Below, one piece after another: positions 1-64,000 of a stretch of DNA of 64,000 bases. The stretch is from an uncultured Spirochaetales bacterium. Lineage in GTDB: Bacteria; Spirochaetota; Spirochaetia; Sphaerochaetales; Sphaerochaetaceae. Within the stretch, counting starts at the first letter, position 1, and every line of letters begins with the position of its first letter. Under the pieces are notes generated by a model. It was not told the origin of the DNA. It worked only from the letters and a program-made list of their open reading frames with translations, and did not search any database. The DNA is taken from the NCBI GenBank assembly GCA_944388965.1, contig CALXKL010000007.1, forward strand, positions 1 to 64,000, given 5' to 3'. The position numbers and the translations under genes were made by a program.

Positions 1-7
1 TTGATAC

Positions 8-80
8 AGTGTTACCCGTAGTGGTTTCACATACCAAGTAGTGTTACCTTCTGCTTCTCTGGGTACATCAAAGTGTTACC
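8..80. repeat. Three AGTGTTACC repeats at exact 32-bp spacing (possible IS21-type end)
   Basis: AGTGTTACC occurs at 8-16, 40-48 and 72-80, so the period is exactly 32 bp. Multiple short subterminal repeats at a regular spacing are known from IS21-family element ends, and the third copy is followed by a T-run and TTCGG. No istA/istB is visible, so an element would have to lie to the left of the window. The rest of 1-308 is A+T-rich with no gene that I can see. Confidence 0.4.
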
Positions 81-308
81 TTTTTCGGACTCATATCACT
101 TTTACAGTTAAACCGTTTGATTAATAGCCACGACAATGGGTTGTTGTTTTGTGCATATTGTAATTCCAGATGACAATATTACTAATGATCAGCAAATGCA
201 TTAACATGTTGTTCTGTATTTGTATTCTGCCTTGTGCTCCAAATTATATTTCAAAGTATATCATATTTTGAGACACTTTCATGATATACTGAAAAAAAAG
301 GCCATGAT

Positions 309-1598
309 ATGCGCAGACTTGGAACCACAATTTCAGTATTCTTTTTGATTATCCTATTGGCAGTTCAACCTCTATTTTCCTATTCGGGAGGGTATTATAT
401 TGGTGGTTCACTTTCTTATGAGCCTTATGTATATAGTTCTAATAATTCCATAGGCTTTAATTATAATGGAGTTGAATATGTCCCATTTTTTGTAAATGGT
501 AATGAGGTTTTTCCAATTAGCTATGGCGGGACATATATTGATGGAGAATATTACGAAGGTATAGAACTCTCAGAAATTAAGATTTCGATAGTTAAGATTA
601 CTGGAAACGAAGATCCTGATGATTTTTATAGCAGCGAGGTAGCTGAGGCTTATAGGGCAGACTGGTCAAAAGTAATAAGCAAATTTGCAATTGGGACAAC
701 AGTGATAGTAATCACAGGTATTCTTACTCTTTTTACGGGCGGTTCTGCTGGGTATATTTGTGCGGGAGCTTTTTCTGGTTCGATAGTCGGTGCGGCAAGT
801 GGCGCTGCAATTGGAGGATTAATACAAGGATCAATTTCTGCACTGGATGGAAATCCATTTGAGCAGTTTTTTTTCGATACGATATCTGGTGCAAGTGACG
901 GCTATATGTGGGGGGCAATTACAGGTGCTCTTACGGGAGCAGCCACATCGGCAAAGCAGATTCATGGAAAAAACATATTAGTTAATTCTAATGTAAAAAT
1001 TGCAGCAATCGTTGATGATAGTGGAGTAGTAATTAATCCAAGAACAGGAAGAACTATTGGTGAAATCGGAGCTGGAGGTATTGTATATTCTAGCGATGGA
1101 GCGTTTGTTGGGATTGTTGATGATGTTGATGGCTTGTTTGCGTTAGGTGATGATGGAAAAGCTGTGCTGGAAAGGCAATGGTCATCTGTAAAAAGAAATC
1201 CAACAATCAATGAGCTTCCTGACCCTTTGGTATACAATGGCAATGGTCAACCATCTAAGATTTTAGGGAATAATTATCAAAGAGCTACAGGAATACAAAA
1301 GCCTAAAGCTTCTGCAGATCACCATATTGTAAGCTGGAATCATAGAGATGCTAGTCGATCTCGTGAGATTTTGGAATATTACAATATTGATGTAAATGAT
1401 GCGGTAAATTGTGCTGTTCTACCTACGGGTTCTGAAGCTCAGGCGGCTGCTCTTAACATGACATATCATCCAAGAATGCATACGAGAGAATACTATCAGA
1501 AGGTACAGGGATTGCTTGAAAACTGTCAGAGCAGAGATGATGTCATTACTGTTTTAAATGATATACGATCGGATTTGTATTCAAATTCTTTTATTTAA
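309..1598 (+). CDS. Sec-exported AHH-family nuclease toxin
   Basis: 429 aa. Residues 1-25 form a signal peptide. Residues about 120-215 are a glycine/alanine-rich hydrophobic stretch containing ASDGYMWGAITGALTG, a pre-toxin style found in polymorphic toxins. The C-terminal 95 residues match the AHH nuclease family (HNH/EndoVII fold): DHH at 337-339, the NDAVN segment near 364, and HPRMH at 387-391 followed by a conserved Tyr. The family cuts nucleic acid. The next gene looks like its immunity protein. No RHS, filamentous or type VI modules are present, so export is probably Sec-based with an unknown onward route. AAGG lies 5' of the chosen ATG. The nuclease call is strong; target and delivery are inferred. 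Confidence 0.8.
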   Translation: MRRLGTTISVFFLIILLAVQPLFSYSGGYYIGGSLSYEPYVYSSNNSIGFNYNGVEYVPFFVNGNEVFPISYGGTYIDGEYYEGIELSEIKISIVKITGNEDPDDFYSSEVAEAYRADWSKVISKFAIGTTVIVITGILTLFTGGSAGYICAGAFSGSIVGAASGAAIGGLIQGSISALDGNPFEQFFFDTISGASDGYMWGAITGALTGAATSAKQIHGKNILVNSNVKIAAIVDDSGVVINPRTGRTIGEIGAGGIVYSSDGAFVGIVDDVDGLFALGDDGKAVLERQWSSVKRNPTINELPDPLVYNGNGQPSKILGNNYQRATGIQKPKASADHHIVSWNHRDASRSREILEYYNIDVNDAVNCAVLPTGSEAQAAALNMTYHPRMHTREYYQKVQGLLENCQSRDDVITVLNDIRSDLYSNSFI

Positions 1599-1614
1599 TT
1601 TATGGAAGGGAGTT

Positions 1615-2130
1615 ATGAAAATATATTCACTTTACTGTTCTGATGGATATGTGTACTGGAGAACCAAAAATTTACAGTACGGCGCAGAATTAAGGGCGTC
1701 TTTATTAAGTTCATCTATCGATGAGTTTACTCCTGTGAGCAATCTGGAAATAGTAAAAGATGAAGAATGGGGCGATATTGCAGCTGTAGAGATGTCATGT
1801 GTCACGATTTCTATTAGTTCAAAAATGCTATCTATAGTTGGTTCTGACCTAAAAACTGTTCCCATAGCAGGGGATAGTAATTATCACATGGTTATTCCAT
1901 CTGTTGTTGATGCATTGAATTTTGATAAATCTGTAGTAACGACTTTCCCAAATAGTAGAAGAGTCCTATCTATAAAGAAGTATGTTTTTGACACAAACAA
2001 GATAACTCAATTTCCTCTTTTTTTACTTCCGTATGGGCCTACGTCGATTCTGGCTACAGAAGAATTTGTTGTAAAATGTAAGGTAAATAACTTTAAAGGT
2101 ATAGAATTCAAAAAGATTTATGAGGAGTGA
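1615..2130 (+). CDS. Putative immunity protein (Imm11/DUF1629-like) for the AHH nuclease
   Basis: 171 aa, cytosolic, with no signal peptide. The start is the ATG after GGAAGGGAG, 16 bp behind the toxin stop; an upstream in-frame ATG at 1558 lies inside the toxin gene and lacks a good ribosome site. The C-terminal segment (ILATEEFVVKCKVNNFKGIE) resembles the end of Imm11/DUF1629 immunity proteins, which are repeatedly found beside AHH and related nucleases. The expected role is to bind and neutralise the nuclease in the producing cell. Assignment rests on that motif and on position immediately 3' of the toxin. Confidence 0.6.
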   Translation: MKIYSLYCSDGYVYWRTKNLQYGAELRASLLSSSIDEFTPVSNLEIVKDEEWGDIAAVEMSCVTISISSKMLSIVGSDLKTVPIAGDSNYHMVIPSVVDALNFDKSVVTTFPNSRRVLSIKKYVFDTNKITQFPLFLLPYGPTSILATEEFVVKCKVNNFKGIEFKKIYEE

Positions 2131-2135
2131 AAAAA

Positions 2136-2903
2136 ATGAAGAAAGTTATTGTCCTTTTCTTATCTGTATTGATGGTTTTACCCGTTTTTGCTGGAGGTAA
2201 TAGTGAAGATACTGGTACTATTATTGGAGCAAGCGTTGGTGGCGTTAGCGGTGCTGCCGCAGGGGCTGCCGCCGGAGCAGCACTAGGTTCTGTTGTCCCT
2301 GGGGTAGGAAATGTTGTTGGCGCTGTTATCGGTGGCATAGCTGGAGGAGTTGCAGGTGGTGTTGGAATTGGGACAGCAGGGGCTGCTGGTGGAGCGGCTA
2401 TTGCTAGAGCCATAACACCCGATTCTGAGTATTTTAGAATTTCTACACAATTCTCATATACTCAGCAAGGGACAGATCGTATCTCCAATGTATTCTATGG
2501 AGCGGAAGGTTTATCTGCAAATCAAACTTTTGTTCCAGTTTTTCCCGTTGGATCGGATGTCGTATTGACAATATCAATGACACCTGTCCTAGTAGATGAT
2601 AGTGCAACTGTACCATCAAATGGAATTGATATTCCTGTACAGATCCTTCTGAAAATTAATGGAGACATCGATATTCACCGACACGGTGGAATTTCAAATG
2701 TTAAAGAAGCGGTAATTGATGACTCAAGTACTCTTTATTCTTTTAGTTTTAGATCTACAGGAGAAGCTCAAAGAAGTATATCATTCCGAATTTCCCCTAA
2801 TGATGTGGGTGAAGTGTATGTTACGGTATCTTATGGCGCAAATGATCAAAATATCGTTACAGAGGATTCGGATGTATTCACTACCATTTCTTTTAATGAT
2901 TGA
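2136..2903 (+). CDS. Exported glycine-zipper protein in the toxin operon
   Basis: 255 aa from the ATG 8 nt after GAGGAG; an in-frame GTG at 2127 would add three residues. The signal peptide ends ...VFAGGNSED, the same style as the DUF3798 lipoprotein at 31005, which suggests spirochaetal ancestry. Residues about 27-85 are a glycine-zipper segment (GAAAGAAAGAALG, then GGIAGGVAGGVG) able to insert in a membrane or oligomerise. The remaining 165 residues look beta-rich with no recognised family. It lies between the immunity gene and a small membrane protein, so it may help export or place the toxin. Function unknown. Confidence 0.6.
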   Translation: MKKVIVLFLSVLMVLPVFAGGNSEDTGTIIGASVGGVSGAAAGAAAGAALGSVVPGVGNVVGAVIGGIAGGVAGGVGIGTAGAAGGAAIARAITPDSEYFRISTQFSYTQQGTDRISNVFYGAEGLSANQTFVPVFPVGSDVVLTISMTPVLVDDSATVPSNGIDIPVQILLKINGDIDIHRHGGISNVKEAVIDDSSTLYSFSFRSTGEAQRSISFRISPNDVGEVYVTVSYGANDQNIVTEDSDVFTTISFND

Positions 2904-2917
2904 AAGAGGAGCCTGTT

Positions 2918-3343
2918 ATGAATACTCCAATTGACTCAAACAAAAAGAGAAAGCCAATAACAATTATTTTTTGTTTTCTCTTGTTGCTTGTTATTGAGAG
3001 TGCTGTAATTTGTATACTTCTTTTCATTGAGAAACCAAATAATGATGTAACTCTGGATAGACAAAAATCTATGATTCTTATAGTTGATGCAACTAATGAT
3101 GACGAATCAGAGTTATCCGATAGTACACAGATTGCTAATGCTGTTCAAAGTGGAGGTATGATAAAAATTAGTCCAGAGAGTGAATGGATAAGTAGCCATT
3201 TCCCGCCAGAATATATCAAGTATGGTGCAATGAATAGTAATGGTATAATGTGGACAGAAGGTGCATATCTAAATTATATTGCTAGCATGGGATGGCAATT
3301 GATTGCAGTAGAGAACAAAGTACTGTATTTCACCCAGATCTAA
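2918..3343 (+). CDS. Small membrane-anchored protein with DUF4177-like end
   Basis: 141 aa, starting at the ATG 8 nt after AGAGGAG. Residues about 13-38 form one transmembrane segment after a basic N-terminus, giving an N-in anchor with an external domain. The last 25 residues (YLNYIASMGWQLIAVEN, then a beta strand) resemble the short DUF4177 fold, where a GW motif follows a helix. It is the last gene of the AHH-toxin operon and is followed by a strong terminator. It may be an accessory or second immunity protein; this is inferred from position only. Confidence 0.5.
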   Translation: MNTPIDSNKKRKPITIIFCFLLLLVIESAVICILLFIEKPNNDVTLDRQKSMILIVDATNDDESELSDSTQIANAVQSGGMIKISPESEWISSHFPPEYIKYGAMNSNGIMWTEGAYLNYIASMGWQLIAVENKVLYFTQI

Positions 3344-3353
3344 AACTGAAATG

Positions 3354-3389
3354 GAAAAGGCTTTATTCCAAATCGGAGAAAGCCTTTTC
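3354..3389 (+). terminator. Rho-independent terminator of the AHH-toxin operon
   Basis: GAAAAGGCTTT (3354-3364) pairs perfectly with AAAGCCTTTTC (3379-3389) around a 14-nt loop. The 3' arm itself supplies the T-run. It lies 11 bp after the stop of the DUF4177-like gene. Confidence 0.8.
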
Positions 3390-3540
3390 TGAATATTCTG
3401 AACAGGTTTCAAAACTATTGAATTCAAATTAAATGAATGAAGTTTGTAAGAAACATAGAGTGAAGTACAGAATATTGTCAGTAATAGGACAAACTTGAAC
3501 ATTGTTGATTATGCAAAAATGTTTTGACATAGGCTGAATA

Positions 3541-4593
3541 ATGCATATTAAGTTATTTTCTCTTATTCGCTATCTACAGCGTTCTGGAGGAATATCAATT
3601 GAAGAGCTTCAGAATGAGCTTAATGTTTCAAGGGCAACTATATTTCGTTACTTGGAGACATTGCAGGAAATGAATCTCCCTGTAACAAATGAGATACGGA
3701 ATAGAAAAAGCTATTACTTCTTCGATATGTCAGATCCTCTCATCGGACGTAATGTCTTTGAGAACATCCCCTATCTGCGAGATGATTTTCTCTTTGACAA
3801 AGACGAGAAGATGCTTGTCGAATACCTGTTTGCAAACACGAAAGCAACAGTTCCTACACTAGAAAAGGATCTTGATAAGCTTCATGAGAAGATGCGAGTA
3901 CTTCTGTCTTTTGCTGGGCACGTGTCTGATTCGGTTTCCGATAAAAAAAAGAGTGAAGACGCTGATGATCCTGTAATCCGATATAAGGGCGTTAGAAAGA
4001 TTGCATCATTCAATGAGATGCCAAAGAAAAGCGAAGAAGATAAGTTTCCAATCATAAGCATGCTCTGTGATGCTGTGGCTCAAAAAAATGTGTGTACAGT
4101 CACTTATAAGGCAGCTGGAAATGAAGATGCAAAGACTTATAGATTCATGCCGCTTGTTGTGTTCTCGTACCAAGGCGGTATTTATACCATCGGTGAGACG
4201 GATAAGTACGACTATACATTCAAGCTTGCTGTTGAGCGCATAGAGAAAATCGACATCCTTGAGGAGAAGTTCGAGCGGAAGACAGACCTAGATATTCCCT
4301 GGATAATGACGGATCCATTCGGACTCATACAGGTTGATCAGTTTGAAGCGCAAATTCTGATTCCTGCAAGTTCGATTCAGCGCATCAAAGACCGTGCATG
4401 GCCTGAAAAGCGTGTTTCTTTTTCTGATCCTGCTGCGGATGGTAGCATCATAATGACTGTAATCACATCAGGAGAGTTTGAGCTGATCAGATGGCTTCGG
4501 TATATGGGAACAGAAGTGAAGCTGATTTCCCCTGATTGGCTTGTGAGAAAACTGAATAAATCTATAAACGTGATGAAAAAACACTATTCATGA
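3541..4593 (+). CDS. WYL-domain transcriptional regulator
   Basis: 350 aa. An N-terminal helix-turn-helix (residues about 5-50, ISIEELQNELNVSRATIFRYL) is followed by a linker and a WYL-type sensor domain (about 165-250, with TVTYKAAGNED and a YRFMPLVVFSYQGGIYTIGE core), then a C-terminal WCX-like extension to 350. Such regulators bind nucleic acids or small ligands and often sit next to phage-defence or mobile genes. It lies convergent to an unknown gene and downstream of a toxin operon, so its target is unclear. Confidence 0.75.
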   Translation: MHIKLFSLIRYLQRSGGISIEELQNELNVSRATIFRYLETLQEMNLPVTNEIRNRKSYYFFDMSDPLIGRNVFENIPYLRDDFLFDKDEKMLVEYLFANTKATVPTLEKDLDKLHEKMRVLLSFAGHVSDSVSDKKKSEDADDPVIRYKGVRKIASFNEMPKKSEEDKFPIISMLCDAVAQKNVCTVTYKAAGNEDAKTYRFMPLVVFSYQGGIYTIGETDKYDYTFKLAVERIEKIDILEEKFERKTDLDIPWIMTDPFGLIQVDQFEAQILIPASSIQRIKDRAWPEKRVSFSDPAADGSIIMTVITSGEFELIRWLRYMGTEVKLISPDWLVRKLNKSINVMKKHYS

Positions 4594-4628
4594 TTTTTTT
4601 TAATGTGGTCAGTCTAGATTAACTTGTA

Positions 4629-5399
4629 TCAGGGGGTTACAAAATATGAAATGTCTTTAGGTCTTTTTGTGGTAAATTCTTGTATTATGTCGGGAATGTG
4701 TTTTTCTAAGTAGCGTAAGAAATAGATATGGGCAGATTGTGGTTGCGATGTAGAGAGGTTCTTCCATATTTCAGAAAATGCTACTCTTTCAATTTCATTT
4801 AGAAAATTGGTAAATGCTGAATATTGGTTTATCATATCCGCATTTAAATTGCGAATTAAAGCATTATAAAAATCGAGTAACAGTTTATCGAATGTATTTA
4901 TTGGCACCATTTGATTCGTTTTGCCGCTTCTTAGGTCAGAGGCCATATGTATATAGTAAGCCAAAATTGCAATGATGATTGTTCTTGCATCCTGTGGTTG
5001 CAAGTTGAAGGCTGCTCCTACACAAGGAATCAGAATTTCATCACGTCTCAATCTCCATTCTCGTTTTCTCTTTATTTCGTTTGGATCTTGTTGTGGATGA
5101 GCTACGGTATAATCATAATAGAATCCCTGATGATTATAATATCTGTGGAATCCAGCTCCCAAAGATGCTAAATCGGAAAAACTTGGGAGCGAAATATGTT
5201 TGCCATGAGGTGTTTTCTTAAGATTATCTCCTAAATTTTTATAAAGCTTCTTATTTTTGTTAGGGTTTGAATGGTCAATCGAGAATAGCATTGCATCGGT
5301 AAGGATAAAATATGATAGTTGGCCAGAACCTATATGCCTCCATTTTTTATTCTCATAAAATATTTTTGCAATGTCTAAGTTGTGACCTCTGCGATTCAT
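4629..5399 (-). CDS. Hypothetical protein with histidine/aspartate-rich helical core
   Basis: 256 aa with no signal peptide; I do not recognise the family. Residues about 80-170 carry GFHRYYNHQGF and a hydrophobic helix ending YYIHMASDLRSG. The spaced His and Asp residues resemble metal-dependent helical hydrolases (phospholipase C/P1 nuclease or HD-like), but no full signature is present. The gene is strongly A+T-rich and faces the WYL regulator tail to tail with 35 bp between stops. No Shine-Dalgarno sequence of note precedes the ATG. Confidence 0.45.
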   Translation of the reverse strand: MNRRGHNLDIAKIFYENKKWRHIGSGQLSYFILTDAMLFSIDHSNPNKNKKLYKNLGDNLKKTPHGKHISLPSFSDLASLGAGFHRYYNHQGFYYDYTVAHPQQDPNEIKRKREWRLRRDEILIPCVGAAFNLQPQDARTIIIAILAYYIHMASDLRSGKTNQMVPINTFDKLLLDFYNALIRNLNADMINQYSAFTNFLNEIERVAFSEIWKNLSTSQPQSAHIYFLRYLEKHIPDIIQEFTTKRPKDISYFVTP

Positions 5400-5811
5400 A
5401 ATTAATTATGATCCATAATATAGAGAGAGGATATCAGTCAATAACAGTATTTCATCATTTCCTAAGTATTCGAAAGCCGTGAATGGTTATGCATTTTCAG
5501 AGGTGAAGGACTAGATCATTGCGAATTTATGCAGTATGTCTACTTTGATTGGTAGTTTTGAATGGAAGTGGAATCACTGATACGATATCTATTTCGTACG
5601 GTTCCTCCTGGATAAGCAACCTGGCAAATGACAAGTTCAGTATCATCCTCTACACTCACATCTTCTACAAAGAACGAAGGCCACTGGTGGTCAGGTCCGG
5701 CAAGCAAGACACTGAACCACTCATTCAAGAGCACTACCTTGGATACAGTCGAGCTCTATTTGTGTTTTCTCAAGGGAAAATGCCATATTGAGAAGTTTCA
5801 AATGTCCGGTT
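5400..5811. other. Gap of 412 bp with possible gene remnants
   Basis: No intact gene is visible. Between about 5540 and 5790 the plus strand has two overlapping partial reading frames rich in Ser/Thr that could be pieces of one frameshifted coding sequence (a SYGSSWISNLANDKFS segment in one frame, an EGHWWSGPASKTLNHSF segment in the next). No start site or family was recognised. The first 100 bp are A+T-rich and presumably hold the promoter of the minus-strand gene ending at 4629. Confidence 0.3.
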
Positions 5812-6381
5812 TTATAGGATTGGAAGAATTACTGACTGATAATATCTATCCAATTCATCAGGACTTTGCCTCAGATCAGATCTTATCCACCATAATACCA
5901 TTTCAACAAAGCTTCCTGAGATGTGGTTTATCATGAAGTCATCTGGCAAATCCAGATTGTTTTTCCTGTTACTGCATTCAACAAATTCTGTTCTGAAAAA
6001 ATCCGACAGGCTTTCCCTGAAATAGCTGAGGAAAATCTCACTGCTGTCATGTGAGAGCAGGGCTACTATATTCCTGTCTTCTTTCAGGTGATGGAGAAGA
6101 TGGCAGATTGCAGACTTAGGAGCTTCCTTATCAGAGTACAGCCCTGTGCCCTTCATTGCAGTCTTTGCATTCTCTGCTATATGTCCGAAAAGCTCCTCGC
6201 ACAGTGTTTTGAGAAGATGATCCTTTGTCTCGAAGTGAGCGTAGAATGTCGTGCGTCCTATGTCCGCTTCATCAATGATGTCCTGAACTGTTATGTGTGA
6301 GTAGCTTTTCCTTGAAAGCAATGCCGTAAAAGCATTGAATATGGCTTTTCTTGTTTTCTTCTGCCTTCTGTCCATGTTCAC
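5812..6381 (-). CDS. TetR/AcrR-family transcriptional regulator
   Basis: 189 aa. The N-terminal TetR helix-turn-helix spans about residues 8-55 (ITVQDIIDEADIGRTTFYAHF), followed by the variable all-helical ligand domain ending WWIRSDLRQSPDELDRYY. Length is normal. It is divergent from the P-type ATPase gene with 172 bp between starts, so it probably represses that gene and itself. Metal ATPases are more often run by ArsR, MerR or CopY regulators, so TetR control is unusual; the effector cannot be read from sequence. Confidence 0.85.
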   Translation of the reverse strand: MNMDRRQKKTRKAIFNAFTALLSRKSYSHITVQDIIDEADIGRTTFYAHFETKDHLLKTLCEELFGHIAENAKTAMKGTGLYSDKEAPKSAICHLLHHLKEDRNIVALLSHDSSEIFLSYFRESLSDFFRTEFVECSNRKNNLDLPDDFMINHISGSFVEMVLWWIRSDLRQSPDELDRYYQSVILPIL

Positions 6382-6553
6382 CTCTCAATTACGGGTCAAT
6401 TTCAGAAAAGTGTTTGTTAGCGTACATCTGTTTGAAACTGACTATTGAATTCAGGCAATCTTCTGCCTTATGTTAAAGCAAACAAAGTGTTCTGTATTGT
6501 ATTAAACGTACCGATCCTTGAATGAGTTGTCAATCTGAATACGGGAGGAAAAC

Positions 6554-8440
6554 ATGATAAAGAGAATTAATGACTTTCTTGCAGGGCTTCCAATGACAAT
6601 CGCTGCTGGTGTATTCCTTATTTTCGATCTGATTCCACATCTGACCGGTGGAAATGAGAGGCCGATAAGCTTCTTCCCGTTTGATCCGGCATGGGTGACA
6701 GTCATCATCAGCGGTATTCCTCTTCTCTATCTTGCGGTGTGGAGACTTATACACAATAAAGGCATAAGCAAGATTTCATCAGCTCTTCTTATATCCATAG
6801 CAATGTTTGCGGCTATCGCTATCGGGGATCTTTTTGCAGCGGGTGAGGTTGCATTCATTATGGCTATTGGAGCTCTTCTTGAAGAAGCCACCACAAACAG
6901 GGCAAAGAAAGGCCTGAAAAAACTGATCGATCTTGCGCCTACAAAAGGTCGACGTATTAAGGATGGAAAAGAGGAAATGATTGCAGCCGAGGATATTAAA
7001 AAAGACGATATCCTCAGGATTCTTCCAGGAGAGACTATTCCGACAGATGGAATGATTGTCAAAGGGGAGACATCTGTAGATCAGGCAATCATGACAGGAG
7101 AGTCTCTTCCTGTAGACAAGACTGTCGGGGATTCTGTTTTCTGCGGTACGATTAATAGATTCGGTTCAATAGATATAACAGCAACAGGTGTAGGGGAGGA
7201 TAGCTCTCTTCAGAAGCTTATACGCATGGTTGAAGATGCGGAGAAAAAACAAGCACCGATGCAGCGTATTGCTGACAAAGTTGCAAGCTATCTTGTTCCT
7301 GTTGCTCTCTTGATTGCCATCGTAGCGTATATTGCGACAGGTAATATTGTTACTGCCGTGACTGTCCTCGTCGTATTTTGTCCCTGTGCGCTAGTTCTTG
7401 CAACTCCTACTGCGATAATGGCAGCAATCGGACAGGCCACGAAGCATGGTGTCATCATCAAATCAGGAGAAGCACTTGAGAATATGGGCAAGGTCGATAC
7501 TATCGCTTTCGACAAGACTGGGACGCTCACTTATGGACACCTTGAAGTCAGTGATGTTGCTGTCATTGATTCAGACATGAACGAAGAAGGATTGTTATCT
7601 GTTGCTGCATCGGCTGAATCAAGAAGCGAGCACCCCCTTGGAAAAGCAGTTGTCGAGGGAGCAAAAATGAGAGGGCTGAAAATTAAAGAGGCAGCGGCTT
7701 TCAGGATGCTCTCAGGCAGGGGAATTGAAGCTGAAGTTGATTCAAAAACTATTTTATGCGGCAGCGAGAGACTCATCAGGGAGAATGGCATAAGCATTGA
7801 TGCTAAAGCTGTTGATGCGCTTGAGAGGTTCAGATCAGAAGGAAAAGCTTCCATATTAGCAGCAATGGATGGAAGAGTGATTGGCCTTGTGGCTCTTTCA
7901 GATGTGATAAAGGAAGAAGCAAAGGACATGGTGTCGAGGCTTTCAGCAATGGACACAAAGACTGTGCTCCTCACTGGAGACAATAAAAAAGCAGCTGATT
8001 ACTTTGCATCAAAAATCGGAATCACTGAAGTCAGGGCGGAGTTGCTTCCAGAAGAGAAAGTCGAGAATATCGATGCGATGCGGAAGGCCGGACACAGAGT
8101 CTGCATGATAGGAGATGGCGTGAATGATGCTCCTGCACTGAAAAGTGCTGATGTAAGCGTCGCTATGGGAAGCATGGGCAGCGATATTGCAGTCGATGCT
8201 GCTGATATTGCTTTAATGAGTGATGATATATCGAAGATCCCATATCTCAAGAGACTTTCAAATGCAACGGTGAAGACTATAAAGGCAAGCATTACGCTTT
8301 CAATGTGCATCAATGCCGCAGCTATTATCCTCTCTCTGTTCGGCCTTCTCAATCCAACGACAGGAGCTCTTGTCCATAACGCAGGTTCTTGCTTTGTAGT
8401 ATTGATTGCCGCATTACTGTATGACAGAAAATTCGAATAA
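6554..8440 (+). CDS. Heavy-metal-translocating P1B-type ATPase
   Basis: 628 aa integral membrane pump. It has the actuator TGES motif (MTGESLPVDK), the P1B membrane motif CPC at 276-278 (FCPCALVLATPT), the phosphorylation site DKTGT at 320-324, the HP dipeptide (SEHPLGKA) and the GDGVNDAPAL hinge. CPC with a HP motif fits Cd/Zn/Pb or Cu export. There is no N-terminal CxxC metal-binding domain, so the protein is shorter than typical CadA/CopA. GGAGG lies 5 nt before the ATG. Expression is probably controlled by the divergent TetR gene. Substrate is not certain. Confidence 0.9.
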   Translation: MIKRINDFLAGLPMTIAAGVFLIFDLIPHLTGGNERPISFFPFDPAWVTVIISGIPLLYLAVWRLIHNKGISKISSALLISIAMFAAIAIGDLFAAGEVAFIMAIGALLEEATTNRAKKGLKKLIDLAPTKGRRIKDGKEEMIAAEDIKKDDILRILPGETIPTDGMIVKGETSVDQAIMTGESLPVDKTVGDSVFCGTINRFGSIDITATGVGEDSSLQKLIRMVEDAEKKQAPMQRIADKVASYLVPVALLIAIVAYIATGNIVTAVTVLVVFCPCALVLATPTAIMAAIGQATKHGVIIKSGEALENMGKVDTIAFDKTGTLTYGHLEVSDVAVIDSDMNEEGLLSVAASAESRSEHPLGKAVVEGAKMRGLKIKEAAAFRMLSGRGIEAEVDSKTILCGSERLIRENGISIDAKAVDALERFRSEGKASILAAMDGRVIGLVALSDVIKEEAKDMVSRLSAMDTKTVLLTGDNKKAADYFASKIGITEVRAELLPEEKVENIDAMRKAGHRVCMIGDGVNDAPALKSADVSVAMGSMGSDIAVDAADIALMSDDISKIPYLKRLSNATVKTIKASITLSMCINAAAIILSLFGLLNPTTGALVHNAGSCFVVLIAALLYDRKFE

Positions 8441-8506
8441 CTTACATGGCGAAGTCAATGGCTAGGTTAGGGAAAAGATATTTCTGAAGCATATTCTAAA
8501 ACTTGA

Positions 8507-8674
8507 TTTCGCTGTCGATTCTCCACAAGTGCAGCATTCAAGACCACGGATTCTTTTCAAAGTAAAATCCTTGTAGGTGGTAATGATGCAACATATCTTT
8601 ATTACGCTGGCGAAGTGTATTACAAGCAGGACTTCTCTAGCACATCAGTAAGATTGCAGCATTATAAAGATTGA
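8507..8674 (+). pseudogene. 3' remnant of a lost gene
   Basis: An open frame of 55 codons between two stops has protein-like content (segments SKILVGGNDATYLYYAG and EVYYKQDFSSTSVRLQHYKD) but no start codon with a ribosome site. It looks like the C-terminal end of a deleted surface or repeat protein. It lies just outside the left attachment copy of the tRNA-Ala element. The rest of 8441-8765 shows only a short tandem duplication (AAAACATCCCGC twice, about 8725-8752). Confidence 0.3.
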
Positions 8675-8765
8675 GAAAACTGTAGTTGAAAAGCTTTGAA
8701 TAATAGTAGAAATCTCTGTTATTCGGTTAAAAACATCCCGCAAAACATCCCGCTGGAAGAGCGGA

Positions 8766-8825
8766 AAAAGAAACAACTCCCTAGCATTGAGGGAGTTGCT
8801 TTGAGTGGAGCTGATCGGGATCGAA
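8766..8825. repeat. Left attachment copy: tRNA-Ala 3' end plus terminator
   Basis: This 60-bp block aligns without gaps to 24901-24960 at 56 of 60 positions. The last 35 bp (8791-8825) are identical and include the acceptor and T-arm end of tRNA-Ala; all four mismatches fall in the loop of the terminator hairpin. After 8825 the sequence departs from the tRNA, so this copy is not a functional tRNA. It marks the far border of the element integrated in the tRNA gene. Confidence 0.9.
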
Positions 8826-8946
8826 TGGAGTAAGCAAGTTTGCATAATCTTGCTAGAACTGGTCAATTCATTATAATTCAATCACTTGAATCTATTCGTC
8901 TGCTATCGGGCGTTACAGTCATTGTCAAGTTGTATCAATCTTTTTT

Positions 8947-8967
8947 GACGGAATTAATGACGGTATT
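8947..8967 (+). repeat. Candidate integrase arm site, left end
   Basis: GACGGAATTAATGACGGTAT here closely matches a segment at 24870-24891 near the other end (one-base insertion and two substitutions), in the same orientation. Subterminal repeats shared by both ends of a tyrosine-recombinase element are usually arm-type integrase or excisionase binding sites. Confidence 0.45.
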
Positions 8968-8990
8968 GATTCTTTGAAAGCTGTGTAAAT

Positions 8991-9014
8991 GCGTGGCCCG
9001 GCACTGAGCCACGC
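8991..9014 (-). terminator. Hairpin at the end of the minus-strand toxin-like module
   Basis: GCGTGGC (8991-8997) pairs with GCCACGC (9008-9014) around a 10-nt loop, 9 bp beyond the stop of the putative immunity gene. On the minus strand it is followed by ATTTACA, a weak T-run, so termination may be partial. Confidence 0.55.
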
Positions 9015-9022
9015 GCATAGAT

Positions 9023-9586
9023 TCATTCGAATACGGAGATTGCCCGTTCCACAGTTGCATTAAAGTCTTCTTCCAGACCGTCAAGCCAGTACTCAGGCCC
9101 TTCGAACTGGGACAGCACATTGTAGCCTTTGTGAATGTTGATTCCTTCAATAAAATCACTATAGCGTTCGAATCCCAGTTCATGCTTATCTGAGAAGGTG
9201 AATATCACACCAGAGGTGATAGTGTTGATGAAAGTATCGGTTCCATCTTTCTTTATGGCATTGACCGTGTCAGTGACTATGGAGATTTTTTCAATGCCGG
9301 CTTCTACTGCGTCGTCAATCAGCTTGATCATATCATATGGGTTGGAGCCCTCATGTATGTGGAAACAGGGGATATCTTCTACGGGACATGAATAATAGCG
9401 GATGGCGTCTAGGCTGTTTATGATGCAGTAAGTGGAGTCGTCAAAGACCAGTTCCACAACACACATGACGGTGTTATCCACATCAAAGGTATCATGGCGT
9501 ATCTTCACCAGCTTTTTCCCTACAAAACTTTTCAGTATGGAAATGTCCTGCCAATTGAATCCTGTAGTTATTATTATCTCGTTCAT
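9023..9586 (-). CDS. Putative immunity protein
   Basis: 187 aa, acidic, cytosolic, not assigned to a named family. The N-terminal half looks like a small alpha/beta domain (IIITTGFNWQDISILKSFVG, then VVELVFDDSTYCIIN). The C-terminus carries tryptophan-poor helical segments ending GLEEDFNATVERAISVFE. Its start overlaps the stop of the preceding toxin-like gene by 4 bp, a coupling typical of toxin/immunity pairs. The function is inferred from this position and from its acidic, soluble character. A nuclear-transport-like or SUKH-like fold is possible but not shown. Confidence 0.45.
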   Translation of the reverse strand: MNEIIITTGFNWQDISILKSFVGKKLVKIRHDTFDVDNTVMCVVELVFDDSTYCIINSLDAIRYYSCPVEDIPCFHIHEGSNPYDMIKLIDDAVEAGIEKISIVTDTVNAIKKDGTDTFINTITSGVIFTFSDKHELGFERYSDFIEGINIHKGYNVLSQFEGPEYWLDGLEEDFNATVERAISVFE

Positions 9587-9981
9587 TTCTTTCCTCCATT
9601 GGTTTTATCGCTTGTGAAGTGTATCTTCTGAGTCTTCACTTTCCCTTTGTAGCTTCCTTTTTTGATGTTGATATCGACAGCTGGGGAACCTTTAGAACTC
9701 GTTACAACTCTGTATGTTATCCTTGTTCCATCTGCCAGTGTCGCAATCCAGCCATGAGAAATGTCCTTCTTAGAGACGCACCCTTTACTGATTCTATCCG
9801 CAAAGTCTCGTGCTGTGGCATACACATTGGCGGACTGTATCTCTCTAACGCTAGAGGAATTTCCAGCTCTTCCAAAGTATCCTGCTTCAGTTACAGGATA
9901 ATCTTTGAGAAAACTGGAAGTCAAATTGTCATTTAAGTTCCTTCCTGCAGTATGTGGATTGCAGGGGTTATGTGTTCCCAT
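9583..9981 (-). CDS. Small toxin-like protein
   Basis: 132 aa from the ATG at 9981, 4 nt after a GAAAGGAGGC ribosome site. A longer frame reaching to 10125 runs through the DUF4417 gene and is rejected. The C-terminal half (ATARDFADRISKG, then DGTRITYRVVTSSKGSPAVD and an INIKKG...QKIHF end) resembles C-terminal domains of polymorphic toxins and phage-borne effectors, though I cannot name the family. There is no signal peptide. It overlaps DUF4417 upstream (14 bp) and the putative immunity gene downstream, so the three are translationally coupled. A toxic activity is an inference. Confidence 0.45.
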   Translation of the reverse strand: MGTHNPCNPHTAGRNLNDNLTSSFLKDYPVTEAGYFGRAGNSSSVREIQSANVYATARDFADRISKGCVSKKDISHGWIATLADGTRITYRVVTSSKGSPAVDINIKKGSYKGKVKTQKIHFTSDKTNGGKK

Positions 9982-10636
9982 TGTCGCCTCCTTTCCTGTG
10001 AGTTTCCTCAATACGACTCGAATAGCGGTGGAAATGAACCTGATGCAGGTACTCTCCGAAGATAACATCTGGCATGTAGCCATGGACAAGTACAACTGGT
10101 GGGTGCAGCTCATTGAGCATAGCATCTAATCCCTCCTTGAAAATCATCTTCTGATCCGTTGTTTGAATGCAGCCATGAGTGCTGATCGCAATCATTCTTT
10201 CTTTGGGAACACCAAGAAAGCAAAAGTCGAAACTATCCTTGTCGCTCCATCGAATACTCGGTATGACTGGTACACCATGTTTTTGAAAATAGAATCCAAC
10301 AGCCCTGTTCATATATGTGTTGGCTTCCTGCAAGCAGCGGGACTGCCCGACTGTCAAAGTGAAGTCTGGAGTCAGTATCCCATCGTAGAGTTGAAGAGTT
10401 GGTAGATATCTATCAGGCGAATGCAGAATTGGTGCAAAGCCTTTATCGTGCATGTAGAAATGAATATGCTGTCGATAATTTGAGGTCAGATTTCTTCGCT
10501 CAAACGGCCATAGGCCGTTGGGAATTTGGGCATTTTGGATATCCATCATCATTGGAATACCTGGCGCCCCTACGAATCTGGCTCCTTCCACAAGAAAGTT
10601 GAAGAAGCCATCATCAAACATTGTTTTTCGTGCCAT
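9968..10636 (-). CDS. DUF4417 protein
   Basis: 222 aa. Residues about 95-205 match DUF4417: a NRAVGFYFQKHGVPVIPSI segment, then RWSDKDSFDFCFLGVP, an ISTHGC motif and a conserved VHGYMPDVIFG strand. DUF4417 is frequent on phages and integrative elements; its biochemical role is not known to me. The first 80 residues (residues 1-28, DDGFFNFLVEGARFVGAPGI) are more variable. It is the first gene of a minus-strand operon driven by a promoter overlapped by the 19-bp repeat shared with the XRE gene. A short GGAGGAGGC ribosome site precedes the ATG. Confidence 0.75.
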   Translation of the reverse strand: MARKTMFDDGFFNFLVEGARFVGAPGIPMMMDIQNAQIPNGLWPFERRNLTSNYRQHIHFYMHDKGFAPILHSPDRYLPTLQLYDGILTPDFTLTVGQSRCLQEANTYMNRAVGFYFQKHGVPVIPSIRWSDKDSFDFCFLGVPKERMIAISTHGCIQTTDQKMIFKEGLDAMLNELHPPVVLVHGYMPDVIFGEYLHQVHFHRYSSRIEETHRKGGDNGNT

Positions 10637-10656
10637 AGTTTGCCTCCTCCGTAAAT

Positions 10657-10685
10657 ATATTAGCGTGTTCGCTAATTTCTAACAA
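10657..10685 (-). promoter_or_regulatory. Promoter of the DUF4417 operon with overlapping XRE operator
   Basis: On the minus strand, -35 TTGTTA (10680-10685) and -10 TAATAT (10657-10662) are 17 bp apart. The 19-bp element TGTTCGCTAATTTCTAACA (plus strand, 10666-10684) fills the spacer and -35, so a bound protein would block the polymerase. An internal dyad TTAGCG/CGCTAA is present. The same element precedes the XRE gene at 11821-11839 with one base changed. Confidence 0.7.
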
Positions 10686-10702
10686 TTGAGTAAAAAAAGA
10701 GA

Positions 10703-11398
10703 TCATCTTCTGTCCTCCATAATAACTAATCCCAGTTTTTTGAGTCTGATTTTCAGTGCTGTTGCTGATGTATTGAAGTCGTGTGCGAGTTCCCTCAGTT
10801 CCTTGCCATAGGGACATGTATCTATATTAACGGGATGGGTGAGCGTCCCTGTGATTTTCTCGAATTCTTTTTGGATAAGCTCCTTGGGCATAAGAAATGC
10901 TGAAGCGCAGTAGTTTGCCTGCCATTCTATGATTTCAATGTCAGTCATTGGCCGATATACCCCTGCGATGGCAGCCTTGGTGCTCACATGGTAATCGTAT
11001 GGATCTTTTCGGGTGTGTCTGAAACATTTCTTATGAAGAATCTGATGAAATCCTTCGTGAAGCGCTGTGAAGTTTTCAGCAGCTCTGTCAGGTAATTCTG
11101 TCAGAGTGGAATCAATCAGGATTGTTCCGGCTACTACATCAACCTTGAATGGCTTCATCCCTGACTGAAAGTAGGGCTTTGGCCATGCCCAGATATATCC
11201 ATCGGCATACGCTGTTGCTCCGAGAATGCTCTGATCTGGTGTCAGATACTTCCAGTCATACGGAACGTCGATACATTTCTCGATTACTTCATAAACGTCC
11301 AATGGCTTTGGCTTATATAGTCTCTCAGGGTCAAATACTTTGAGCAAATCTTCAGCTTTCCCTTCAAGTTGGCTCTTTGAATAATCGTAATGAAACAT
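10703..11398 (-). CDS. ImmA/IrrE-family metallopeptidase
   Basis: 231 aa, soluble. The zinc-protease signature HEGFH lies at residues 114-118 (TALHEGFHQILH), and a downstream glutamate helix EWQANYCASAFLMP (158-171) supplies the third ligand typical of the family. ImmA of ICEBs1 and IrrE of Deinococcus cleave a partner XRE repressor to induce element excision or a DNA-damage response. The gene starts 6 bp after the XRE gene that probably encodes its substrate. The C-terminal about 50 residues look like a small DNA-binding or regulatory helical tail (FNTSATALKIRLKKLGLV). Confidence 0.88.
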   Translation of the reverse strand: MFHYDYSKSQLEGKAEDLLKVFDPERLYKPKPLDVYEVIEKCIDVPYDWKYLTPDQSILGATAYADGYIWAWPKPYFQSGMKPFKVDVVAGTILIDSTLTELPDRAAENFTALHEGFHQILHKKCFRHTRKDPYDYHVSTKAAIAGVYRPMTDIEIIEWQANYCASAFLMPKELIQKEFEKITGTLTHPVNIDTCPYGKELRELAHDFNTSATALKIRLKKLGLVIMEDRR

Positions 11399-11404
11399 GT
11401 AATC

Positions 11405-11782
11405 CTATCTCTCCTCCTTTTCAGAGTTTTCAAGCATTTCTATAACCTTTATCCACTCCTTATCTCCAAATGACTTGTCACGAGCCATTCGGAGTGCAAC
11501 TCTGGCTTTCTCTGTGTTCATGATATATTCGGGCAAATCCGGAGAAACTGCATTCTCTCGTTCTTGTCCCGCTAGATCGAAAAGCTCATTGGTTTCCTCT
11601 TCTGTTAAACGTAAGGATTTTGCCATGAGATAAAGTTTGTCTTTCCCCGGCGGATAACGGTGTCCTTTCTCAATGTCACTCATGAATGCAGGGGCAATAT
11701 CGAGTTCGCCTGCCAGCCCTCTGAGAGTGAGTCCGATTGCCTTGCGTTTCTTCTCAACATATCTTCCGAAATCTCCAGTCAT
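11405..11782 (-). CDS. XRE-family repressor, partner of the ImmA peptidase
   Basis: 125 aa. Residues about 5-60 form an XRE helix-turn-helix (KAIGLTLRGLAGELDIAP, then FMSDIEKGHRYPP). The acidic C-terminal half, with ENAVSPDLPEYIM, would be the region cleaved or bound by ImmA. Length and order (repressor then peptidase) match ImmR/ImmA and DdrO/IrrE pairs. It probably binds the 19-bp element found upstream of itself (11821-11839) and of the DUF4417 operon, giving autoregulation and joint release after proteolysis. Confidence 0.85.
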   Translation of the reverse strand: MTGDFGRYVEKKRKAIGLTLRGLAGELDIAPAFMSDIEKGHRYPPGKDKLYLMAKSLRLTEEETNELFDLAGQERENAVSPDLPEYIMNTEKARVALRMARDKSFGDKEWIKVIEMLENSEKEER

Positions 11783-11820
11783 TGATGAAATCTCCTAAGC
11801 TCCTTGTCTATTTGTTATCT

Positions 11821-11839
11821 TGTTCGCTAAATTCTAACA
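11821..11839 (-). promoter_or_regulatory. Operator copy upstream of the XRE/ImmA operon
   Basis: TGTTCGCTAAATTCTAACA differs at one of 19 positions from the element at 10666-10684. It lies 39-57 bp before the XRE start, in the same orientation and at a similar distance as in the DUF4417 promoter. On the minus strand TTGACA-17-TTATTC lies immediately upstream of it, and a second arrangement GTGTTA-17-TAACAA overlaps it. Confidence 0.65.
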
Positions 11840-11887
11840 CAAGAATAAATCCATTCCAAAGTCCTTGTCAAGGGATGTTTTGAAGGG

Positions 11888-11916
11888 TTGCTAAAGATGT
11901 AAAATTGAAATAAAAT
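11888..11916 (+). promoter_or_regulatory. Promoter of the type I restriction-modification operon
   Basis: TTGCTA (11888-11893) and TAAAAT (11911-11916) are separated by 17 bp, 28 bp before the GTG of the small XRE gene. The whole divergent region 11783-11944 is A+T-rich. Confidence 0.55.
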
Positions 11917-11944
11917 ATCTAAAAACTAAATATAGGAGATTCTA

Positions 11945-12154
11945 GTGTCCGTATCATATAAGAAGCTGTGGAAGTTGCTTATCGATAGAAATATGACCAG
12001 AACGGAGTTGCGCAAGCAGGCTGGGTTCTCGACAGCAGCTCTTGCAAAGCTTGGAAAAGATGAGAATGTAAACACTGAAGTCCTGGTTAAGATTTGCACT
12101 ACCTTGGACTGCAATTTATCTGACATCATGGAAATCTCCAAGGAAACAGAGTAA
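11945..12154 (+). CDS. Small XRE/HTH_26-type regulator of the hsd operon
   Basis: 69 aa, starting with GTG 6 nt after AGGAG. It is a single helix-turn-helix domain (LWKLLIDRNMTRTELRKQAG, then VLVKICTTLDCNLSDIM). The stop overlaps the hsdM start (TAATG), so the two are translationally coupled. Small control proteins of this kind delay restriction relative to modification when an R-M element enters a new cell. That role is inferred from position; no C-box-type operator was recognised. Confidence 0.8.
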   Translation: MSVSYKKLWKLLIDRNMTRTELRKQAGFSTAALAKLGKDENVNTEVLVKICTTLDCNLSDIMEISKETE

Positions 12155-13983
12155 TGGATAATCAGAACTTCAATCAGCTTGTGTCTTTCATATTCGGCAT
12201 AGCCAATGACTGCCTCGTGGATAAATATGATGTAGGTGACTACAGGAAGGTGATTCTTCCAATGATTGTCATTAGAAGGCTTGATGCGGTATTGGAACCT
12301 ACAAAAGAAGAAGTCCTGAATACTAAGAAAGTACTGGAGTCGCAGGGAATTTTAGATATGGATGATGTTTTGGCTGGTGTTGCGAAGCAGTCATTTTCCA
12401 ACAGTTCTCCATACATTTTGAAGGATCTGAAATCCAGGACAAACAAACAACAATTGAAAAGGGATTTCACACTATATCTCAATGGGTTCTCGAAGAATGT
12501 TCAGGACATAATCGACAAATTCGGGTTCAGAGCTCAGATAGATACACTTTGTGACTACGATATTCTTGGAATGCTGATAAATAAGTTGACAGATTCTTCA
12601 ATCAATCTGTCAAACAGACCTGTCCTTGACTCTAATGGTAAAGAGATACTTCCAGCTCTCGACAACCATACTATGGGCACTGTATTTGAGGAAGTTATAA
12701 GGAAATTCAATGAAGAGACGAATGTAACAGATGCAGGGCGGCATTTCACACCTCGGGATATTGTTGAGCTCATTGCAGATCTTGCATTCATTCCTGTTGA
12801 AGAGAAGGTGCAAAGCACAACATATAGGATTTATGACGGTGCTTGTGGTACTGGTGGAATGCTTACCGTTGCAGAAGAGCGAATCAAGAGAATGGCAGAT
12901 AAAACTGATAAGAAAGTATCCATACATCTGTTTGGACAGGAACTTGCCAAAGAGACGTATGCAATTGCCAAATCCGATATGCTGCTGAAAGGAGAAGGGA
13001 TACAGTCTGAGAACATCAAGCTAGGGTCAACCATTTCTCAGGATGCTTTCCGTCGTCAGACTTTTGACTTCATGTTGTCCAATCCTCCTTTTGGAACACC
13101 TTGGAAGTCCGATCTGAAAATATGGGGAGATATCAAGAAGGAAGATATTGATGATCCTCGTTTCCGATTGGATTATGATGGTCGTGATTTTTCTGTGATT
13201 CCTGATATCGGGGATCCTCAGATGCTCTTTCTTGCAAACAATATCAGCAAAATGAAGAAAGATACCGTGCTCGGCAGCAGGATTGTTGAGGTACATAACG
13301 GCTCGGCACTTTTCACAGGAAAAGCAGGGCAGGGGCCATCTAATCTCAGACAGTACATCTTAGAAAACGATTTACTTGAAGCTATTGTCGCTCTGCCAGA
13401 GAAGATGTTTTACAACACAGGCATAGGCACCTATCTCTGGGTGCTTGCAAATAAGAAAGAAGAAAGGCGTAAGGGGAAAGTACAGCTGATTGATGCGACA
13501 TCTTTCAAAACCGCATTACGAAAGAATCTTGGAGAAAAGAATGCCACCATTTCTTCTGAAGATCGGCACAGGATACTTGATCTTTACATGCAGTTTGACA
13601 AAGCAGATCCAGAGTATAGCAAAGTATTTGACAACTCGGGGTTTGGGTATTGGGAAGTGCCTGTGCTTACACCACGGCTAGATGAGGATGGTAAACCTAT
13701 TCTTGATAAGAAAGGTAAGCCAATCAAACCAGATAAAGATACTGAGATTGTTCCGTTCTCTTATGAAGGCGGAGTCGGCGCTTTCATCAAGAATGAAGTC
13801 CTGCCATACAACCCTAATGCATATTACATGGCTGGAACAGAGAAAATTGGCTATGAAATTTCATTCACAAAATATTTCTATAAACCAGTAAAGCTGAGAA
13901 GTCTAGGGGAAATCTTGGCTGATGTTAAAGCTCGAGAAAAAGAAATGAGTACGCTAGTGCATGCTCTTATGGAGGATAATTGA
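12154..13983 (+). CDS. hsdM: Type I restriction-modification methyltransferase subunit
   Basis: 609 aa. An N-terminal HsdM helical domain (residues 1-150) precedes the N6-adenine methylase: FTPRDIVELIADL near 190, the SAM site DGACGTGG at 228-235, and the catalytic NPPF at 310-313. It methylates adenine in the bipartite site chosen by HsdS and forms the M2S core. Length is somewhat above the family average because of an insertion near 500-540 (repeated DEDGKPILDKKGKPIKPDKD). Its stop overlaps hsdS by one base. Confidence 0.95.
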   Translation: MDNQNFNQLVSFIFGIANDCLVDKYDVGDYRKVILPMIVIRRLDAVLEPTKEEVLNTKKVLESQGILDMDDVLAGVAKQSFSNSSPYILKDLKSRTNKQQLKRDFTLYLNGFSKNVQDIIDKFGFRAQIDTLCDYDILGMLINKLTDSSINLSNRPVLDSNGKEILPALDNHTMGTVFEEVIRKFNEETNVTDAGRHFTPRDIVELIADLAFIPVEEKVQSTTYRIYDGACGTGGMLTVAEERIKRMADKTDKKVSIHLFGQELAKETYAIAKSDMLLKGEGIQSENIKLGSTISQDAFRRQTFDFMLSNPPFGTPWKSDLKIWGDIKKEDIDDPRFRLDYDGRDFSVIPDIGDPQMLFLANNISKMKKDTVLGSRIVEVHNGSALFTGKAGQGPSNLRQYILENDLLEAIVALPEKMFYNTGIGTYLWVLANKKEERRKGKVQLIDATSFKTALRKNLGEKNATISSEDRHRILDLYMQFDKADPEYSKVFDNSGFGYWEVPVLTPRLDEDGKPILDKKGKPIKPDKDTEIVPFSYEGGVGAFIKNEVLPYNPNAYYMAGTEKIGYEISFTKYFYKPVKLRSLGEILADVKAREKEMSTLVHALMEDN

Positions 13984-15326
13984 TGAAGCAATATCCCTCA
14001 TACAAGGCTACAGAGATAAAGTGGTTGAGGCAGTATCCTTCTCACTGGATATTAGTTCCGTCTAAACGAATATTTAGTAATCCAAAACAAAAGAACATCG
14101 GAGAACAAGAAAAGAATATATTGGCACTAACACTAAAAGGAGTGGTAAGGAATGATCCGGCGAATCCTATAGGACTTGCACCATCAGATTACTCTTCTTA
14201 CCAGATATTCGATAAAGATGATCTCGTATTTAAACTCATTGATTTAGAAAATGTTGCGACAAGCAGGGTTGGAATTGTCCCAGAGCAAGGAGCTATGAGC
14301 TCTGCATACATAAGGTTTTCCTTGCGAAATAATGGTGAATATATAAGGTATTTCTTTTATCAGTATTACGATTTGTGGTTAAGGCATGTTTTTAACGGGC
14401 TTGGAGCAGGCGTGCGACAAACTTTGTCTGCAGATGATTTGGGGCAATTAAAGATAGTAGTGCCGCCGCTAGATGAACAGCGTCATATTGTTAAATACAT
14501 TGATTGGAAAACTTCTGAGATTAATCAGCTCATCAACGTATATCAGAAGCAGATAAAGCTATTAGAAGAATATTTGCAGGTATTCATCGACCAGTGTATT
14601 ACTTCCGGGCTACATTCTTCAGTTAATATGAAGGAATCCAAAGCCGAATGGATGGGGTTTGTACCAGCTTCTTGGCAAGAAATGCGGATTAAGGACATTT
14701 GTCGAGAAAAGAATATTCGGTCTGTTGATGGGAAAGAACCTCACTTGTCAATGAGCCAGAAAAGGGGGCTTGTTACAGACGATGATGATATGACAAGGCC
14801 TTTCTTATCTGAATCGTATATTGGCGGAAAGGTGTGTGAGGAAAATGATCTTGTTCTGAACAGGTTGAAAGCGCATTTAGGGGTTTTTGCTCTTGCGCCA
14901 CAAATTGGCGTCATTAGTCCTGACTATACTGTCTTGAAAATCGATACGGATAGGGTCATTCCAAAATACGCAGAGTATATGCTTAAGTCCAATTCCTGCC
15001 GAAGAGAACTTGTTACACGAGTCCGAGGTATAACAGAAGGTTTTTGGCGCTTGTATACAGAAGACCTGTATTCAATCAGGATTTGTATTCCTTCTCTTGA
15101 TGAACAGGCTGAAATACTGTCTGTTATTGAAACTAAAGAAAGATTGATAAAGGACTGCATTGGACAAATCACAAAAGAAATAGAGCTTATTGCAGAGTAC
15201 AAGAAAACTCTGATTTCCAGTGTAGTCACCGGCCAGGTTGATGTACGTGATGCTCAGATTCCTGAGTATGCGACTGTTGAGTTGAATGATGTTTCGGATG
15301 ATTCTGATGTGGAGATAGAGGGGTAA
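13983..15326 (+). CDS. hsdS: Type I restriction-modification specificity subunit
   Basis: 447 aa with the usual two halves, each a target-recognition domain plus a conserved helical spacer. The first half starts WLRQYPSHW and ends PPLDEQRHIVKYIDWKTSEI; the second starts WMGFVPASWQEMRIKDI and ends PSLDEQAEILSVIETKERLI. It picks a bipartite DNA site, one half per domain. The site cannot be predicted from sequence alone. ATG 13983 sits in a TGATG overlap with hsdM. No invertible or duplicate partial hsdS was found nearby, so phase variation is not suggested. Confidence 0.93.
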   Translation: MKQYPSYKATEIKWLRQYPSHWILVPSKRIFSNPKQKNIGEQEKNILALTLKGVVRNDPANPIGLAPSDYSSYQIFDKDDLVFKLIDLENVATSRVGIVPEQGAMSSAYIRFSLRNNGEYIRYFFYQYYDLWLRHVFNGLGAGVRQTLSADDLGQLKIVVPPLDEQRHIVKYIDWKTSEINQLINVYQKQIKLLEEYLQVFIDQCITSGLHSSVNMKESKAEWMGFVPASWQEMRIKDICREKNIRSVDGKEPHLSMSQKRGLVTDDDDMTRPFLSESYIGGKVCEENDLVLNRLKAHLGVFALAPQIGVISPDYTVLKIDTDRVIPKYAEYMLKSNSCRRELVTRVRGITEGFWRLYTEDLYSIRICIPSLDEQAEILSVIETKERLIKDCIGQITKEIELIAEYKKTLISSVVTGQVDVRDAQIPEYATVELNDVSDDSDVEIEG

Positions 15327-15329
15327 AGC

Positions 15330-18287
15330 ATGGCAACAGATATCAAAGAAAAAGGATTGGAAAAACTCATTACAGAATATCTGGTACATAACCAAAAATA
15401 TGAAGAGGGGTTGCCCTCAGAATATAACCGAGAGTTTTCTATAGATGAAGGACGGCTGATACGTTTCCTGAAGGAGACTCAGCCAGATGAATTTGCAGCT
15501 TCTGGAATTGAAGACAATCCGAGGGAAAGACGGAAGTTTCTTGAACGGCTCGATAAGAAAATCAAATCTGATGGAGTTGTTAAGATTCTACGTAATGGAT
15601 TCAAATATAATTCCTCTTCGTTTGATTTGATGTATGCTCTGCCATCTCCTGACAACCCCGATGCTGTCGCCTTGTTTGGGGATAATATATTCAGCGTGAC
15701 GAGGCAGGTGCATTACTCAGTGATAGAACCAGATTTGTCGATTGATTTTGTGATATTCATCAATGGTTTACCTGTAATCACGTGCGAACTTAAAAACCAG
15801 CTCACCAAACAGAATTTTAATGATGCAGTAGAAGAATACAGGAAAGTCCGCAAGCCAGCAGAACCTCTTTTCTCTTTCAAGCGCTGTATTGTTCACTTTG
15901 CCATTGATGATAATGAAATCCGGATGTGCACGCGGCTTGCAGGAGATAATTCCTGGTTTATCCCATTCAATAAGGGATATAACGATGGAGCAGGCAATCC
16001 TCCCAATCCTGACGGAATTAAGACTGATTATCTCTGGAAGGATATTCTTTCAAAAGAAGAGTTGGCGAAAATCATTCTGAAGTATTGTCAGGTGATTAAG
16101 GAGAAAGATGATGATGGCAAAGAGTCTGAAAAGCAGATATTCCCACGCTATCATCAGCTTAGGGTTGTTGAGTCTCTTCTGGAAGATGCAAGGAGAGATG
16201 GCCCTGGTCATACATATCTTGTTCAGCATTCGGCTGGATCGGGGAAATCGAATTCAATTGCCTGGTTGTGCCATCAGCTTGTTGATTTGAAGAATGATAG
16301 GAATAAAGAGGTTTTCGATTCTGTAATTGTTGTGACAGACAGGGTTAATCTCGATAAGCAGATCAGAGATACAATCAGCAATTTTGCACAAGTATCATCA
16401 ACTTTGAAATGGGCAAAGAATTCAAGTGAGCTTAAAACAGCTTTGAATAATGGAATAAAGATCATCATTGCTGTCGTAAACAAGTTCAGCTTCATTCTGG
16501 AAACAGTCTCGCGCGAATTGAAAGACAAGAACTTTGCAATAATCATCGATGAGGCTCATTCCAGTCAGAATGGCACTCTTGCTGCAAAGATGAATATGAT
16601 AATCTCCAGCGAGCTTGTTGATGATGAGGACGAGTTTGAAGACAAACTTCTGACGCTTATCGAATCTCATAAGATGAGTTCCAATGCAAGCTATTTTGCA
16701 TTTACAGCGACCCCAAAGAACAAGACTCTTGAGGTTTTTGGAAAACGTGTAGATAAGCTTGACGGTGAGCCGGAATTTGTACCGCATTACATCTATACGA
16801 TGAAGCAGGCAATTGAGGAAGGATTCATACTTGATGTTCTGAAGAGTTTCACTCCAATCAAAAGCTTCTATAAAATCATCAAGACTGTTGCTGATGATCC
16901 TCTTTTTGACAACAAGAAAGCTCAGCGGATGCTCCGCTTCTTCGTTGAATCCAATGATTATGCTTTGGAGCAGAAGGCGGGCATCATAGTCGAACATTTC
17001 CATACTGAAGTACGACAGAAAATAGGTGGAAAAGCTCGTGCCATGGTTGTTGCGAATGGCATTGACAGAGCTGTCAAATATTATGATGAGATATCAAGAT
17101 TACTAGCTGAGAGAAAGAGCCAGTTCAAAGCAATTGTGGCCTTCTCAGGCACTACTGATTATCATGGTGAGCAGAAGACTGAAGCTGATATTAACGGATT
17201 CCCAAGCTCGAGGATTGAGAAAGAATTCCGCAAAGATCCTTATAGAATCTTGATTGTCGCAGATAAGTTCCAGACCGGATATGACGAAAAGCTTCTGCAT
17301 ACGATGTATGTTGATAAGAGCTTGTCAGACATAAAGGCGGTGCAGACTCTTTCCAGATTGAACAGAAGCATGCCTGGAAAGAAGGATACATTCATACTGG
17401 ACTTTGTTAATGATCCCGCCATCATAAAAGCTGCATTTGACAAGTACTATAAGACTACCGTGTTGCTTGGAGAGACCGATATCAACAAGCTTAATGACCT
17501 TGTCGATACTCTTGAGTCAATTCAACTGTATTCAATGGAAGAGGTCTATGAGTTTGTACAATTGTATCTGGATAATGCATCACGTGAAAGACTGGATCCT
17601 ATGCTTGATATCTGTGTTGAGCGATATAGGGAACTCGATCTTGAAGAACAGATTGAGTTCAAGAGCACAGCGAAGACATTCGTAAGAACATACCGTTATC
17701 TGTCTACTATAATCCCGGGAGGAAGGAAGGAGTGGGAGGCTTTATCAATCTTCCTCAATCTTTTGATAGCAAAATTACCTAGACCGGACGGTGAGGATGA
17801 TGTCTCAGAGATACTCCAGGATATCGATTTGGAGAGCTACAGACTGGAAGTGCAGGAAACAGTACGCATCCAGTATGAGAATGAGGACGGGAATGTTCTA
17901 CCGATATCAGCGCAAGCCAATACCGGGGTGCCTGTTCCAGAGATGGATCCTTTGTCAAAGATTATAGATGAATTTCACTCAAGATTTGGCAACATCGAAT
18001 GGAATGATGAAGATGCAATCGATAAGTTTATATTCCAGGATTTGCCGAATGCGGTAAGAAACGACAGTACATTTATGAATGCAGTACGTTTCTCTGATGA
18101 GCAGAATGCGATATCTGAATGCAATGATATCACGCAACGCATAATTTCAAGTAAGGCTATGGATCAGCTGGAGTTTTTCAAAGCATTCACCAGTAATCCT
18201 GATCTCAAGGAATGGGTGTTTAGGAAAGTATTCAATTTGGCGTCTGCTGGACTGGTCGCGGAGCAGAAGCCTACTTACAGTGTCTAG
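15330..18287 (+). CDS. hsdR: Type I restriction endonuclease subunit
   Basis: 985 aa. The N-terminal PD-(D/E)xK nuclease is visible around residues 135-160 (SIDFVIFINGLPVITCELKN). The SF2 translocase follows with Walker A SAGSGKS (301-307), Walker B DEAH (407-410) and a SAT-like FAFTATPKN segment near 455. The C-terminal helical domain binds the methylase core. The start follows GAGGGG, 3 bp after the hsdS stop. With HsdM and HsdS it forms an ATP-driven nuclease against unmodified DNA. Confidence 0.95.
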   Translation: MATDIKEKGLEKLITEYLVHNQKYEEGLPSEYNREFSIDEGRLIRFLKETQPDEFAASGIEDNPRERRKFLERLDKKIKSDGVVKILRNGFKYNSSSFDLMYALPSPDNPDAVALFGDNIFSVTRQVHYSVIEPDLSIDFVIFINGLPVITCELKNQLTKQNFNDAVEEYRKVRKPAEPLFSFKRCIVHFAIDDNEIRMCTRLAGDNSWFIPFNKGYNDGAGNPPNPDGIKTDYLWKDILSKEELAKIILKYCQVIKEKDDDGKESEKQIFPRYHQLRVVESLLEDARRDGPGHTYLVQHSAGSGKSNSIAWLCHQLVDLKNDRNKEVFDSVIVVTDRVNLDKQIRDTISNFAQVSSTLKWAKNSSELKTALNNGIKIIIAVVNKFSFILETVSRELKDKNFAIIIDEAHSSQNGTLAAKMNMIISSELVDDEDEFEDKLLTLIESHKMSSNASYFAFTATPKNKTLEVFGKRVDKLDGEPEFVPHYIYTMKQAIEEGFILDVLKSFTPIKSFYKIIKTVADDPLFDNKKAQRMLRFFVESNDYALEQKAGIIVEHFHTEVRQKIGGKARAMVVANGIDRAVKYYDEISRLLAERKSQFKAIVAFSGTTDYHGEQKTEADINGFPSSRIEKEFRKDPYRILIVADKFQTGYDEKLLHTMYVDKSLSDIKAVQTLSRLNRSMPGKKDTFILDFVNDPAIIKAAFDKYYKTTVLLGETDINKLNDLVDTLESIQLYSMEEVYEFVQLYLDNASRERLDPMLDICVERYRELDLEEQIEFKSTAKTFVRTYRYLSTIIPGGRKEWEALSIFLNLLIAKLPRPDGEDDVSEILQDIDLESYRLEVQETVRIQYENEDGNVLPISAQANTGVPVPEMDPLSKIIDEFHSRFGNIEWNDEDAIDKFIFQDLPNAVRNDSTFMNAVRFSDEQNAISECNDITQRIISSKAMDQLEFFKAFTSNPDLKEWVFRKVFNLASAGLVAEQKPTYSV

Positions 18288-18296
18288 CGGGAATTC

Positions 18297-19709
18297 ATGA
18301 TGGAAGGAAGAGTTATTGAGTATAAGAGAGAACTTACAAAAGACGTTGAAGGACTTGAAAGGGAGGTCGTTTCCTTCCTGAATACATTTGGAGGAGAGCT
18401 TGTCTTCGGCTTGGCCAATGATGGTACCGTCTACGGAGTTCCTGATCCTGATGATGTTCAGAAACGTATCGCGCAACGACTGTCTGAAAATGTGCATCCA
18501 TCATGTCTTGGTCTATTCGATATCGAAGTTGAAGCTACAGAGGGAGGAAAACATCTTGTGAAGGTGACTGTCTCTGCTGGATCGGACAGGCCATATTACA
18601 TCGCAAAGTACGGGATGAGCTCGAAGGGGTGCTATTACAGAGTTGGTTCTTCATGTCGTCCGATGCCAGAGCGAATGATCAGGGAGATGTACGCCAAAAG
18701 GGTGCCTACGACATTGGCCACAATCATAGCCCCAAGCCAGAATTTGAAATTTGAACAGCTGAAGATCTATTACAGCGAGAAGAAGCATCCACTCAATGAC
18801 AATTTTGCCGAGACTCTTGATTTCCTCACCCCTGAAGGAAAGTACAACTTCGTTGCCTATCTGATGGCGGACAACAATCATCTGACATTCAAGTTCGCCA
18901 GGTATGCAGGAACTGACAAGTGTGAGCTTGTAGAGAGCTCTGAGTACGGTTTCAACTGTCTTATTACAACGGCGCACAGACTTGCTGACCGTCTCCTCGT
19001 AGAGAACAGAACATGGACAAAGATAACTCCGAAGCTAAGGCTTGAAAGGAAGATGTTTGAACCGATTCCAGCAAGGGAGGCTCTAATCAACATGCTTGTC
19101 CACAACGATTACAGCCGAGGTTATACACCTGTTGTGGAGGTGTATTCCGACAGACTTGAGCTTACATCGCATGGAGGTCTTCCTGATGGGATGACTGTAG
19201 AGCGCTTCTTCTCCGGCGTGAGCCGTCCTCGAAATAGGGAAATCATGAGAATCTTCCATGATGTTGAAATGGTGGAGCAACTAGGATCCGGCATGAACAG
19301 GATCCTTCAGTATTATGACAAGAGCATCTTTGAGATACATGATGACATGATCAAGGTTGTATTCAGATTTGTTCCAGGCTTTGAAGATGATTTACAGTCT
19401 AAAAATGAAGAATCTGCTGATTTACAGTCTAAGTTACAGTCTAAAATTGATTCCAACGAGGATTTACAGTCTAACTTAGACTCTAAATCTGATTCCGGAT
19501 TGAAAAGTACAGAGAGGCTATCTCGTGCTGAAATCAAGATTCAGATTGTAGGAGTTCTTAAAGAGAATCCTTCATGTACATATGAGACTCTTAGTAAGAT
19601 GTTCAACATATCAAGAGCTTCAGTAGCGAATTATCTCAAGAGCCTAAGTGAAGCAGGTGTTGTCAGAAGAGTCGGAAGTGATAAGGATGGCCACTGGGAA
19701 GTGGTTTGA
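18297..19709 (+). CDS. AlbA_2 (Schlafen-like)/HATPase_c_4 protein with winged helix
   Basis: 470 aa. Residues 1-125 form an AlbA_2/Schlafen-type domain (EYKRELTKDVEGLEREVVSF, then GGELVFGLANDG). Residues about 250-360 match HATPase_c_4 (REALINMLVHNDYSRG, GLPDGMT, then VEQLGSGMNRI). A winged-helix DNA-binding domain ends the protein (YETLSKMFNISRASVANYLK). The linker (about 365-405) contains five DLQSK/LQSN-type repeats encoded by repeats of TTACAGTCTAA. It is the last gene of the hsd operon, 9 bp after hsdR. Proteins of this type often accompany type I systems; it may regulate or supplement them. Confidence 0.8.
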   Translation: MMEGRVIEYKRELTKDVEGLEREVVSFLNTFGGELVFGLANDGTVYGVPDPDDVQKRIAQRLSENVHPSCLGLFDIEVEATEGGKHLVKVTVSAGSDRPYYIAKYGMSSKGCYYRVGSSCRPMPERMIREMYAKRVPTTLATIIAPSQNLKFEQLKIYYSEKKHPLNDNFAETLDFLTPEGKYNFVAYLMADNNHLTFKFARYAGTDKCELVESSEYGFNCLITTAHRLADRLLVENRTWTKITPKLRLERKMFEPIPAREALINMLVHNDYSRGYTPVVEVYSDRLELTSHGGLPDGMTVERFFSGVSRPRNREIMRIFHDVEMVEQLGSGMNRILQYYDKSIFEIHDDMIKVVFRFVPGFEDDLQSKNEESADLQSKLQSKIDSNEDLQSNLDSKSDSGLKSTERLSRAEIKIQIVGVLKENPSCTYETLSKMFNISRASVANYLKSLSEAGVVRRVGSDKDGHWEVV

Positions 19710-19799
19710 TGGCAGACGGCTATTGCCAATGTTTTATTCCTTCCTGTATATCCGCTCTGCTTTATCTTCCTGCTCCGTTGTGGATATGGGCTCATGATC

Positions 19800-20870
19800 T
19801 TAGTCTGAGGTACGTGTAGCTGTTGATCTATCGGAGTTGAAATTGCTGTATGGGTTTCTGGCAGCAGTATCTGTCAGATTTTTTATCCTTGCAAGATCCT
19901 TGAAACCCAGAGAGAAAATCCCGTTCATGAACTGAGCAAGAGATGGAACGGTCTTGAGGGTTGCCTTCAGTGTTTCATTAGTCATGGGTTCGTAGTTCAC
20001 ATAGAAACTGATGTTGCTTAATGAAGGAGCATCAAATGTCTCCGGAATTCTAGATCTTATAGCTTCATCGACGTTATCAATATCGAGGAGTTTCAGTATC
20101 TTCAGCATCGTATCAGTGGAAGGACTAGCCATTGTTGTCGTGGCATCCTGGTATTCAGAATAAGACCTGCTGCTGATGCCTGAATCTTTGTAGAAATTGC
20201 TTTTAAAGTCATATCTGGAGGAAATCTTATCGTCAATTGTTTGCCAGATTGAAACTACAGGAAGGTATGAGTGGAGCCAAAGGCTGTTTGCCATTTCATA
20301 AAAAGCCATTTGTAGACTGAATGTTGATATCTGGAAGTCCTCCACTCCAAATGCCTTATTAAGAACATGAATGATTTCGCTCATCAGAAAGAGCCCATCA
20401 ACTTCTTCTGCACGCAGGAACTCATAAAAAATACAGAATCTGTATTCATCGGAAGTGCCAGCTGTCTCGGGATTCCTAATCAAGTTACCGGCATCAAGTC
20501 CTTCAGAGAGTGAGTTGAATGCTCTGACAATTGCATTCTTGTCGGAATTCTGCATAAGCTGACTGTTTGGCAAAGTATCTTTTTCTGTCAGTGTCGTCCA
20601 ATAGATGACATTATTCTTGTCAGTAAGATATTCCGGTTCCTTTTCTGCAACCAGAGTATCAAATGTGATACCGAGAGCATTCGAGATTCTGTAAAGGTCA
20701 TTGAATTTTGGAATCTTGTGCTTCTTGAAGTTGTTGATGAAAGATAGCTGATTGATTCCTGCAACAGATGCAACATCATTGCGCGATAAATGTAAGAATT
20801 CGCGCTGCTTGTCGATTCTGTTGAGGATTGTATCTGCTGCAAGTTTTGGAAAATCCGTTGCAATTCCCAT
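19800..20870 (-). CDS. Two-HTH XRE-type regulator
   Basis: 356 aa from the ATG at 20870; an upstream in-frame TTG at 20927 would add 19 residues with poor initiation context. An N-terminal XRE domain spans about residues 15-70 (SRNDVASVAGINQLSFINNF, then LYRISNALGITFDTL). A second XRE-like segment lies near 230-275 (FYKDSGISSRSYSEYQDA, then PSTDTMLKILKLLDI). The middle is helical with no known fold. It is divergent from the integrase and two repeated 11-bp motifs lie between them, so it probably controls integration genes. Confidence 0.6.
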   Translation of the reverse strand: MGIATDFPKLAADTILNRIDKQREFLHLSRNDVASVAGINQLSFINNFKKHKIPKFNDLYRISNALGITFDTLVAEKEPEYLTDKNNVIYWTTLTEKDTLPNSQLMQNSDKNAIVRAFNSLSEGLDAGNLIRNPETAGTSDEYRFCIFYEFLRAEEVDGLFLMSEIIHVLNKAFGVEDFQISTFSLQMAFYEMANSLWLHSYLPVVSIWQTIDDKISSRYDFKSNFYKDSGISSRSYSEYQDATTTMASPSTDTMLKILKLLDIDNVDEAIRSRIPETFDAPSLSNISFYVNYEPMTNETLKATLKTVPSLAQFMNGIFSLGFKDLARIKNLTDTAARNPYSNFNSDRSTATRTSD

Positions 20871-20942
20871 AAAATTAGTTTGCACACTTTTGGAAAAAAG
20901 GAGAAGAATAGCAGACCTTATTTTCAAAAAGACACCTTAATA

Positions 20943-21028
20943 TACGGTTCTGTTTTCAAAAGAAAAATTCAAAATAACTCCACAATGTATGGTTCTGTAT
21001 TGACAACTGGCAGTACATGCATTAGTTT
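20943..21028 (+). promoter_or_regulatory. Integrase promoter with paired repeat operators
   Basis: TACGGTTCTGT (20943-20953) and TATGGTTCTGT (20988-20998) are direct repeats 45 bp apart. The second abuts TTGACA (21000-21005), which is followed after 17 bp by TAGTTT (21023-21028), a plausible plus-strand promoter for the integrase. The repeats lie in the divergent region between the two-HTH regulator and int and could be its binding sites. Confidence 0.5.
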
Positions 21029-21066
21029 TGTATTTGTAAATCAACTCTGATACTAAAGGAGTTGAA

Positions 21067-22353
21067 ATGAATACAGGAGTTATCATGGCACGACCACGCA
21101 AAGAAGAGTCTTATTTCTTTACGAAGGACAAAAGAGGGAAGGATTCCTACATTCTCTCTATACGTGACGATCATTACGCATATGGATTCAAAAGGATTAT
21201 TTTTCATGCTAGCCGTAATGATGCGGGAATTATTGCCAGAGAGCTTTATGACAATTACATGAGGACTCTGGCAATGACGCCAGAACAGAAAGAGAAGTTG
21301 TCAGAGGTTCCCGTCACGGTTGCACAGGCCTGCGAGATCTTCATCAAAAGAAGGGAGACCGGGCGGAGTGATACATGCCAGGTTCATTCAATAGAACAGG
21401 TGTCTGCTCGCTTCAGGAATCACTTGATTCCGTATCTCGGAAAAAAGCGACTATCATCATTGGCGGTCGAGGATGTCACCGCATACAAGCTCAATCTGCA
21501 GAAAAAGGGACTATCCGATAGGTCTGTACATTACTGCATCGATGAAGCAAAGGAATTTTTCAACTATTGCGTTGAGGTCGGCTGGATGCTGCGTACTCCA
21601 TTTGATTCAACATTCAAGATGGCCCGTCCCAAGCCCCGAAAGAACCGTATCCCGGGCCACATCCAGGATTATCGCAAGATGCTTCTAAAAGGGTGGAAGA
21701 ATCCAATCAACCATGCTGTGGCAATGGTCTGTTTCTTCACCGGTATGCGTGTCTCAGAGATCAGGGCCCTCAAGAAGAATGACTTTGAAACCTACTATGG
21801 ACATGAGGGCATCGAAGACTGTGTTGTGCTTCATATCCGCCATAGCCTGACAAACAGGAATGTGGAGAAAAGTCCTAAGAATGGCCGTGAACGGCTGACT
21901 GTTCTCCCTCGCTGGGTATATGAGTTCATCCAACCTGTCTTTCTGCTCAGCAATACTGATCTCTGCTTTTCAAACACTCAAGGCAAGAAGCCTATCTCAA
22001 TCGATAAGAATCTCGAACATTTCCGCAACGAACTTGCTGAGGTCATGGGAACCTCACCTGAAGCAGTTCAGGCCGCAGGAATCGACTTCCACTCACTGAG
22101 GAAGATGTTCAACTCGATGATGACTGGAACGCTCTCAAGTGATATCCGTCGTGGAATACTCGGCTGGACTAGCGAGAACGTTGCCCTTGAGCACTATTTC
22201 CAGGTTCTCCCAATCCACTATCAGAAGATTCTGGATGCTCAGAAAGTACTCTTTGACGAAGAATCTGTCGCTTGGTTCAAGTCACATGACATTCTTGACC
22301 TGGCTCAGAAATACAAGAAGCCCTCAAGGGCCATGAGGAGGTGTAGCGTATGA
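21067..22353 (+). CDS. Tyrosine recombinase (site-specific integrase)
   Basis: 428 aa. The N-terminal arm- and core-binding (SAM-like) domains occupy about residues 1-190. The catalytic domain has Arg at 228 (TGMRVSEIRAL), the HxxR pair at 342/345 (HSLRK) and the nucleophile Tyr at 377 (ALEHYFQ). It is the likely enzyme that inserts the island into the tRNA-Ala 3' end. Two ATGs, at 21067 and 21085, both have ribosome sites (AAGGAG and AGGAG). Its stop overlaps the excisionase start by 4 bp. Confidence 0.93.
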   Translation: MNTGVIMARPRKEESYFFTKDKRGKDSYILSIRDDHYAYGFKRIIFHASRNDAGIIARELYDNYMRTLAMTPEQKEKLSEVPVTVAQACEIFIKRRETGRSDTCQVHSIEQVSARFRNHLIPYLGKKRLSSLAVEDVTAYKLNLQKKGLSDRSVHYCIDEAKEFFNYCVEVGWMLRTPFDSTFKMARPKPRKNRIPGHIQDYRKMLLKGWKNPINHAVAMVCFFTGMRVSEIRALKKNDFETYYGHEGIEDCVVLHIRHSLTNRNVEKSPKNGRERLTVLPRWVYEFIQPVFLLSNTDLCFSNTQGKKPISIDKNLEHFRNELAEVMGTSPEAVQAAGIDFHSLRKMFNSMMTGTLSSDIRRGILGWTSENVALEHYFQVLPIHYQKILDAQKVLFDEESVAWFKSHDILDLAQKYKKPSRAMRRCSV

Positions 22354-22565
22354 CTACTTATTCCATTTATGAAGCGGCTGCGAAGCTTGGCATCTCTGTT
22401 CCTGTGCTTCGCAGGGAGATCTACAAGAAGAAACTCACAGGGCGCAAGTTCGGAGGCCGTGTCTACATCCTGGACTCGGATCTGGAAGACTATGTGAAGC
22501 TCTGTTCCACGGATCCGGACAACAACAAGGGCTATGAGGCTCAGCTGATTTCAGGGGGTATCTGA
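22350..22565 (+). CDS. MerR-like excisionase / recombination directionality factor
   Basis: 71 aa. Residues 1-55 form an excisionase-type winged helix (YSIYEAAAKLGISVPVLRRE, then RVYILDSDLEDYV). Such proteins bend attachment DNA and steer the integrase toward excision. The 4-bp overlap with int supports co-expression; in many elements xis lies apart, so a helix-turn-helix helper of another kind is possible. Confidence 0.8.
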   Translation: MTTYSIYEAAAKLGISVPVLRREIYKKKLTGRKFGGRVYILDSDLEDYVKLCSTDPDNNKGYEAQLISGGI

Positions 22566-22566
22566 C

Positions 22567-22971
22567 ATGGCCGACAAACGCATGCTTTCCAAGTCGATAA
22601 TCGATTCAGACAAGTTCCTCTCGATGCCGACTTCAGCCAGAATGCTATATGTGGATCTGGCTGTCAGGGCAGATGATGACGGTTTCATAACTCCTCGTCG
22701 GGTCATGAAGGTCACAGGTGCTTCTGATGACGACCTGAGGATTCTGATATCCAGACGGTATCTGATTCCATTCAACACTGGCGTCGTCGTGATAACGGAC
22801 TGGCTTTATCACAACGTCATTCGGAAGGACCTCTATCACCAGACCATCTACATCAAAGAGAAGGAACTTCTGAAGATTCCCACGAGCAGGAAGGCTGCCA
22901 ATCTGTCATACGGATTGCTTCCTGAGCGTCCTGATTCTGAGGTTCAGGTGCTTCTCGAATATATCGAGTGA
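22567..22971 (+). CDS. Phage-type replisome organiser N-domain protein
   Basis: 134 aa. The start MADKRMLSKSIIDSDKF with LSMPTSARMLYVDLAVRADD and the DDLRILISRRYLIPF segment match the N-terminal domain of phage and ICE replisome organisers (DnaD/DnaT-like). Full-length versions run 250-300 aa with a helicase-loader domain; here only the N-domain remains, so it may be a short DNA-binding version or need a host loader. It lies immediately before an iteron-like repeat array, which supports a role in element replication. GGGGG precedes the ATG. Confidence 0.75.
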   Translation: MADKRMLSKSIIDSDKFLSMPTSARMLYVDLAVRADDDGFITPRRVMKVTGASDDDLRILISRRYLIPFNTGVVVITDWLYHNVIRKDLYHQTIYIKEKELLKIPTSRKAANLSYGLLPERPDSEVQVLLEYIE

Positions 22972-22976
22972 TGAGT

Positions 22977-23068
22977 CCGTTACGATGCCGTAACGCCTCC
23001 GTAACGGTTTCGTTACGCTCACGTTACTCAATTAGATTAATAAGGTTAATCAGGCTAATAAGGTTAAC
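22977..23068. repeat. Origin-like array: five 11-bp-phased CGTWAC boxes plus A+T-rich 9-mers
   Basis: CCGTTACG, CCGTAACG, CCGTAACG, TCGTTACG and ACGTTACT begin at 22977, 22988, 22999, 23010 and 23021, an exact 11-bp period, so the boxes face about the same side of the helix. Orientation is forward, reverse, reverse, forward, forward. Immediately beyond lie 9-bp repeats TTAATAAGG (23037), TTAATCAGG (23046), CTAATAAGG (23055) and a partial TTAAC. Initiator boxes beside an A+T-rich repeat block is the layout of small replicon origins. It follows the replisome-organiser gene by a few bases. Confidence 0.6.
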
Positions 23069-23147
23069 TATTCAAAATAGGAGCCTTCCATCTTAACGGC
23101 TCAGGCTCAGCACCTGGGAGCCATCGCCTAATGGAAGCCTCCATACG

Positions 23148-23199
23148 GAGAGAAAAAGGGTGGCGCTTCTCAAAAATAATACGCACCCCTTTTTCTCTC
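23148..23199 (+). other. Long imperfect hairpin before the small hypothetical gene
   Basis: GAGAGAAAAAGGG (23148-23160) pairs with CCCTTTTTCTCTC at the 3' side, with GTGGCG and CGCAC extending the stem by a bulged segment. The loop is about 18 nt. It could be a terminator, a single-strand replication origin or a nick-region hairpin. A smaller hairpin with GGCTC/GAGCC arms lies just before it (about 23099-23122). Confidence 0.4.
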
Positions 23200-23223
23200 C
23201 TTGAATGAATAAGGAGCAAAGAA

Positions 23224-23514
23224 ATGAAAATCAGAAACGAGTATCTGTTCAATGGTATTCTTCCCGGGGAGACGGAAGAAAAGATTATCAGCACTTTGGA
23301 TAAAGCTGACAAATGGGAATCCCTGTCACAGTCAGTCAGAAAGGATTTCTGGAGGATGAGCAAGCGGGAGATGCGGAGGAAAGCCAGAAAGCTGGACAGG
23401 CTTGCAAGCGGGATTGTCCAGGACTTGATTGACTGGAAGCTTGAGCTTGCTTTGCCAGAGAATATGGAAGAAGTGAAACAGCTCAGCAAACATGTTCAGA
23501 AAGACTATTACTGA
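23224..23514 (+). CDS. Small hypothetical protein of the element
   Basis: 96 aa, highly charged and helical; no family recognised. Residues 40-60 are strongly basic (RMSKREMRRKARKLDRL), suggesting nucleic-acid contact. An AAGGAGC ribosome site precedes the ATG. It sits between the origin-like array and the RHH gene, a common place for small replication or mobilisation accessories. Confidence 0.55.
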   Translation: MKIRNEYLFNGILPGETEEKIISTLDKADKWESLSQSVRKDFWRMSKREMRRKARKLDRLASGIVQDLIDWKLELALPENMEEVKQLSKHVQKDYY

Positions 23515-23538
23515 TCTGTAGCGTACCTTTTGAGTACT

Positions 23539-23602
23539 GGGGGCTTCTGAATTACCGGAAGCCTCAGTCATAGGAAGTTGTATTTATCGGGCAAGATAAA
23601 TA
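23539..23602. repeat. Two inverted repeats in the gap before the RHH gene
   Basis: GGCTTC (23542-23547) pairs with GAAGCC (23558-23563), and TATTTATC (23581-23588) pairs perfectly with GATAAATA (23595-23602) over a 6-nt spacer. The first could terminate transcription of the small hypothetical gene; the second may be a binding site for the adjacent RHH protein. Neither role is shown. Confidence 0.4.
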
Positions 23603-23707
23603 GGGGCTGTAATCGCATCTCGATAATTCCATTCATTACAACAATTCAATTAGTAACGGCATCTGTGCTGAAAACCCCACCAAATTACAGTTCTTGGAGG
23701 AAGCGAA

Positions 23708-24148
23708 ATGGCCAATGAAGGAACGAAAGTGATATCCGTCCGCCTTGATGTGGGCAACTACGAGAAGCTCCAGAAGATGGCTGTGATCAACAAGAGCACC
23801 ATCTCTGCTGTCACCAGCGAAGTGATCAATTCATCCTTCGAAGATATCGAGAGGGTCGATAAGCGGGTCGAACATCTTGAGGAGCTTGTGTTTTCTGTTC
23901 TCGATCATCTGACACTGATGCAAGCGTTCAACAAGGAGGTCTATACGGCACTGCTCGTGCGCAAGGCCAGGACGTTATCTGAAGAAGAGAAGAAGGAAGC
24001 CCGAGCCCTCCTCAAAGAAGCAAGACAGTCTCTCGATGCCTTTCTCTATGCTGCTTCCAAGAAGATCATGAATGAAGATTTCATCTGGGAATCGAAGAGG
24101 CTGATAGATGAATTGACTTCTACGCAGTCTCAAAAGGATGGGGAGTGA
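23708..24148 (+). CDS. Ribbon-helix-helix protein (possible mobilisation or partition accessory)
   Basis: 146 aa. Residues 5-50 have the RHH pattern (TKVISVRLDVGNYEKLQKMA followed by a helix with a Ser/Thr-rich start). The rest is a long helical region with a coiled-coil look (RVDKRVEHLEELVFSVLDHL) and an acidic/basic tail. RHH proteins act as repressors or as relaxosome accessories like MobC; no relaxase is visible. TTGGAGGAAGCG precedes the ATG, so it is probably well translated. Confidence 0.65.
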   Translation: MANEGTKVISVRLDVGNYEKLQKMAVINKSTISAVTSEVINSSFEDIERVDKRVEHLEELVFSVLDHLTLMQAFNKEVYTALLVRKARTLSEEEKKEARALLKEARQSLDAFLYAASKKIMNEDFIWESKRLIDELTSTQSQKDGE

Positions 24149-24152
24149 ATTC

Positions 24153-24170
24153 TGATACAACTTTGTATCA
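24153..24170. promoter_or_regulatory. Resolvase-site-like inverted repeat
   Basis: TGATAC and GTATCA arms flank a 6-bp spacer, 70 bp upstream of the serine resolvase gene. Tn3-type resolvases bind such dyads in res sites next to their own gene and also repress it. Only one dyad is clear, so a full three-site res is not shown. Confidence 0.4.
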
Positions 24171-24239
24171 ACAACGTATTTCAGTGAGACAGCTGGGATA
24201 GTATCACTGGAGTCTAGCCTATTGAAACGGAGAACAATC

Positions 24240-24791
24240 ATGAATGTCGGATATATCAAGGTCAGCACTACTGATCAGAATCCTGCAAGGCAGGAGGAAG
24301 CACTCCGACAACACGGAGTGGAGCGTGTTTTCGAAGAGAAGATCTCAGGGAAAGATATGAATCGCCCGAAGCTGAAGGAACTTCTGGACTTTGTGAGGGA
24401 AGGGGACATTGTGATTGTCGAGTCCTATTCTCGTTTGGCTAGGTCTACAAAGGATCTTCTCTTCATCATCGATAAGCTACAGGAGAAGAAAGTGTCTTTC
24501 GTCTCTTTGAAAGAGAACATCGATACGACAACACCACAGGGCAAGCTCATGCTCACAATCTTCGCCGGGCTTTCCCAGTTTGAGCGAGAGTGTACTCTCC
24601 AGCGTCAGGCTGAAGGAATCGCTATCGCCAAAGCAGAAGGCAAGTACAAGGGTCGCAAGCCGATTGAGAAGCCAGCGGACTGGGATTATGTCATCAGGCT
24701 CTATAGAGCTAAAGAGATAACCGCGACCCAGGCAAAGAGGCGATTAGGCTTGAGCCATGCCACATTCTACAGGTTGCTTAAGGGTGAATAA
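24240..24791 (+). CDS. Serine recombinase of the resolvase/invertase family
   Basis: 183 aa from the ATG at 24240, after a GGAGAA ribosome site. The catalytic domain begins YIKVSTTDQNPARQ, with the nucleophile Ser at about residue 9, and includes EKISGKDMNRP, SRLARSTKDLL and the LSQFERE motif. The C-terminus is a Hin-like helix-turn-helix (EITATQAKRRLGLSHATFYR). It would resolve multimers or catalyse inversion for the island. It is the last gene before the tRNA-side border. Confidence 0.9.
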   Translation: MNVGYIKVSTTDQNPARQEEALRQHGVERVFEEKISGKDMNRPKLKELLDFVREGDIVIVESYSRLARSTKDLLFIIDKLQEKKVSFVSLKENIDTTTPQGKLMLTIFAGLSQFERECTLQRQAEGIAIAKAEGKYKGRKPIEKPADWDYVIRLYRAKEITATQAKRRLGLSHATFYRLLKGE

Positions 24792-24869
24792 TGGGCGTTT
24801 GTGTGTCGTTGGACTACTACCGGATTGAATCGGAAGTGCCATTAAACATCAGGTGATATCAGAATTACT

Positions 24870-24891
24870 GACGCGAATTACTGACGGGATT
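24870..24891 (+). repeat. Candidate integrase arm site, right end
   Basis: GACGCGAATTACTGACGGGA here matches the segment at 8947-8967 at the other end of the element. It also partly repeats a GAATTACTGACG that starts at 24862, giving a tandem pair beside the attachment core. Confidence 0.45.
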
Positions 24892-24900
24892 TTGCCTTAT

Positions 24901-24960
24901 AAAAGAAACAACTCCCTGACTTTAAGGGAGTTGCTTTGAGTGGAGCTGATCGGGATCGAA
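24901..24960. repeat. Right attachment copy (inside tRNA-Ala and its terminator)
   Basis: This 60-bp copy aligns with 8766-8825, with 35 identical bases at its right end. It covers the last 20 bases of the tRNA plus the terminator hairpin. Recombination between the two blocks would excise a 16,135-bp circle and leave an intact tRNA gene. Confidence 0.9.
24906..24930 (-). terminator. Terminator of tRNA-Ala
   Basis: On the minus strand AACTCCCT pairs with AGGGAGTT around a short loop, followed by GTTTCTTTT. It begins about 10 nt after the tRNA 3' end. The same hairpin with a different loop is present at the left border. Confidence 0.8.
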
Positions 24961-25014
24961 CCGACTACCTATTGAATGCCATTCAATCGCTCTAGCCAGG
25001 TGAGCTACAGCCCC
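24941..25014 (-). tRNA. tRNA-Ala (anticodon GGC)
   Basis: 74 nt without encoded CCA. All arms fold: acceptor GGGGCTG with CAGCTCC and the G3:U70 pair that marks alanine tRNAs, D-arm GCTC/GAGC, anticodon stem ATTGA/TCAAT with loop ATGGCAT, and T-stem GTCGG/CCGAT. Discriminator base is A. It is the integration site of the 16.1-kb island and the boundary between A+T-rich and G+C-rich DNA. Confidence 0.96.
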
Positions 25015-25036
25015 ATTTCGTCAATCGACTTTGCCT

Positions 25037-25065
25037 AAGCTACCCTAATTGCCTGATAATTTCAA
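25037..25065 (-). promoter_or_regulatory. Promoter of tRNA-Ala
   Basis: On the minus strand TTGAAA (25060-25065) and TAGCTT (25037-25042) are 17 bp apart, with the -10 box 22 bp before the mature tRNA 5' end. Confidence 0.6.
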
Positions 25066-25197
25066 GACCCCCAAGGCGGTTTTCGTTAAATATCTGCAAT
25101 ATCGATGCTTGTAGCAGGTAGTCACTATTGCACAAACGGGGTAATTGCAATACCCTTCGCTTACTTTAGAATCCATATCTGTAAGGTAGGGTCTGCC

Positions 25198-26214
25198 ATG
25201 GACAGGAAAATCAAGGTTGCAGTCATGGGTGCCACTGGCGCAGTCGGCCAGGTCTTCATGTGGATGCTCTCCGATCATCCGTGGTTCGAACTTGCGTATT
25301 GCACGGCCTCCGCGGCAAGGGTGGGGCAGAAGTACGCCTCGACCGTGCACTGGGTCATGCCGTTCGAGATTCCGCAGCAGATCAAGGACATCGAGGTCAA
25401 GGAGTTCGACTTCGATGCCATGGAGGAGGCCGGCGTCCAGATTGTCTTCTCGGCGCTTCCCGCCGCCGTGGCGGCAGAGGCCGAGCCTCAGCTGCGCGCC
25501 CGCGGATTCTACGTGTTCAGCAATGCCGCCGCGATGCGCTACGAGTCCAATGTCCCCATCCTCATACCCGAGACGAATGTGGAGCAGCTGGACCTGATCC
25601 GGAGCCAGGGATTCCCGAATTCGGGCTTCGTCGTCACGAACGCCAACTGCGTCACGACAGGTCTTGCCATGGCTCTCGCTCCGCTCAGGAAGTTCGGAAT
25701 CAGGACAATCACCATCAACAGCTACCAGAGCGTGTCCGGTGCAGGATACCCCGGTCTCTCGTCGTTCGACATCACCGACAACTGCATCCCGTTCATCAAG
25801 GGCGAGGAGGAGAAGATCGAGAAGGAGGTCAAGAAGATCCTCTCGATCGACCCCGAGGTCTATGCATACACCGTGAGGGTCCCTGTCATGTTCGGCCATC
25901 TGGAGACGGTCTGGCTCGACCTGGAGCAGGATGTCGAGGTCGACGACGTGATCAGGGCATGGGCGGACTTCAAGGAGGTCCAGGACCTGCCTTCGACGCC
26001 CGAGCAGCCGGTCGTCTACTCCCCGGAGCCGACGTTCCCGCAGCCCAAGTACGCCTTCTGGGGCAACCCGAAGGGCATGGTCGTCTATACGGGAAGGATC
26101 AAGAAGCACAATGGAAAGATCGGCTTCGTCCTTCTGGTCAACAACATCGTCAAGGGCGCAGCCGGCGGCTCGATCCAGAACGCCGAGGCCTTCGTCGCAA
26201 GGTTCCTGGCCTGA
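25198..26214 (+). CDS. asd: Aspartate-semialdehyde dehydrogenase (archaeal/fungal-type)
   Basis: 338 aa. Reduces aspartyl phosphate to aspartate semialdehyde with NADPH, the branch point to lysine, threonine and methionine. The Rossmann motif GATGAVGQVF is near the N-terminus, the catalytic Cys is at 151 (NANCVTTG) and the His at 234 (FGHLE). The motif style matches the archaeal/fungal branch rather than the E. coli one. The start MDRKIKVAV was chosen over an in-frame upstream ATG at 25105 that lacks homology. It stands alone, just inside the core DNA. Confidence 0.93.
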   Translation: MDRKIKVAVMGATGAVGQVFMWMLSDHPWFELAYCTASAARVGQKYASTVHWVMPFEIPQQIKDIEVKEFDFDAMEEAGVQIVFSALPAAVAAEAEPQLRARGFYVFSNAAAMRYESNVPILIPETNVEQLDLIRSQGFPNSGFVVTNANCVTTGLAMALAPLRKFGIRTITINSYQSVSGAGYPGLSSFDITDNCIPFIKGEEEKIEKEVKKILSIDPEVYAYTVRVPVMFGHLETVWLDLEQDVEVDDVIRAWADFKEVQDLPSTPEQPVVYSPEPTFPQPKYAFWGNPKGMVVYTGRIKKHNGKIGFVLLVNNIVKGAAGGSIQNAEAFVARFLA

Positions 26215-26241
26215 GCCGTACGTTCATCATCATGTCTGTAG

Positions 26242-26266
26242 AGGGAGGTGTCAGCGGCACCTCCCT
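26242..26266. terminator. Bidirectional terminator between asd and the U32 gene
   Basis: AGGGAGGTG (26242-26250) pairs with CACCTCCCT (26258-26266) around a 7-nt loop, followed by TTCATTT. It overlaps the stop codon of the convergent U32 gene, so the two genes share it. Confidence 0.7.
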
Positions 26267-28290
26267 TTCATTTCCACCACGCTCAGGCATGAACGCACCT
26301 TGACGACGTACTGCACTCCGTTCTGGGATATTTCATAGTCGTATCGTCCAGTGCAGGTGGAGCATGGCTCGCCCATGGCGTCATGCCGGAAGCATGTGCG
26401 CGAGATGAACGAGGGTGCCTGCCATCTCGTCACTGTGGGCTCGCATGGCCATGGGGCTTTCCATTTGTCGCGTTCAAGCCAGAGGTAGCCTCCGATGAAC
26501 GAGTCTCCGATCTCGTCTTTCAGCAGCCTGTCGGCCCATGCGTTCGCCTGATACATGTAGACGTCCGCGAACCATCTGTGGCCGGGATGCCTCTTGGCAA
26601 GCCGAATCTGGCCGATGTTGTTGATTCCGACGATGAGGTCTTCATGTTCTGCTAGAAGCCTCTCGACCTCGGCGAAGAGCCCCTCCTCGTCGAATGTCAC
26701 AGGGGGCAGGGTGATGTACTTCTCTCCGTCGACCTCCTTCACATCCAAAGACCAGGGGAGGTCTCCTTCCAGAAGCTCCCTTCTGGGAAGGATGAAGTGG
26801 CGGATGCATGAAAGGTCGTCGTCGAGGACGGCTGGGCGAGTCTGTATGGCGTCAAGCTTCTGGTACAGGTCTCTTCTGAGCCTCTTCAGGAACGACAGCG
26901 GAAGGAACGGGTTGTCTGTTCCGCTCATGTTCTCGACTTCCAGTGTCCCTAGTGTGTAGCGGGATGTGTCGGACTGGCTGAAGATCTCCGTAATCTGCCC
27001 TGTGATGTCGGCAGGGGTCTTCGCCGGGGATATCGAGACCGGGATCCGGACGGAAACTCCCAGCGCCTCCGCCTCGATTCTGTCGGAACCAATCGTCACC
27101 TTTATTGGAACCGGCTTGCTGAAGAGGGACAGATTCGTGTTCTGCCGCCTCTCGTTCTGCGTGGACGAGGATATCTTGTACAGGGTACGTCCGACCAGGT
27201 CCTCGTCGCTGTGCCAGCGCAGCATGGCCTTGTCGCCGCCGCGCGACACGATCCTGCATGGGAACTTCACGGCCTCGTCCAGGCCGTGGCGGTTCTTCGT
27301 GAAGTACTGCACGCCGTCCCTGTTCGCAAGGCTCTTCGTCAGGGCAACCGTGATGGTCTCCCGCCCCTGGTCGATGATGCGTCCGCACTCGAGCCCCAGG
27401 TGGGAAGGATAGCCGGACAGCAGCGAAGGACGTCCCTTCCGGTAGTCGAGATAGCCCTGTCCGCTTCTGCGCGAGAACGTCGTGCGTATCTCGTCCTCCA
27501 GTCCATCTGTATCCCGCCCTTCGAGGACCGCCCTGTAGTAGCGTGTCAGGGCAGCGACGTATGCATCCCCCTTCAGTCTTCCCTCGATCTTGGCGCTGTC
27601 TATGCCCATCTCGTCCAGGGTCTTGAGCGTCCGACCTGCGGCAAGGTCCTCCATGGAGAAGAACCAGCCGCTCCGTCCGCTTTCCTCTTCTGTGAACCAT
27701 GTGCGGCAGATCTGGGCGCACTCGCCCCTGTTGGCGCTTCTGCCGCATACGTTCGCGCTGGCCATGCACAGTCCGGAGAAGCCGTAGCACAGGGCGCCGT
27801 GTATGAAGACCTTCAGCTCCACATCGGGACATGCCTGCCTGATGGCGGCGATCTCGTCCAGCGTGAGCTCCCTCGACAGCACGACCCGCGAGAAGCCGAG
27901 GTCCTGCATCTGTCTCACGCCTTCGACAGTGTGCACGGCAAGCTGGGTCGAGCCGTGCAATGGCAGGGCGGGGTAGTGGCGGCGCATGATCTCGACAAGC
28001 CCGAGGTCCTGGACGATGACTCCATCGGGCTCGTAGAAATCCAGCATCGAAAGCAGCGAGTTCGCCTTTCCGATCTCGCCGTCGTCAACGAGCGTGTTCA
28101 CGGTCACGTATATCCTTCGTCCGTTGTCCTTGGCATGGCGGCTGATCTTCGACAGGTCCTCCTCGTCGAAGTTGACGGCGCCCTTGCGTGCCGAGAACTC
28201 CTTCATTCCGAAGTAGACGGCATCGGCGCCGCTACGGAAGGCGCACAATGCGCTCTCGAGATTGCCTGCAGGAAGTGCCAGTTCTATCAT
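26251..28290 (-). CDS. U32-family peptidase-like protein (RlhA/YdcP type)
   Basis: 679 aa, starting at MIELALPAGNLESALCAFRS. Residues 150-195 hold the U32 signature with conserved cysteines (GALCYGFSGLCMASANVCGR, then NRGECAQICRTW), which bind an iron-sulfur cluster in studied members. A DUF3656-like C-terminal half follows, and the extreme C-terminus has further Cys (CSTCTGRYDYE, then VRSCLSVVEM). Family members of this length hydroxylate 23S rRNA (RlhA) or modify tRNA rather than cleave proteins. A longer frame reaching 28887 overlaps the divergent cNMP gene and was rejected. Confidence 0.85.
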   Translation of the reverse strand: MIELALPAGNLESALCAFRSGADAVYFGMKEFSARKGAVNFDEEDLSKISRHAKDNGRRIYVTVNTLVDDGEIGKANSLLSMLDFYEPDGVIVQDLGLVEIMRRHYPALPLHGSTQLAVHTVEGVRQMQDLGFSRVVLSRELTLDEIAAIRQACPDVELKVFIHGALCYGFSGLCMASANVCGRSANRGECAQICRTWFTEEESGRSGWFFSMEDLAAGRTLKTLDEMGIDSAKIEGRLKGDAYVAALTRYYRAVLEGRDTDGLEDEIRTTFSRRSGQGYLDYRKGRPSLLSGYPSHLGLECGRIIDQGRETITVALTKSLANRDGVQYFTKNRHGLDEAVKFPCRIVSRGGDKAMLRWHSDEDLVGRTLYKISSSTQNERRQNTNLSLFSKPVPIKVTIGSDRIEAEALGVSVRIPVSISPAKTPADITGQITEIFSQSDTSRYTLGTLEVENMSGTDNPFLPLSFLKRLRRDLYQKLDAIQTRPAVLDDDLSCIRHFILPRRELLEGDLPWSLDVKEVDGEKYITLPPVTFDEEGLFAEVERLLAEHEDLIVGINNIGQIRLAKRHPGHRWFADVYMYQANAWADRLLKDEIGDSFIGGYLWLERDKWKAPWPCEPTVTRWQAPSFISRTCFRHDAMGEPCSTCTGRYDYEISQNGVQYVVKVRSCLSVVEMKGRCR

Positions 28291-28362
28291 GCGGCCAGTA
28301 TGAACCACTTGTTGTATTTCAGCTAGATGCCACTTAGAATTGGCAGAAGGAGGAGAACGCCT

Positions 28363-28896
28363 ATGACAGAGAACAGGATAATCCATCTTCCAAAGGGCCA
28401 TGTGCTCTACAACAGGGGAGAGGAGTGCGATACCATGTTCGTGCTCAGGAGCGGCAAGATCTGCCTCTTTCTCGACTACGGCACCGAGAGACAGTTCGCC
28501 CTGGCCACCGTCACCGAACCGGGCTCGTCGCTTGGCGAGATGGGGCTTCTGGAAGGCGAGAGGCGCAACGGCACGGCAGTGGCGATCGAGGACAGCGTGC
28601 TGGTCGAGATCTCCAAGGACAATCTGGCGCTCTTCCTCTCCCGCTATCCTGAGGAGGGCGTGAAGATCGTCGGAGACCTCGCGCACCGCTTCAAGGCCGT
28701 GACCGAGGAGCTGCGCATGACCCGCACCCTGGTGGCCGAGATCATGAAGGACTTCCAGGACAGCCAGAACGCAGTCAAGCCGACGCTGCGCGAGAGGCTG
28801 AAGAGACTTGGCGACTTCTTCCTGGACATCCCGGACGACGTGCCGCCGGACCTGTATTTCAACTTGTATACGCGCAACCATGGCCACATGATGTGA
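28363..28896 (+). CDS. Cyclic-nucleotide-binding domain protein without HTH
   Basis: 177 aa. Residues about 5-120 form a Crp-type cNMP-binding beta-barrel (GHVLYNRGEECDTMFVLRSG, GSSLGEMGLLEGERRNGTA). The normal C-terminal helix-turn-helix is missing; instead a helical tail of about 55 residues ends the protein. It may be a signalling partner or a membrane/protein-binding sensor rather than a DNA binder. AAGGAGGA precedes the ATG. It is divergent from the U32 gene and precedes pckG by about 100 bp. Confidence 0.8.
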   Translation: MTENRIIHLPKGHVLYNRGEECDTMFVLRSGKICLFLDYGTERQFALATVTEPGSSLGEMGLLEGERRNGTAVAIEDSVLVEISKDNLALFLSRYPEEGVKIVGDLAHRFKAVTEELRMTRTLVAEIMKDFQDSQNAVKPTLRERLKRLGDFFLDIPDDVPPDLYFNLYTRNHGHMM

Positions 28897-29003
28897 CGAC
28901 TGCGATTATGCTTGCACATCGCCATGTTTTTCTTTAACCTTGCATATGGATGCGGGCATGGGCCCAACGGCCGTCATGCCCTGTTCCGATAAGGAGAATT
29001 TCG

Positions 29004-30824
29004 ATGACAGTCAACGACATCAAACATGCAAAGCTTGTCAAGTGGGTCAACGAGATCGCCGCTCTCACAACACCGGATGCAGTCGTGCTCTGCGACGGCT
29101 CCAAGGAGCAGTACGACGAGTTGGTCCAGGGCTGTGTGGATGCAGGCCTCTGCGTTCGCCTGAACGAAGAGAAGAAGCCCCACAGCGTTCTTTTCAACTC
29201 GGATCCCTCCGACGTAGCCCGTGTCGAGAAGAGGACATTCATCTCCTCCGTCAAGGAAGAGGATGCAGGTCCCACCAACAACTGGATCGACCCTGTCGAG
29301 CTCAAGAAGACCCTCACCGGCCTCTATACCGGATGCATGAAGGGACGCACGATGTACGTGATCCCGTTCTCCATGGGTCCCCTCGGATCCCCGATCTCCA
29401 AGATCGGCGTCGAGATCACCGACAGCCCCTACGTCGTCATCAACATGATGATCATGACCCGTGTCGGTCTCAAGGTCCTCGACCTGCTCGGTGAGGACGG
29501 TTACTTCGTGCCTTGTCTGCACTCCGTCGGCAAGCCGCTTGCCGAAGGCGAGAGCGACAACGGAAAGTGGCCCTGCGCACCGATGGAGCACAAGTACATC
29601 GCACAGTTCCCCGAGACAAGGGAGATCTGGTCCTACGGTTCCGGATACGGTGGAAACGCACTGCTTGGCAAGAAGTGCCTTGCGCTGCGCATCGCCTCCG
29701 TCCTCGCACGTGACGAGGGCTGGCTTGCCGAGCACATGCTCATCCTGAAGATCACCAACCCGGAGGGCAAGAGCCGCTTCATCACGGCAGCATTCCCCTC
29801 CGCTTGCGGAAAGACCAACCTGGCCATGCTCATCCCGACCATCCCCGGATGGGAGGTCCACACTGTCGGTGACGACATCGCATGGATGAAGTACGGCAAG
29901 GACGGCCGCCTGTACGCCATCAACCCCGAAGCCGGATTCTTCGGCGTCGCACCCGGCACTTCCGCCAAGTCCAACTACAACGCACTGGTCGCGGCCAGCA
30001 AGAACACCATCTTCACCAACGTCGCCCTCACCGAGGACAAGGACGTGTGGTGGGAGGGCATCGGCTATGATGCTCCCGGCAAGCTGATCGACTGGACCGG
30101 AAACGAGTGGGAGCAGGCGACTGCAGAGAAGCCTGCGGCGCATCCCAACTCCCGCTTCACGGCTCCTGCCAGCCAGTGCCCCTGCATCGCACCCGAGTGG
30201 GAGGATCCCCAGGGCGTGCCCGTGTCCGCCATCCTCTTCGGCGGAAGAAGACCTTCCACGATTCCTCTCGTCCACATGGCGAGGAACTGGAACCATGGCG
30301 TCTTCCTCGGCTCCATCGTCGGTAGCGAGGTAACCGCCGCTACGCTTGATGTCAAGGCCGGAACGATCCGCCGCGACCCGTTCGCCATGCTTCCGTTCTG
30401 CGGCTACAACATGGGCGACTACTTCAAGCACTGGATCGAGGTCGGAGCTGCCGGCGAGGCCGACAAGCTTCCCAAGATCTTCTACGTCAACTGGTTCAGG
30501 AAGACCGCCGACGGCAAGTGGCTGTGGCCGGGCTACGGTGACAACAGCCGTGTCCTGAAGTGGATCTTCGAGTGCTGCGAAGGCACTGCAAAGACAGTCG
30601 ACACCCCGATCGGAATCATGCCGACAGTCGATGCGATCGACCGCCCGGCCGATGTCAGCGAGGCAGACATGAAGGAGCTGCTCACCGTCGACGTCGACGG
30701 ATGGCTCAAGGAGGTCGAGGACATCAGGACCAACCACTATCCGAAGTTCGGCAAGCACCTTCCCAAGGAGCTGTCCGACATGCTCGACACTCTCGAGGCG
30801 AACCTCAAAGCCGCCAAGAACTGA
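29004..30824 (+). CDS. pckG: Phosphoenolpyruvate carboxykinase (GTP)
   Basis: 606 aa, normal length for the GTP class. The active-site P-loop with cysteine is present ([15 protein letters not shown], near residue 270), as are [12 protein letters not shown] and [11 protein letters not shown]. It interconverts PEP plus CO2 with oxaloacetate, transferring phosphate to GDP/GTP. In fermentative anaerobes it often runs toward oxaloacetate, which fits the oxaloacetate decarboxylase pump encoded at 47426-51412. The start at 29004 follows AAGGAG. A strong terminator ends the unit. Confidence 0.96.
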
Positions 30825-30849
30825 TAGACGGACAGGTAGAACGTCTGAC

Positions 30850-30877
30850 GAGGCACAGTCTGAAAGGGCTGTGCCTC
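30850..30877 (+). terminator. Terminator of pckG
   Basis: GAGGCACAG (30850-30858) pairs with CTGTGCCTC (30869-30877), followed by TTGCTTTCT. Confidence 0.85.
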
Positions 30878-31004
30878 TTGCTTTCTACATGTATTCATGA
30901 AAATGAATCATGGATGCATAAAAATTCCTACAATTTCCGAAAACCGCTAGAATTTTTTTCCTCATAGGTATAAGGTGGTGCACAAAACACCAAATGGAGG
31001 ACAT

Positions 31005-32285
31005 ATGAAAAGACTTGGTTTGATTGTTCTTTCTCTCCTGGTTGCCTGCTCATTCGCATTTGCCGGCGGTTCCAGCGAGAGTACAGGCGTCACAGTCACT
31101 GCAGCTCCTGTCGCCACGGCGGCCGAGACTGAGACTGCGACCACCACAACCACCGAGGTTCCCGACGAGTTCCATATCGGTATCGTCACCGGTACGGTCT
31201 CCCAGAGCGAGGATGACCTCAGAGGCGCCGAGGCCCTCATCGCAGAGTACGGCTCTGTCGACGAAGGCGGCATGATCCAGCACCTGACCTATCCTGACAA
31301 CTTCATGGAGGAGCAGGAGACGACCATCAGCGTCATCGCAGGTCTTGCAGACGATCCCCTCATGAAGGCTGTCATCGTCAACCAGGCTGTTCCTGGCACG
31401 ACGGAGGCTTTCAGAAGGATCAAGGAGAGACGCCCTGACATCATCTGCATCGCAGGTGAGGCACACGAGGATCCGGGTGTCATCGCTTCCGCAGCGGACC
31501 TGGTCTGTAACAACGACTTCGTGTCCCGTGGCTACCTCATGGTCAACACCGCACACGAGCTCGGATGCGACACCTTCGTCCACATCTCCTTCCCGCGCCA
31601 CCTGGCCATGGAGACCATGTCCCGCCGCCGCGCGATCATGATCGAGACCTGTAACCAGCTCGGCATGGACTTCGTCGACATCTCCGCTCCGGATCCGACA
31701 AGCGACGTCGGAATCGCCGGTGCACAGCAGTACATCCTCGAGAACACCAAGAACTGGATCGAGCAGTACGGTGAGAACACGGCATTCTTCTGCACGAACG
31801 ATGCCCACACCGAGCCGCTTCTCAGCCAGCTCCTCGAGTATGGCGGATACTTCATCGAGGCCGACCTCCCGTCGCCGCTGATGGGCTATCCTGGAGCTCT
31901 CGGACTCGAGCTGGGCGATGTCGCCGGCGACTTCCCCGCAATCCTCGAGAGAGTCGAGAACGCAATCGTCGAGCGCGGTGGCGCGGGCAGGTTCGGAACC
32001 TGGGCCTACAGCTATGGCTACACGGTCTCCGCAGGCCTTGGCTACCATGCAATCAACGTCATCGAGGGCAAGAGCGAGCTGCTTGACAGAGATGACATCA
32101 TGGCTGCATACGGCAAGTACTCACCTGGTGCAGAGTGGGGTGGATCCACATACGTGAACGTCACCACCGGAACCGGTCTCAGGAACTTCATGATGGTCTA
32201 TCAGGACACCTACGTGATGGGCAAGGGCTACATGCACATCACCGACGTCGAAGTTCCCGAGTGGTGCTACACGATAAGCGGCTGA
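31005..32285 (+). CDS. DUF3798 substrate-binding lipoprotein of a sugar-type ABC transporter
   Basis: 426 aa. A signal sequence with a possible lipobox LVAC precedes ...FAFAGGSSES, then a Thr/Ala-rich linker to about 60. The DUF3798 core follows (FHIGIVTGTVSQSEDDLRGA, then YPDNFMEEQETTIS and FGTWAYSYGYTVSAG), related to periplasmic BMP/sugar-binding proteins. Ligand unknown. It heads an operon with one ATPase and two permeases. A strong hairpin follows it and would give more binding protein than transporter. ATG 31005 follows TGGAGG. Confidence 0.88.
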   Translation: MKRLGLIVLSLLVACSFAFAGGSSESTGVTVTAAPVATAAETETATTTTTEVPDEFHIGIVTGTVSQSEDDLRGAEALIAEYGSVDEGGMIQHLTYPDNFMEEQETTISVIAGLADDPLMKAVIVNQAVPGTTEAFRRIKERRPDIICIAGEAHEDPGVIASAADLVCNNDFVSRGYLMVNTAHELGCDTFVHISFPRHLAMETMSRRRAIMIETCNQLGMDFVDISAPDPTSDVGIAGAQQYILENTKNWIEQYGENTAFFCTNDAHTEPLLSQLLEYGGYFIEADLPSPLMGYPGALGLELGDVAGDFPAILERVENAIVERGGAGRFGTWAYSYGYTVSAGLGYHAINVIEGKSELLDRDDIMAAYGKYSPGAEWGGSTYVNVTTGTGLRNFMMVYQDTYVMGKGYMHITDVEVPEWCYTISG

Positions 32286-32306
32286 GCCTGAACACAGGTT
32301 TCATAC

Positions 32307-32329
32307 AAGGGGAGGCCAGTCCTCCCCTT
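32307..32329 (+). terminator. Intra-operon attenuator hairpin
   Basis: AAGGGGAGG (32307-32315) and CCTCCCCTT (32321-32329) form a perfect 9-bp stem with a 5-nt loop, then GCACTTTGTCT. It separates the binding-protein gene from its ATPase, a common way to keep binding protein in excess, and can also stabilise the upstream mRNA. Confidence 0.75.
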
Positions 32330-32356
32330 GCACTTTGTCTCTAAAAGGTAATCGTA

Positions 32357-33973
32357 ATGGAAAATTCTTCTACACCCCTTCTTGAAATGAAGGGCATCAG
32401 TAAGGAGTTCTCTGGCAACAAGGTCCTCAACGACATCAACTTCAAGCTGTATCCGGGCGAGATCCTGGGGCTTGTCGGTGAGAACGGCGCCGGAAAGAGC
32501 ACCCTGATGAAGATCCTCTTCGGAATGGACGAGATCAGGGATACCGGCGGTTATGGCGGAGATGTGCTGATCGATGGACAGAAGGTGAAGTTCAACTCAT
32601 CCGAGGATGCGATCAGACAGGGCATCGGAATGGTCCACCAGGAGTTCTCCCTCATCCCCGACTTCACGGTCGGAGAGAACATCCTCCTCAACAGAGAGCC
32701 CGAGAAGTACAGCGTCATGAGCGAGCTGTTCGGAAAGAGGCTCAATACACTCGATAGGAAAGAAATGCAGAGAAGGGCTCTCAAGGCCATCGAAAGGCTG
32801 GGAGTCGAACTCGATGCGAATAGGAAGATCTCGGGTCTGCCCGTAGGCTACAAGCAGTTCACGGAGATCGCCAGGGAGCTGAGCAAGGAAGACGACGAGA
32901 AGGTCGAAGGCGCCAAGGGCATCCGCCTGCTGGTGCTCGACGAGCCCACCGCCGTACTCTCGGAGCATGAGGCCGTCGCACTGCTGAAGGCCATGAGGAT
33001 GCTCTCCGATGCCGGCATCTCCATCATCTTCATCTCCCACCGTCTGCAGGAGATCATCGACGTGTGCGATTCGATCATGGTCATGCGTGACGGTCTGATC
33101 ATCCGCCATGTCGACAAGGCCGAGGCGGATGTCCAGAAGATCGCCCAGTGGATGGTCGGACGCACCGTCAAGCAGGAGCGCGTCGTGAAGGCCGACAGGC
33201 ACGTGGACGACGAGATTGTCCTGTCCGTCTCCGGCCTCAAGGTCGAGATGCCCGGCGAGATGGTCAAGGACGTCTCCTTCTCCGTCAGGAAGGGCGAGAT
33301 CTTCGGTCTGGGAGGACTTGCCGGACAGGGCAAGATCGGAATCCCTAACGGAATCATGGGACTGTACCTGGCGAACGGCAAGGTGGAGTTCGAAGGCAGA
33401 CCGGTCAGGCTCAACGACCCCTCCGGAGCCCTCGATTCCGGCATGGCGTTCGTCTCCGAGGACAGAAGGGGAGTCGGACTTCTCCTGGACGAGTCCCTGG
33501 AGTGGAACGTCGCCTTCGGTGCGATGCAGGTCAAGAACCGCTTCCTGAAGAAGGTCGGTCCGGTGCGCTTCCGCGATGCGGAGGCCATCAGGAAGGTCAC
33601 GGAGGAGTACGTCGACCTGCTGCAGATCAGATGCACGTCCACCAAGCAGAGGGCACGCCAGCTGTCCGGTGGAAACCAGCAGAAGATCTGTCTTGCGAAG
33701 GCCTTCGCGCTGGCTCCCAAGCTGCTGTTCGTCTCGGAGCCGACAAGAGGAATCGACGTCGGTGCAAAGGCCCTGGTGCTCGAGGCGCTGAGGAAGTACA
33801 ACGAGGAGAACGGCACGACCATCGTGATGATCTCCAGCGAGCTGGAGGAGCTGAGGAGCATCTGCGACCGCATCGCCATCGTCCATGACGGTGCAATCGC
33901 CGGAACGCTTGATGCGACCTCTTCGAGCGAGGACTTCGGTGTCCTCATGCTCGGCGAGATGAAGGAGGCCTGA
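32357..33973 (+). CDS. Two-domain sugar-type ABC transporter ATPase
   Basis: 538 aa with two nucleotide-binding halves as in RbsA/XylG/BMP systems. The first has an intact Walker A (GENGAGKSTLMKILF) and Walker B LLVLDEPTAVLSEHEA. The second has a degenerate Walker A (GLAGQGKIGIPNG) but a good signature (QLSGGNQQKICLAKA) and FVSEPTRGIDVGAK. This asymmetry is normal in the family. It powers the two permeases that follow. It ends 2 bp before permease 1. Confidence 0.92.
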   Translation: MENSSTPLLEMKGISKEFSGNKVLNDINFKLYPGEILGLVGENGAGKSTLMKILFGMDEIRDTGGYGGDVLIDGQKVKFNSSEDAIRQGIGMVHQEFSLIPDFTVGENILLNREPEKYSVMSELFGKRLNTLDRKEMQRRALKAIERLGVELDANRKISGLPVGYKQFTEIARELSKEDDEKVEGAKGIRLLVLDEPTAVLSEHEAVALLKAMRMLSDAGISIIFISHRLQEIIDVCDSIMVMRDGLIIRHVDKAEADVQKIAQWMVGRTVKQERVVKADRHVDDEIVLSVSGLKVEMPGEMVKDVSFSVRKGEIFGLGGLAGQGKIGIPNGIMGLYLANGKVEFEGRPVRLNDPSGALDSGMAFVSEDRRGVGLLLDESLEWNVAFGAMQVKNRFLKKVGPVRFRDAEAIRKVTEEYVDLLQIRCTSTKQRARQLSGGNQQKICLAKAFALAPKLLFVSEPTRGIDVGAKALVLEALRKYNEENGTTIVMISSELEELRSICDRIAIVHDGAIAGTLDATSSSEDFGVLMLGEMKEA

Positions 33974-33975
33974 AC

Positions 33976-35034
33976 ATGGATGTAGCAACTATCAAGGAAA
34001 AGGCCTTGCCCATGATCAAGTCCTTCGGACTGCCAAGGCTGATAATCACCGGATTCCTGCTGCTGATGTTCGTCATCGCCCCGTTTGCGAACGTGAACGT
34101 CGCCGCAGGACTCACCAACATGCTGACCCGCTTCGGCATGAACTCCGTCCTCGTCCTCGCGATGGTGCCGATGGTGCACTCGGGATGCGGACTCAACTTC
34201 GGACTTCCGCTGGGAATCATCTCCGGACTGCTGGGCGCCACGATGTCTGTGGAGTTCGCCTTCACCGGAATCGCCGGATTCCTGATGGCGATCGTCCTGG
34301 CGACTCCGTTCGCCGTGATCCTCGGTGCCGGCTACGGCGTCCTGCTGAACAGGGTCAAGGGCGGCGAGATGATGATCGCCACCTATGTCGGATTCTCCTC
34401 CGTCGCCTTCATGTGCATCATGTGGCTGCTTCTGCCTTATGATTCGCCGGCGATGGTCTGGGGATACGCCGGAACGGGTCTGAGGACCACGATCTCCGTC
34501 GCAGACTACTACGGAGGCGTCCTGGACAACTTCCTGCGCATCCAGATCGGACATCTTGCGATCCCGACCGGAGCCATCCTGTTCTTCGCCTTCCTGGCGT
34601 TGCTGATCTGGCTCTTCCTCAGGACCAAGACGGGAACCGCCATGACCGCTGTCGGATCCAACCCCGTCTTCGCCCGTGCAAGCGGAGTCAACGTCGACAG
34701 GATGAGAATGCTGTCGGTCGTGCTCTCCACCTGGCTCGGTGCCGTCGGCATCATCGTGTACGAGCAGTCCTTCGGCTTCATCCAGCTGTACATGGGACCG
34801 TTCAACATGGCCATGCCCGCCGTCAGCGCCGTCCTTTTGGGCGGTGCCAGCGTGAACAAGGCATCGATCGCGAACGTCGTCATCGGAACGCTCCTGTTCC
34901 AGGGCATTCTCACCATGACCCCGAGCGTCATGAACGGTCTGATCCAGACCGACGTGTCCGAGGTCATCAGAATCATCGTCTCCAACGGCATGATCCTGTA
35001 CGCCCTCACGAGAAAGCAGGAGGTGACGAGATGA
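33976..35034 (+). CDS. ABC transporter permease 1 (BMP/sugar family)
   Basis: 352 aa with about 8-10 transmembrane segments and the BPD_transp_2-family pattern (GMNSVLVLAMVPMVHSGCGL, later GGASVNKASIANVVIGTLLF). It forms half of the membrane channel with permease 2, which is its paralogue. The stop overlaps the next start (ATGA). Confidence 0.9.
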   Translation: MDVATIKEKALPMIKSFGLPRLIITGFLLLMFVIAPFANVNVAAGLTNMLTRFGMNSVLVLAMVPMVHSGCGLNFGLPLGIISGLLGATMSVEFAFTGIAGFLMAIVLATPFAVILGAGYGVLLNRVKGGEMMIATYVGFSSVAFMCIMWLLLPYDSPAMVWGYAGTGLRTTISVADYYGGVLDNFLRIQIGHLAIPTGAILFFAFLALLIWLFLRTKTGTAMTAVGSNPVFARASGVNVDRMRMLSVVLSTWLGAVGIIVYEQSFGFIQLYMGPFNMAMPAVSAVLLGGASVNKASIANVVIGTLLFQGILTMTPSVMNGLIQTDVSEVIRIIVSNGMILYALTRKQEVTR

Positions 35035-36146
35035 CAGGAGGCGCTTCAATGAAAAGACCGCAGGTCAATCCCAAGGAACTCCTGATCAACAATCTGGTTC
35101 CGATACTCTTCATCGTAATCTGTATCATCGGCATCCCGCTTTCCGGGTATTCCGGCACATACCTCCTGAACGAGATCCTCTCGAGGCTGGGAAGGAACTC
35201 CTTCCTCGTGCTCTCGCTGCTGATCCCCGTCATGGCTGGAATGGGCCTGAACTTCGGAATGACGCTGGGCGCGATGGCCGGTCAGATCGGACTCATCTTC
35301 GTCTCCGACTGGTCGATCGTAGGCATCCCCGGCATGGTGCTGGCGGCAATCATCTCTGTGCCCATCTCCGTTATCCTGGGCTACATGTGCGGCACGATCC
35401 TCAACAGGGCTAAGGGGCGCGAGATGGTCACGAGCTACATCATCGGCTTCTTCATGAACGGTGTGTATCAGCTCTTCGTGCTGTACTTCATGGGCTCGAT
35501 CATCCCGATAAAGAGCTCCGCTCTCGTCCTGCCCAGAGGCTACGGCATCAGGAACACGGTCAACCTCGAGTCCATGAGGAAGAGCCTGGACAACCTGATT
35601 CCGTTCAACATCTTCGGTGCGAGCGTGCCTCTTGCGACGTTCATCCTGGTCGCGCTCTTCTGCCTGTTCATCGTGTGGTTCAGAAGGACCAAGCTCGGAC
35701 AGGACATGAGGGCCGTCGGACAGGACATGGAGGTCGCGCGTCAGGCCGGCATCAAGGTGGAGAGGACCCGTGTGCTCTCGATCATCCTCTCTACGGTCTT
35801 CGCCGGGTTCGGAATGATCATCTACTTGCAGAACATCGGAACGCTGAACACCTACAACAGCCACTCGCAGATCGGCATGTTCTCCATCGCCGCACTGCTG
35901 GTCGGCGGTGCCAGCGTCGACAAGGCGAACATCAGGAACGTATTCATAGGAATCATCCTGTTCCACCTGATGTTCACCATCGCACCGACTGTCGGCAGGA
36001 ACCTCATCGGAGAGGCTCAGCTCGGCGAGTACTTCCGCGTGTTCGTCAGCTACGGCGTCATCACGCTGGCCCTGGTGCTCTACGAGATGAGGAAGCGCCG
36101 TGCAGAGCGCATCGCCCTCGAGAGAGGAGAGGAGGTGGTCGCATGA
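35031..36146 (+). CDS. ABC transporter permease 2 (BMP/sugar family)
   Basis: 371 aa, polytopic, with the same arrangement as permease 1 (MAGMGLNFGMTLGAMAGQIG and GGASVDKANIRNVFIGIILF). Two starts are possible: 35031 in the ATGA overlap and 35049 with its own GGAGG; both give the same membrane protein. The gene ends 4 bp into the next one, so the operon is translationally coupled. Confidence 0.9.
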   Translation: MTGGASMKRPQVNPKELLINNLVPILFIVICIIGIPLSGYSGTYLLNEILSRLGRNSFLVLSLLIPVMAGMGLNFGMTLGAMAGQIGLIFVSDWSIVGIPGMVLAAIISVPISVILGYMCGTILNRAKGREMVTSYIIGFFMNGVYQLFVLYFMGSIIPIKSSALVLPRGYGIRNTVNLESMRKSLDNLIPFNIFGASVPLATFILVALFCLFIVWFRRTKLGQDMRAVGQDMEVARQAGIKVERTRVLSIILSTVFAGFGMIIYLQNIGTLNTYNSHSQIGMFSIAALLVGGASVDKANIRNVFIGIILFHLMFTIAPTVGRNLIGEAQLGEYFRVFVSYGVITLALVLYEMRKRRAERIALERGEEVVA

Positions 36147-36613
36147 AGCTGAAGCTTTCAAGAAGATTCTTCATCCGCCTTGCGGCGATCGTCGTGATCC
36201 TCGTCCTTGCAGTCGTGATGTTCTTCATCGGCAAGCAACACACGATCCTGATCGACAACAACCGTGCCGGAGACATCAAGGCTCTTGACTATTTCGAGGT
36301 GTCCGTCGACGGATCTCCGCTTCTCGACATGGCTCCGATGCTCAGGGAGCAGTTCCTGGTCACCGGACAGAAGCACACAATCACGATCCAGTGGGAGGAC
36401 GAGGCCAGCGGCCAGATGCTCGCAGTGAGCGTCAACGTCAAGATCCCTCTCACCCAGGACATGGTGCTGATGAGCGTGCCGACCTTCATGGCCGACATGA
36501 ACCAGCCCCAGAGCGTATGGCTGACTCCGTTCGAGGCCCAGGTGGTCACATCCACCGCGGCAGAGGACAACGCCGTCGTCCTGGACGACACCGCATCGTT
36601 CTCTTCGTTCTGA
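36143..36613 (+). CDS. DUF6672-like single-span protein of the ABC operon
   Basis: 156 aa, starting in an overlap with permease 2. One transmembrane helix (about 10-28, FIRLAAIVVILVLAVVMFF) anchors an external beta-rich domain (HTILIDNNRAGD, then ITIQWEDEASGQ). Small proteins of this type recur at the end of DUF3798 ABC operons; the family is annotated DUF6672 as far as I recall. It may be an accessory of the transporter; its function is not known. Confidence 0.7.
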   Translation: MKLKLSRRFFIRLAAIVVILVLAVVMFFIGKQHTILIDNNRAGDIKALDYFEVSVDGSPLLDMAPMLREQFLVTGQKHTITIQWEDEASGQMLAVSVNVKIPLTQDMVLMSVPTFMADMNQPQSVWLTPFEAQVVTSTAAEDNAVVLDDTASFSSF

Positions 36614-36638
36614 TTCCATCAGGACGATACATACGGGA

Positions 36639-36671
36639 CCCCGCTGTGATAGACTTGCAGCGGGGCCTTTT
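36639..36671 (+). terminator. Terminator of the DUF3798 ABC operon
   Basis: CCCCGCTG (36639-36646) pairs with CAGCGGGG (36658-36665), followed by CCTTTT. Its tail ends 3 nt before the ATG of the next gene, so the hairpin's 3' arm occupies that gene's ribosome-binding region. Confidence 0.8.
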
Positions 36672-36674
36672 CAT

Positions 36675-37598
36675 ATGAGTCAGAGTGCAAGACTGCAGTA
36701 CATCATCAGATGCCTGGACCACGCCGACGGCGTGACGCTGAGGGAGATCGCCGAGCACTTCGAGATATCCACGCGCCAGGCATGCCGCGACATCGAATAC
36801 CTGCGCGACCAGATGGGCGCTCCGATCGCCTATGACCACAGGACGCGCCGCTATCGCCTGACGACGTTGTGGGAGAGCTATTCCAACGTCGACGAACGGC
36901 TGATCATCACAGGCGCCTACCTCAAGGCGGTGTTCGCCAAGATAAGACTTGGAAAGTACTTCGAGGACGAGCTCATAGCCTCCCTGTACAGCGGCATCTC
37001 CGACGATGTGAGACGTGTCCTCGACCGAATCGAGTATCGCAGCCAGAGCATCGAGGTCCCGGACTGGAATGTCCTCTCGACGCTCATCGACGCGTTTGCG
37101 CGCAACCTGTGCGTCGACATGGCCTACAGGAACCTTTCCGGCGAAGAGAGCAACAGGAGGATAGAGCCGGGAAAGCTGGTCAACTACGGCACCTCATGGT
37201 ACGTCGTGGCCTACGACCACAGGAGACAGACGACCCGCACCTTCCATCTGTCCAGGATCGTGTCCATAGTCCTTTCCAAGGAGCCGATGAGCCACGCGAT
37301 AGAGGTCTCGGACAAGGGTTATGGAATCTACCTGTCGGGTCCTCTTGTCCCATACACGATCCGCTTCACCGGCAACGCCGCACGCATCGTGTCCACGCAG
37401 ACCTGGAGCGAGGACCAGAAGCTTGTGTGGCAGGATGACGGGTCCCTGTTGATGACGGTGAGCTCCGCCTCTGTGGACGAGCTGGTTCCTTCGGTGCTCG
37501 CCTACGGGCACGAGGCCGAGCCCGTCTCTCCTCGCTCGTTCGTGGATGCCTACAGGAAGCGAGTGGATCTCCTGCTGGAAAAATACGGGAAAAAGTGA
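36675..37598 (+). CDS. YafY-type HTH/WYL transcriptional regulator
   Basis: 307 aa. An HTH_11-type winged helix (residues 5-60, VTLREIAEHFEISTRQACRD) is followed by a WYL domain (about 135-215, VDMAYRNLSGEESNRRIEPG, then GTSWYVVAYDHR) and a WCX tail. It is a likely regulator of the adjacent ABC operon. No independent Shine-Dalgarno exists; a terminator stem covers the upstream GGGG, so its synthesis may depend on read-through or structure opening. Confidence 0.85.
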   Translation: MSQSARLQYIIRCLDHADGVTLREIAEHFEISTRQACRDIEYLRDQMGAPIAYDHRTRRYRLTTLWESYSNVDERLIITGAYLKAVFAKIRLGKYFEDELIASLYSGISDDVRRVLDRIEYRSQSIEVPDWNVLSTLIDAFARNLCVDMAYRNLSGEESNRRIEPGKLVNYGTSWYVVAYDHRRQTTRTFHLSRIVSIVLSKEPMSHAIEVSDKGYGIYLSGPLVPYTIRFTGNAARIVSTQTWSEDQKLVWQDDGSLLMTVSSASVDELVPSVLAYGHEAEPVSPRSFVDAYRKRVDLLLEKYGKK

Positions 37599-37669
37599 GA
37601 AGACATCTGCAACGACATCATATGTCGTGGTGAGTCCCGTATCATGAGGCCATAAAGGAGATCGGACTC

Positions 37670-37837
37670 ATGAACATGAAAGAGACAAAGGACATCGTGA
37701 TCGTAGATGACGTCTTCACCCTGGAGGAGATGGCTGCGGCCCTTGAGGAGGACCTGGAGGAAAGCGGCATACGGGACACCATTCTCGCCATGATCTTCGC
37801 AGGTCTTGCCTTCATCGGCATGATGCTGGTGATGTGA
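37670..37837 (+). CDS. 55-residue single-span membrane protein
   Basis: A small gene with AAAGGAG 9 nt before the ATG. Residues 1-33 are acidic (VDDVFTLEEMAAALEEDLEE); residues 36-55 are a hydrophobic helix (ILAMIFAGLAFIGMMLVM) that ends the protein, so it is tail-anchored with the acidic part in the cytosol. Small proteins of this design often regulate membrane complexes. Its partner is unknown. It lies between the WYL regulator and the terminator of trxA. Confidence 0.6.
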   Translation: MNMKETKDIVIVDDVFTLEEMAAALEEDLEESGIRDTILAMIFAGLAFIGMMLVM

Positions 37838-37901
37838 TCGGCTGGCCTGGATCTTCAGGCCCGGGATCGGATGAAGGTGAAAGCACCTGAGCTGAAAAGG
37901 C

Positions 37902-37929
37902 GACAAGGATGGCGTCTGCCATCCTTGTC
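37902..37929 (-). terminator. Terminator of trxA (possibly bidirectional)
   Basis: GACAAGGATGG (37902-37912) pairs perfectly with CCATCCTTGTC (37919-37929). On the minus strand it is followed by GCCTTTTC, so it mainly ends trxA transcription; it may also stop the 55-residue gene from the other side. Confidence 0.8.
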
Positions 37930-37968
37930 CCTCATCATCACATGACACCTGGAGGAATGCCACTATTC

Positions 37969-38277
37969 TCAGCCGAGCAGGGCCTCAACCCCCGCTTCGG
38001 ACTTGTATCCTACCGCCTTGTTGACGATCTGGCCGTCCTTGAAGACGATCATCGTCGGCACACCCTGCACACCGTAGCGGATCGCCAGGTCGCTTGCCTG
38101 GTCCACATCGACCTTGACGACCTTCACGTCAGGATGCTTGTCGGCGACCTTCTCGAGCACGGGGCCGAGCATCTTGCAGGGTCCGCACCAGGTTGCGAAG
38201 AAGTCGACGAGGACCGTTCCCTTCGCATCGAGCACTTCATTCCTGAAACCATCTGTATCTGCATGTACTATTGCCAT
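37969..38277 (-). CDS. trxA: Thioredoxin
   Basis: 102 aa, the normal length. The redox motif WCGPC is at 30-34 and the cis-proline segment GVQGVPTMIVF is intact. It reduces protein disulfides in the cytosol. The start MAIVHADTDGF is preferred over an upstream in-frame ATG. A Crp/Fnr-family gene ends 71 bp upstream on the same strand and could be co-transcribed. Confidence 0.95.
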   Translation of the reverse strand: MAIVHADTDGFRNEVLDAKGTVLVDFFATWCGPCKMLGPVLEKVADKHPDVKVVKVDVDQASDLAIRYGVQGVPTMIVFKDGQIVNKAVGYKSEAGVEALLG

Positions 38278-38348
38278 CTCTTGTGTTCTCCTTGTCTTGT
38301 GATTCAAATATAACACCGGATGGGAAAAGGGAAAGTGACGATGTCACA

Positions 38349-39014
38349 TCAGAGCCCTGCCATCTCCTCAAGGCCTTTGCGGTCAAGGATCCTCACGCTG
38401 CCTCTGCCCACTTCTATGAGGCCTTCCTCCTGCAGGTACTTCAGCGTCCTCGTGACGACCTCCCTTGCAGAACCCAGATGCGAGGCCAGCTTCTCCTGCG
38501 TCGTCTCCAGCGTGTCACGGGAGGCGAGGTCCGCCTCCTCGAGCAGGAGCGCCGCCAGGCGGGTGTTGATCCTCCTGTTGAGCACCTGGTCCAGAAGCGA
38601 ATAGACGTCGGAGAAACGCTCCATCATGACTTTGGACACGATTGAGGCGAACCTGGGTGAGGAGTCCTGCAGACGGGTAAAGAGGGCGGTTGGTATTGTC
38701 ATGTAGCGTGTCTCCTCCTCGGCCATGAGCGAGATCGACACGGCCGACATGTTGAACATGCATGAGGCGGAGAACAGGCACATGTCGTATGCGAAGAGCC
38801 TGTACAGGGATATCTCGCGTCCCTCGTTGAATGACGTGAACGCCCTCAGCTGTCCCGACATGACTATCACGGTGCCCAGGCATTCCTCTCCGGCCCTGTA
38901 GACGATCCCGCCCCTTGGTGCATTCATGATGACGACCTCGCGTTCGAGCCTCTTTCTGAGCTCCTCGTCGAATTCGTCGTAGCAGGGTATGAATTTCCCG
39001 AGTTCACTTTCCAT
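38349..39014 (-). CDS. Crp/Fnr-family transcriptional regulator
   Basis: 221 aa with an N-terminal cNMP-type sensor barrel (APRGGIVYRAGEECLGTVIV) and a C-terminal HTH_Crp (TQEKLASHLGSAREVVTRTL). Two Cys in CLFSASCMF may take part in redox sensing, but no Fnr-type N-terminal cluster is present. It is upstream of trxA, and its start overlaps the end of the DUF2238-like gene by 11 bp. Probable link to redox or nitrosative stress (inference). Confidence 0.88.
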   Translation of the reverse strand: MESELGKFIPCYDEFDEELRKRLEREVVIMNAPRGGIVYRAGEECLGTVIVMSGQLRAFTSFNEGREISLYRLFAYDMCLFSASCMFNMSAVSISLMAEEETRYMTIPTALFTRLQDSSPRFASIVSKVMMERFSDVYSLLDQVLNRRINTRLAALLLEEADLASRDTLETTQEKLASHLGSAREVVTRTLKYLQEEGLIEVGRGSVRILDRKGLEEMAGL

Positions 39015-39615
39015 TTGCTTTCCTCTGTCTGAAGAATATCATCGCACAGCCGACGAGGGAGCCGGCCAGACCGTCGATCATGTCGTTCATCGTGTCCACG
39101 AGCCCCGGGTTCTGCCAGCTGCGTCCGATGAGCTCCTGGCCCGGGCGCAGGTTGCGCTGCACATCCGACTGCACGATGACATCCAGCGAGAACTCCATGA
39201 TCTCCCACAGGGCGGCACCCGCAAGTCCTATGATCGCGGTCAGGGCGAGCCTCATGGCGAACGGGATGGCCTGTGCCCTGTGCGGAGGGAAGAACACCTC
39301 GTAGAAGGTCAGGACTATGAGTATGCCGGATATGAAGTGCAGGGCGATGTCATAGGCGAAGAGCCTCTCGTACAGGTCCATCCGGTTTCCGACATACGTG
39401 CCGACAACCGCGAACACGAGGTCCGCAAGCAGCACGGGGGAGGACAGCTGCGTCCTGAAGACGTATCTGAAGAGGGGGTCGAAGAGATTGACGATCGCAA
39501 TCGCGGTCAAGGCGTATGCGGTCATCCTGATGCCCTGGTGCGTCAGCGCGTCCGCCACCACCATGGCGGCAAGGCCTGCCGTGAGGGCGAGTGATGTCCT
39601 TCTTCTCATGTCCAT
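39004..39615 (-). CDS. DUF2238/YjdF-like integral membrane protein
   Basis: 203 aa, polytopic (five or six helices). Conserved segments LHFISGILIVLTFYE and AALWEIMEFSLDVIVQ fit the DUF2238 family, and a C-terminal MNDMIDGLAGSLVG segment closes it. ATG at 39615 (or 39609) was chosen; the long upstream frame is the reverse of the RNase D gene. Function unknown. Confidence 0.7.
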   Translation of the reverse strand: MDMRRRTSLALTAGLAAMVVADALTHQGIRMTAYALTAIAIVNLFDPLFRYVFRTQLSSPVLLADLVFAVVGTYVGNRMDLYERLFAYDIALHFISGILIVLTFYEVFFPPHRAQAIPFAMRLALTAIIGLAGAALWEIMEFSLDVIVQSDVQRNLRPGQELIGRSWQNPGLVDTMNDMIDGLAGSLVGCAMIFFRQRKANGK

Positions 39616-39669
39616 GTCGAAAATATAGCCCAATGACACGCATTCGGCCAATGCGTTAACATGTGACTC

Positions 39670-40548
39670 ATGGAACATGTCCTGATCGACACCTCCGAGC
39701 GGCTGATGGAATGCATCGCCAGGTGGAACACCCTCGAGCGCATCGCGGTCGACTTCGAATGCGAATTCAATCTCCACATATACGGCGAGCATCTGTGCCT
39801 TGTCCAGGTGTATGACGGCACGACATATTATGTGATCGACCCGCGTGCGAACGGCGTGAGCCGGGACGTCCTTGTCGCCTTCTTCACCTCTCCCGTGAAG
39901 AAGGTGTGGTTCGACTGCCAGAGCGACAACAGCCTTGTGTACAGGAAGTACCAGGTCTCTGTTGAGAACATACTCGACGTCAGGGTGTATGCCCTGGCCC
40001 TGGGCTTCACGGGCAACCTCGTGTCGCTGGAGAAGAAGTTCCTGGGCATCGAACCTGATATCGCGCCGGGGGACAAGAAGAAGCTCCAGCAGACCAACTG
40101 GCTGCGACGTCCGCTTTCCAGCCAGCAGCTGGACTACGCCCTCTCGGACGTGGCCTCTCTCTTCGCCCTCGAGGATGTGCTGTATGCAAAGGTCGTCGAA
40201 GCCGGCCTGGAGGAGGAATGCGCCCGGCAGATGAAGCTGCGTAGCCGCCCGGCCGAGCCGAAACCGGGCTGGGTGACGCTTGGAAACTGGAAGAGGATGA
40301 CGAAGGAGCAGAGACGCAACGTGAAGCAGTACTACATCGCCCGCGATGTGGTCGCAAGGCGCTTCAACGTCCCCTCATACTACGTCCTGGACAAGCATCG
40401 TCTGCTCGGCTTCGCCCTCTCATGTCCGGCAAGGAAGGAGGACGTCATGGCACTGGTCGCAGAGGCGAACCCGCGTTTCCAGAGTCAGCTCATGGACTCG
40501 ATGCTCAAGGCCTACGAGATCGTCAGACAGTCTTCAGACCAGTCATAG
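39670..40548 (+). CDS. RNase D-like 3'-5' exonuclease
   Basis: 292 aa. The DEDD exonuclease domain shows DFE at 28-30, a central Asp segment (VWFDCQSDNSL) and the YALSDVASLFAL motif with Tyr and Asp. The C-terminal part replaces a typical HRDC domain with a shorter basic helical region. It probably trims tRNA or other RNA 3' ends. It overlaps the convergent molybdenum hydroxylase gene by 26 bp. Confidence 0.85.
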   Translation: MEHVLIDTSERLMECIARWNTLERIAVDFECEFNLHIYGEHLCLVQVYDGTTYYVIDPRANGVSRDVLVAFFTSPVKKVWFDCQSDNSLVYRKYQVSVENILDVRVYALALGFTGNLVSLEKKFLGIEPDIAPGDKKKLQQTNWLRRPLSSQQLDYALSDVASLFALEDVLYAKVVEAGLEEECARQMKLRSRPAEPKPGWVTLGNWKRMTKEQRRNVKQYYIARDVVARRFNVPSYYVLDKHRLLGFALSCPARKEDVMALVAEANPRFQSQLMDSMLKAYEIVRQSSDQS

Positions 40549-43075
40549 GCAGTCTGTCTCTCAGCACTCCGTCCTGCCTGTACAGCGCGTTGCCGATGGC
40601 GGGGGCCGTCGGTATCGTGCACAGCTCTCCTACGCCCTTGGCCCCATAGGCGAACGGGCTTGTGCCAGGGCCATGGACCAGAATGGTCTCGATCTCGGGG
40701 ATGTCTGTGGAGCGCAGCAGGCCGAGTGTGCCGTACTTCGACTTCACGTATCCTTCCTCCTGCACGAACCTCTCCGTGAGCGCATAGCCGATGCCCATTA
40801 CGACGCCGCCTTCGATCTGACCTTCGATTGCGGTCATGTTGATCACGGTGCCGGCGTCGCATGCGGCCGTGATCTTCCGTATGCCTCCACTCTCGTCGAG
40901 CTCGCACACCTGGGCCGAGTAGCTGTAGGCCAGATGTGATACGGGGTGGGGCTTCGTGGAGCCGATCGGATCCGTATCGAACGTGAAATGCGCACTGTAC
41001 TGTCTGCCTTCGAGCTCCTCGAGGGTCTTTCCCTTGAGGTCCTCTGCCAGCTGCTGTGCGGCGCGTCTGACGGCCTCTCCGGTGAAGGCGGTCTGCCTCG
41101 ATGCGGTAGAGGTGCCGCTGTCAGGCGTACGCGAGGAGTCGGGCCGCTCGACGATGATCCTGTCGGGCGCGAGCCCACATGTCTCGGCGGCGATCTGCGT
41201 CATGACGGTGGCAAGCCCCTGTCCCATGCAGGCGGCGGAGGTGCGCACATGCACCATGCCACCCTCGATGGAGATGATGCACCGTCCCGTGTCCTCGACG
41301 CCGACGCCCACGCCGCTGTTCTTCAGGGCGCAGGCGATACCCGTCCTGTCGCTGTGGAAGTAGGCGTCCCTCACTGCATCCAGACACTCCCGTATACCGG
41401 TGTCGGGGCCGGCGATCTGCCCGTTCGGCATCGTGTCGCCGGGCCTTAGCGCGTTCAGGTAGCGGAACTCGAAGGGGTCCATGCCGACCTTCGCGGCAAG
41501 CACGTCCATCGCCTCCTCGATGGCATAGCACGACTGGGTCACGCCGAATCCCCTGAACGCGCCCGAGGGCACGTTGTTCGTGTACATCGCATAGCCTTCG
41601 ATGAAGATGTCCTGGTAGTTGTAGGGACCGGCGGCATGTGTACAGGCCCTCTGCAGCACGGGTCCGCCAAGGGATGCGTATGCTCCGGTGTCGGCGACTA
41701 TCCTGCATCTGAGAGCCTTCAGCCTTCCGTTCCCGTCGCAGCCAAGAGTCAGGTCGATGTCCATCGGGTGGCGCTTCGGATGGACCTCCAGACTCTCCTG
41801 ACGGGACAGCTTGACCTTGACCGGTCTCTTCACCAGCCAGGCGGCAAGTGCGGCATGGTGCTGGACGGACATGTCCTCCTTGCCTCCGAATCCACCACCG
41901 ACAAGTGCGCTGATGCATCTGACCCGCTCCTGCGGGATGTCCAGCATGTGGCTGATCTCGCGTACTTCGTCGAAGATGCTCTGCCCGGATGTATAGACGG
42001 TCACTCCGTCATTCGATTCGTCATAGAGGGCGACGGCGCATTCGGGCTCCATGAAGGCATGCTCCGTGTGCCCTGTGGAGAACGACAGCGAGACGGTATG
42101 GCGGCATTTGGCGAGCATGCCATCCGCATCCCCGCGCTCTATGTGCTCATGGCTCATGACGTTGGTGCGTCCCTCATGCACGGGTATGTCGTCCTTCAGT
42201 GCAGATTGCGCATCGAACACGCCATCCAGAACCTCGTATTCCACGTCCACGAGCGAGAGTATCTCGTCGAGGTCCTCCATTTTCTCGCCAACGACCATGC
42301 AGATGGCGTCTCCTGTGTAGTGAGTCAGCTGTCCGGGGGCGATGAACACCGGCCAGTCCTTGATGATGTGTCCGTGTTCGTTCACCGGCACGTCCCCAGC
42401 CGTGATGATGCGCACGCATGACGGATGCAGGATCGCCCTGGACGTGTCTATCGACAGGACTCGGGCCCTGGGATACGCGCTTCTGAGGCACTTGCCGTAG
42501 AGCATTCCCTCCAGATGGATGTCGTCGGTGTATATTCCGGTGCCGAGGGTCTTCTCTGCGGCATCCACCCTGGCCATGCGGCCGGACAGGGCGGGGTCGT
42601 CGTCAGGTGACGGGACGTCCAGGCCCTCGCGGAGGATCCTGGCTGCGAGCATGATGGCATCCTCTATCTTCACATAGCCCGTACAGCGGCAGATGTTGCC
42701 TCTTATGGCCTTCTTCACATCCTCCGGACCCGGGTTCAGGTTTTCGTCCAGGAGGCTCTTCGCGCTCATGACCATGCCGGGGGTGCAGAAGCCGCACTGC
42801 ACGGCTCCCGCCTTGGCGAACGCATAGGAGTAGACCGCCTTCTCCCTCTCTGACAGTCCCTCTATGGTCACGATCCTCCTGCCTTCAAGCTTCGAGAGGA
42901 GGGGGACGCAGGCCTTCGTCTTCCTGCCGTCGACCAGCACTGTGCAGGCGCCGCATGCGCCCTCGCTGCATCCGTCCTTCGTGCCGGTCAGATGCAGTTC
43001 TTCCCTGAGAAAGACAAGGAGCTTCATGTCCCTTGCGCTTTCGTAGTCCTTTCCGTTGACATTCACCCTGTACAT
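40523..43075 (-). CDS. Molybdenum hydroxylase, xanthine dehydrogenase family ([2Fe-2S] fused to Mo subunit)
   Basis: 850 aa. The N-terminal [2Fe-2S] domain has Cys 36, 41, 44 and 56 (CSEGACGACTVLVDG), and the second cluster domain has 94, 97, 129 and 131 (CGFCTPG, ICRCTGY). The molybdopterin domains follow (GGGFGGKEDMSVQHH, GAFRGFGVTQS), with the catalytic Glu in GAKGVGELCTIPTAP. No FAD domain is present. Length and layout match the selenium-dependent xanthine dehydrogenase or aldehyde oxidoreductase (Mop) types. Substrate is probably a purine. No cofactor-maturation genes are nearby. Confidence 0.88.
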   Translation of the reverse strand: MYRVNVNGKDYESARDMKLLVFLREELHLTGTKDGCSEGACGACTVLVDGRKTKACVPLLSKLEGRRIVTIEGLSEREKAVYSYAFAKAGAVQCGFCTPGMVMSAKSLLDENLNPGPEDVKKAIRGNICRCTGYVKIEDAIMLAARILREGLDVPSPDDDPALSGRMARVDAAEKTLGTGIYTDDIHLEGMLYGKCLRSAYPRARVLSIDTSRAILHPSCVRIITAGDVPVNEHGHIIKDWPVFIAPGQLTHYTGDAICMVVGEKMEDLDEILSLVDVEYEVLDGVFDAQSALKDDIPVHEGRTNVMSHEHIERGDADGMLAKCRHTVSLSFSTGHTEHAFMEPECAVALYDESNDGVTVYTSGQSIFDEVREISHMLDIPQERVRCISALVGGGFGGKEDMSVQHHAALAAWLVKRPVKVKLSRQESLEVHPKRHPMDIDLTLGCDGNGRLKALRCRIVADTGAYASLGGPVLQRACTHAAGPYNYQDIFIEGYAMYTNNVPSGAFRGFGVTQSCYAIEEAMDVLAAKVGMDPFEFRYLNALRPGDTMPNGQIAGPDTGIRECLDAVRDAYFHSDRTGIACALKNSGVGVGVEDTGRCIISIEGGMVHVRTSAACMGQGLATVMTQIAAETCGLAPDRIIVERPDSSRTPDSGTSTASRQTAFTGEAVRRAAQQLAEDLKGKTLEELEGRQYSAHFTFDTDPIGSTKPHPVSHLAYSYSAQVCELDESGGIRKITAACDAGTVINMTAIEGQIEGGVVMGIGYALTERFVQEEGYVKSKYGTLGLLRSTDIPEIETILVHGPGTSPFAYGAKGVGELCTIPTAPAIGNALYRQDGVLRDRLPMTGLKTV

Positions 43076-43211
43076 CGCAGTCCCCTTCGTTCTGCATCAG
43101 CCTTCGGCCGCTTAGCTTCTGCCCGTATGGCAGCGGTCTGTGATACCAAGGCTTGCGATTCTCATATCGTCTAGGGAAAAGTATAAACCAGAATCCGGAA
43201 TCTGCAACGGA

Positions 43212-43245
43212 ATTGACCGCAGGGGAGAGGAACGCCCCTCTCCTG
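43212..43245. other. Hairpin upstream of the metal ABC operon
   Basis: GCAGGGGAGAGG and CCCCTCTCCTGC flank a 4-nt loop; several registers pair. It lies between the divergent molybdenum hydroxylase and metal-transporter genes, upstream of the transporter promoter, so it is not part of that mRNA. It may be a termination or insulating element. The rest of 43076-43307 holds the promoters of the two genes. Confidence 0.4.
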
Positions 43246-43252
43246 CGCTTTG

Positions 43253-43281
43253 TTGACATCGCGTCAGATTAATCGTATCTT
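43253..43281 (+). promoter_or_regulatory. Sigma-70-type promoter of the metal ABC operon
   Basis: TTGACA (43253-43258) and TATCTT (43276-43281) are separated by 17 bp, 27 bp before the ATG. No clear Zur or DtxR-type operator overlaps it. Confidence 0.7.
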
Positions 43282-43307
43282 GATGAAACCGGGTTCATGG
43301 AGGAACG

Positions 43308-44321
43308 ATGTCAGGCTATCTCGATGCACTGGACAAGGGCGTCTCGCTGGCGCTCTTCGACGGCGGCCGTGTGATCTTCACAAGCGGAGGCAAGTGGCTT
43401 CATCCGCTGTTCGAGGCGGAGGAGTTCCTGCGCTCGAGTGGGTCGTTTGCCGGGCCGTTGTGCCTGCATGACAGCATCTCGGGCCTTGCCGCGGCGTTCC
43501 TGACCATCCGCCTGGGCGTCAGCAAGGTCAACATAGACATGGTCAGCGACCTGGCCCTTGAACTGTACGCAAAACATGGCATCGAGGTCCATTACACGAA
43601 GCGTGTCGAGAGGATAAAGTGCATCACCGAGACGCTGATCAGACCCGACATGTCGCTCGAGGAGGCCTATAGACTGCTCAGGAAGAAGGCCGACCTCACC
43701 AGCGGTCTGTCATTGAGACTCGAGCATCTTTCATTCTCATATGGCGACAGGAGGCTGCTGGAGGATGTAGACCTGTATCTGGAGAAGGGCGACGCCGTGA
43801 TCCTGGAAGGCGACAACGGCAGCGGCAAGTCGACTCTGCTGCGTCTTATCCTAGGCCTGGAGAGGCCGGATGGCGGCAGGATACTCTTCGACGGGGAGAC
43901 GCGTCGTCCCCCGATCGGCTACATAAGACAGTTCAGCGACCGTCAGAACTTCCCGTTCACCAGCTGGGAGGTCGTCGCCCTCGGTCTGCCGGACGGCGTC
44001 AAGGACCGCAGAGCGGAGATAGAGCTGGCGCTCAGGCGCTGCGGGGTGTATCACCTGAAGGACAGGTGCTTCTTCTCCCTTTCAGGCGGAGAGATGGCCA
44101 AGGTCAATCTCGCCAGGGTGCTGGCCAGCAAGGCCCGTCTGCTGCTTTTCGACGAGCCTGTAGCGAGTCTGGACCGCGACTCGCGCATCGCGTTTGCCGA
44201 CATCATGACATCGCTGTCCGTAACTGAGATGCCGACCATGATCATAGTCAACCATGACAGACTGCTGAGAGAGGCCCTGCCTTGGCCGGTCAGACGTCTG
44301 GAGGGAGGCCGTCTTGTTTGA
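43308..44321 (+). CDS. DUF1893 domain fused to a metal-type ABC ATPase
   Basis: 337 aa. Residues about 4-105 are a DUF1893 domain (SLALFDGGRVIFTSGGKWLH, then AAAFLTIRLGVSKVNIDMVS and an EVHYTKRVERIKC strand). Residues 135-337 are an ABC ATPase of the ZnuC/MntB type: Walker A GDNGSGKSTLLRL near 168-180, Q-loop IGYIRQFSD, signature FSLSGGEMAKVNLAR, Walker B LLLFDEPVASLD. It drives metal uptake with the permease that overlaps its end. Stand-alone DUF1893 proteins are deaminase-fold and of unknown function; a fusion with the ATPase is uncommon. Confidence 0.85.
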   Translation: MSGYLDALDKGVSLALFDGGRVIFTSGGKWLHPLFEAEEFLRSSGSFAGPLCLHDSISGLAAAFLTIRLGVSKVNIDMVSDLALELYAKHGIEVHYTKRVERIKCITETLIRPDMSLEEAYRLLRKKADLTSGLSLRLEHLSFSYGDRRLLEDVDLYLEKGDAVILEGDNGSGKSTLLRLILGLERPDGGRILFDGETRRPPIGYIRQFSDRQNFPFTSWEVVALGLPDGVKDRRAEIELALRRCGVYHLKDRCFFSLSGGEMAKVNLARVLASKARLLLFDEPVASLDRDSRIAFADIMTSLSVTEMPTMIIVNHDRLLREALPWPVRRLEGGRLV

Positions 44322-45114
44322 TCTCCTGCTTCTTCCCCCGATATACCGTGCACTGCTCACGCTGATGTTCGCAGGCTCCACGTTCCCCCTTGCAGGAGTC
44401 ATGGTGCTGAGACTGAACCTCATGCAGCTGCGCTACACGTTGATGCATGGGCTGCTGCTCGGTGGTGCACTCTCGCTTGCACTGGATCTGCCGTCTCTGC
44501 CCGTCTATCTTGCAGTATGCGTGCTGACGGTCCTCCTTGTCCTGCACATGAGCAGGAGCGGCGGCATGAACATGGGCATATCCTCGTCGTTCATGATGGT
44601 CATGGCCGTGGCCCTCGCCGCCGTCATAACCCAGGTCGCCGACGTCCCGTCCAAGGATACCCTGGAGCTGCTGTGGGGCTCTCCGTTCACGGTTAGATGG
44701 CCGGAGCTGGCCGCGTTCGCGCTCCTGTCCGTCGCGATCGTCCTGTTCACGATACTTGACTGGAGGACGGTGAACCTCATGTTCTTCGACCGCGATGTGG
44801 CGATTTCCACAGGTCGGAACGTCAGGGCGCACGAGACCGTGATGGTCTTCCTGATCGCGTTCTCAGTGGCCATGTCCATGAGATTCGTCGGAGCCCTCCT
44901 GATAGACGCCCTCCTGCTGCTACCTGCCGTGATAGCGCTCAAGAGGGCCACGAGCGTCAGGAACCTGTTCATCACGGCATCCCTTGCAGGTCTTGGAACC
45001 GCAGTGTCAGGCTTCATGCTCTCCCTTTTCTTCGACCTGCCGCCCAGCAGCATGATAGCCCTTGCAAGCGCCATCCTATACATCGTGGTGCCGAAGAGGA
45101 GGGTGGCAGGATAG
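44314..45114 (+). CDS. Metal ABC transporter permease (ZnuB/MntC type)
   Basis: 266 aa, seven or more helices, ABC-3 family. The pattern includes AGVMVLRLNLMQLRYTLMHG, the GALLIDALLLLPAVIAL segment and a C-terminal GFMLSLFFDLPPSSMIAL. It overlaps the ATPase gene by 8 bp. The substrate is probably zinc or manganese; no residue decides between them. Confidence 0.88.
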   Translation: MFDLLLLPPIYRALLTLMFAGSTFPLAGVMVLRLNLMQLRYTLMHGLLLGGALSLALDLPSLPVYLAVCVLTVLLVLHMSRSGGMNMGISSSFMMVMAVALAAVITQVADVPSKDTLELLWGSPFTVRWPELAAFALLSVAIVLFTILDWRTVNLMFFDRDVAISTGRNVRAHETVMVFLIAFSVAMSMRFVGALLIDALLLLPAVIALKRATSVRNLFITASLAGLGTAVSGFMLSLFFDLPPSSMIALASAILYIVVPKRRVAG

Positions 45115-45139
45115 GGAGGTCCGTCTTCACTTGTCACCA

Positions 45140-45199
45140 CTGGCGGGTGCGCCAGCCTTTCATCCTGCCGACCGCAGGGTCGGCCGGTGGAATGAAAGG
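45140..45199 (+). promoter_or_regulatory. Two adjacent hairpins that cover the next gene's ribosome site
   Basis: CTGGCG/CGCCAG (45140-45155) is followed without a gap by a larger hairpin whose outer stem is CCTTTCAT (45156-45163) with ATGAAAGG (45192-45199) and inner stem CCGACC (45168-45173) with GGTCGG (45178-45183). The outer 3' arm contains the AAAGGAG Shine-Dalgarno of the substrate-binding gene at 45209. Opening would be needed for translation. Confidence 0.6.
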
Positions 45200-45208
45200 A
45201 GTCTTTTG

Positions 45209-45952
45209 ATGAAGAGAACGCTTATTGTCATCATGCTATCCCTCCTGATGGCAGGAGGTCTGTATGCACAGGCCGCCGGGGAGGACACTTCGTCATTCGT
45301 CGCATCCACCACCTGGACGGCCGCCTTCGCGGACCTTGCCGGCGTCGACGAGATTACCGTCATTGCACCGGCGACGCTTCGCCATCCGCCCGAGTACGAA
45401 CTGGTGCCGAGCGACATCGTCACCATACAGAACGCCCGCTTCTTCGTCAGTGCAGGCTACGAGAGGATGATGAGCACGATCCAGGAGGGCATCCCGTCCG
45501 ACGATCGCGTGGACATCCACATCACCACGGAGAACGACAGGCGGAACGTGGCCCTGATGGCCGACCTCATCGCCTCCTATACGGGCACGGACGTCCGCTA
45601 TGAAGACTATGTCGAGATGATGGACGAGGCTGCGCTGCGGATCGAGGAGCTGGGACTCGACGGGCTCAAGGTCTGGTGCCAGGGCATGCTCACGCCGATG
45701 GCCGAGGATCTGGGGCTGAACGTGGTTGCGACGTTCTCGGGAGAGCTCACCCCCTCGCAGATAGAGGAGGCATCATCAGGCGCCTATGACCTGATACTCG
45801 ACAACTACCACAACCCGTCCACCTCTCCGCTCGAGGGCGTTGTGGATTGCCCCATCGTCACCTGGCGCAACTTCCCCGAGACGGCCGGTCGCGGGGCCCT
45901 CGAGGACATGATGAGGGCGAACATCGATGCCGTGCTAGAACTTTATGACTAG
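45209..45952 (+). CDS. Metal ABC transporter substrate-binding protein (ZnuA-like, short)
   Basis: 247 aa with a signal peptide (residues 1-22, ending GLYAQAA). The ZnuA/TroA-type core has IAPATLRHPPEYELVPSDIV, where a His residue replaces the usual HxYEPxP-like motif, and a long helix followed by VVATFSGELTPSQIEEA. Length is below the usual about 300 aa; the His-rich loop of ZnuA is absent. It belongs to the operon with the DUF1893 ATPase and permease; its translation may be controlled by the upstream hairpins. It overlaps the convergent dCMP deaminase gene by 18 bp. Confidence 0.78.
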   Translation: MKRTLIVIMLSLLMAGGLYAQAAGEDTSSFVASTTWTAAFADLAGVDEITVIAPATLRHPPEYELVPSDIVTIQNARFFVSAGYERMMSTIQEGIPSDDRVDIHITTENDRRNVALMADLIASYTGTDVRYEDYVEMMDEAALRIEELGLDGLKVWCQGMLTPMAEDLGLNVVATFSGELTPSQIEEASSGAYDLILDNYHNPSTSPLEGVVDCPIVTWRNFPETAGRGALEDMMRANIDAVLELYD

Positions 45953-46417
45953 CTCCTTCTGCTCAGGCTGGAACTGGACCAGCTCCACTCCGGCCTGGGC
46001 GAGCATCCGCCTGCTGGCCTTCGTGCCGTCCGTGTCGGCGTACTTGTCCGAAAGGTAGACGATCTTCCTGATGCCGGCCTGGATTATGGCCTTGGCGCAT
46101 TCGTTGCATGGGAAGAGGGCGACGTACAGCGTACATCCCCTCAGGTCGCCTCCGATGGAGTTGAGGATGGCGTTGAGCTCAGCGTGGCAGACGTAGGGGT
46201 ACTTGGTCTCGATCCAGTCCCCTTCGCGGTCCCATGGCAGGTCGTCGTCCGAACATCCTGTGGGAAAGCCGTTGTAGCCCACGCCCACGATCCTGTGCTC
46301 CCTGTTGACGATGCAGGCGCCCACCTGGGTGTTGGGGTCCTTGCTTCTCATCGCAGAGAGCATGGCGACCCCCATGAAGTATTCGTCCCAGCTGATATGG
46401 TCTTCTCTCTTGTTCAT
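45935..46417 (-). CDS. Deoxycytidylate (dCMP) deaminase
   Basis: 160 aa, the normal length. The zinc site is formed by His 78 with Glu 80 (CHAELNA) and Cys 104 and 107 (PCNEC). GYNGFPTG and the loop RKIVYLSDKY are conserved. It converts dCMP to dUMP for thymidylate synthesis. The start overlaps the stop of the alpha/beta hydrolase by 4 bp. Confidence 0.93.
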   Translation of the reverse strand: MNKREDHISWDEYFMGVAMLSAMRSKDPNTQVGACIVNREHRIVGVGYNGFPTGCSDDDLPWDREGDWIETKYPYVCHAELNAILNSIGGDLRGCTLYVALFPCNECAKAIIQAGIRKIVYLSDKYADTDGTKASRRMLAQAGVELVQFQPEQKELVIKF

Positions 46418-47346
46418 CTCCAGCCCCCTTTCAGGAATTCGATCATCTCATCAGTATAACCCTGCTGCACCGAGTGGTACATCAGCAGGGAATGGTGCGA
46501 ATGGCGCCATTGCCCATCCATCTCGACCTCTCTCCTGACTCTTATCCAATCGTGGCAGATGCGGCATATGATTGCAAGATTCGAAAACGGGACGGTCCTG
46601 TCGCCCCGGTCGTGCATCACGAACATCGGCACGGCGATCCTCCCGAGGTCGTGACGTATCGTGTTGAACGCCTTCGTCAGCGAGATGCCGTGCAGCATGA
46701 CGATGCCACTGTAGCCTCTCCATTCCTCGTTGCCGTCATCCCCGTCGTCTCTGCCGTCCACGATTCCAAGACCGACCGTCTTGACGAACAGGTTGAATGT
46801 TCGTGCGAAGTAGCCCAGAGGGTTGGTGATGATGCCCAGATGCAGGCAGTTGTATGCCACGGGAGAGGAGATGGAGACGATCGCGTCCATGGCAAGCGGG
46901 GTGGCCGAATGCTCCTCGGCCAGCTTGAGCGTCATCGCCCCTCCCATGGAGACACCGACCACATAGACCCTGGCATAGCGCTGCCTGAGTGCGATGTAGT
47001 ACTGGTCGATGTATTCATACCACTGCGTGAAGTCGGTCTTTGCGAAAGCCCCGGGATCGGCCCCGAATGTCGGGATGAGCGGCGCATGGACGTCGTAGCC
47101 CGCGTCGCGCAGTCTTGCCGCGGTGTAGGAATACATGTCGGGGCAGGTGGGGTAGCCGTGGATCATCAGGACGCATTCGTCGCTTCCCTGCTCGTAGACG
47201 ATGCTCCTGCACTTTTCGCTGAAGCACTTCGATTCGTCCGCTACCAGCGGCTTTGTGTAAGGGTCCCTGTAGAAGGGGAGGAACACGTTCCAGATCACGA
47301 AGAGCAGCACGGCAATAGCCGCTATGATGAGCACCGCCATGGCCAC
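46414..47346 (-). CDS. Membrane-anchored alpha/beta hydrolase
   Basis: 310 aa. Residues 3-25 form an N-terminal membrane anchor (VLIIAAIAVLLFVIW). The oxyanion segment MIHGYPTCPDMYSY and the nucleophile elbow GVSMGGAMTLKL are clear, and MFVMHDRGDRTVPF with a later His completes the triad. It is like carboxylesterases or monoacylglycerol lipases. Substrate unknown. A terminator lies just upstream of its start. Confidence 0.85.
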   Translation of the reverse strand: MAMAVLIIAAIAVLLFVIWNVFLPFYRDPYTKPLVADESKCFSEKCRSIVYEQGSDECVLMIHGYPTCPDMYSYTAARLRDAGYDVHAPLIPTFGADPGAFAKTDFTQWYEYIDQYYIALRQRYARVYVVGVSMGGAMTLKLAEEHSATPLAMDAIVSISSPVAYNCLHLGIITNPLGYFARTFNLFVKTVGLGIVDGRDDGDDGNEEWRGYSGIVMLHGISLTKAFNTIRHDLGRIAVPMFVMHDRGDRTVPFSNLAIICRICHDWIRVRREVEMDGQWRHSHHSLLMYHSVQQGYTDEMIEFLKGGWR

Positions 47347-47365
47347 AAGTCTACATCATGCGGCT

Positions 47366-47398
47366 GAAAACGGAAACAGCAGCGGTTCCCCGCTGCTG
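47366..47398 (-). terminator. Terminator of the oad operon
   Basis: CAGCAGCGG (47377-47385) pairs with CCGCTGCTG (47390-47398); on the minus strand TTTCCGTTTT follows. It lies 28 bp downstream of the oadB stop and just before the hydrolase gene. Confidence 0.8.
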
Positions 47399-47425
47399 CC
47401 TCCATTTCCTCTTTGAAGAATCGTG

Positions 47426-48634
47426 TCAGACCATCTGCGACATCTGTACGAAGACGGGCACGACGCTCATCAGGACGCCGGCCGCGACCGCGCTTCCGAT
47501 GACGCCGGACACGTTCGGTCCCATGGCATGCATGAGCAGGAAGTTCTGGGGATCGGCCTCCTGACCGACCTTGCTCGACACACGTGCGGCCATCGGGACG
47601 GCAGACACGCCTGCCGATCCGATGAGCGGGTTGACGGGATGCTTGGGATCCAGCTTGTTCATCAGCTTGCCAAGCAGGACGCCTCCTGCGGTTCCGACAC
47701 CGAATGCGACCATGCCCAGAAGCAGGATGCCGAGGGTCTCGAGGTTGAGGAACCTCTCTGCGGCCATCTTCGATCCGACCGACAGGCCGAGGAAGATGGT
47801 GACCGTGTTCATCAGGGCGTTCTGCATCGTGTCGCTCAGACGGTCGATGCATCCGCACTCGCGTGCCAGGTTTCCAATCATGAGGGCTCCGATGAGGGAG
47901 CAGGCCGACGGAAGCAGGATTGCGCATACCGTGATGACCTCGAGCGGGAAGATGATCTTCTCAAGCTTGGAGACGGGGCGCATCTGCTGCATCCTGATCT
48001 TCCTCTCCTTCTCGGTGGTCAGCAGCCTCATTATAGGGGGCTGGATGATCGGGACCAGGGCCATGTAGGAGTAGGCCGCGACGGCGATCGAACCGAGGTA
48101 TTCAGGCGCCAGGTAGCGCGTGACGTAGATGGCCGTAGGTCCGTCTGCTCCTCCGATGATTCCGATGGATGCCGCGACGTTCAGGTCGAAGTTGATTCCG
48201 GGCAGGAACGAGAGCAGGAGCGCACCGATGAGGGCCGTGAAGATGCCCAGCTGGGCGGCTGCGCCCAGGAACAGGGTCTTCGGGTTGGCGATCAGCGGTC
48301 CGAAGTCGGTCATGGCTCCGACGCCCATGAAGATCAGGACGGGGAACAGGCCGGATTCGATACCTGCATTGTAAAGCACCTGGATGAAGCCGACCTGTCC
48401 ACTGACGGGGTCGGGGTCTCCCGCGATGTACGCGAACGGGATGTTCGAAAGGATGCATCCCATGGCGATGGGGATGAGCAGAAGAGGCTCGAAGCCCTTC
48501 TTGATCGCCAGGTAGAGGAGCACAAAGCCCACCAGGATCATCAGGAAGTTCCCCCAGCCTCCCGACTGGAGGAATCCGTAGAGACCCGTGCTCTGTGCCA
48601 GCAGTGTAAGTCCAGTGGTTATTCCTTCTAGCAT
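47426..48634 (-). CDS. oadB: Sodium-pumping oxaloacetate decarboxylase, beta subunit
   Basis: 402 aa, very hydrophobic, about 10 helices. It has the [12 protein letters not shown] segment and a conserved [18 protein letters not shown]-type region (here [18 protein letters not shown]), as in OadB/GcdB/MmdB. It decarboxylates the carboxybiotin passed from the alpha subunit and exports Na+. It starts 9 bp after oadA with a TAAGGAGA ribosome site. Confidence 0.95.
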
Positions 48635-48643
48635 AGTCTCTCC

Positions 48644-51103
48644 TTAAGCGATGACGAGGATCGGGTCGTCGGCCTGGAGCTGGTCGCCCTGGCTGACGAG
48701 GATGTCGGCGATGACACCGTCGCAGGGAGCGTAGATGGGGTTCTCCATCTTCATGGCCTCCATGATGACGATCTCGTCGTTCGTCTTGACCCTGTCACCC
48801 TTCTTCACGTTCAGGCGGAGAATCAGGCCGGGCATCGGAGCCGCGACAGTCTGGCCTCCGGATACCGGAGCGCTGACCGTCTCCTGGACAGGAGCCGCTG
48901 CAGGAGCGGGAGCTGCCTGGGGTGCAGGAGCCGCCTGGACAGGGGCCGTCTGCTGGACGGCGACACCGCCGATGGTGAGGATCAGGTCGTCCGCCTGGAT
49001 CTGGTCGCCCTGGTTGACCGCGATGGAGGTGATCTGACCGTCGCAGGGAGCGTAGATGGGGTTCTCCATCTTCATGGCCTCCATGATGACGATCTCGTCG
49101 TTCTTCTTCACGCTGTCGCCGACCTTGACGTTGAGGCGGAGAATCAGGCCGGGCATCGGAGCCACGACGTTCTCGCTGCCGGTGACGACGGTCTGTGCAA
49201 CGGGAGCCGCTGCAGGAGCGGGAGCTGCCTGGGCAGAGGGAGCCGCCTGGACAGGTGCGGCCTGCTGGACGGCGACGCCGCCGATGGTGAGGATCAGGTC
49301 GTCTGCCTGGATCTGGTCGCCCTGGTTGACCGCGATGGAGGTGATCTGACCGTCGCAGGGGGCGTAGATGGGGTTCTCCATCTTCATGGCCTCCATGATG
49401 ACGATCTCGTCGTTCTTCTTCACGCTGTCGCCGACCTTGACGTTGAGGCGGAGGACCAGGCCGGGCATCGGAGCCACTACGTTCTCGCTGCCGGTGACGA
49501 CGGTCTGTGCAACGGGAGCTGCTGCAGGAGCGGGAGCCGCCTTGATGCCGTCGACGATCGACAGAGGATAGCTGACGCCGTTGACCACGGCCGCGTTGTC
49601 GGAGAGCTTGACGCCGTATGCGTTTCCGTTGACGGTGACCGTGTACTCGCCGCTAGCGTTCTTCTTCGCCTCGCTCTTCTTCTCGGCGGTCTTCTCGACC
49701 TTCCTGACGCCGTTGACCTTGGCCTTGCCGGTCAGGTAGAGGATTCCCTTCTCCTTGCAGCTTGCCGCGATGAAGATGTTCTCGTCGGTCTTCTCGAGTC
49801 CGGCCTCGTCAAGCATCTTCTTTGCAGCCTCGATGCCCTTTGCGGGGTTCCTGTCGTTGATGTCGACGACCTTCTCGGTGGTCGGCTCGAGCTTGAGCTG
49901 CTCGCTGGCCGCCTTGACGACCTCTGCATCAGGCTCGACAGGAGTCTTGCCGAAGTAGCCGAGGACCATCTTGCCATAGCCTTCGGCGATCTTCTTCCAC
50001 GGTCCGAACATGACGTTGTTGAACGCCTGCTGGAAGTAGAACTGGGACACCGGCGTGACGCTGGTTCCGAAGCCGCCCTTCTTGACGACGTCGCCCATGG
50101 CCTCGACGATCTGGGGATACTTGTCCATCAGGCCGTTGTCGCGAAGCATCTGGGTGTTCGCCGTGAGGGCTCCGCCGGGAAGCGGGAAGAACGGGATCTC
50201 GGGGTTGACGGCTGTCGCCTCAGGCGGCAGGAAGTAGTCCTTCATGCAGTCCTGGAAGACGCGCTCGGCCTCCTGGATCTTCGTGACGTCGATGTCGAGG
50301 TCGTAGTCGGTTCCACGCAGTGCGTGCCACATCGTGAGGATGTCGGGCTGGCAGGTTCCGCCGGAGCAGGGGACCATGGACAGGTCGACCTGGGTCGCAC
50401 CGGCCTCGATGGCGGACATGTACTGCTGGATGGACACGCCTGCCGTCTCGTGGGAGTGGAAGACGATGTTCATGTTGGGGCCGACGAGCTTGCGGGCCCT
50501 CTTGATGGTCTCGTAGACGTTGTGGGGCGTGGATGTGCCGGATGCGTCCTTGAAGCAGAGGGAGTCGAATGGGATGCCTGCATCCAGAATCTGGCGCAGG
50601 ATCTTCTCGTAGAACTCGGGGTTGTGGGCCGCGGCCTTGTAGCTGTCGGGAAGGCTCATCATGGTCACCGTGACCTCGTGTCTGAGGCCGGCGTCGTGGA
50701 TCGCCTTTCCGGAGTCGATCAGGTTGTTGACGTCGTTGAGGGCGTCGAAGTTGCGGATCGTGGTCATTCCATGCTTCTTGAACATCTGGGCATGGAGCTT
50801 GATGACGTCCCTGGGCTGGGAGTCGAGACCGACGACGTTGACGCCTCTTGCGAGGGTCTGGAGGTTGGCGTCAGGGCCTGCGACTCTCCTGAACTCGTCC
50901 ATCATCGCGAAGGCGTCCTCGTTCGTGTAGAAGTAGAGAGCCTGGAAGCGGGCGCCACCGCCTGCCTCGAAGTGCCTGATGCCGGCTTCCCTGGCGGCCT
51001 CGACCGCCGGCATGAAGTCCTTTGTGAAGACACGCGCTCCATAGACGGACTGGAAACCGTCGCGGAAGGCCGTGCACATGAAGTTGATCTTTTTCTTTGC
51101 CAT
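48644..51103 (-). CDS. oadA: Oxaloacetate decarboxylase alpha subunit with three biotinyl domains
   Basis: 819 aa; usual OadA is about 590-620 aa. The carboxyltransferase TIM barrel spans about residues 1-300 (CTAFRDGFQSVYGAR; SLCFKDASGTSTPHN; HSHETAGVSIQQYM). A helical PYC_OADA domain follows to about 480, then a linker. Three biotinyl domains come next, each with EAMKM: biotin lysines at 574, 678 and 785. Domains 1 and 2 are nearly identical, in protein and DNA; domain 3 differs more. Pro/Ala linkers separate them. It transfers the carboxyl of oxaloacetate to biotin for OadB. The N-terminal barrel is diverged from enterobacterial OadA. Confidence 0.92.
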   Translation of the reverse strand: MAKKKINFMCTAFRDGFQSVYGARVFTKDFMPAVEAAREAGIRHFEAGGGARFQALYFYTNEDAFAMMDEFRRVAGPDANLQTLARGVNVVGLDSQPRDVIKLHAQMFKKHGMTTIRNFDALNDVNNLIDSGKAIHDAGLRHEVTVTMMSLPDSYKAAAHNPEFYEKILRQILDAGIPFDSLCFKDASGTSTPHNVYETIKRARKLVGPNMNIVFHSHETAGVSIQQYMSAIEAGATQVDLSMVPCSGGTCQPDILTMWHALRGTDYDLDIDVTKIQEAERVFQDCMKDYFLPPEATAVNPEIPFFPLPGGALTANTQMLRDNGLMDKYPQIVEAMGDVVKKGGFGTSVTPVSQFYFQQAFNNVMFGPWKKIAEGYGKMVLGYFGKTPVEPDAEVVKAASEQLKLEPTTEKVVDINDRNPAKGIEAAKKMLDEAGLEKTDENIFIAASCKEKGILYLTGKAKVNGVRKVEKTAEKKSEAKKNASGEYTVTVNGNAYGVKLSDNAAVVNGVSYPLSIVDGIKAAPAPAAAPVAQTVVTGSENVVAPMPGLVLRLNVKVGDSVKKNDEIVIMEAMKMENPIYAPCDGQITSIAVNQGDQIQADDLILTIGGVAVQQAAPVQAAPSAQAAPAPAAAPVAQTVVTGSENVVAPMPGLILRLNVKVGDSVKKNDEIVIMEAMKMENPIYAPCDGQITSIAVNQGDQIQADDLILTIGGVAVQQTAPVQAAPAPQAAPAPAAAPVQETVSAPVSGGQTVAAPMPGLILRLNVKKGDRVKTNDEIVIMEAMKMENPIYAPCDGVIADILVSQGDQLQADDPILVIA
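48735..49570. repeat. Tandem DNA repeats encoding three biotinyl domains
   Basis: Units begin at about 48735, 49056 and 49368, so spacings are 321 and 312 bp. The two units farthest from the gene 3' end are almost identical over more than 200 bp; the third has more substitutions. This points to an unequal-crossover duplication after an older one. Confidence 0.9.
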
Positions 51104-51115
51104 ATCTCTTTCCTT

Positions 51116-51412
51116 TTAGTTCCTAGACTTGGAGTAGGCGGCTGCGATGGCCGCGGCGATCTCGGCATCCTTGGCTGCGGAGCTCTGCGCCGCCGGGCGG
51201 GAGGCGGCCGATGCCGTCGTGGCAGGAGCCTTCTTCTTCGGCTCTATTGCCGGTGCGAACCTGGAGCAGACCCTGCTCATCCCCTTGGTGGCGAATACCA
51301 GAATCGCCAGGAAGATGAACACGAAGCCCATGCCCAGGACGAGAAGCACGAGTCCGTCCTGAAGCTGGCGGATCAGCACATCTCTTGGCATGTTCGTTAA
51401 GAGTGTCAGCAT
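51116..51412 (-). CDS. oadG: Oxaloacetate decarboxylase gamma subunit
   Basis: 98 aa. One N-terminal membrane helix (LVLLVLGMGFVFIFLAILVF) precedes an Ala/Pro-rich flexible part and a short C-terminal helix (DAEIAAAIAAAYSKSR), the standard OadG design. It anchors the alpha subunit to OadB. First gene of the oadGAB operon, 12 bp before oadA. Confidence 0.9.
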   Translation of the reverse strand: MLTLLTNMPRDVLIRQLQDGLVLLVLGMGFVFIFLAILVFATKGMSRVCSRFAPAIEPKKKAPATTASAASRPAAQSSAAKDAEIAAAIAAAYSKSRN

Positions 51413-51576
51413 TGGTTTTATCTCCTAATGGGTTTGAATCGTATTCAGCGACAACTATATCGTAATCGCGTGACGAAAGGCAACAGCATTAATCTTTGAA
51501 TAATATGCGCGTATATGTGAAGAAGACCTTGTCATGATGTTGCAGTGCCGGTGCAATCGTGCAAGAATCTGAACAC

Positions 51577-52485
51577 ATGAGACCCGTCAACCCCAAGCGT
51601 CTGGTCAAGGACTACGCACGCATCTTCTTCGGCACGTTCATGGCCGCATGCGGCATCGCCATCTTCTCTAACCCCGCCAGGCTCACCGGAGGCGGAGTCA
51701 CCGGTGTCGGCACGATACTCTACTACACGCTGGGCATCGATCCCGGCGTGTCGATGCTGTGCATCAACATACCGCTGTTCTTCCTGGGAATGCACTTCTT
51801 CGGCTCGAAGTACGGCCTGAAGGTCTTCGTCGGAGCCACGATGCTCTCCGTCTGGACATCGGTGCTGGGCGGCCTCACCGGCTACCGGGGGGTGCTGGAC
51901 TACACGGACACCACGAACGTCCTGATCTCGGCCATCTGCTACGGCGTCCTGGTCGGAGGCGGAATCGGAATCGTCATGCGGGCCGGAGCCAACACCGGCG
52001 GCACCGACATCCTGGCGCAGATCGTGGCCAAGTTCACACCGTTCAACGTCGGCAGCATCGAGTTCTGCATGAATGCATGCGTCGTGCTGTGCGGCGGATT
52101 CTTCTTCGGCATCCGCAACACCATCTTCGCCTTCATAGCGATGTACATCTCAGGGCAGATGATCAGCTACGTCGTGGTGAAGTGGGGCACCAGTCTGGCA
52201 AAGACGGCATACATCTTCTCAAACGACCGCGTGCCGGACATCTCCCGGCGCGTGATAAGTGAGCTCCACCATGGCGGCACGCTCTTCAAGGGAACCGGCA
52301 TCTACACCTCCAAGGAGCGCAACATGCTCATGGTGGTCGTGCCGAACAACCAGCTGAGGATCCTCGAGGAGATCGTCCACGAGGCGGACCCCAAGGCCTT
52401 CATGTTCATAAGCGAGGCCTTCCAGGTGCTCGGCAACGGCTTCACCCCGTTCCGCGACAAGGTGGAGTCCAGCAACCAGAACTGA
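51577..52485 (+). CDS. YitT-family membrane protein (DUF161/DUF2179)
   Basis: 302 aa. Residues about 10-200 carry five or six helices (IFFGTFMAACGIAIFSNPAR, MRAGANTGGTDILAQIVAKF); residues about 215-300 are the cytosolic DUF2179 domain (TLFKGTGIYTSKERNMLMVV). The family is membrane-bound with unsettled function. ATG 51577 was chosen over an in-frame GTG at 51559; neither has a good ribosome site. Confidence 0.88.
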   Translation: MRPVNPKRLVKDYARIFFGTFMAACGIAIFSNPARLTGGGVTGVGTILYYTLGIDPGVSMLCINIPLFFLGMHFFGSKYGLKVFVGATMLSVWTSVLGGLTGYRGVLDYTDTTNVLISAICYGVLVGGGIGIVMRAGANTGGTDILAQIVAKFTPFNVGSIEFCMNACVVLCGGFFFGIRNTIFAFIAMYISGQMISYVVVKWGTSLAKTAYIFSNDRVPDISRRVISELHHGGTLFKGTGIYTSKERNMLMVVVPNNQLRILEEIVHEADPKAFMFISEAFQVLGNGFTPFRDKVESSNQN

Positions 52486-52546
52486 CAAATCCGCCTTGCC
52501 CCGGGAGGTCCTTTGGGGCTATAGTCCTCCACCGGAGGATGTGAAG

Positions 52547-53722
52547 ATGTTTTCGCTGGGTTCTTTCCTTGACGTCAGGAAGGAGGACAGGCCGCTGCTG
52601 TACTACACGTACTACGCGTTCCTGGTCTCCGGGATGATGAGCACCGTGCTGGGGGCCATCCTGCCGAGCCTGTCCGCCGAATACGGGCTTTCCTATTCCG
52701 TGCAGGGCTCGCTGCTCTCGTTCCATCAGATCGGCAACCTGGCCGCGGTGTATCTGGCGGGGTTCCTCCCTTACGCCATCGGCCGCAAGAGGAGCACGCT
52801 GCTTGGAGCCAGCGGAATCATCCTGGGACTCGTCTTCATGACGCTGTACGGCAACCCGCTTTTTCTGATGCTGGCCTTCGCCCTGACGGGAATCGGACGC
52901 GGGACGCTTTCGAACATGACCAACGTCGTCGTCGGACAGTGCGCCGGAAACAAGGCGGGCGGTCTCAACCTCCTTCATGCATCCTATGCCGTAGGCGCCT
53001 TCATATCGCCCCTGATCGCCCTTGCCGCAGGAGATTCCTGGTGGAAGTGGCCGTGCTGGGCGATATCCGCCCTCATGCTGCTCTCGCTTGTCCTCATCGG
53101 CACTTCGTCCCTGAGCAGCGAGCGCACCAGGCGGGATCCTGATTGTGGGCAGAAGAGCTTCATGAAGGACTTCGCCTTCTGGCTCAACACGCTGATCATG
53201 CTCTTCTACCTGTGCGCAGAGGCCTCCCTCACGGGTTGGCTCGTGACGTACTTCAAGGACAGCGGCATGCTCCCGGCATCACTTGCACCTTCGGTCCAGT
53301 CCCTGATGTGGGTCACCATTCTCGTCGGCCGCCTGGTGTGCGCGAGCCTGTCCGTACGGATGAACAAGGCAGTGCTGATCATGATCCTGGGAACCGTGAT
53401 GACCGGTTTCTTCGCGCTCATGGTCCTCACCTCCAGCCCCGCCGTGGCGATGGTCGCCGTCCTCGGGGTGGGGCTGTCCATGAGCGGCATCTATCCGACG
53501 ACGCTCTCGACGATGCCTGGAAAGTACAATTCATCCACGGTCGCCACCGGCACCTGCATCGCCGTGGCGTCTGTCGGCGGAATCGTGATGCCGATGATCA
53601 TAGGCGCCGTGGCCGAGACCAGCGGACTTGCAAGTGGAATCTCCCTGATCCTCTTCGCCCTGGTGGTCATGCTGGCTCTGATGCTGACCAAGCTTGTACT
53701 GACTCTCAGAGGACGGGTCTGA
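52547..53722 (+). CDS. MFS transporter
   Basis: 391 aa with 12 predicted helices. The family signature lies between helices 2 and 3 (GFLPYAIGRKRSTLLG). The overall pattern is like FucP/sugar-type MFS permeases (GIGRGTLSNMTNVVVGQCAG). The start follows CCGGAGG. It is convergent to the rhamnose operon, so a role in sugar uptake, perhaps rhamnose, is possible but only inferred. Confidence 0.85.
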   Translation: MFSLGSFLDVRKEDRPLLYYTYYAFLVSGMMSTVLGAILPSLSAEYGLSYSVQGSLLSFHQIGNLAAVYLAGFLPYAIGRKRSTLLGASGIILGLVFMTLYGNPLFLMLAFALTGIGRGTLSNMTNVVVGQCAGNKAGGLNLLHASYAVGAFISPLIALAAGDSWWKWPCWAISALMLLSLVLIGTSSLSSERTRRDPDCGQKSFMKDFAFWLNTLIMLFYLCAEASLTGWLVTYFKDSGMLPASLAPSVQSLMWVTILVGRLVCASLSVRMNKAVLIMILGTVMTGFFALMVLTSSPAVAMVAVLGVGLSMSGIYPTTLSTMPGKYNSSTVATGTCIAVASVGGIVMPMIIGAVAETSGLASGISLILFALVVMLALMLTKLVLTLRGRV

Positions 53723-53729
53723 GACGACA

Positions 53730-53755
53730 GGGCGCGACCTGTGACGGCCGCGCCC
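53730..53755. terminator. Hairpin between MFS and rhaD genes
   Basis: GGGCGCG (53730-53736) pairs with CGCGCCC (53749-53755). It lies 8 bp past the MFS stop and 25 bp before the rhaD stop. No T-run follows on either side, so efficiency is uncertain. Confidence 0.4.
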
Positions 53756-53779
53756 ATGCCCATGCTGTGATCATGATCC

Positions 53780-54580
53780 TCAGTCCAGGAAGTCCTCGTT
53801 GATCTTCACGCCGAAGGCGTCGGCGAGGAGGCGCAGCTGGTCGTCGCCTATCGTCCTCACGATTCCCGCACCCTTTGCCTTGAGGTATATCTCCGCCGCC
53901 TTCTCGATGGTATGCACAAGACCGAAGGTCTCGTCGAAGGTCTCTCCCGAGCCGAATATGCCGTGGAAGGCCCATACGACGGCGGGGTAGGTCCTGATCA
54001 GCTTCGACGTCTCGAGCGCTATGTCCGTGCCGCCGGGGATCATCCAGTCCAGTATGCCGACGCCCTCGGGGAACACGACGGCACACTCCGTCTCGCTCTG
54101 CCAGAGGATGCGCGAGAGCACTCTGGCATCCGGCTCGATCGTGTAGCTCAGCGCCGTGATGTTCGCCGGGTGGGCGTGGTAGATCACGCGGCATCTTCCA
54201 TCTGTGACTGCGCATCTGGCGATGTGGTTGAGCAGATGGCTGGGCAGCTCGCTGGTCGGCTTCGCATCGTCCTCGAGGCCCCAGAGAATCGTGTAGCCGG
54301 CACCATCGTCGTCGATGCGTATGATGCCCATGTTCCTTTCGGGTTCGAGAGGCATGTTCCGCATGTACTTCCCGCTTCCGGAAGTGATGAAGTGCTCTCC
54401 GGCCAGGGCGGAAGCGTCGATGGGCAGGTCAAGATGCCTGTCCTGCGTGAACAGGTTCCTGCATCCCTCGACCTCCTCCGGTCTCATCCTGTATGTCAGG
54501 TTTCCGCCGTTCCTCTCGTGCCAGCCCAGCTTGTAGCCGTCATGGCACATCCTGATGTAGTCCTCGATCACCCTGTGCAT
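53780..54580 (-). CDS. rhaD: Rhamnulose-1-phosphate aldolase
   Basis: 266 aa, class II aldolase family. NGGNLTYRM near the N-terminus binds phosphate, IYHAHPANITAL supplies two zinc His, and a third His lies in VVWAFHGIFGSG. It splits rhamnulose 1-phosphate into dihydroxyacetone phosphate and lactaldehyde. Last gene of rhaBAD in the transcribed direction; 3 bp after rhaA. Confidence 0.95.
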   Translation of the reverse strand: MHRVIEDYIRMCHDGYKLGWHERNGGNLTYRMRPEEVEGCRNLFTQDRHLDLPIDASALAGEHFITSGSGKYMRNMPLEPERNMGIIRIDDDGAGYTILWGLEDDAKPTSELPSHLLNHIARCAVTDGRCRVIYHAHPANITALSYTIEPDARVLSRILWQSETECAVVFPEGVGILDWMIPGGTDIALETSKLIRTYPAVVWAFHGIFGSGETFDETFGLVHTIEKAAEIYLKAKGAGIVRTIGDDQLRLLADAFGVKINEDFLD

Positions 54581-54583
54581 GTC

Positions 54584-55819
54584 TCAGCTCCTCTTCAGGA
54601 GGACGTCCTCCTCGTATTTCTTCACTGCATCGTACCATGCGAATCCGGGTTCGATGCCCTCTCTTCTCAGGAACTCGTTCCACACCTCCTGCCAGGGCAG
54701 CTCGTTCATCGACTCACCGTAGGCGAACAGGTGGGTGAAGTCCTCCTTCTCCTGGTCCGCGGCCATCTTCGCTCCATCCTCGAGCATGGCCATCAGCAGG
54801 GCCTTCTTCATGTTGTTCGTTCCGACGACCCAGGCCACGATGCGGTTGATCGAGGCGTCGAAGAAGTCAAGGCCGATGAGGACCTTGTCCAGTGCGTCGC
54901 AGCGGACGATCTGCCTGGCGATGGCGCGGATCTCGTCGTCCAGCCGCACCACATGGTCGCTGTCCCAGCGCACCGCACGGGTCACGTGCAGCGGGATCCT
55001 GTCGAACACGGTCAGCAGCGCGGGTATCTTGTCCGCAACGGATTCGGTGGGGTGGTAGTGGCCGTTGTCCAGCAGCTGGTAGACCCCCTTGTGGCTCGCA
55101 GCGTAGCCCAGGTAGAACTCGCCCGAGCCGACCGTGAAGGACTCGACGCCGATACCGAATACCTTGCTCTCCACGCTGTCTATGACACCATCCAGCTTCT
55201 CGCTGAAGATCCGGTCCAGGCATTCCTTCAGCCTCAGACGCGGGGTCAGACAGTCGGCCGGCGTGTCCTTGAAGCCGTCCGGGATCCAGAGATTGCACGT
55301 GCTCCAGCCTCCCAGCTCGCGGGCGAAGTGCGCAGCCACGCGGCGGCTGCGGATGCAGTGCTCCGTCCAGAACCTGCGCACCTCCTCATGCGGGGAGGAG
55401 AGGGTGAGGTTGTTGACGACCATCGGGTGGGAGAAGCAGGTCGGGTTGAAGTCCAGTCCGAGTCCGTGCTCCCTGGCGAAGTCGACCCATCCGTCGTAGT
55501 CCTCCGGCTCGATTGCGTCCCTGTCCACGTCCCGGGCTCCGGTGATGTAGCTGGCGTGCAGGTTGAGTCTCTTGGCACCGGGGATCATGGAGGAGGCGAA
55601 GGCGAAGTCCGCCATCAGCTCCTGTGCGTTGCGTGCCCTTCCTGGGTAGTTGCCGGTCGTCTGGATGCCTCCGGACAGGGCCCGGGCCCCCTTCTCGAAG
55701 CCGACCACGTCATCGCCCTGCCAGCAGTTGATGCTGACCGGGACTTCTGCGATGGTCGCGAGCACCTTCTCGGTGTCTATGCCGATGGCGGCGTAGGCCT
55801 CTCTCGCTTCACTGTACAT
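54584..55819 (-). CDS. rhaA: L-rhamnose isomerase
   Basis: 411 aa, normal length. VSINCWQGDDVVGFEKGAR at the start and the metal-site segments LLDNGHYHPTESVADKI and IGLDFFDASINRI are family features. It converts L-rhamnose to L-rhamnulose with a divalent metal. It overlaps the rhaB stop by 11 bp, so the two are coupled. Confidence 0.96.
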   Translation of the reverse strand: MYSEAREAYAAIGIDTEKVLATIAEVPVSINCWQGDDVVGFEKGARALSGGIQTTGNYPGRARNAQELMADFAFASSMIPGAKRLNLHASYITGARDVDRDAIEPEDYDGWVDFAREHGLGLDFNPTCFSHPMVVNNLTLSSPHEEVRRFWTEHCIRSRRVAAHFARELGGWSTCNLWIPDGFKDTPADCLTPRLRLKECLDRIFSEKLDGVIDSVESKVFGIGVESFTVGSGEFYLGYAASHKGVYQLLDNGHYHPTESVADKIPALLTVFDRIPLHVTRAVRWDSDHVVRLDDEIRAIARQIVRCDALDKVLIGLDFFDASINRIVAWVVGTNNMKKALLMAMLEDGAKMAADQEKEDFTHLFAYGESMNELPWQEVWNEFLRREGIEPGFAWYDAVKKYEEDVLLKRS

Positions 55820-57179
55820 TGTCTTCCTCCTGAGTGATGTGTCCTATGTCGAACGAGGATGTCAGGATCCGGACGATGTCCTCCCTCCTGATCAGCCCCG
55901 TATGCATCATCGCGGACAGCAGGGCGCCAGTGGCGCTTCCCTCCTGCGGTCCCGTGGTGATTTCGAGTCCGGTATACCTTCCGGCCAGTGTGTTCAGATA
56001 CCCGTCCCTGGAGCCGCCTCCGACGATGGCCAGGTGGGTGAAACGGCGGCCGGTGATGTCCTCGAGCTGTCTGATCGAACGTGCGTATGCGTCCGCAAGA
56101 CTGTGGTAGACCACGTTGGCCACCTCTCCGAGGCCTTCGGGTCTGGGAAGCCCCTGCTCGGCTATGGCGTCGGAGACCTCCCTTGTCATGGAGTGCGGAG
56201 CCAGGAAACGGTCGTCCATCGGGTCGACGAGACCGGCCAGCGGACTCTTCCTCGCCATGGCGACCATGTCGTCGAACGAGACATCGTCTCCCGCCTCCCT
56301 GCGTATGCTCTGCAGCATCCAGGTGCCCATGATGTTCTTCAGCAGGCGGATGCGTCCGTCGTCGGCCCCTTCGTTCGTCAGGTTCGCCAGGCGCGCACCA
56401 TCGTCCGTGTATGCCCTGTCGCTGATGCAGCCCAGAAGCGACCAGGTGCCCGAGGAGAGGAAGAGGGAGGTGGCGCCCAGCGGACTGGCGAGCACCGCCG
56501 ATGCCGTGTCGTGAGTGGGTGCGAGTATGAACGTGGCATCGTACCCGATGTCCTCTCTCACCGGCCCCAGGACGGTGCCGGGCATGGACAGGTCTCCAAA
56601 GAGCCGCTGCGGAAGACCGAGTCCGTCGATGAGGTCCCTGTCCCATTCCCTTCTTCCCGCCTTCAGCAGGCCCGATGTGCTGGCGTTGGTGTACTCCTGC
56701 ACCTTGACTCCGGTGAGCCTGAAGGCAAGGTAGTCCGGAATGAAGAGCAGACTGTACGCCTTCTCGAGTATGTCCGGATCCTCCGCCTTCTGTGCCAGCA
56801 GCTGGTAGACCGTGTTGAACTTCTGGTGCTGGATGCCGGTGCGCCGGTACAGCTCTTCCCGCGACACGGGGCATGCGACCTGGTCTGTCCTGCCGTCCCT
56901 GTATGCCACGGCAGGTGTCAGCAGCCTGTCCTCGGCGTCGAGCAGCACGTAGTCCACCGCCCAGGTGTCGATGGTGATGTAGTCCGCCCCTCCGGCCTTC
57001 CTCAGTCCTGCCACCATTTCGCGGTAGAGCATCTCGATGTCCCAGCACAGGTGACCGTCGATGATGCGCTGGGTGTTCTCGAAGCGGTGGACGACCTGGG
57101 TGACGATGCGTCCGTCCTCTAGACGGGCCTTGACGAGCTTGCCGCTCGAGGCTCCGATGTCCATTGCAAGGTAGGTCAT
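55809..57179 (-). CDS. rhaB: Rhamnulokinase
   Basis: 456 aa, FGGY kinase family. MTYLAMDIGASSGKL at the N-terminus binds ATP; ITIDTWAVDYVLLD and the FILAPTHDTASAVLA and LFLSSGTWSLLG segments are typical. It phosphorylates rhamnulose. The ATG 57179 was chosen because MDIGAS is the family start; the longer frame runs into the regulator gene. Divergent from AraC regulator. Confidence 0.96.
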   Translation of the reverse strand: MTYLAMDIGASSGKLVKARLEDGRIVTQVVHRFENTQRIIDGHLCWDIEMLYREMVAGLRKAGGADYITIDTWAVDYVLLDAEDRLLTPAVAYRDGRTDQVACPVSREELYRRTGIQHQKFNTVYQLLAQKAEDPDILEKAYSLLFIPDYLAFRLTGVKVQEYTNASTSGLLKAGRREWDRDLIDGLGLPQRLFGDLSMPGTVLGPVREDIGYDATFILAPTHDTASAVLASPLGATSLFLSSGTWSLLGCISDRAYTDDGARLANLTNEGADDGRIRLLKNIMGTWMLQSIRREAGDDVSFDDMVAMARKSPLAGLVDPMDDRFLAPHSMTREVSDAIAEQGLPRPEGLGEVANVVYHSLADAYARSIRQLEDITGRRFTHLAIVGGGSRDGYLNTLAGRYTGLEITTGPQEGSATGALLSAMMHTGLIRREDIVRILTSSFDIGHITQEEDNVQ

Positions 57180-57276
57180 GACTACATCCTCGTGCCGCTT
57201 TGGCGCATGCGCAAGTGATTGTTTCCACGTTTTATTGATTGATTTTGACAAAACGGTGTGTGAAGATGTAGTCATG
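57177..57276. promoter_or_regulatory. Divergent rhaB/AraC regulatory region with mirrored leaders
   Basis: The two start codons are read outward from a 94-bp gap. CATGACTACATC (57177-57188) and GATGTAGTCATG (57265-57276) are perfect inverted copies, so both genes begin with the same 13-base context. A 10-bp palindrome GCGCATGCGC lies at 57203-57212. These are candidates for AraC-type binding or for shared translational control; no confident -10/-35 pair was found. Confidence 0.55.
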
Positions 57277-58221
57277 AGCACTGTTCTTGATGGATTTTAC
57301 ACTCTCAGCGAAGAGGAGAAGTACTACAGGACGCTGTACGAGGAGGGCAGGAGCAGCGTGGAGTACGTCATGCTGCCCAGCCAGGTGCAGGACTCGGCCA
57401 GGCTTGACGAGCGCATAGTGCTCTCGTCGGCCTATTACGACCTGGGCGAAGAAGAGACGGTGGTGTTGATGAAGCATCCCTGCTTCATGCCACGCTACAT
57501 GCACTCGCACCGCTTCGTCGAGTTCTCGTATGTGCTTTCGGGAAGCGCCCAGGAGGAGGTGGAGGGCTCTTCGTTCACGGTGCGTGAAGGTGATGTCGTC
57601 ATCCTGATGCCCGGCTTCTACCACAGCATCTGGGTCGGCGACGGGAATACGGTGGTGCTCAATCTCCTTGTCGACAGGGACTTCTTCCTGCATCTGGACA
57701 GCCGCTTCTCTCTGCATCTGGCCGACAAGAGCCATGTCCTGGTCAGCCAGGTCGACCTGGTCGACGAAATGTCTGAACTGGTCGTGCAGGAGACGGTCCA
57801 GGACGATGTGCGCCTGGCCATGAAGGAGGTCGTCTTCGAGAGGATGGTGCTCGAGATGAAGAGGCAGGGCAGGCTTGTCGCGCAGGGCGAGGTCGGAGGA
57901 CGCAAGGAGGTTTTCAGGATCATGAGCTACATCGAGGAGCACAGCCACGACGTGACGCTCACCTCGTTCGCCTCCCACTTCGGCATAACCGAGCAGTACG
58001 CCTCACGCCTCATAAGGGACAGGACCGGCCTGTCGTTCTCGCAGATAGTGCGCCGGCTCAGGATGGAGGAGGCGGCACATCTGCTGCGACATGGGCGCTT
58101 GTGCGCGAAGGAGGTCTCCTACATGGTGGGCTACAGCTCGCCGGAGCATTTCAGCCGCACGTTCAAGGCCTACTACGGCGTAAGTCCGGACGCATGGAGG
58201 AAGGCCAACTCCTCAGTCTAG
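57274..58221 (+). CDS. AraC-family regulator of rhamnose genes
   Basis: 315 aa. Residues about 70-150 form a cupin-like sensor (HSHRFVEFSYVLSGSAQEEV, then VREGDVVILMPGFYHS); residues about 215-310 are the double HTH (VTLTSFASHFGITEQYASRL, then MVGYSSPEHFSRTFKAYYGV). It should activate rhaBAD on rhamnose binding, by analogy with RhaS. Divergent from rhaB; overlaps the convergent rhaM by 9 bp. Confidence 0.9.
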   Translation: MSTVLDGFYTLSEEEKYYRTLYEEGRSSVEYVMLPSQVQDSARLDERIVLSSAYYDLGEEETVVLMKHPCFMPRYMHSHRFVEFSYVLSGSAQEEVEGSSFTVREGDVVILMPGFYHSIWVGDGNTVVLNLLVDRDFFLHLDSRFSLHLADKSHVLVSQVDLVDEMSELVVQETVQDDVRLAMKEVVFERMVLEMKRQGRLVAQGEVGGRKEVFRIMSYIEEHSHDVTLTSFASHFGITEQYASRLIRDRTGLSFSQIVRRLRMEEAAHLLRHGRLCAKEVSYMVGYSSPEHFSRTFKAYYGVSPDAWRKANSSV

Positions 58222-58530
58222 GTGGAACATCTCCTCCAGAGGAATGGACACGGGGCTCTCGTCCTCGTTGGTCTCCATAAGCGGTGCCATGTGGTGCCAC
58301 CAGTCCCTTATGGCCTGTTCTCCACCCAGGTCCTGGCTGCCCTTGTCGCCCGAGACCTTCTGGAACGCGAACAGCGTATCCGTCTCCTCGTCCAGGTAGA
58401 TCGAGTAGTCGTATACACCGCTTTCCTTGAGGATTCTCCTCACCTCCGGCCAGAGGGCCGCATGACGGGCCTTGTACTCGTCCCTGCAGCCTTTCTTCAG
58501 CTTCATCCTGAACGCTTCACGTCTTTCCAT
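58213..58530 (-). CDS. rhaM: L-rhamnose mutarotase
   Basis: 105 aa. Family features MKLKKGCRDEYKARHAALWP, the YDYSIYLDEETDTLFAF strand and a WWHHMAPLMETN segment with the active His. It interconverts alpha and beta anomers of L-rhamnose. ATG 58530 was chosen; a TTG two codons upstream is possible. It lies outside the rhaBAD operon. Confidence 0.93.
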   Translation of the reverse strand: MERREAFRMKLKKGCRDEYKARHAALWPEVRRILKESGVYDYSIYLDEETDTLFAFQKVSGDKGSQDLGGEQAIRDWWHHMAPLMETNEDESPVSIPLEEMFHLD

Positions 58531-58604
58531 GGACAAAAGGATACCGCCATCCGGAGGGACGGCGGCATGCCATTTGATGTCTTTTCTTGACTTTTGACGG
58601 ACTT

Positions 58605-59897
58605 TCAGTGCCTGACCTGCTGGATGTGGGACAGGAACTCCTTGTAGCTGCTGGTGCTCTTCTCGTCGGGTTCGTACTCGACAAGGGGGTAGTTGTGCAT
58701 GACGAAGTCGATGTCCTTGTCGCCGCGTCCGGACAGATTGACCAGAATGTTGCGATCCCCGTCCAGCTCCTGCGCCAGCTTGACGGCGTAGGCCACGGCA
58801 TGGCTGGACTCCAGGGCGGGGATGATCCCCTCCATCCTGGAGAGGGCGTAGAATGCCTCGACCGCCTCCCTGTCCGTGATCGTGGTGTACTCGACGCGTC
58901 CGATGTCGTGCAGCTGGCAGTGCTGTGGACCGCTTCCCGGGTAGTCCAGGCCGGATGCGATCGAATAGACGGGCAGGGGCTCGCCCTTGTCGTCCTGGAT
59001 CAGAATGGTCCTGAAGCCGTGGAGAATGCCCGGCCTGCCCATCGTGAGCGATGCTGCGTGGGCTCCGGTATCCAGGCCCATTCCGCCCGGCTCGACTCCG
59101 TACAGCTTCACGTCCTCGTCATCCAGGAACGCCGAGAAGATGCCCATCGCGTTGCTGCCGCCGCCGACACAGGCGACGACATCGTCTGGAAGACGGCCGG
59201 TCATCTGGAGCATCTGGCCTCTGGCCTCGACTCCGATCACGGACTGGAAGTCGCGCACCATCATGGGGAAGGGGTGCGGCCCGACGACGGAGCCGATGCA
59301 GTAGATCTGGTTCACCGGATCCTTCAGGTAGGCCTTGAAAGCCTCGTCGACCGCGTCCTTGAGCGTACGGGTGCCGGTCTTGACGGGTATGACCTTCGCC
59401 CCGAGTATCTTCATGCGCGAGACGTTGGGGGCCTCCTTCATCACATCGACCTCTCCCATGTAGATGTCGCACTCCAGGCCCATCAGGGCCGCGGCGGTGG
59501 CCAGGGCGACTCCGTGCTGTCCGGCTCCGGTCTCCGCGATGACCTTCCTCTTGCCCATGCGCTTTGCAAGCAGAACCTCTCCCAGACAGTGGTTTATCTT
59601 GTGGGCTCCGGTGTGGTTGAGGTCCTCCCTCTTGAGGTAGATCCGGGCGCCTCCGACGGCCTTCGTGAGATTGGCCGCGAACGTCACCGGACTGGGGCGT
59701 CCGGTGTAGTGCTCATGCAGGTTCGCCAGCTCCTGGACGAACGTGGGGTCCTGGCTTATCTCCTCGTACTTGGCCGCGACCTCGTCCATGACCTTCTGCA
59801 GCTCCTCGGGCACGAAGGATCCTCCGTATTCGCCGAAGAAGCCCCTGTCGTCGGGGCGGCTGGTGGTGTCTATCTCCGCGTTTATGAGATTCTTCAT
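58605..59897 (-). CDS. trpB: Tryptophan synthase beta chain (stand-alone)
   Basis: 430 aa, TrpB1-like. PLP lysine at 100 ([13 protein letters not shown]), [15 protein letters not shown], and the phosphate-binding [14 protein letters not shown] are intact. It joins indole and serine to tryptophan. No trpA or other trp genes are in the window, so it may use scavenged indole or work with a distant TrpA. A normal-length gene preceded by GAGAACC. It stands 57 bp after the AlkD-like gene. Confidence 0.93.
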
Positions 59898-59954
59898 TTC
59901 GGTTCTCCTTTTGTTTTTGTGTATAGAAACACTAATGTATGCCGAAACGCAGTG

Positions 59955-60617
59955 TCAAGTACGCTCCAGGAAGGATTCGAGAGCCTCGAGCCTCTTTGGA
60001 GTGATGCGCCGGGATTCCCTGCATTTCCTGACGGCTCTTCTTCTGATGACCTCGTCAAGCCTGGCGAAGAAGGGAAGGCTCTCGTCCGGGTGGTACGTGT
60101 ATGCGGTGGCGAAGAACCAGGCCACCGCCATCTGCAGAAGATAGTCCTCGCTTCGTACATCGGCGATCGTGTCCAGCAGTTCGTCCAGATGCCGTGGACA
60201 CAGGAAGTCGCGGTCCATCAGGGCGACGATGCCGAGGCGGCGGGTCATCGGATGAGTGCGCGATACGAGCGAGAGGAAATAGCCATACACTTCGTCCTCC
60301 TCCCTCTTCGCGTACCATAGGCTGGATGAGACCGTGTCGGTGACCATCCAGCTGACCAGCTGGGGCAGCAGGGTCTCTATGCGCTCTTTCTTCCGGCTGA
60401 ACGGTTCCCGGCGGGAGAAGACCATGATGGCGCGTATGATCACGTCCTCGATGCATCCGATTTCGATGTCGTCGTCATCGAGGCTTTTTGCGATGGTGCG
60501 GCACTCGGCCATCGTCAGACCCCGGCTGGGCAGCGGGCTTTCCGGCGTCAGGGATTCGGTGAACGCCTTCCTCTTATCCCGTCCGGTGTAGGGGGAGTAG
60601 TCGATCCTAGTAGCCAA
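59955..60617 (-). CDS. DNA alkylation repair (AlkD-like) HEAT protein
   Basis: 220 aa, mostly helical repeats as in AlkC/AlkD glycosylase-like proteins. A WMVTDTVSSSLWYAKREED segment, then YLLQMAVAWFFATAYTYHP and KCRESRRITP at the end are the family features. It may remove alkylated bases. Its start overlaps the LUD gene by 11 bp. Confidence 0.8.
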   Translation of the reverse strand: MATRIDYSPYTGRDKRKAFTESLTPESPLPSRGLTMAECRTIAKSLDDDDIEIGCIEDVIIRAIMVFSRREPFSRKKERIETLLPQLVSWMVTDTVSSSLWYAKREEDEVYGYFLSLVSRTHPMTRRLGIVALMDRDFLCPRHLDELLDTIADVRSEDYLLQMAVAWFFATAYTYHPDESLPFFARLDEVIRRRAVRKCRESRRITPKRLEALESFLERT

Positions 60618-61284
60618 GGTCCTCTCCGACGAGGATGACGGTGACGCGGTCCTTCTCCCTCTGCCTCTTCATGATCAGCGTGTTGCAGCAGATGGTCCCT
60701 TGTCCGCAGTCCGCATGGCACATCAGGTCCGACTCGTCGAAGGAGGGGCTTATGCAGACGCCCGACTTCGTGCAGAACGTGTCGCAGGAGAGCCTGATGC
60801 AGTTGGCCGGTGCGGCGGTGTGCTTGACGCGCTCGACCGCGGCCCTGAGGTCGGGCACGATCTTGTTGACTCCGGCGACGATGATGACCTTGCGCGGACC
60901 GAACACCAGACACGATATCCTGTTGCTGCGTCCGTCGACCTGGTAGATCTCGCCGTGCTGGGTTATCGCATTGGCGGAGGAGAGGAACCAGTCCGAGACG
61001 TACATCCTGGCCACGAGGCGTCTGGCCTCGTCCTCGTCGATGCCAGGCATGTTCCTGTCGATGTAGTCGGTCTTCTCCTTCAGGTAGTCCATGATTCCGC
61101 ATTCGGCAAGGGTCACGGACCCTCCCGAGGATGTGGTGCTGCCTTCCGGTATGAGGGAGCGCACCAGCTTGAGCGCATCCTCTCTGGTCTCGACGTACGC
61201 CGCCTTCATGTTGTTCTGCTCGAGGGCGCGCATCGTCCTCGAGACCGTCATCTGGAGAGCCTTCCTCCTGTTGGCATCCATCAT
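60607..61284 (-). CDS. LUD-domain (lactate utilisation, LutC/DUF162-like) protein
   Basis: 225 aa. The LUD fold features are EGSTTSSGGSVTLAE, YVSDWFLSSANAITQHGEI and VDGRSNRISCLVFGPRKVII with a GVNKIV strand. A Cys-rich tail (FCTKSGVCISP, then CHADCGQGTICCN) is unusual for LutC and may bind metal. Stand-alone LUD proteins of this type are common in anaerobes; function unclear. It is in the purine-gene operon, 12 bp after the AICAR transformylase. Confidence 0.82.
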   Translation of the reverse strand: MMDANRRKALQMTVSRTMRALEQNNMKAAYVETREDALKLVRSLIPEGSTTSSGGSVTLAECGIMDYLKEKTDYIDRNMPGIDEDEARRLVARMYVSDWFLSSANAITQHGEIYQVDGRSNRISCLVFGPRKVIIVAGVNKIVPDLRAAVERVKHTAAPANCIRLSCDTFCTKSGVCISPSFDESDLMCHADCGQGTICCNTLIMKRQREKDRVTVILVGEDLGY

Positions 61285-61296
61285 TACGCCTCCTTG

Positions 61297-62466
61297 TCAG
61301 TGGTGGAACAGCCTGACGCCGGTGAAAGCCATCGTCATGCCGTGTTCGTCGGCCGCCCTGATGACCTCGTCGTCCCTCAGGGAGCCGCCGGGTTCGCTTA
61401 TGAAGCCGACACCGCTTGCCGCGGCGCGGTCGATGTTGTCGCGGAAGGGGAAGAACGCATCCGATGCCAGGCTTATGCCATGCATCGAGCCGATCCATGC
61501 CCTCTTCTCGTCCTCGTCCATCTCCTCGGGTTTCTCCGTGAAGTATCGGCGCCAGTCGGCGACGACATCCTCCTCCCTGCGCCCGCTCAGGTACTGTTCT
61601 ATGACGTTGTCCCTGTCGTTTCGTGACAGTCCGTCACGGAAAGGCAGGTCCAGCACCTTCGGGCTGTGGCGCAGCAGCCACAGATCCGCCTTGTCGCCTG
61701 CAAGACGCGTGCAGTGTATCCTGCTCTGCTGCCCGGCCCCGACGCCGATCGTCTGGCCGCGCGATGCGTAGCACACCGAGTTCGACTGCGTGTACTTCAG
61801 CGCCACCAGGGCGACGGTCAGGTCCCGCACTGCCCACTGCGGCAGGTCACGCCTCTTCGTCACGATGTTCCTGAAGCCCTTGTCGGAGGGGATGAACGTG
61901 TTGCGCTCCTGGGTGAAGGTGATGCCGAACACGCTTCTGGTCTCCAGACGGGGAGGCTCCCAGTCCCTGTCGATGGACAGCACGCAGTAGGACCCTTTGC
62001 GCTTGGCCTTCAGGACCGCCAGCGCCTCGTCGCTGTAGCCGGGTGCGATGATTCCGTCACTCACCTCGCGGGCGATGATCCTGGCGCATGGGAGGTCGCA
62101 CGTGTCCGACAGCGCGATGAAGTCGCCGAAGGAGCTCATCCTGTCCGCACCCCTGGCCCTGACGTATGCGGTGGCGATGGGGCTCAGGACCGTCTTGGAA
62201 GGGACCATGTACATGCGCCTCTCCGTCTCGTCCAGATCCAGTGCAACCGCGGCTCCGGCGGGGGAGACATGCTTGAAGGAAGTGGCTGCGGCCAGTCGTG
62301 TGGCCTTCTCAAGGTCCCTGACCAGCTGCCAGCCGTTCAGCGCGTCGAGAAGGTTGATGTAGCCTGGCCTTCCGTTGAGCACGCGTATGGGCAGACCCGA
62401 TGCGCACGAGACCGATGCCTCCCCCTGTCCGGGATTGCATCCGTACTTGAGAGCCAGCGTATCCAC
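61297..62466 (-). CDS. AICAR formyltransferase domain-only protein (PurH-like)
   Basis: 389 aa from GTG 62466, which sits next to the purO stop. It has the PurH C-terminal transformylase features LKYGCNPGQ, SFKHVSPAGAAVAL, KYTQSNSVCYA and the C-terminal FPFRDNID and ITEPGGSxRD-like segment (FISEPGGSLRDDEV). The N-terminal IMP cyclohydrolase (MGS) domain of normal PurH is absent and is replaced by the upstream separate gene. It formylates AICAR with 10-formyl-THF. Confidence 0.87.
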   Translation of the reverse strand: MDTLALKYGCNPGQGEASVSCASGLPIRVLNGRPGYINLLDALNGWQLVRDLEKATRLAAATSFKHVSPAGAAVALDLDETERRMYMVPSKTVLSPIATAYVRARGADRMSSFGDFIALSDTCDLPCARIIAREVSDGIIAPGYSDEALAVLKAKRKGSYCVLSIDRDWEPPRLETRSVFGITFTQERNTFIPSDKGFRNIVTKRRDLPQWAVRDLTVALVALKYTQSNSVCYASRGQTIGVGAGQQSRIHCTRLAGDKADLWLLRHSPKVLDLPFRDGLSRNDRDNVIEQYLSGRREEDVVADWRRYFTEKPEEMDEDEKRAWIGSMHGISLASDAFFPFRDNIDRAAASGVGFISEPGGSLRDDEVIRAADEHGMTMAFTGVRLFHH

Positions 62467-62467
62467 A

Positions 62468-63145
62468 TCAGTCTCCGTCCGCGATGGAGCGGATCCTGCT
62501 TTCGTCGCCGATCTGCACGAACAGCGCGACTCTGGTCTGCGGGTCCAGCGAGTTCCACAGCAGGTCGGCAAAACCGTCCAGCGACGATGGCACCTCGACG
62601 AGCTCCGGGTCCTTGGTGAAGGGTGGGAGCATCTGTCCATCCGTCTCGAGATACGTGTGGATGCAGTGCGCGTAGCCGTCCTCGGCGGGGTAGGTGTAGA
62701 CGACCCTGGTCTCCGAATCGCCCTCCTTCCTGACTATCGCAAGACGGCATGAGCGGTCGAGCTGGTCGTACAGGCCTGCGATGCGGCTGGTGAAGTGGGG
62801 TTCGTCCGGTTCGGCGTGCATCGCCATCAGTGCATCCTCGAGCGATCCTCCCGAGGCCAGTGTGTCATGGATGAGGCCGGTATGGCTTCCATTCGAGACG
62901 ACGATCCTGTCGCCCTGTCTCCTCACGGCGTCGTAGACCAGAAGCTGGGCTTGTCCGTCCTGCACCGGGTCGAGCGCGACCGTCTTCAGCGTCCCCTCGT
63001 CGTCGAGGACAAGCGTGCGGTTGCGGCTGGCCTGACTGCGTCCCATGATGGCGTAGGCGATCGCCGATCTGCCTTCCCTTGTGTTGCCGATGATGATGAC
63101 GCGTCCGGGATAGCGTCTGCCTTCGAAGTATCCGTCCAAGGTCAT
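62468..63145 (-). CDS. purO: IMP cyclohydrolase of the PurO (archaeal) type
   Basis: 225 aa. The NTN-hydrolase-like fold starts YPGRVIIIGNTREGRSAIAY and contains MGRSQASRNRTL, IVVSNGSHTG and FTSRIAGLYDQ. It closes FAICAR to IMP. It pairs with the AICAR transformylase that starts 1-2 bp after its stop. An AAGGAGG site precedes the ATG. Divergent from the initiator tRNA. Confidence 0.88.
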   Translation of the reverse strand: MTLDGYFEGRRYPGRVIIIGNTREGRSAIAYAIMGRSQASRNRTLVLDDEGTLKTVALDPVQDGQAQLLVYDAVRRQGDRIVVSNGSHTGLIHDTLASGGSLEDALMAMHAEPDEPHFTSRIAGLYDQLDRSCRLAIVRKEGDSETRVVYTYPAEDGYAHCIHTYLETDGQMLPPFTKDPELVEVPSSLDGFADLLWNSLDPQTRVALFVQIGDESRIRSIADGD

Positions 63146-63270
63146 GTGATGCCTCCTTTCATGTGGTCATTCTAGCATCAACACACACTGTGGTGGAGAG
63201 GAAAAGGATGTAGAATGCGATGCAGTCCATCCCCATCCGGGCGGTTTGCAAAACGACCGGCCCTGGAGTG

Positions 63271-63299
63271 TTGACACTGCCGGTGAAAGCGTATATATT
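63271..63299 (+). promoter_or_regulatory. Strong promoter of initiator tRNA
   Basis: TTGACA (63271-63276) and TATATT (63294-63299) are 17 bp apart, with the -10 box 15 bp before the tRNA 5' end, which fits a mature start after short processing. Confidence 0.85.
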
Positions 63300-63314
63300 C
63301 ACAAAAGCATTCGA

Positions 63315-63387
63315 CGCAGGGTAGAGCAGTTGGCAGCTCATCGGGCTCATAACCCGGGGGTCGTAGGTTCGAGTCCTACCCCTGCTA
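63315..63387 (+). tRNA. Initiator tRNA-fMet (anticodon CAT)
   Basis: 73 nt without CCA. The anticodon loop is CTCATAA on a stem with three consecutive G:C pairs (GGG/CCC), the initiator hallmark. Acceptor stem CGCAGGG faces CCCTGCT; position 1:72 is a C/U mismatch rather than the usual C/A. T-arm GTAGG/CCTAC and D-arm GAGC/GCTC fold. Confidence 0.93.
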
Positions 63388-63480
63388 GAGACGGACGGCA
63401 TCCATGGCATGTGGGTGCCGTTCTTCGTATCCGGCCCATGTCCGTGACAATCCCCGTTCCATTCTGCTATCCTTCAGGCC

Positions 63481-64000
63481 ATGAGCACTCTCTATATGGT
63501 CGCAGGCCCGATAGGCAATCTGGACGACATCACCATCAGGGCTCTCAAGGTCCTCGAGGCGGTGGATGTCGTTGCATGCGAGGACACACGCCACACGGGG
63601 CGGCTTCTGACGCACTTCAACCTGAAGAAGAGATGCATAGCCTGCCACTCCCACAACGAGGAGGAGAGTGCGAAGGGCATCGTGTCCCTTCTGGACAGGG
63701 GCCAGGATGTCGCCTACATGTCCGACGCGGGGACACCGGGCATCTCCGATCCGGGAGCAAGACTGGTCGAGGTGGTCAGGGCCGCCGGACACGAGGTCGT
63801 GCCGATACCTGGTGCAAGCGCCTTCGTCACTCTGCTCAGCGCAGCCGGCAATGTGGGCAGGACATACACCTTCGAGGGCTTCCTGTCTCCGAAGAGGGGA
63901 AGACGGGCGAGAAGGCTGGAGGAGCTCGTCGCCCGGGGCGAGAGCTTCATAATCTACGAGTCCCCGTTCCGCGTGCTCAGGACACTGGAGGACATCAGGG
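63481..64000 (+). CDS. rsmI: 16S rRNA 2'-O-methyltransferase RsmI (partial, runs off window)
   Basis: The first 173 residues are visible. They include [17 protein letters not shown], the [11 protein letters not shown] segment, [17 protein letters not shown] and the [16 protein letters not shown] motif of SAM-dependent tetrapyrrole/RsmI methylases. It methylates C1402 of 16S rRNA. The gene continues past 64000. No Shine-Dalgarno of note precedes the ATG. Confidence 0.95.

Follow-up and report, generated by a model that had tools for sequence, protein, structure and literature searches.

Tandem amplification of the biotinyl domain in the alpha subunit of a putative Na+-translocating oxaloacetate decarboxylase from an uncultured spirochaete

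The window (the whole stretch of 64,000 nucleotides that was analysed) is part of a 116-kb contig in a genome of 2.1 Mb, which is 97% complete. On the minus strand it carries three genes in the order oadG-oadA-oadB, so that oadA is flanked by both of its pump partners. The oadA gene (48644..51103, 819 aa, from the ORF search and Pfam) encodes the carboxyltransferase (CT, alpha) subunit with three C-terminal biotinyl domains. On one side lies oadG (51116..51412), the gamma subunit or membrane anchor (PF04277, E 1.2e-18; TIGR01195, 65.7 bits with a cut-off of 36), and on the other oadB (47426..48634), the carboxybiotin decarboxylase or Na+-translocating beta subunit (PF03977, E 4.5e-158; TIGR01109, 536 bits with a cut-off of 190.6). 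In relatives with one, two or three biotinyl domains alike, oadB lies directly downstream of oadA. The host appears to belong to the Sphaerochaetaceae, in or next to Bullifex (the family holds Sphaerochaeta and Pleomorphochaeta), and its genus cluster includes an OadA core identical to that of Bullifex porci (NZ_VUNN01000023.1). Elsewhere in the window, minus-strand ORFs at 53780-57281 resemble, from their translations read by eye, a rhamnose catabolism cluster (aldolase, isomerase, kinase), and a 24-nt tandem repeat (2 copies, 80% matches) is found at 57673-57721.

The carboxyltransferase and conserved-carboxylase region comprises residues 1-480 (49664..51103, minus strand), with matches to HMGL-like at 181-282 and PYC_OADA at 307-497. 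Its D15, K185, H216 and H218 are invariant in an alignment of 33 proteins from relatives; we take D15, H216 and H218 to be the metal-binding aspartate and two histidines, and K185 the active-site lysine. In Foldseek the CT part matches the folds of transcarboxylase 5S and the CT domain of Vibrio cholerae OadA (TM by target 0.85-0.87). The protein scores 452 bits with the broader PRK09282 domain model (above the cut-off of 402), and 410.5 bits with the NCBI equivalog TIGR01108, under its cut-off of 756.5. Since the equivalog cut-off is missed, the OadA identity was assigned from the operon and from the lack of a biotin carboxylase: no Biotin_carb_C match was found in the 97% complete genome, in a search that was positive in 13 of 14 controls. 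A pyruvate carboxylase (PycB) identity is rejected on the same result, although automatic annotation may name the gene pyruvate carboxylase subunit B because the score falls so far under the OadA cut-off. The operon also points to oxaloacetate as the probable substrate, its decarboxylation being putatively coupled to Na+ transport.

The C-terminal part of OadA alternates between linkers and biotinyl domains (all coordinates on the minus strand). An Ala/Pro-rich linker at residues 516-539 (49487..49558; pLDDT below 50 at 516-536) precedes biotinyl domain 1 (D1; inner, type A; 49283..49483), whose Lys574 is encoded at 49382-49384. Linker 1, at residues 611-642 (49178..49273; 52% Ala+Pro over 613-645, pLDDT below 50 at 611-640), leads to domain 2 (D2; the inner duplicate, type A'; 48971..49171; Lys678 codon at 49070-49072). 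Linker 2, at residues 715-749 (48857..48961; 50% Ala+Pro over 717-752, pLDDT below 50 at 717-748), is followed by domain 3 (D3; terminal, type B; 48650..48850; Lys785 codon at 48749-48751). Pfam finds three Biotin_lipoyl stretches (192 bits in total), and the AlphaFold model has three folded biotinyl domains, D1 being a folded beta domain, with linkers of pLDDT below 50 between them. Over the domain, D1 and D2 share 99% of their residues and 98% of their nucleotides; for D3 against either of them the identities are 76-77% (protein) and 84-85% (DNA). The D1 and D2 units share 93% DNA identity over 300 nt at a spacing of 312 nt, and Tandem Repeats Finder (TRF) reports a 312-nt repeat spanning the three domain-linker units (48649..49542, 2.8 copies, 89% matches). 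The initial annotation had placed three tandem biotinyl domains here, with the first two nearly identical at the DNA level and EAMKM lysines at residues 574, 678 and 785. The ORF search confirms the coordinates, strand and length of the gene, a genome search puts the three domains at the positions given above, and the lysines lie at precisely those residues.

The third domain could in principle result from misassembly. The host assembly comprises 17 contigs, and in two congeners a contig end interrupts the array: in the near relative G014 one contig ends inside D2 and another starts inside an inner-type domain followed by D3, and in G002 the contig stops at the start of a second inner-type domain. 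However, D1 and D2 share no exact stretch longer than 92 nt and are told apart by many differences scattered across the unit, so that ordinary reads can resolve them. The same layout is present in 13 non-redundant three-domain oadA genes from separately assembled genomes, and tandem two-domain OadAs exist on contigs of more than 2 Mb. On repeat length, copy divergence and recurrence an assembly artefact is rejected as extremely improbable. Near the contig end of G014, domain 2 reads AAMKM and has other oddities, which are probably assembly noise. Because arrays can break assemblies, some of the two-domain counts given below may be too low.

In total 124 OadA proteins were collected, of which 20 had been picked for their tandem motifs; 40 have one biotinyl domain, 70 two, 13 three and 1 none. 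In the host's Bullifex genus cluster two domains (inner A and terminal B) are the common state, and four complete three-domain genes (G000, G008, G010, G011) occur among two-domain species. A second genus (g16, to which Candidatus Ornithospirochaeta belongs) likewise has three-domain genes interspersed with two-domain ones, so A-A'-B forms are present in two genera of the Sphaerochaetaceae. Sphaerochaeta has one domain, single-contig genomes included, and another single-contig genome (G036) has a two-domain OadA. The assumption of the initial annotation that OadA normally has one biotin domain holds for the characterised enzymes, which have a single C-terminal BCCP domain (PMC7274780, PMC7145394), but not for the Sphaerochaetaceae, where two is the commonest state. 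At one further locus (L168, G051:C4:64400-67200) an OadA frame of 578 aa has no biotinyl domain and a separate 150-aa frame alongside has one, which may reflect a split gene or a frameshift.

Changes of state were counted on a CT-core tree with bootstraps, from which partial genes had been omitted. For the three-domain state 9 changes are required (bootstrap 5-95% range 9-9), 6 of them forced by well-supported branches; three-domain genes that collapsed in short-read assemblies and were counted as two could lower the number of events. This pattern suggests that arms have been gained or lost many times among related spirochaetes, and that arm number is evolutionarily adjustable. Such frequent change fits neutral turnover as well as selection.

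The added domain is always the inner one. Across all 12 three-domain proteins of the Sphaerochaetaceae, domains 1 and 2 share 95-99% identity and domain 3 is different. A tree of the domains unites the terminal ones of the genus, D3 of the present protein among them, with 98% support, and places the inner pairs within or beside their own gene; with 73 columns and few deep forks resolved, this tree was used only for grouping within the genus. Within three-domain genes the D1-D2 dS is 0.04-0.73 and the dN 0.006-0.03. Between three-domain species the same domains differ by a dS of at least 0.56 (the close pair G000/G014 left out), and in most pairs this is true of the CT core too. D1-D2 divergence is thus lower than that between species, and the inner domain was therefore duplicated or homogenised after most of the species had split. 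For the gene studied here, the D1-D2 dS of 0.09 compares with CT-core values of 0.13 to the nearest species and 0.76-1.31 to other three-domain congeners, which bears out the earlier suggestion of a recent duplication or gene conversion. The counts alone are compatible with a single ancestral triplication followed only by losses, but in that case too the low D1-D2 dS calls for duplication or homogenisation in the recent past. The repeat unit includes the Ala/Pro-rich linker, which may have been a site of unequal recombination. The array is thus a recurrent amplification of the inner domain in an older two-domain protein, and it is present beyond this genome.

Tandem domains are also found in a distant OadA lineage, ~30% identical to the present protein, in other spirochaete families (G363, G409, G414, G330 and others). 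These came from a pattern search over 393 Spirochaetota genomes, in which chance matches are many where genomes are AT-rich; 20 biotinyl-like loci (L190-L209) were selected by eye and all 20 proved to be multi-domain OadA, a share that gives no estimate of frequency because the loci were so chosen. The two members of this lineage that were tested exceed the TIGR01108 cut-off, and several of its tandem OadAs come from contigs 2 to 4 Mb long. Tandem arms are therefore confined neither to the Sphaerochaetaceae nor to fragmentary assemblies. The OadA of G363 has three domains, of which the inner two are again the most alike (89% vs 59-65%).

Domains were located with a profile masked at the lysine column, and the MKM lysine is kept in 179 of 179 domains from 83 multi-domain OadAs (178 MKME and one MKMA); a degenerate extra domain is rejected on this ground. 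Identity between A and B domains is 91% near the lysine and falls to 69% over the rest, as would be expected if the same ligase, CT site and OadB recognise each of them. The sequence data as a whole show duplication and purifying selection on the domains. All three lysines probably carry biotin.

The main rival to a benefit from carrier number is neutral turnover, in which frequent recombination between the repetitive Ala/Pro-rich linkers would add and remove inner domains with no consequence for the enzyme, and the extra domains, biotinylated and usable, would contribute nothing. It accords with the differences in copy number among near relatives and the frequent changes on the tree, with the near-identity of D1 and D2 (taken as recent homogenisation), and with the one-domain relatives that have the same operon. 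It sits less well with two domains being the commonest state in the family and recurring in the second OadA lineage, with the complete retention of the lysine, and with a D1-D2 dN well under dS, though gene conversion could also hold dN low. On balance we judge pure drift unlikely. Alternatively, the inner domains could be mainly spacers that make the arm longer, so that the terminal domain spans the distance between CT and OadB and catalysis falls largely to a single domain. Terminal B is indeed distinct and never the one duplicated, and an extending role is given to Ala/Pro-rich linkers in a review of the 2-oxoacid dehydrogenases (PMC6270654). A pure spacer need not retain the biotin lysine and its surroundings, yet all the inner domains do, and a longer linker alone would be a simpler route; this extension of reach is very unlikely to be the main role of the array.

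We therefore favour, with a probability of roughly 60%, a Na+ pump alpha subunit with an amplified mobile carboxyl carrier, in which all three arms work as interchangeable carriers. In-frame tandem duplication of the domain-plus-linker unit, probably through unequal recombination, gave a second A to an earlier arm of two domains (inner A, terminal B), and recent duplication or gene conversion has left A and A' nearly identical. Purifying selection maintains all three domains, each probably biotinylated. Borne on their Ala/Pro-rich linkers, the domains would be loaded with the carboxyl group at CT and hand it to OadB, the extra arms raising the local concentration and the reach of the carrier and presumably also the rate. 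Three domains are not required, since many close relatives have one or two. A stronger version, possible though we regard it with some doubt, is that arm number is a selected dial, with spirochaetes adding or dropping arms, independently in two OadA lineages, to tune carboxyl flux or assembly of the Na+ pump. If so, the multi-arm design of the lipoyl enzymes would have evolved in a biotin enzyme.

No biotinyl domain outside OadA was found in a search of the genome, the BioY biotin transporter is present, and there is one match to the biotin/lipoate-ligase family. Since no biotin carboxylase was found either, OadA is probably the sole biotin enzyme, served by imported biotin. If every lysine is filled, each chain would need three times as much biotin as an OadA with one domain. 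Three congeners with a two-domain OadA (G012, G013, G015; L031-L033) also carry a 140-aa ORF for a stand-alone biotin carrier, which suggests that they have another biotin enzyme.

The protein is an architectural variant, real and recurrent, of a known enzyme. The open-access literature searched, outside which most subscription papers fall, yielded no paper on tandem biotinyl domains. Why a chain should have more than one swinging arm is naturally asked of the lipoyl enzymes; here the question is testable by direct comparison, because natural one-, two- and three-arm versions occur in close relatives with the same operon. For the Na+ energetics of uncultured gut spirochaetes, the number of domains also provides a simple trait that can be counted.

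By operon and fold the protein is a family member of the decarboxylase pumps, and by anatomy it would work like a pyruvate dehydrogenase E2. In known oxaloacetate decarboxylases the carboxyl group travels on the C-terminal BCCP of alpha, and the beta subunit performs the decarboxylation (PMC7274780). The OadGAB enzymes of Klebsiella, Vibrio and Salmonella share with the present system the CT plus C-terminal biotinyl alpha subunit, OadB and OadG encoded alongside, and the CT fold (2nx9). They have one biotinyl domain instead of three, and the OadA described here is divergent (~30% identity to the TIGR01108-type lineage of other spirochaetes). PycB of the two-subunit pyruvate carboxylase (5ks8) is the closest PDB match for CT plus BCCP by both sequence and Foldseek; it differs in having one BCCP and in requiring a biotin carboxylase partner, which was not found in this genome. 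The glutaconyl-CoA decarboxylase of Clostridium symbiosum likewise uses more than one biotin carrier with Ala/Pro-rich flexible regions in a decarboxylase Na+ pump (GcdC1 and GcdC2, regions of 48 and 39 residues; PMC7145394), but as separate subunits, whereas here the carriers are tandem domains of one chain. A further likeness in architecture is to E2p of Escherichia coli, where swinging domains that are nearly identical and arranged in tandem likewise reach distant active sites by means of Ala/Pro-rich linkers. Its three lipoyl domains are 73% identical and are described as able to act redundantly, randomly and independently (PMC8421416), its linkers are Ala-Pro-rich and of 20-30 residues (PMC6270654), and the E2 lipoyl copy number depends on the species, from one to three (PMC8421416, PMC6270654). 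The E2p domains are lipoyl, N-terminal and part of another enzyme; those described here are biotinyl and C-terminal. OadA has sequence matches to multi-lipoyl E2 proteins (the E2 models matched below cut-off) and, together with the Ala/Pro-rich linkers, these uphold the analogy with triple lipoyl domains drawn in the initial annotation.
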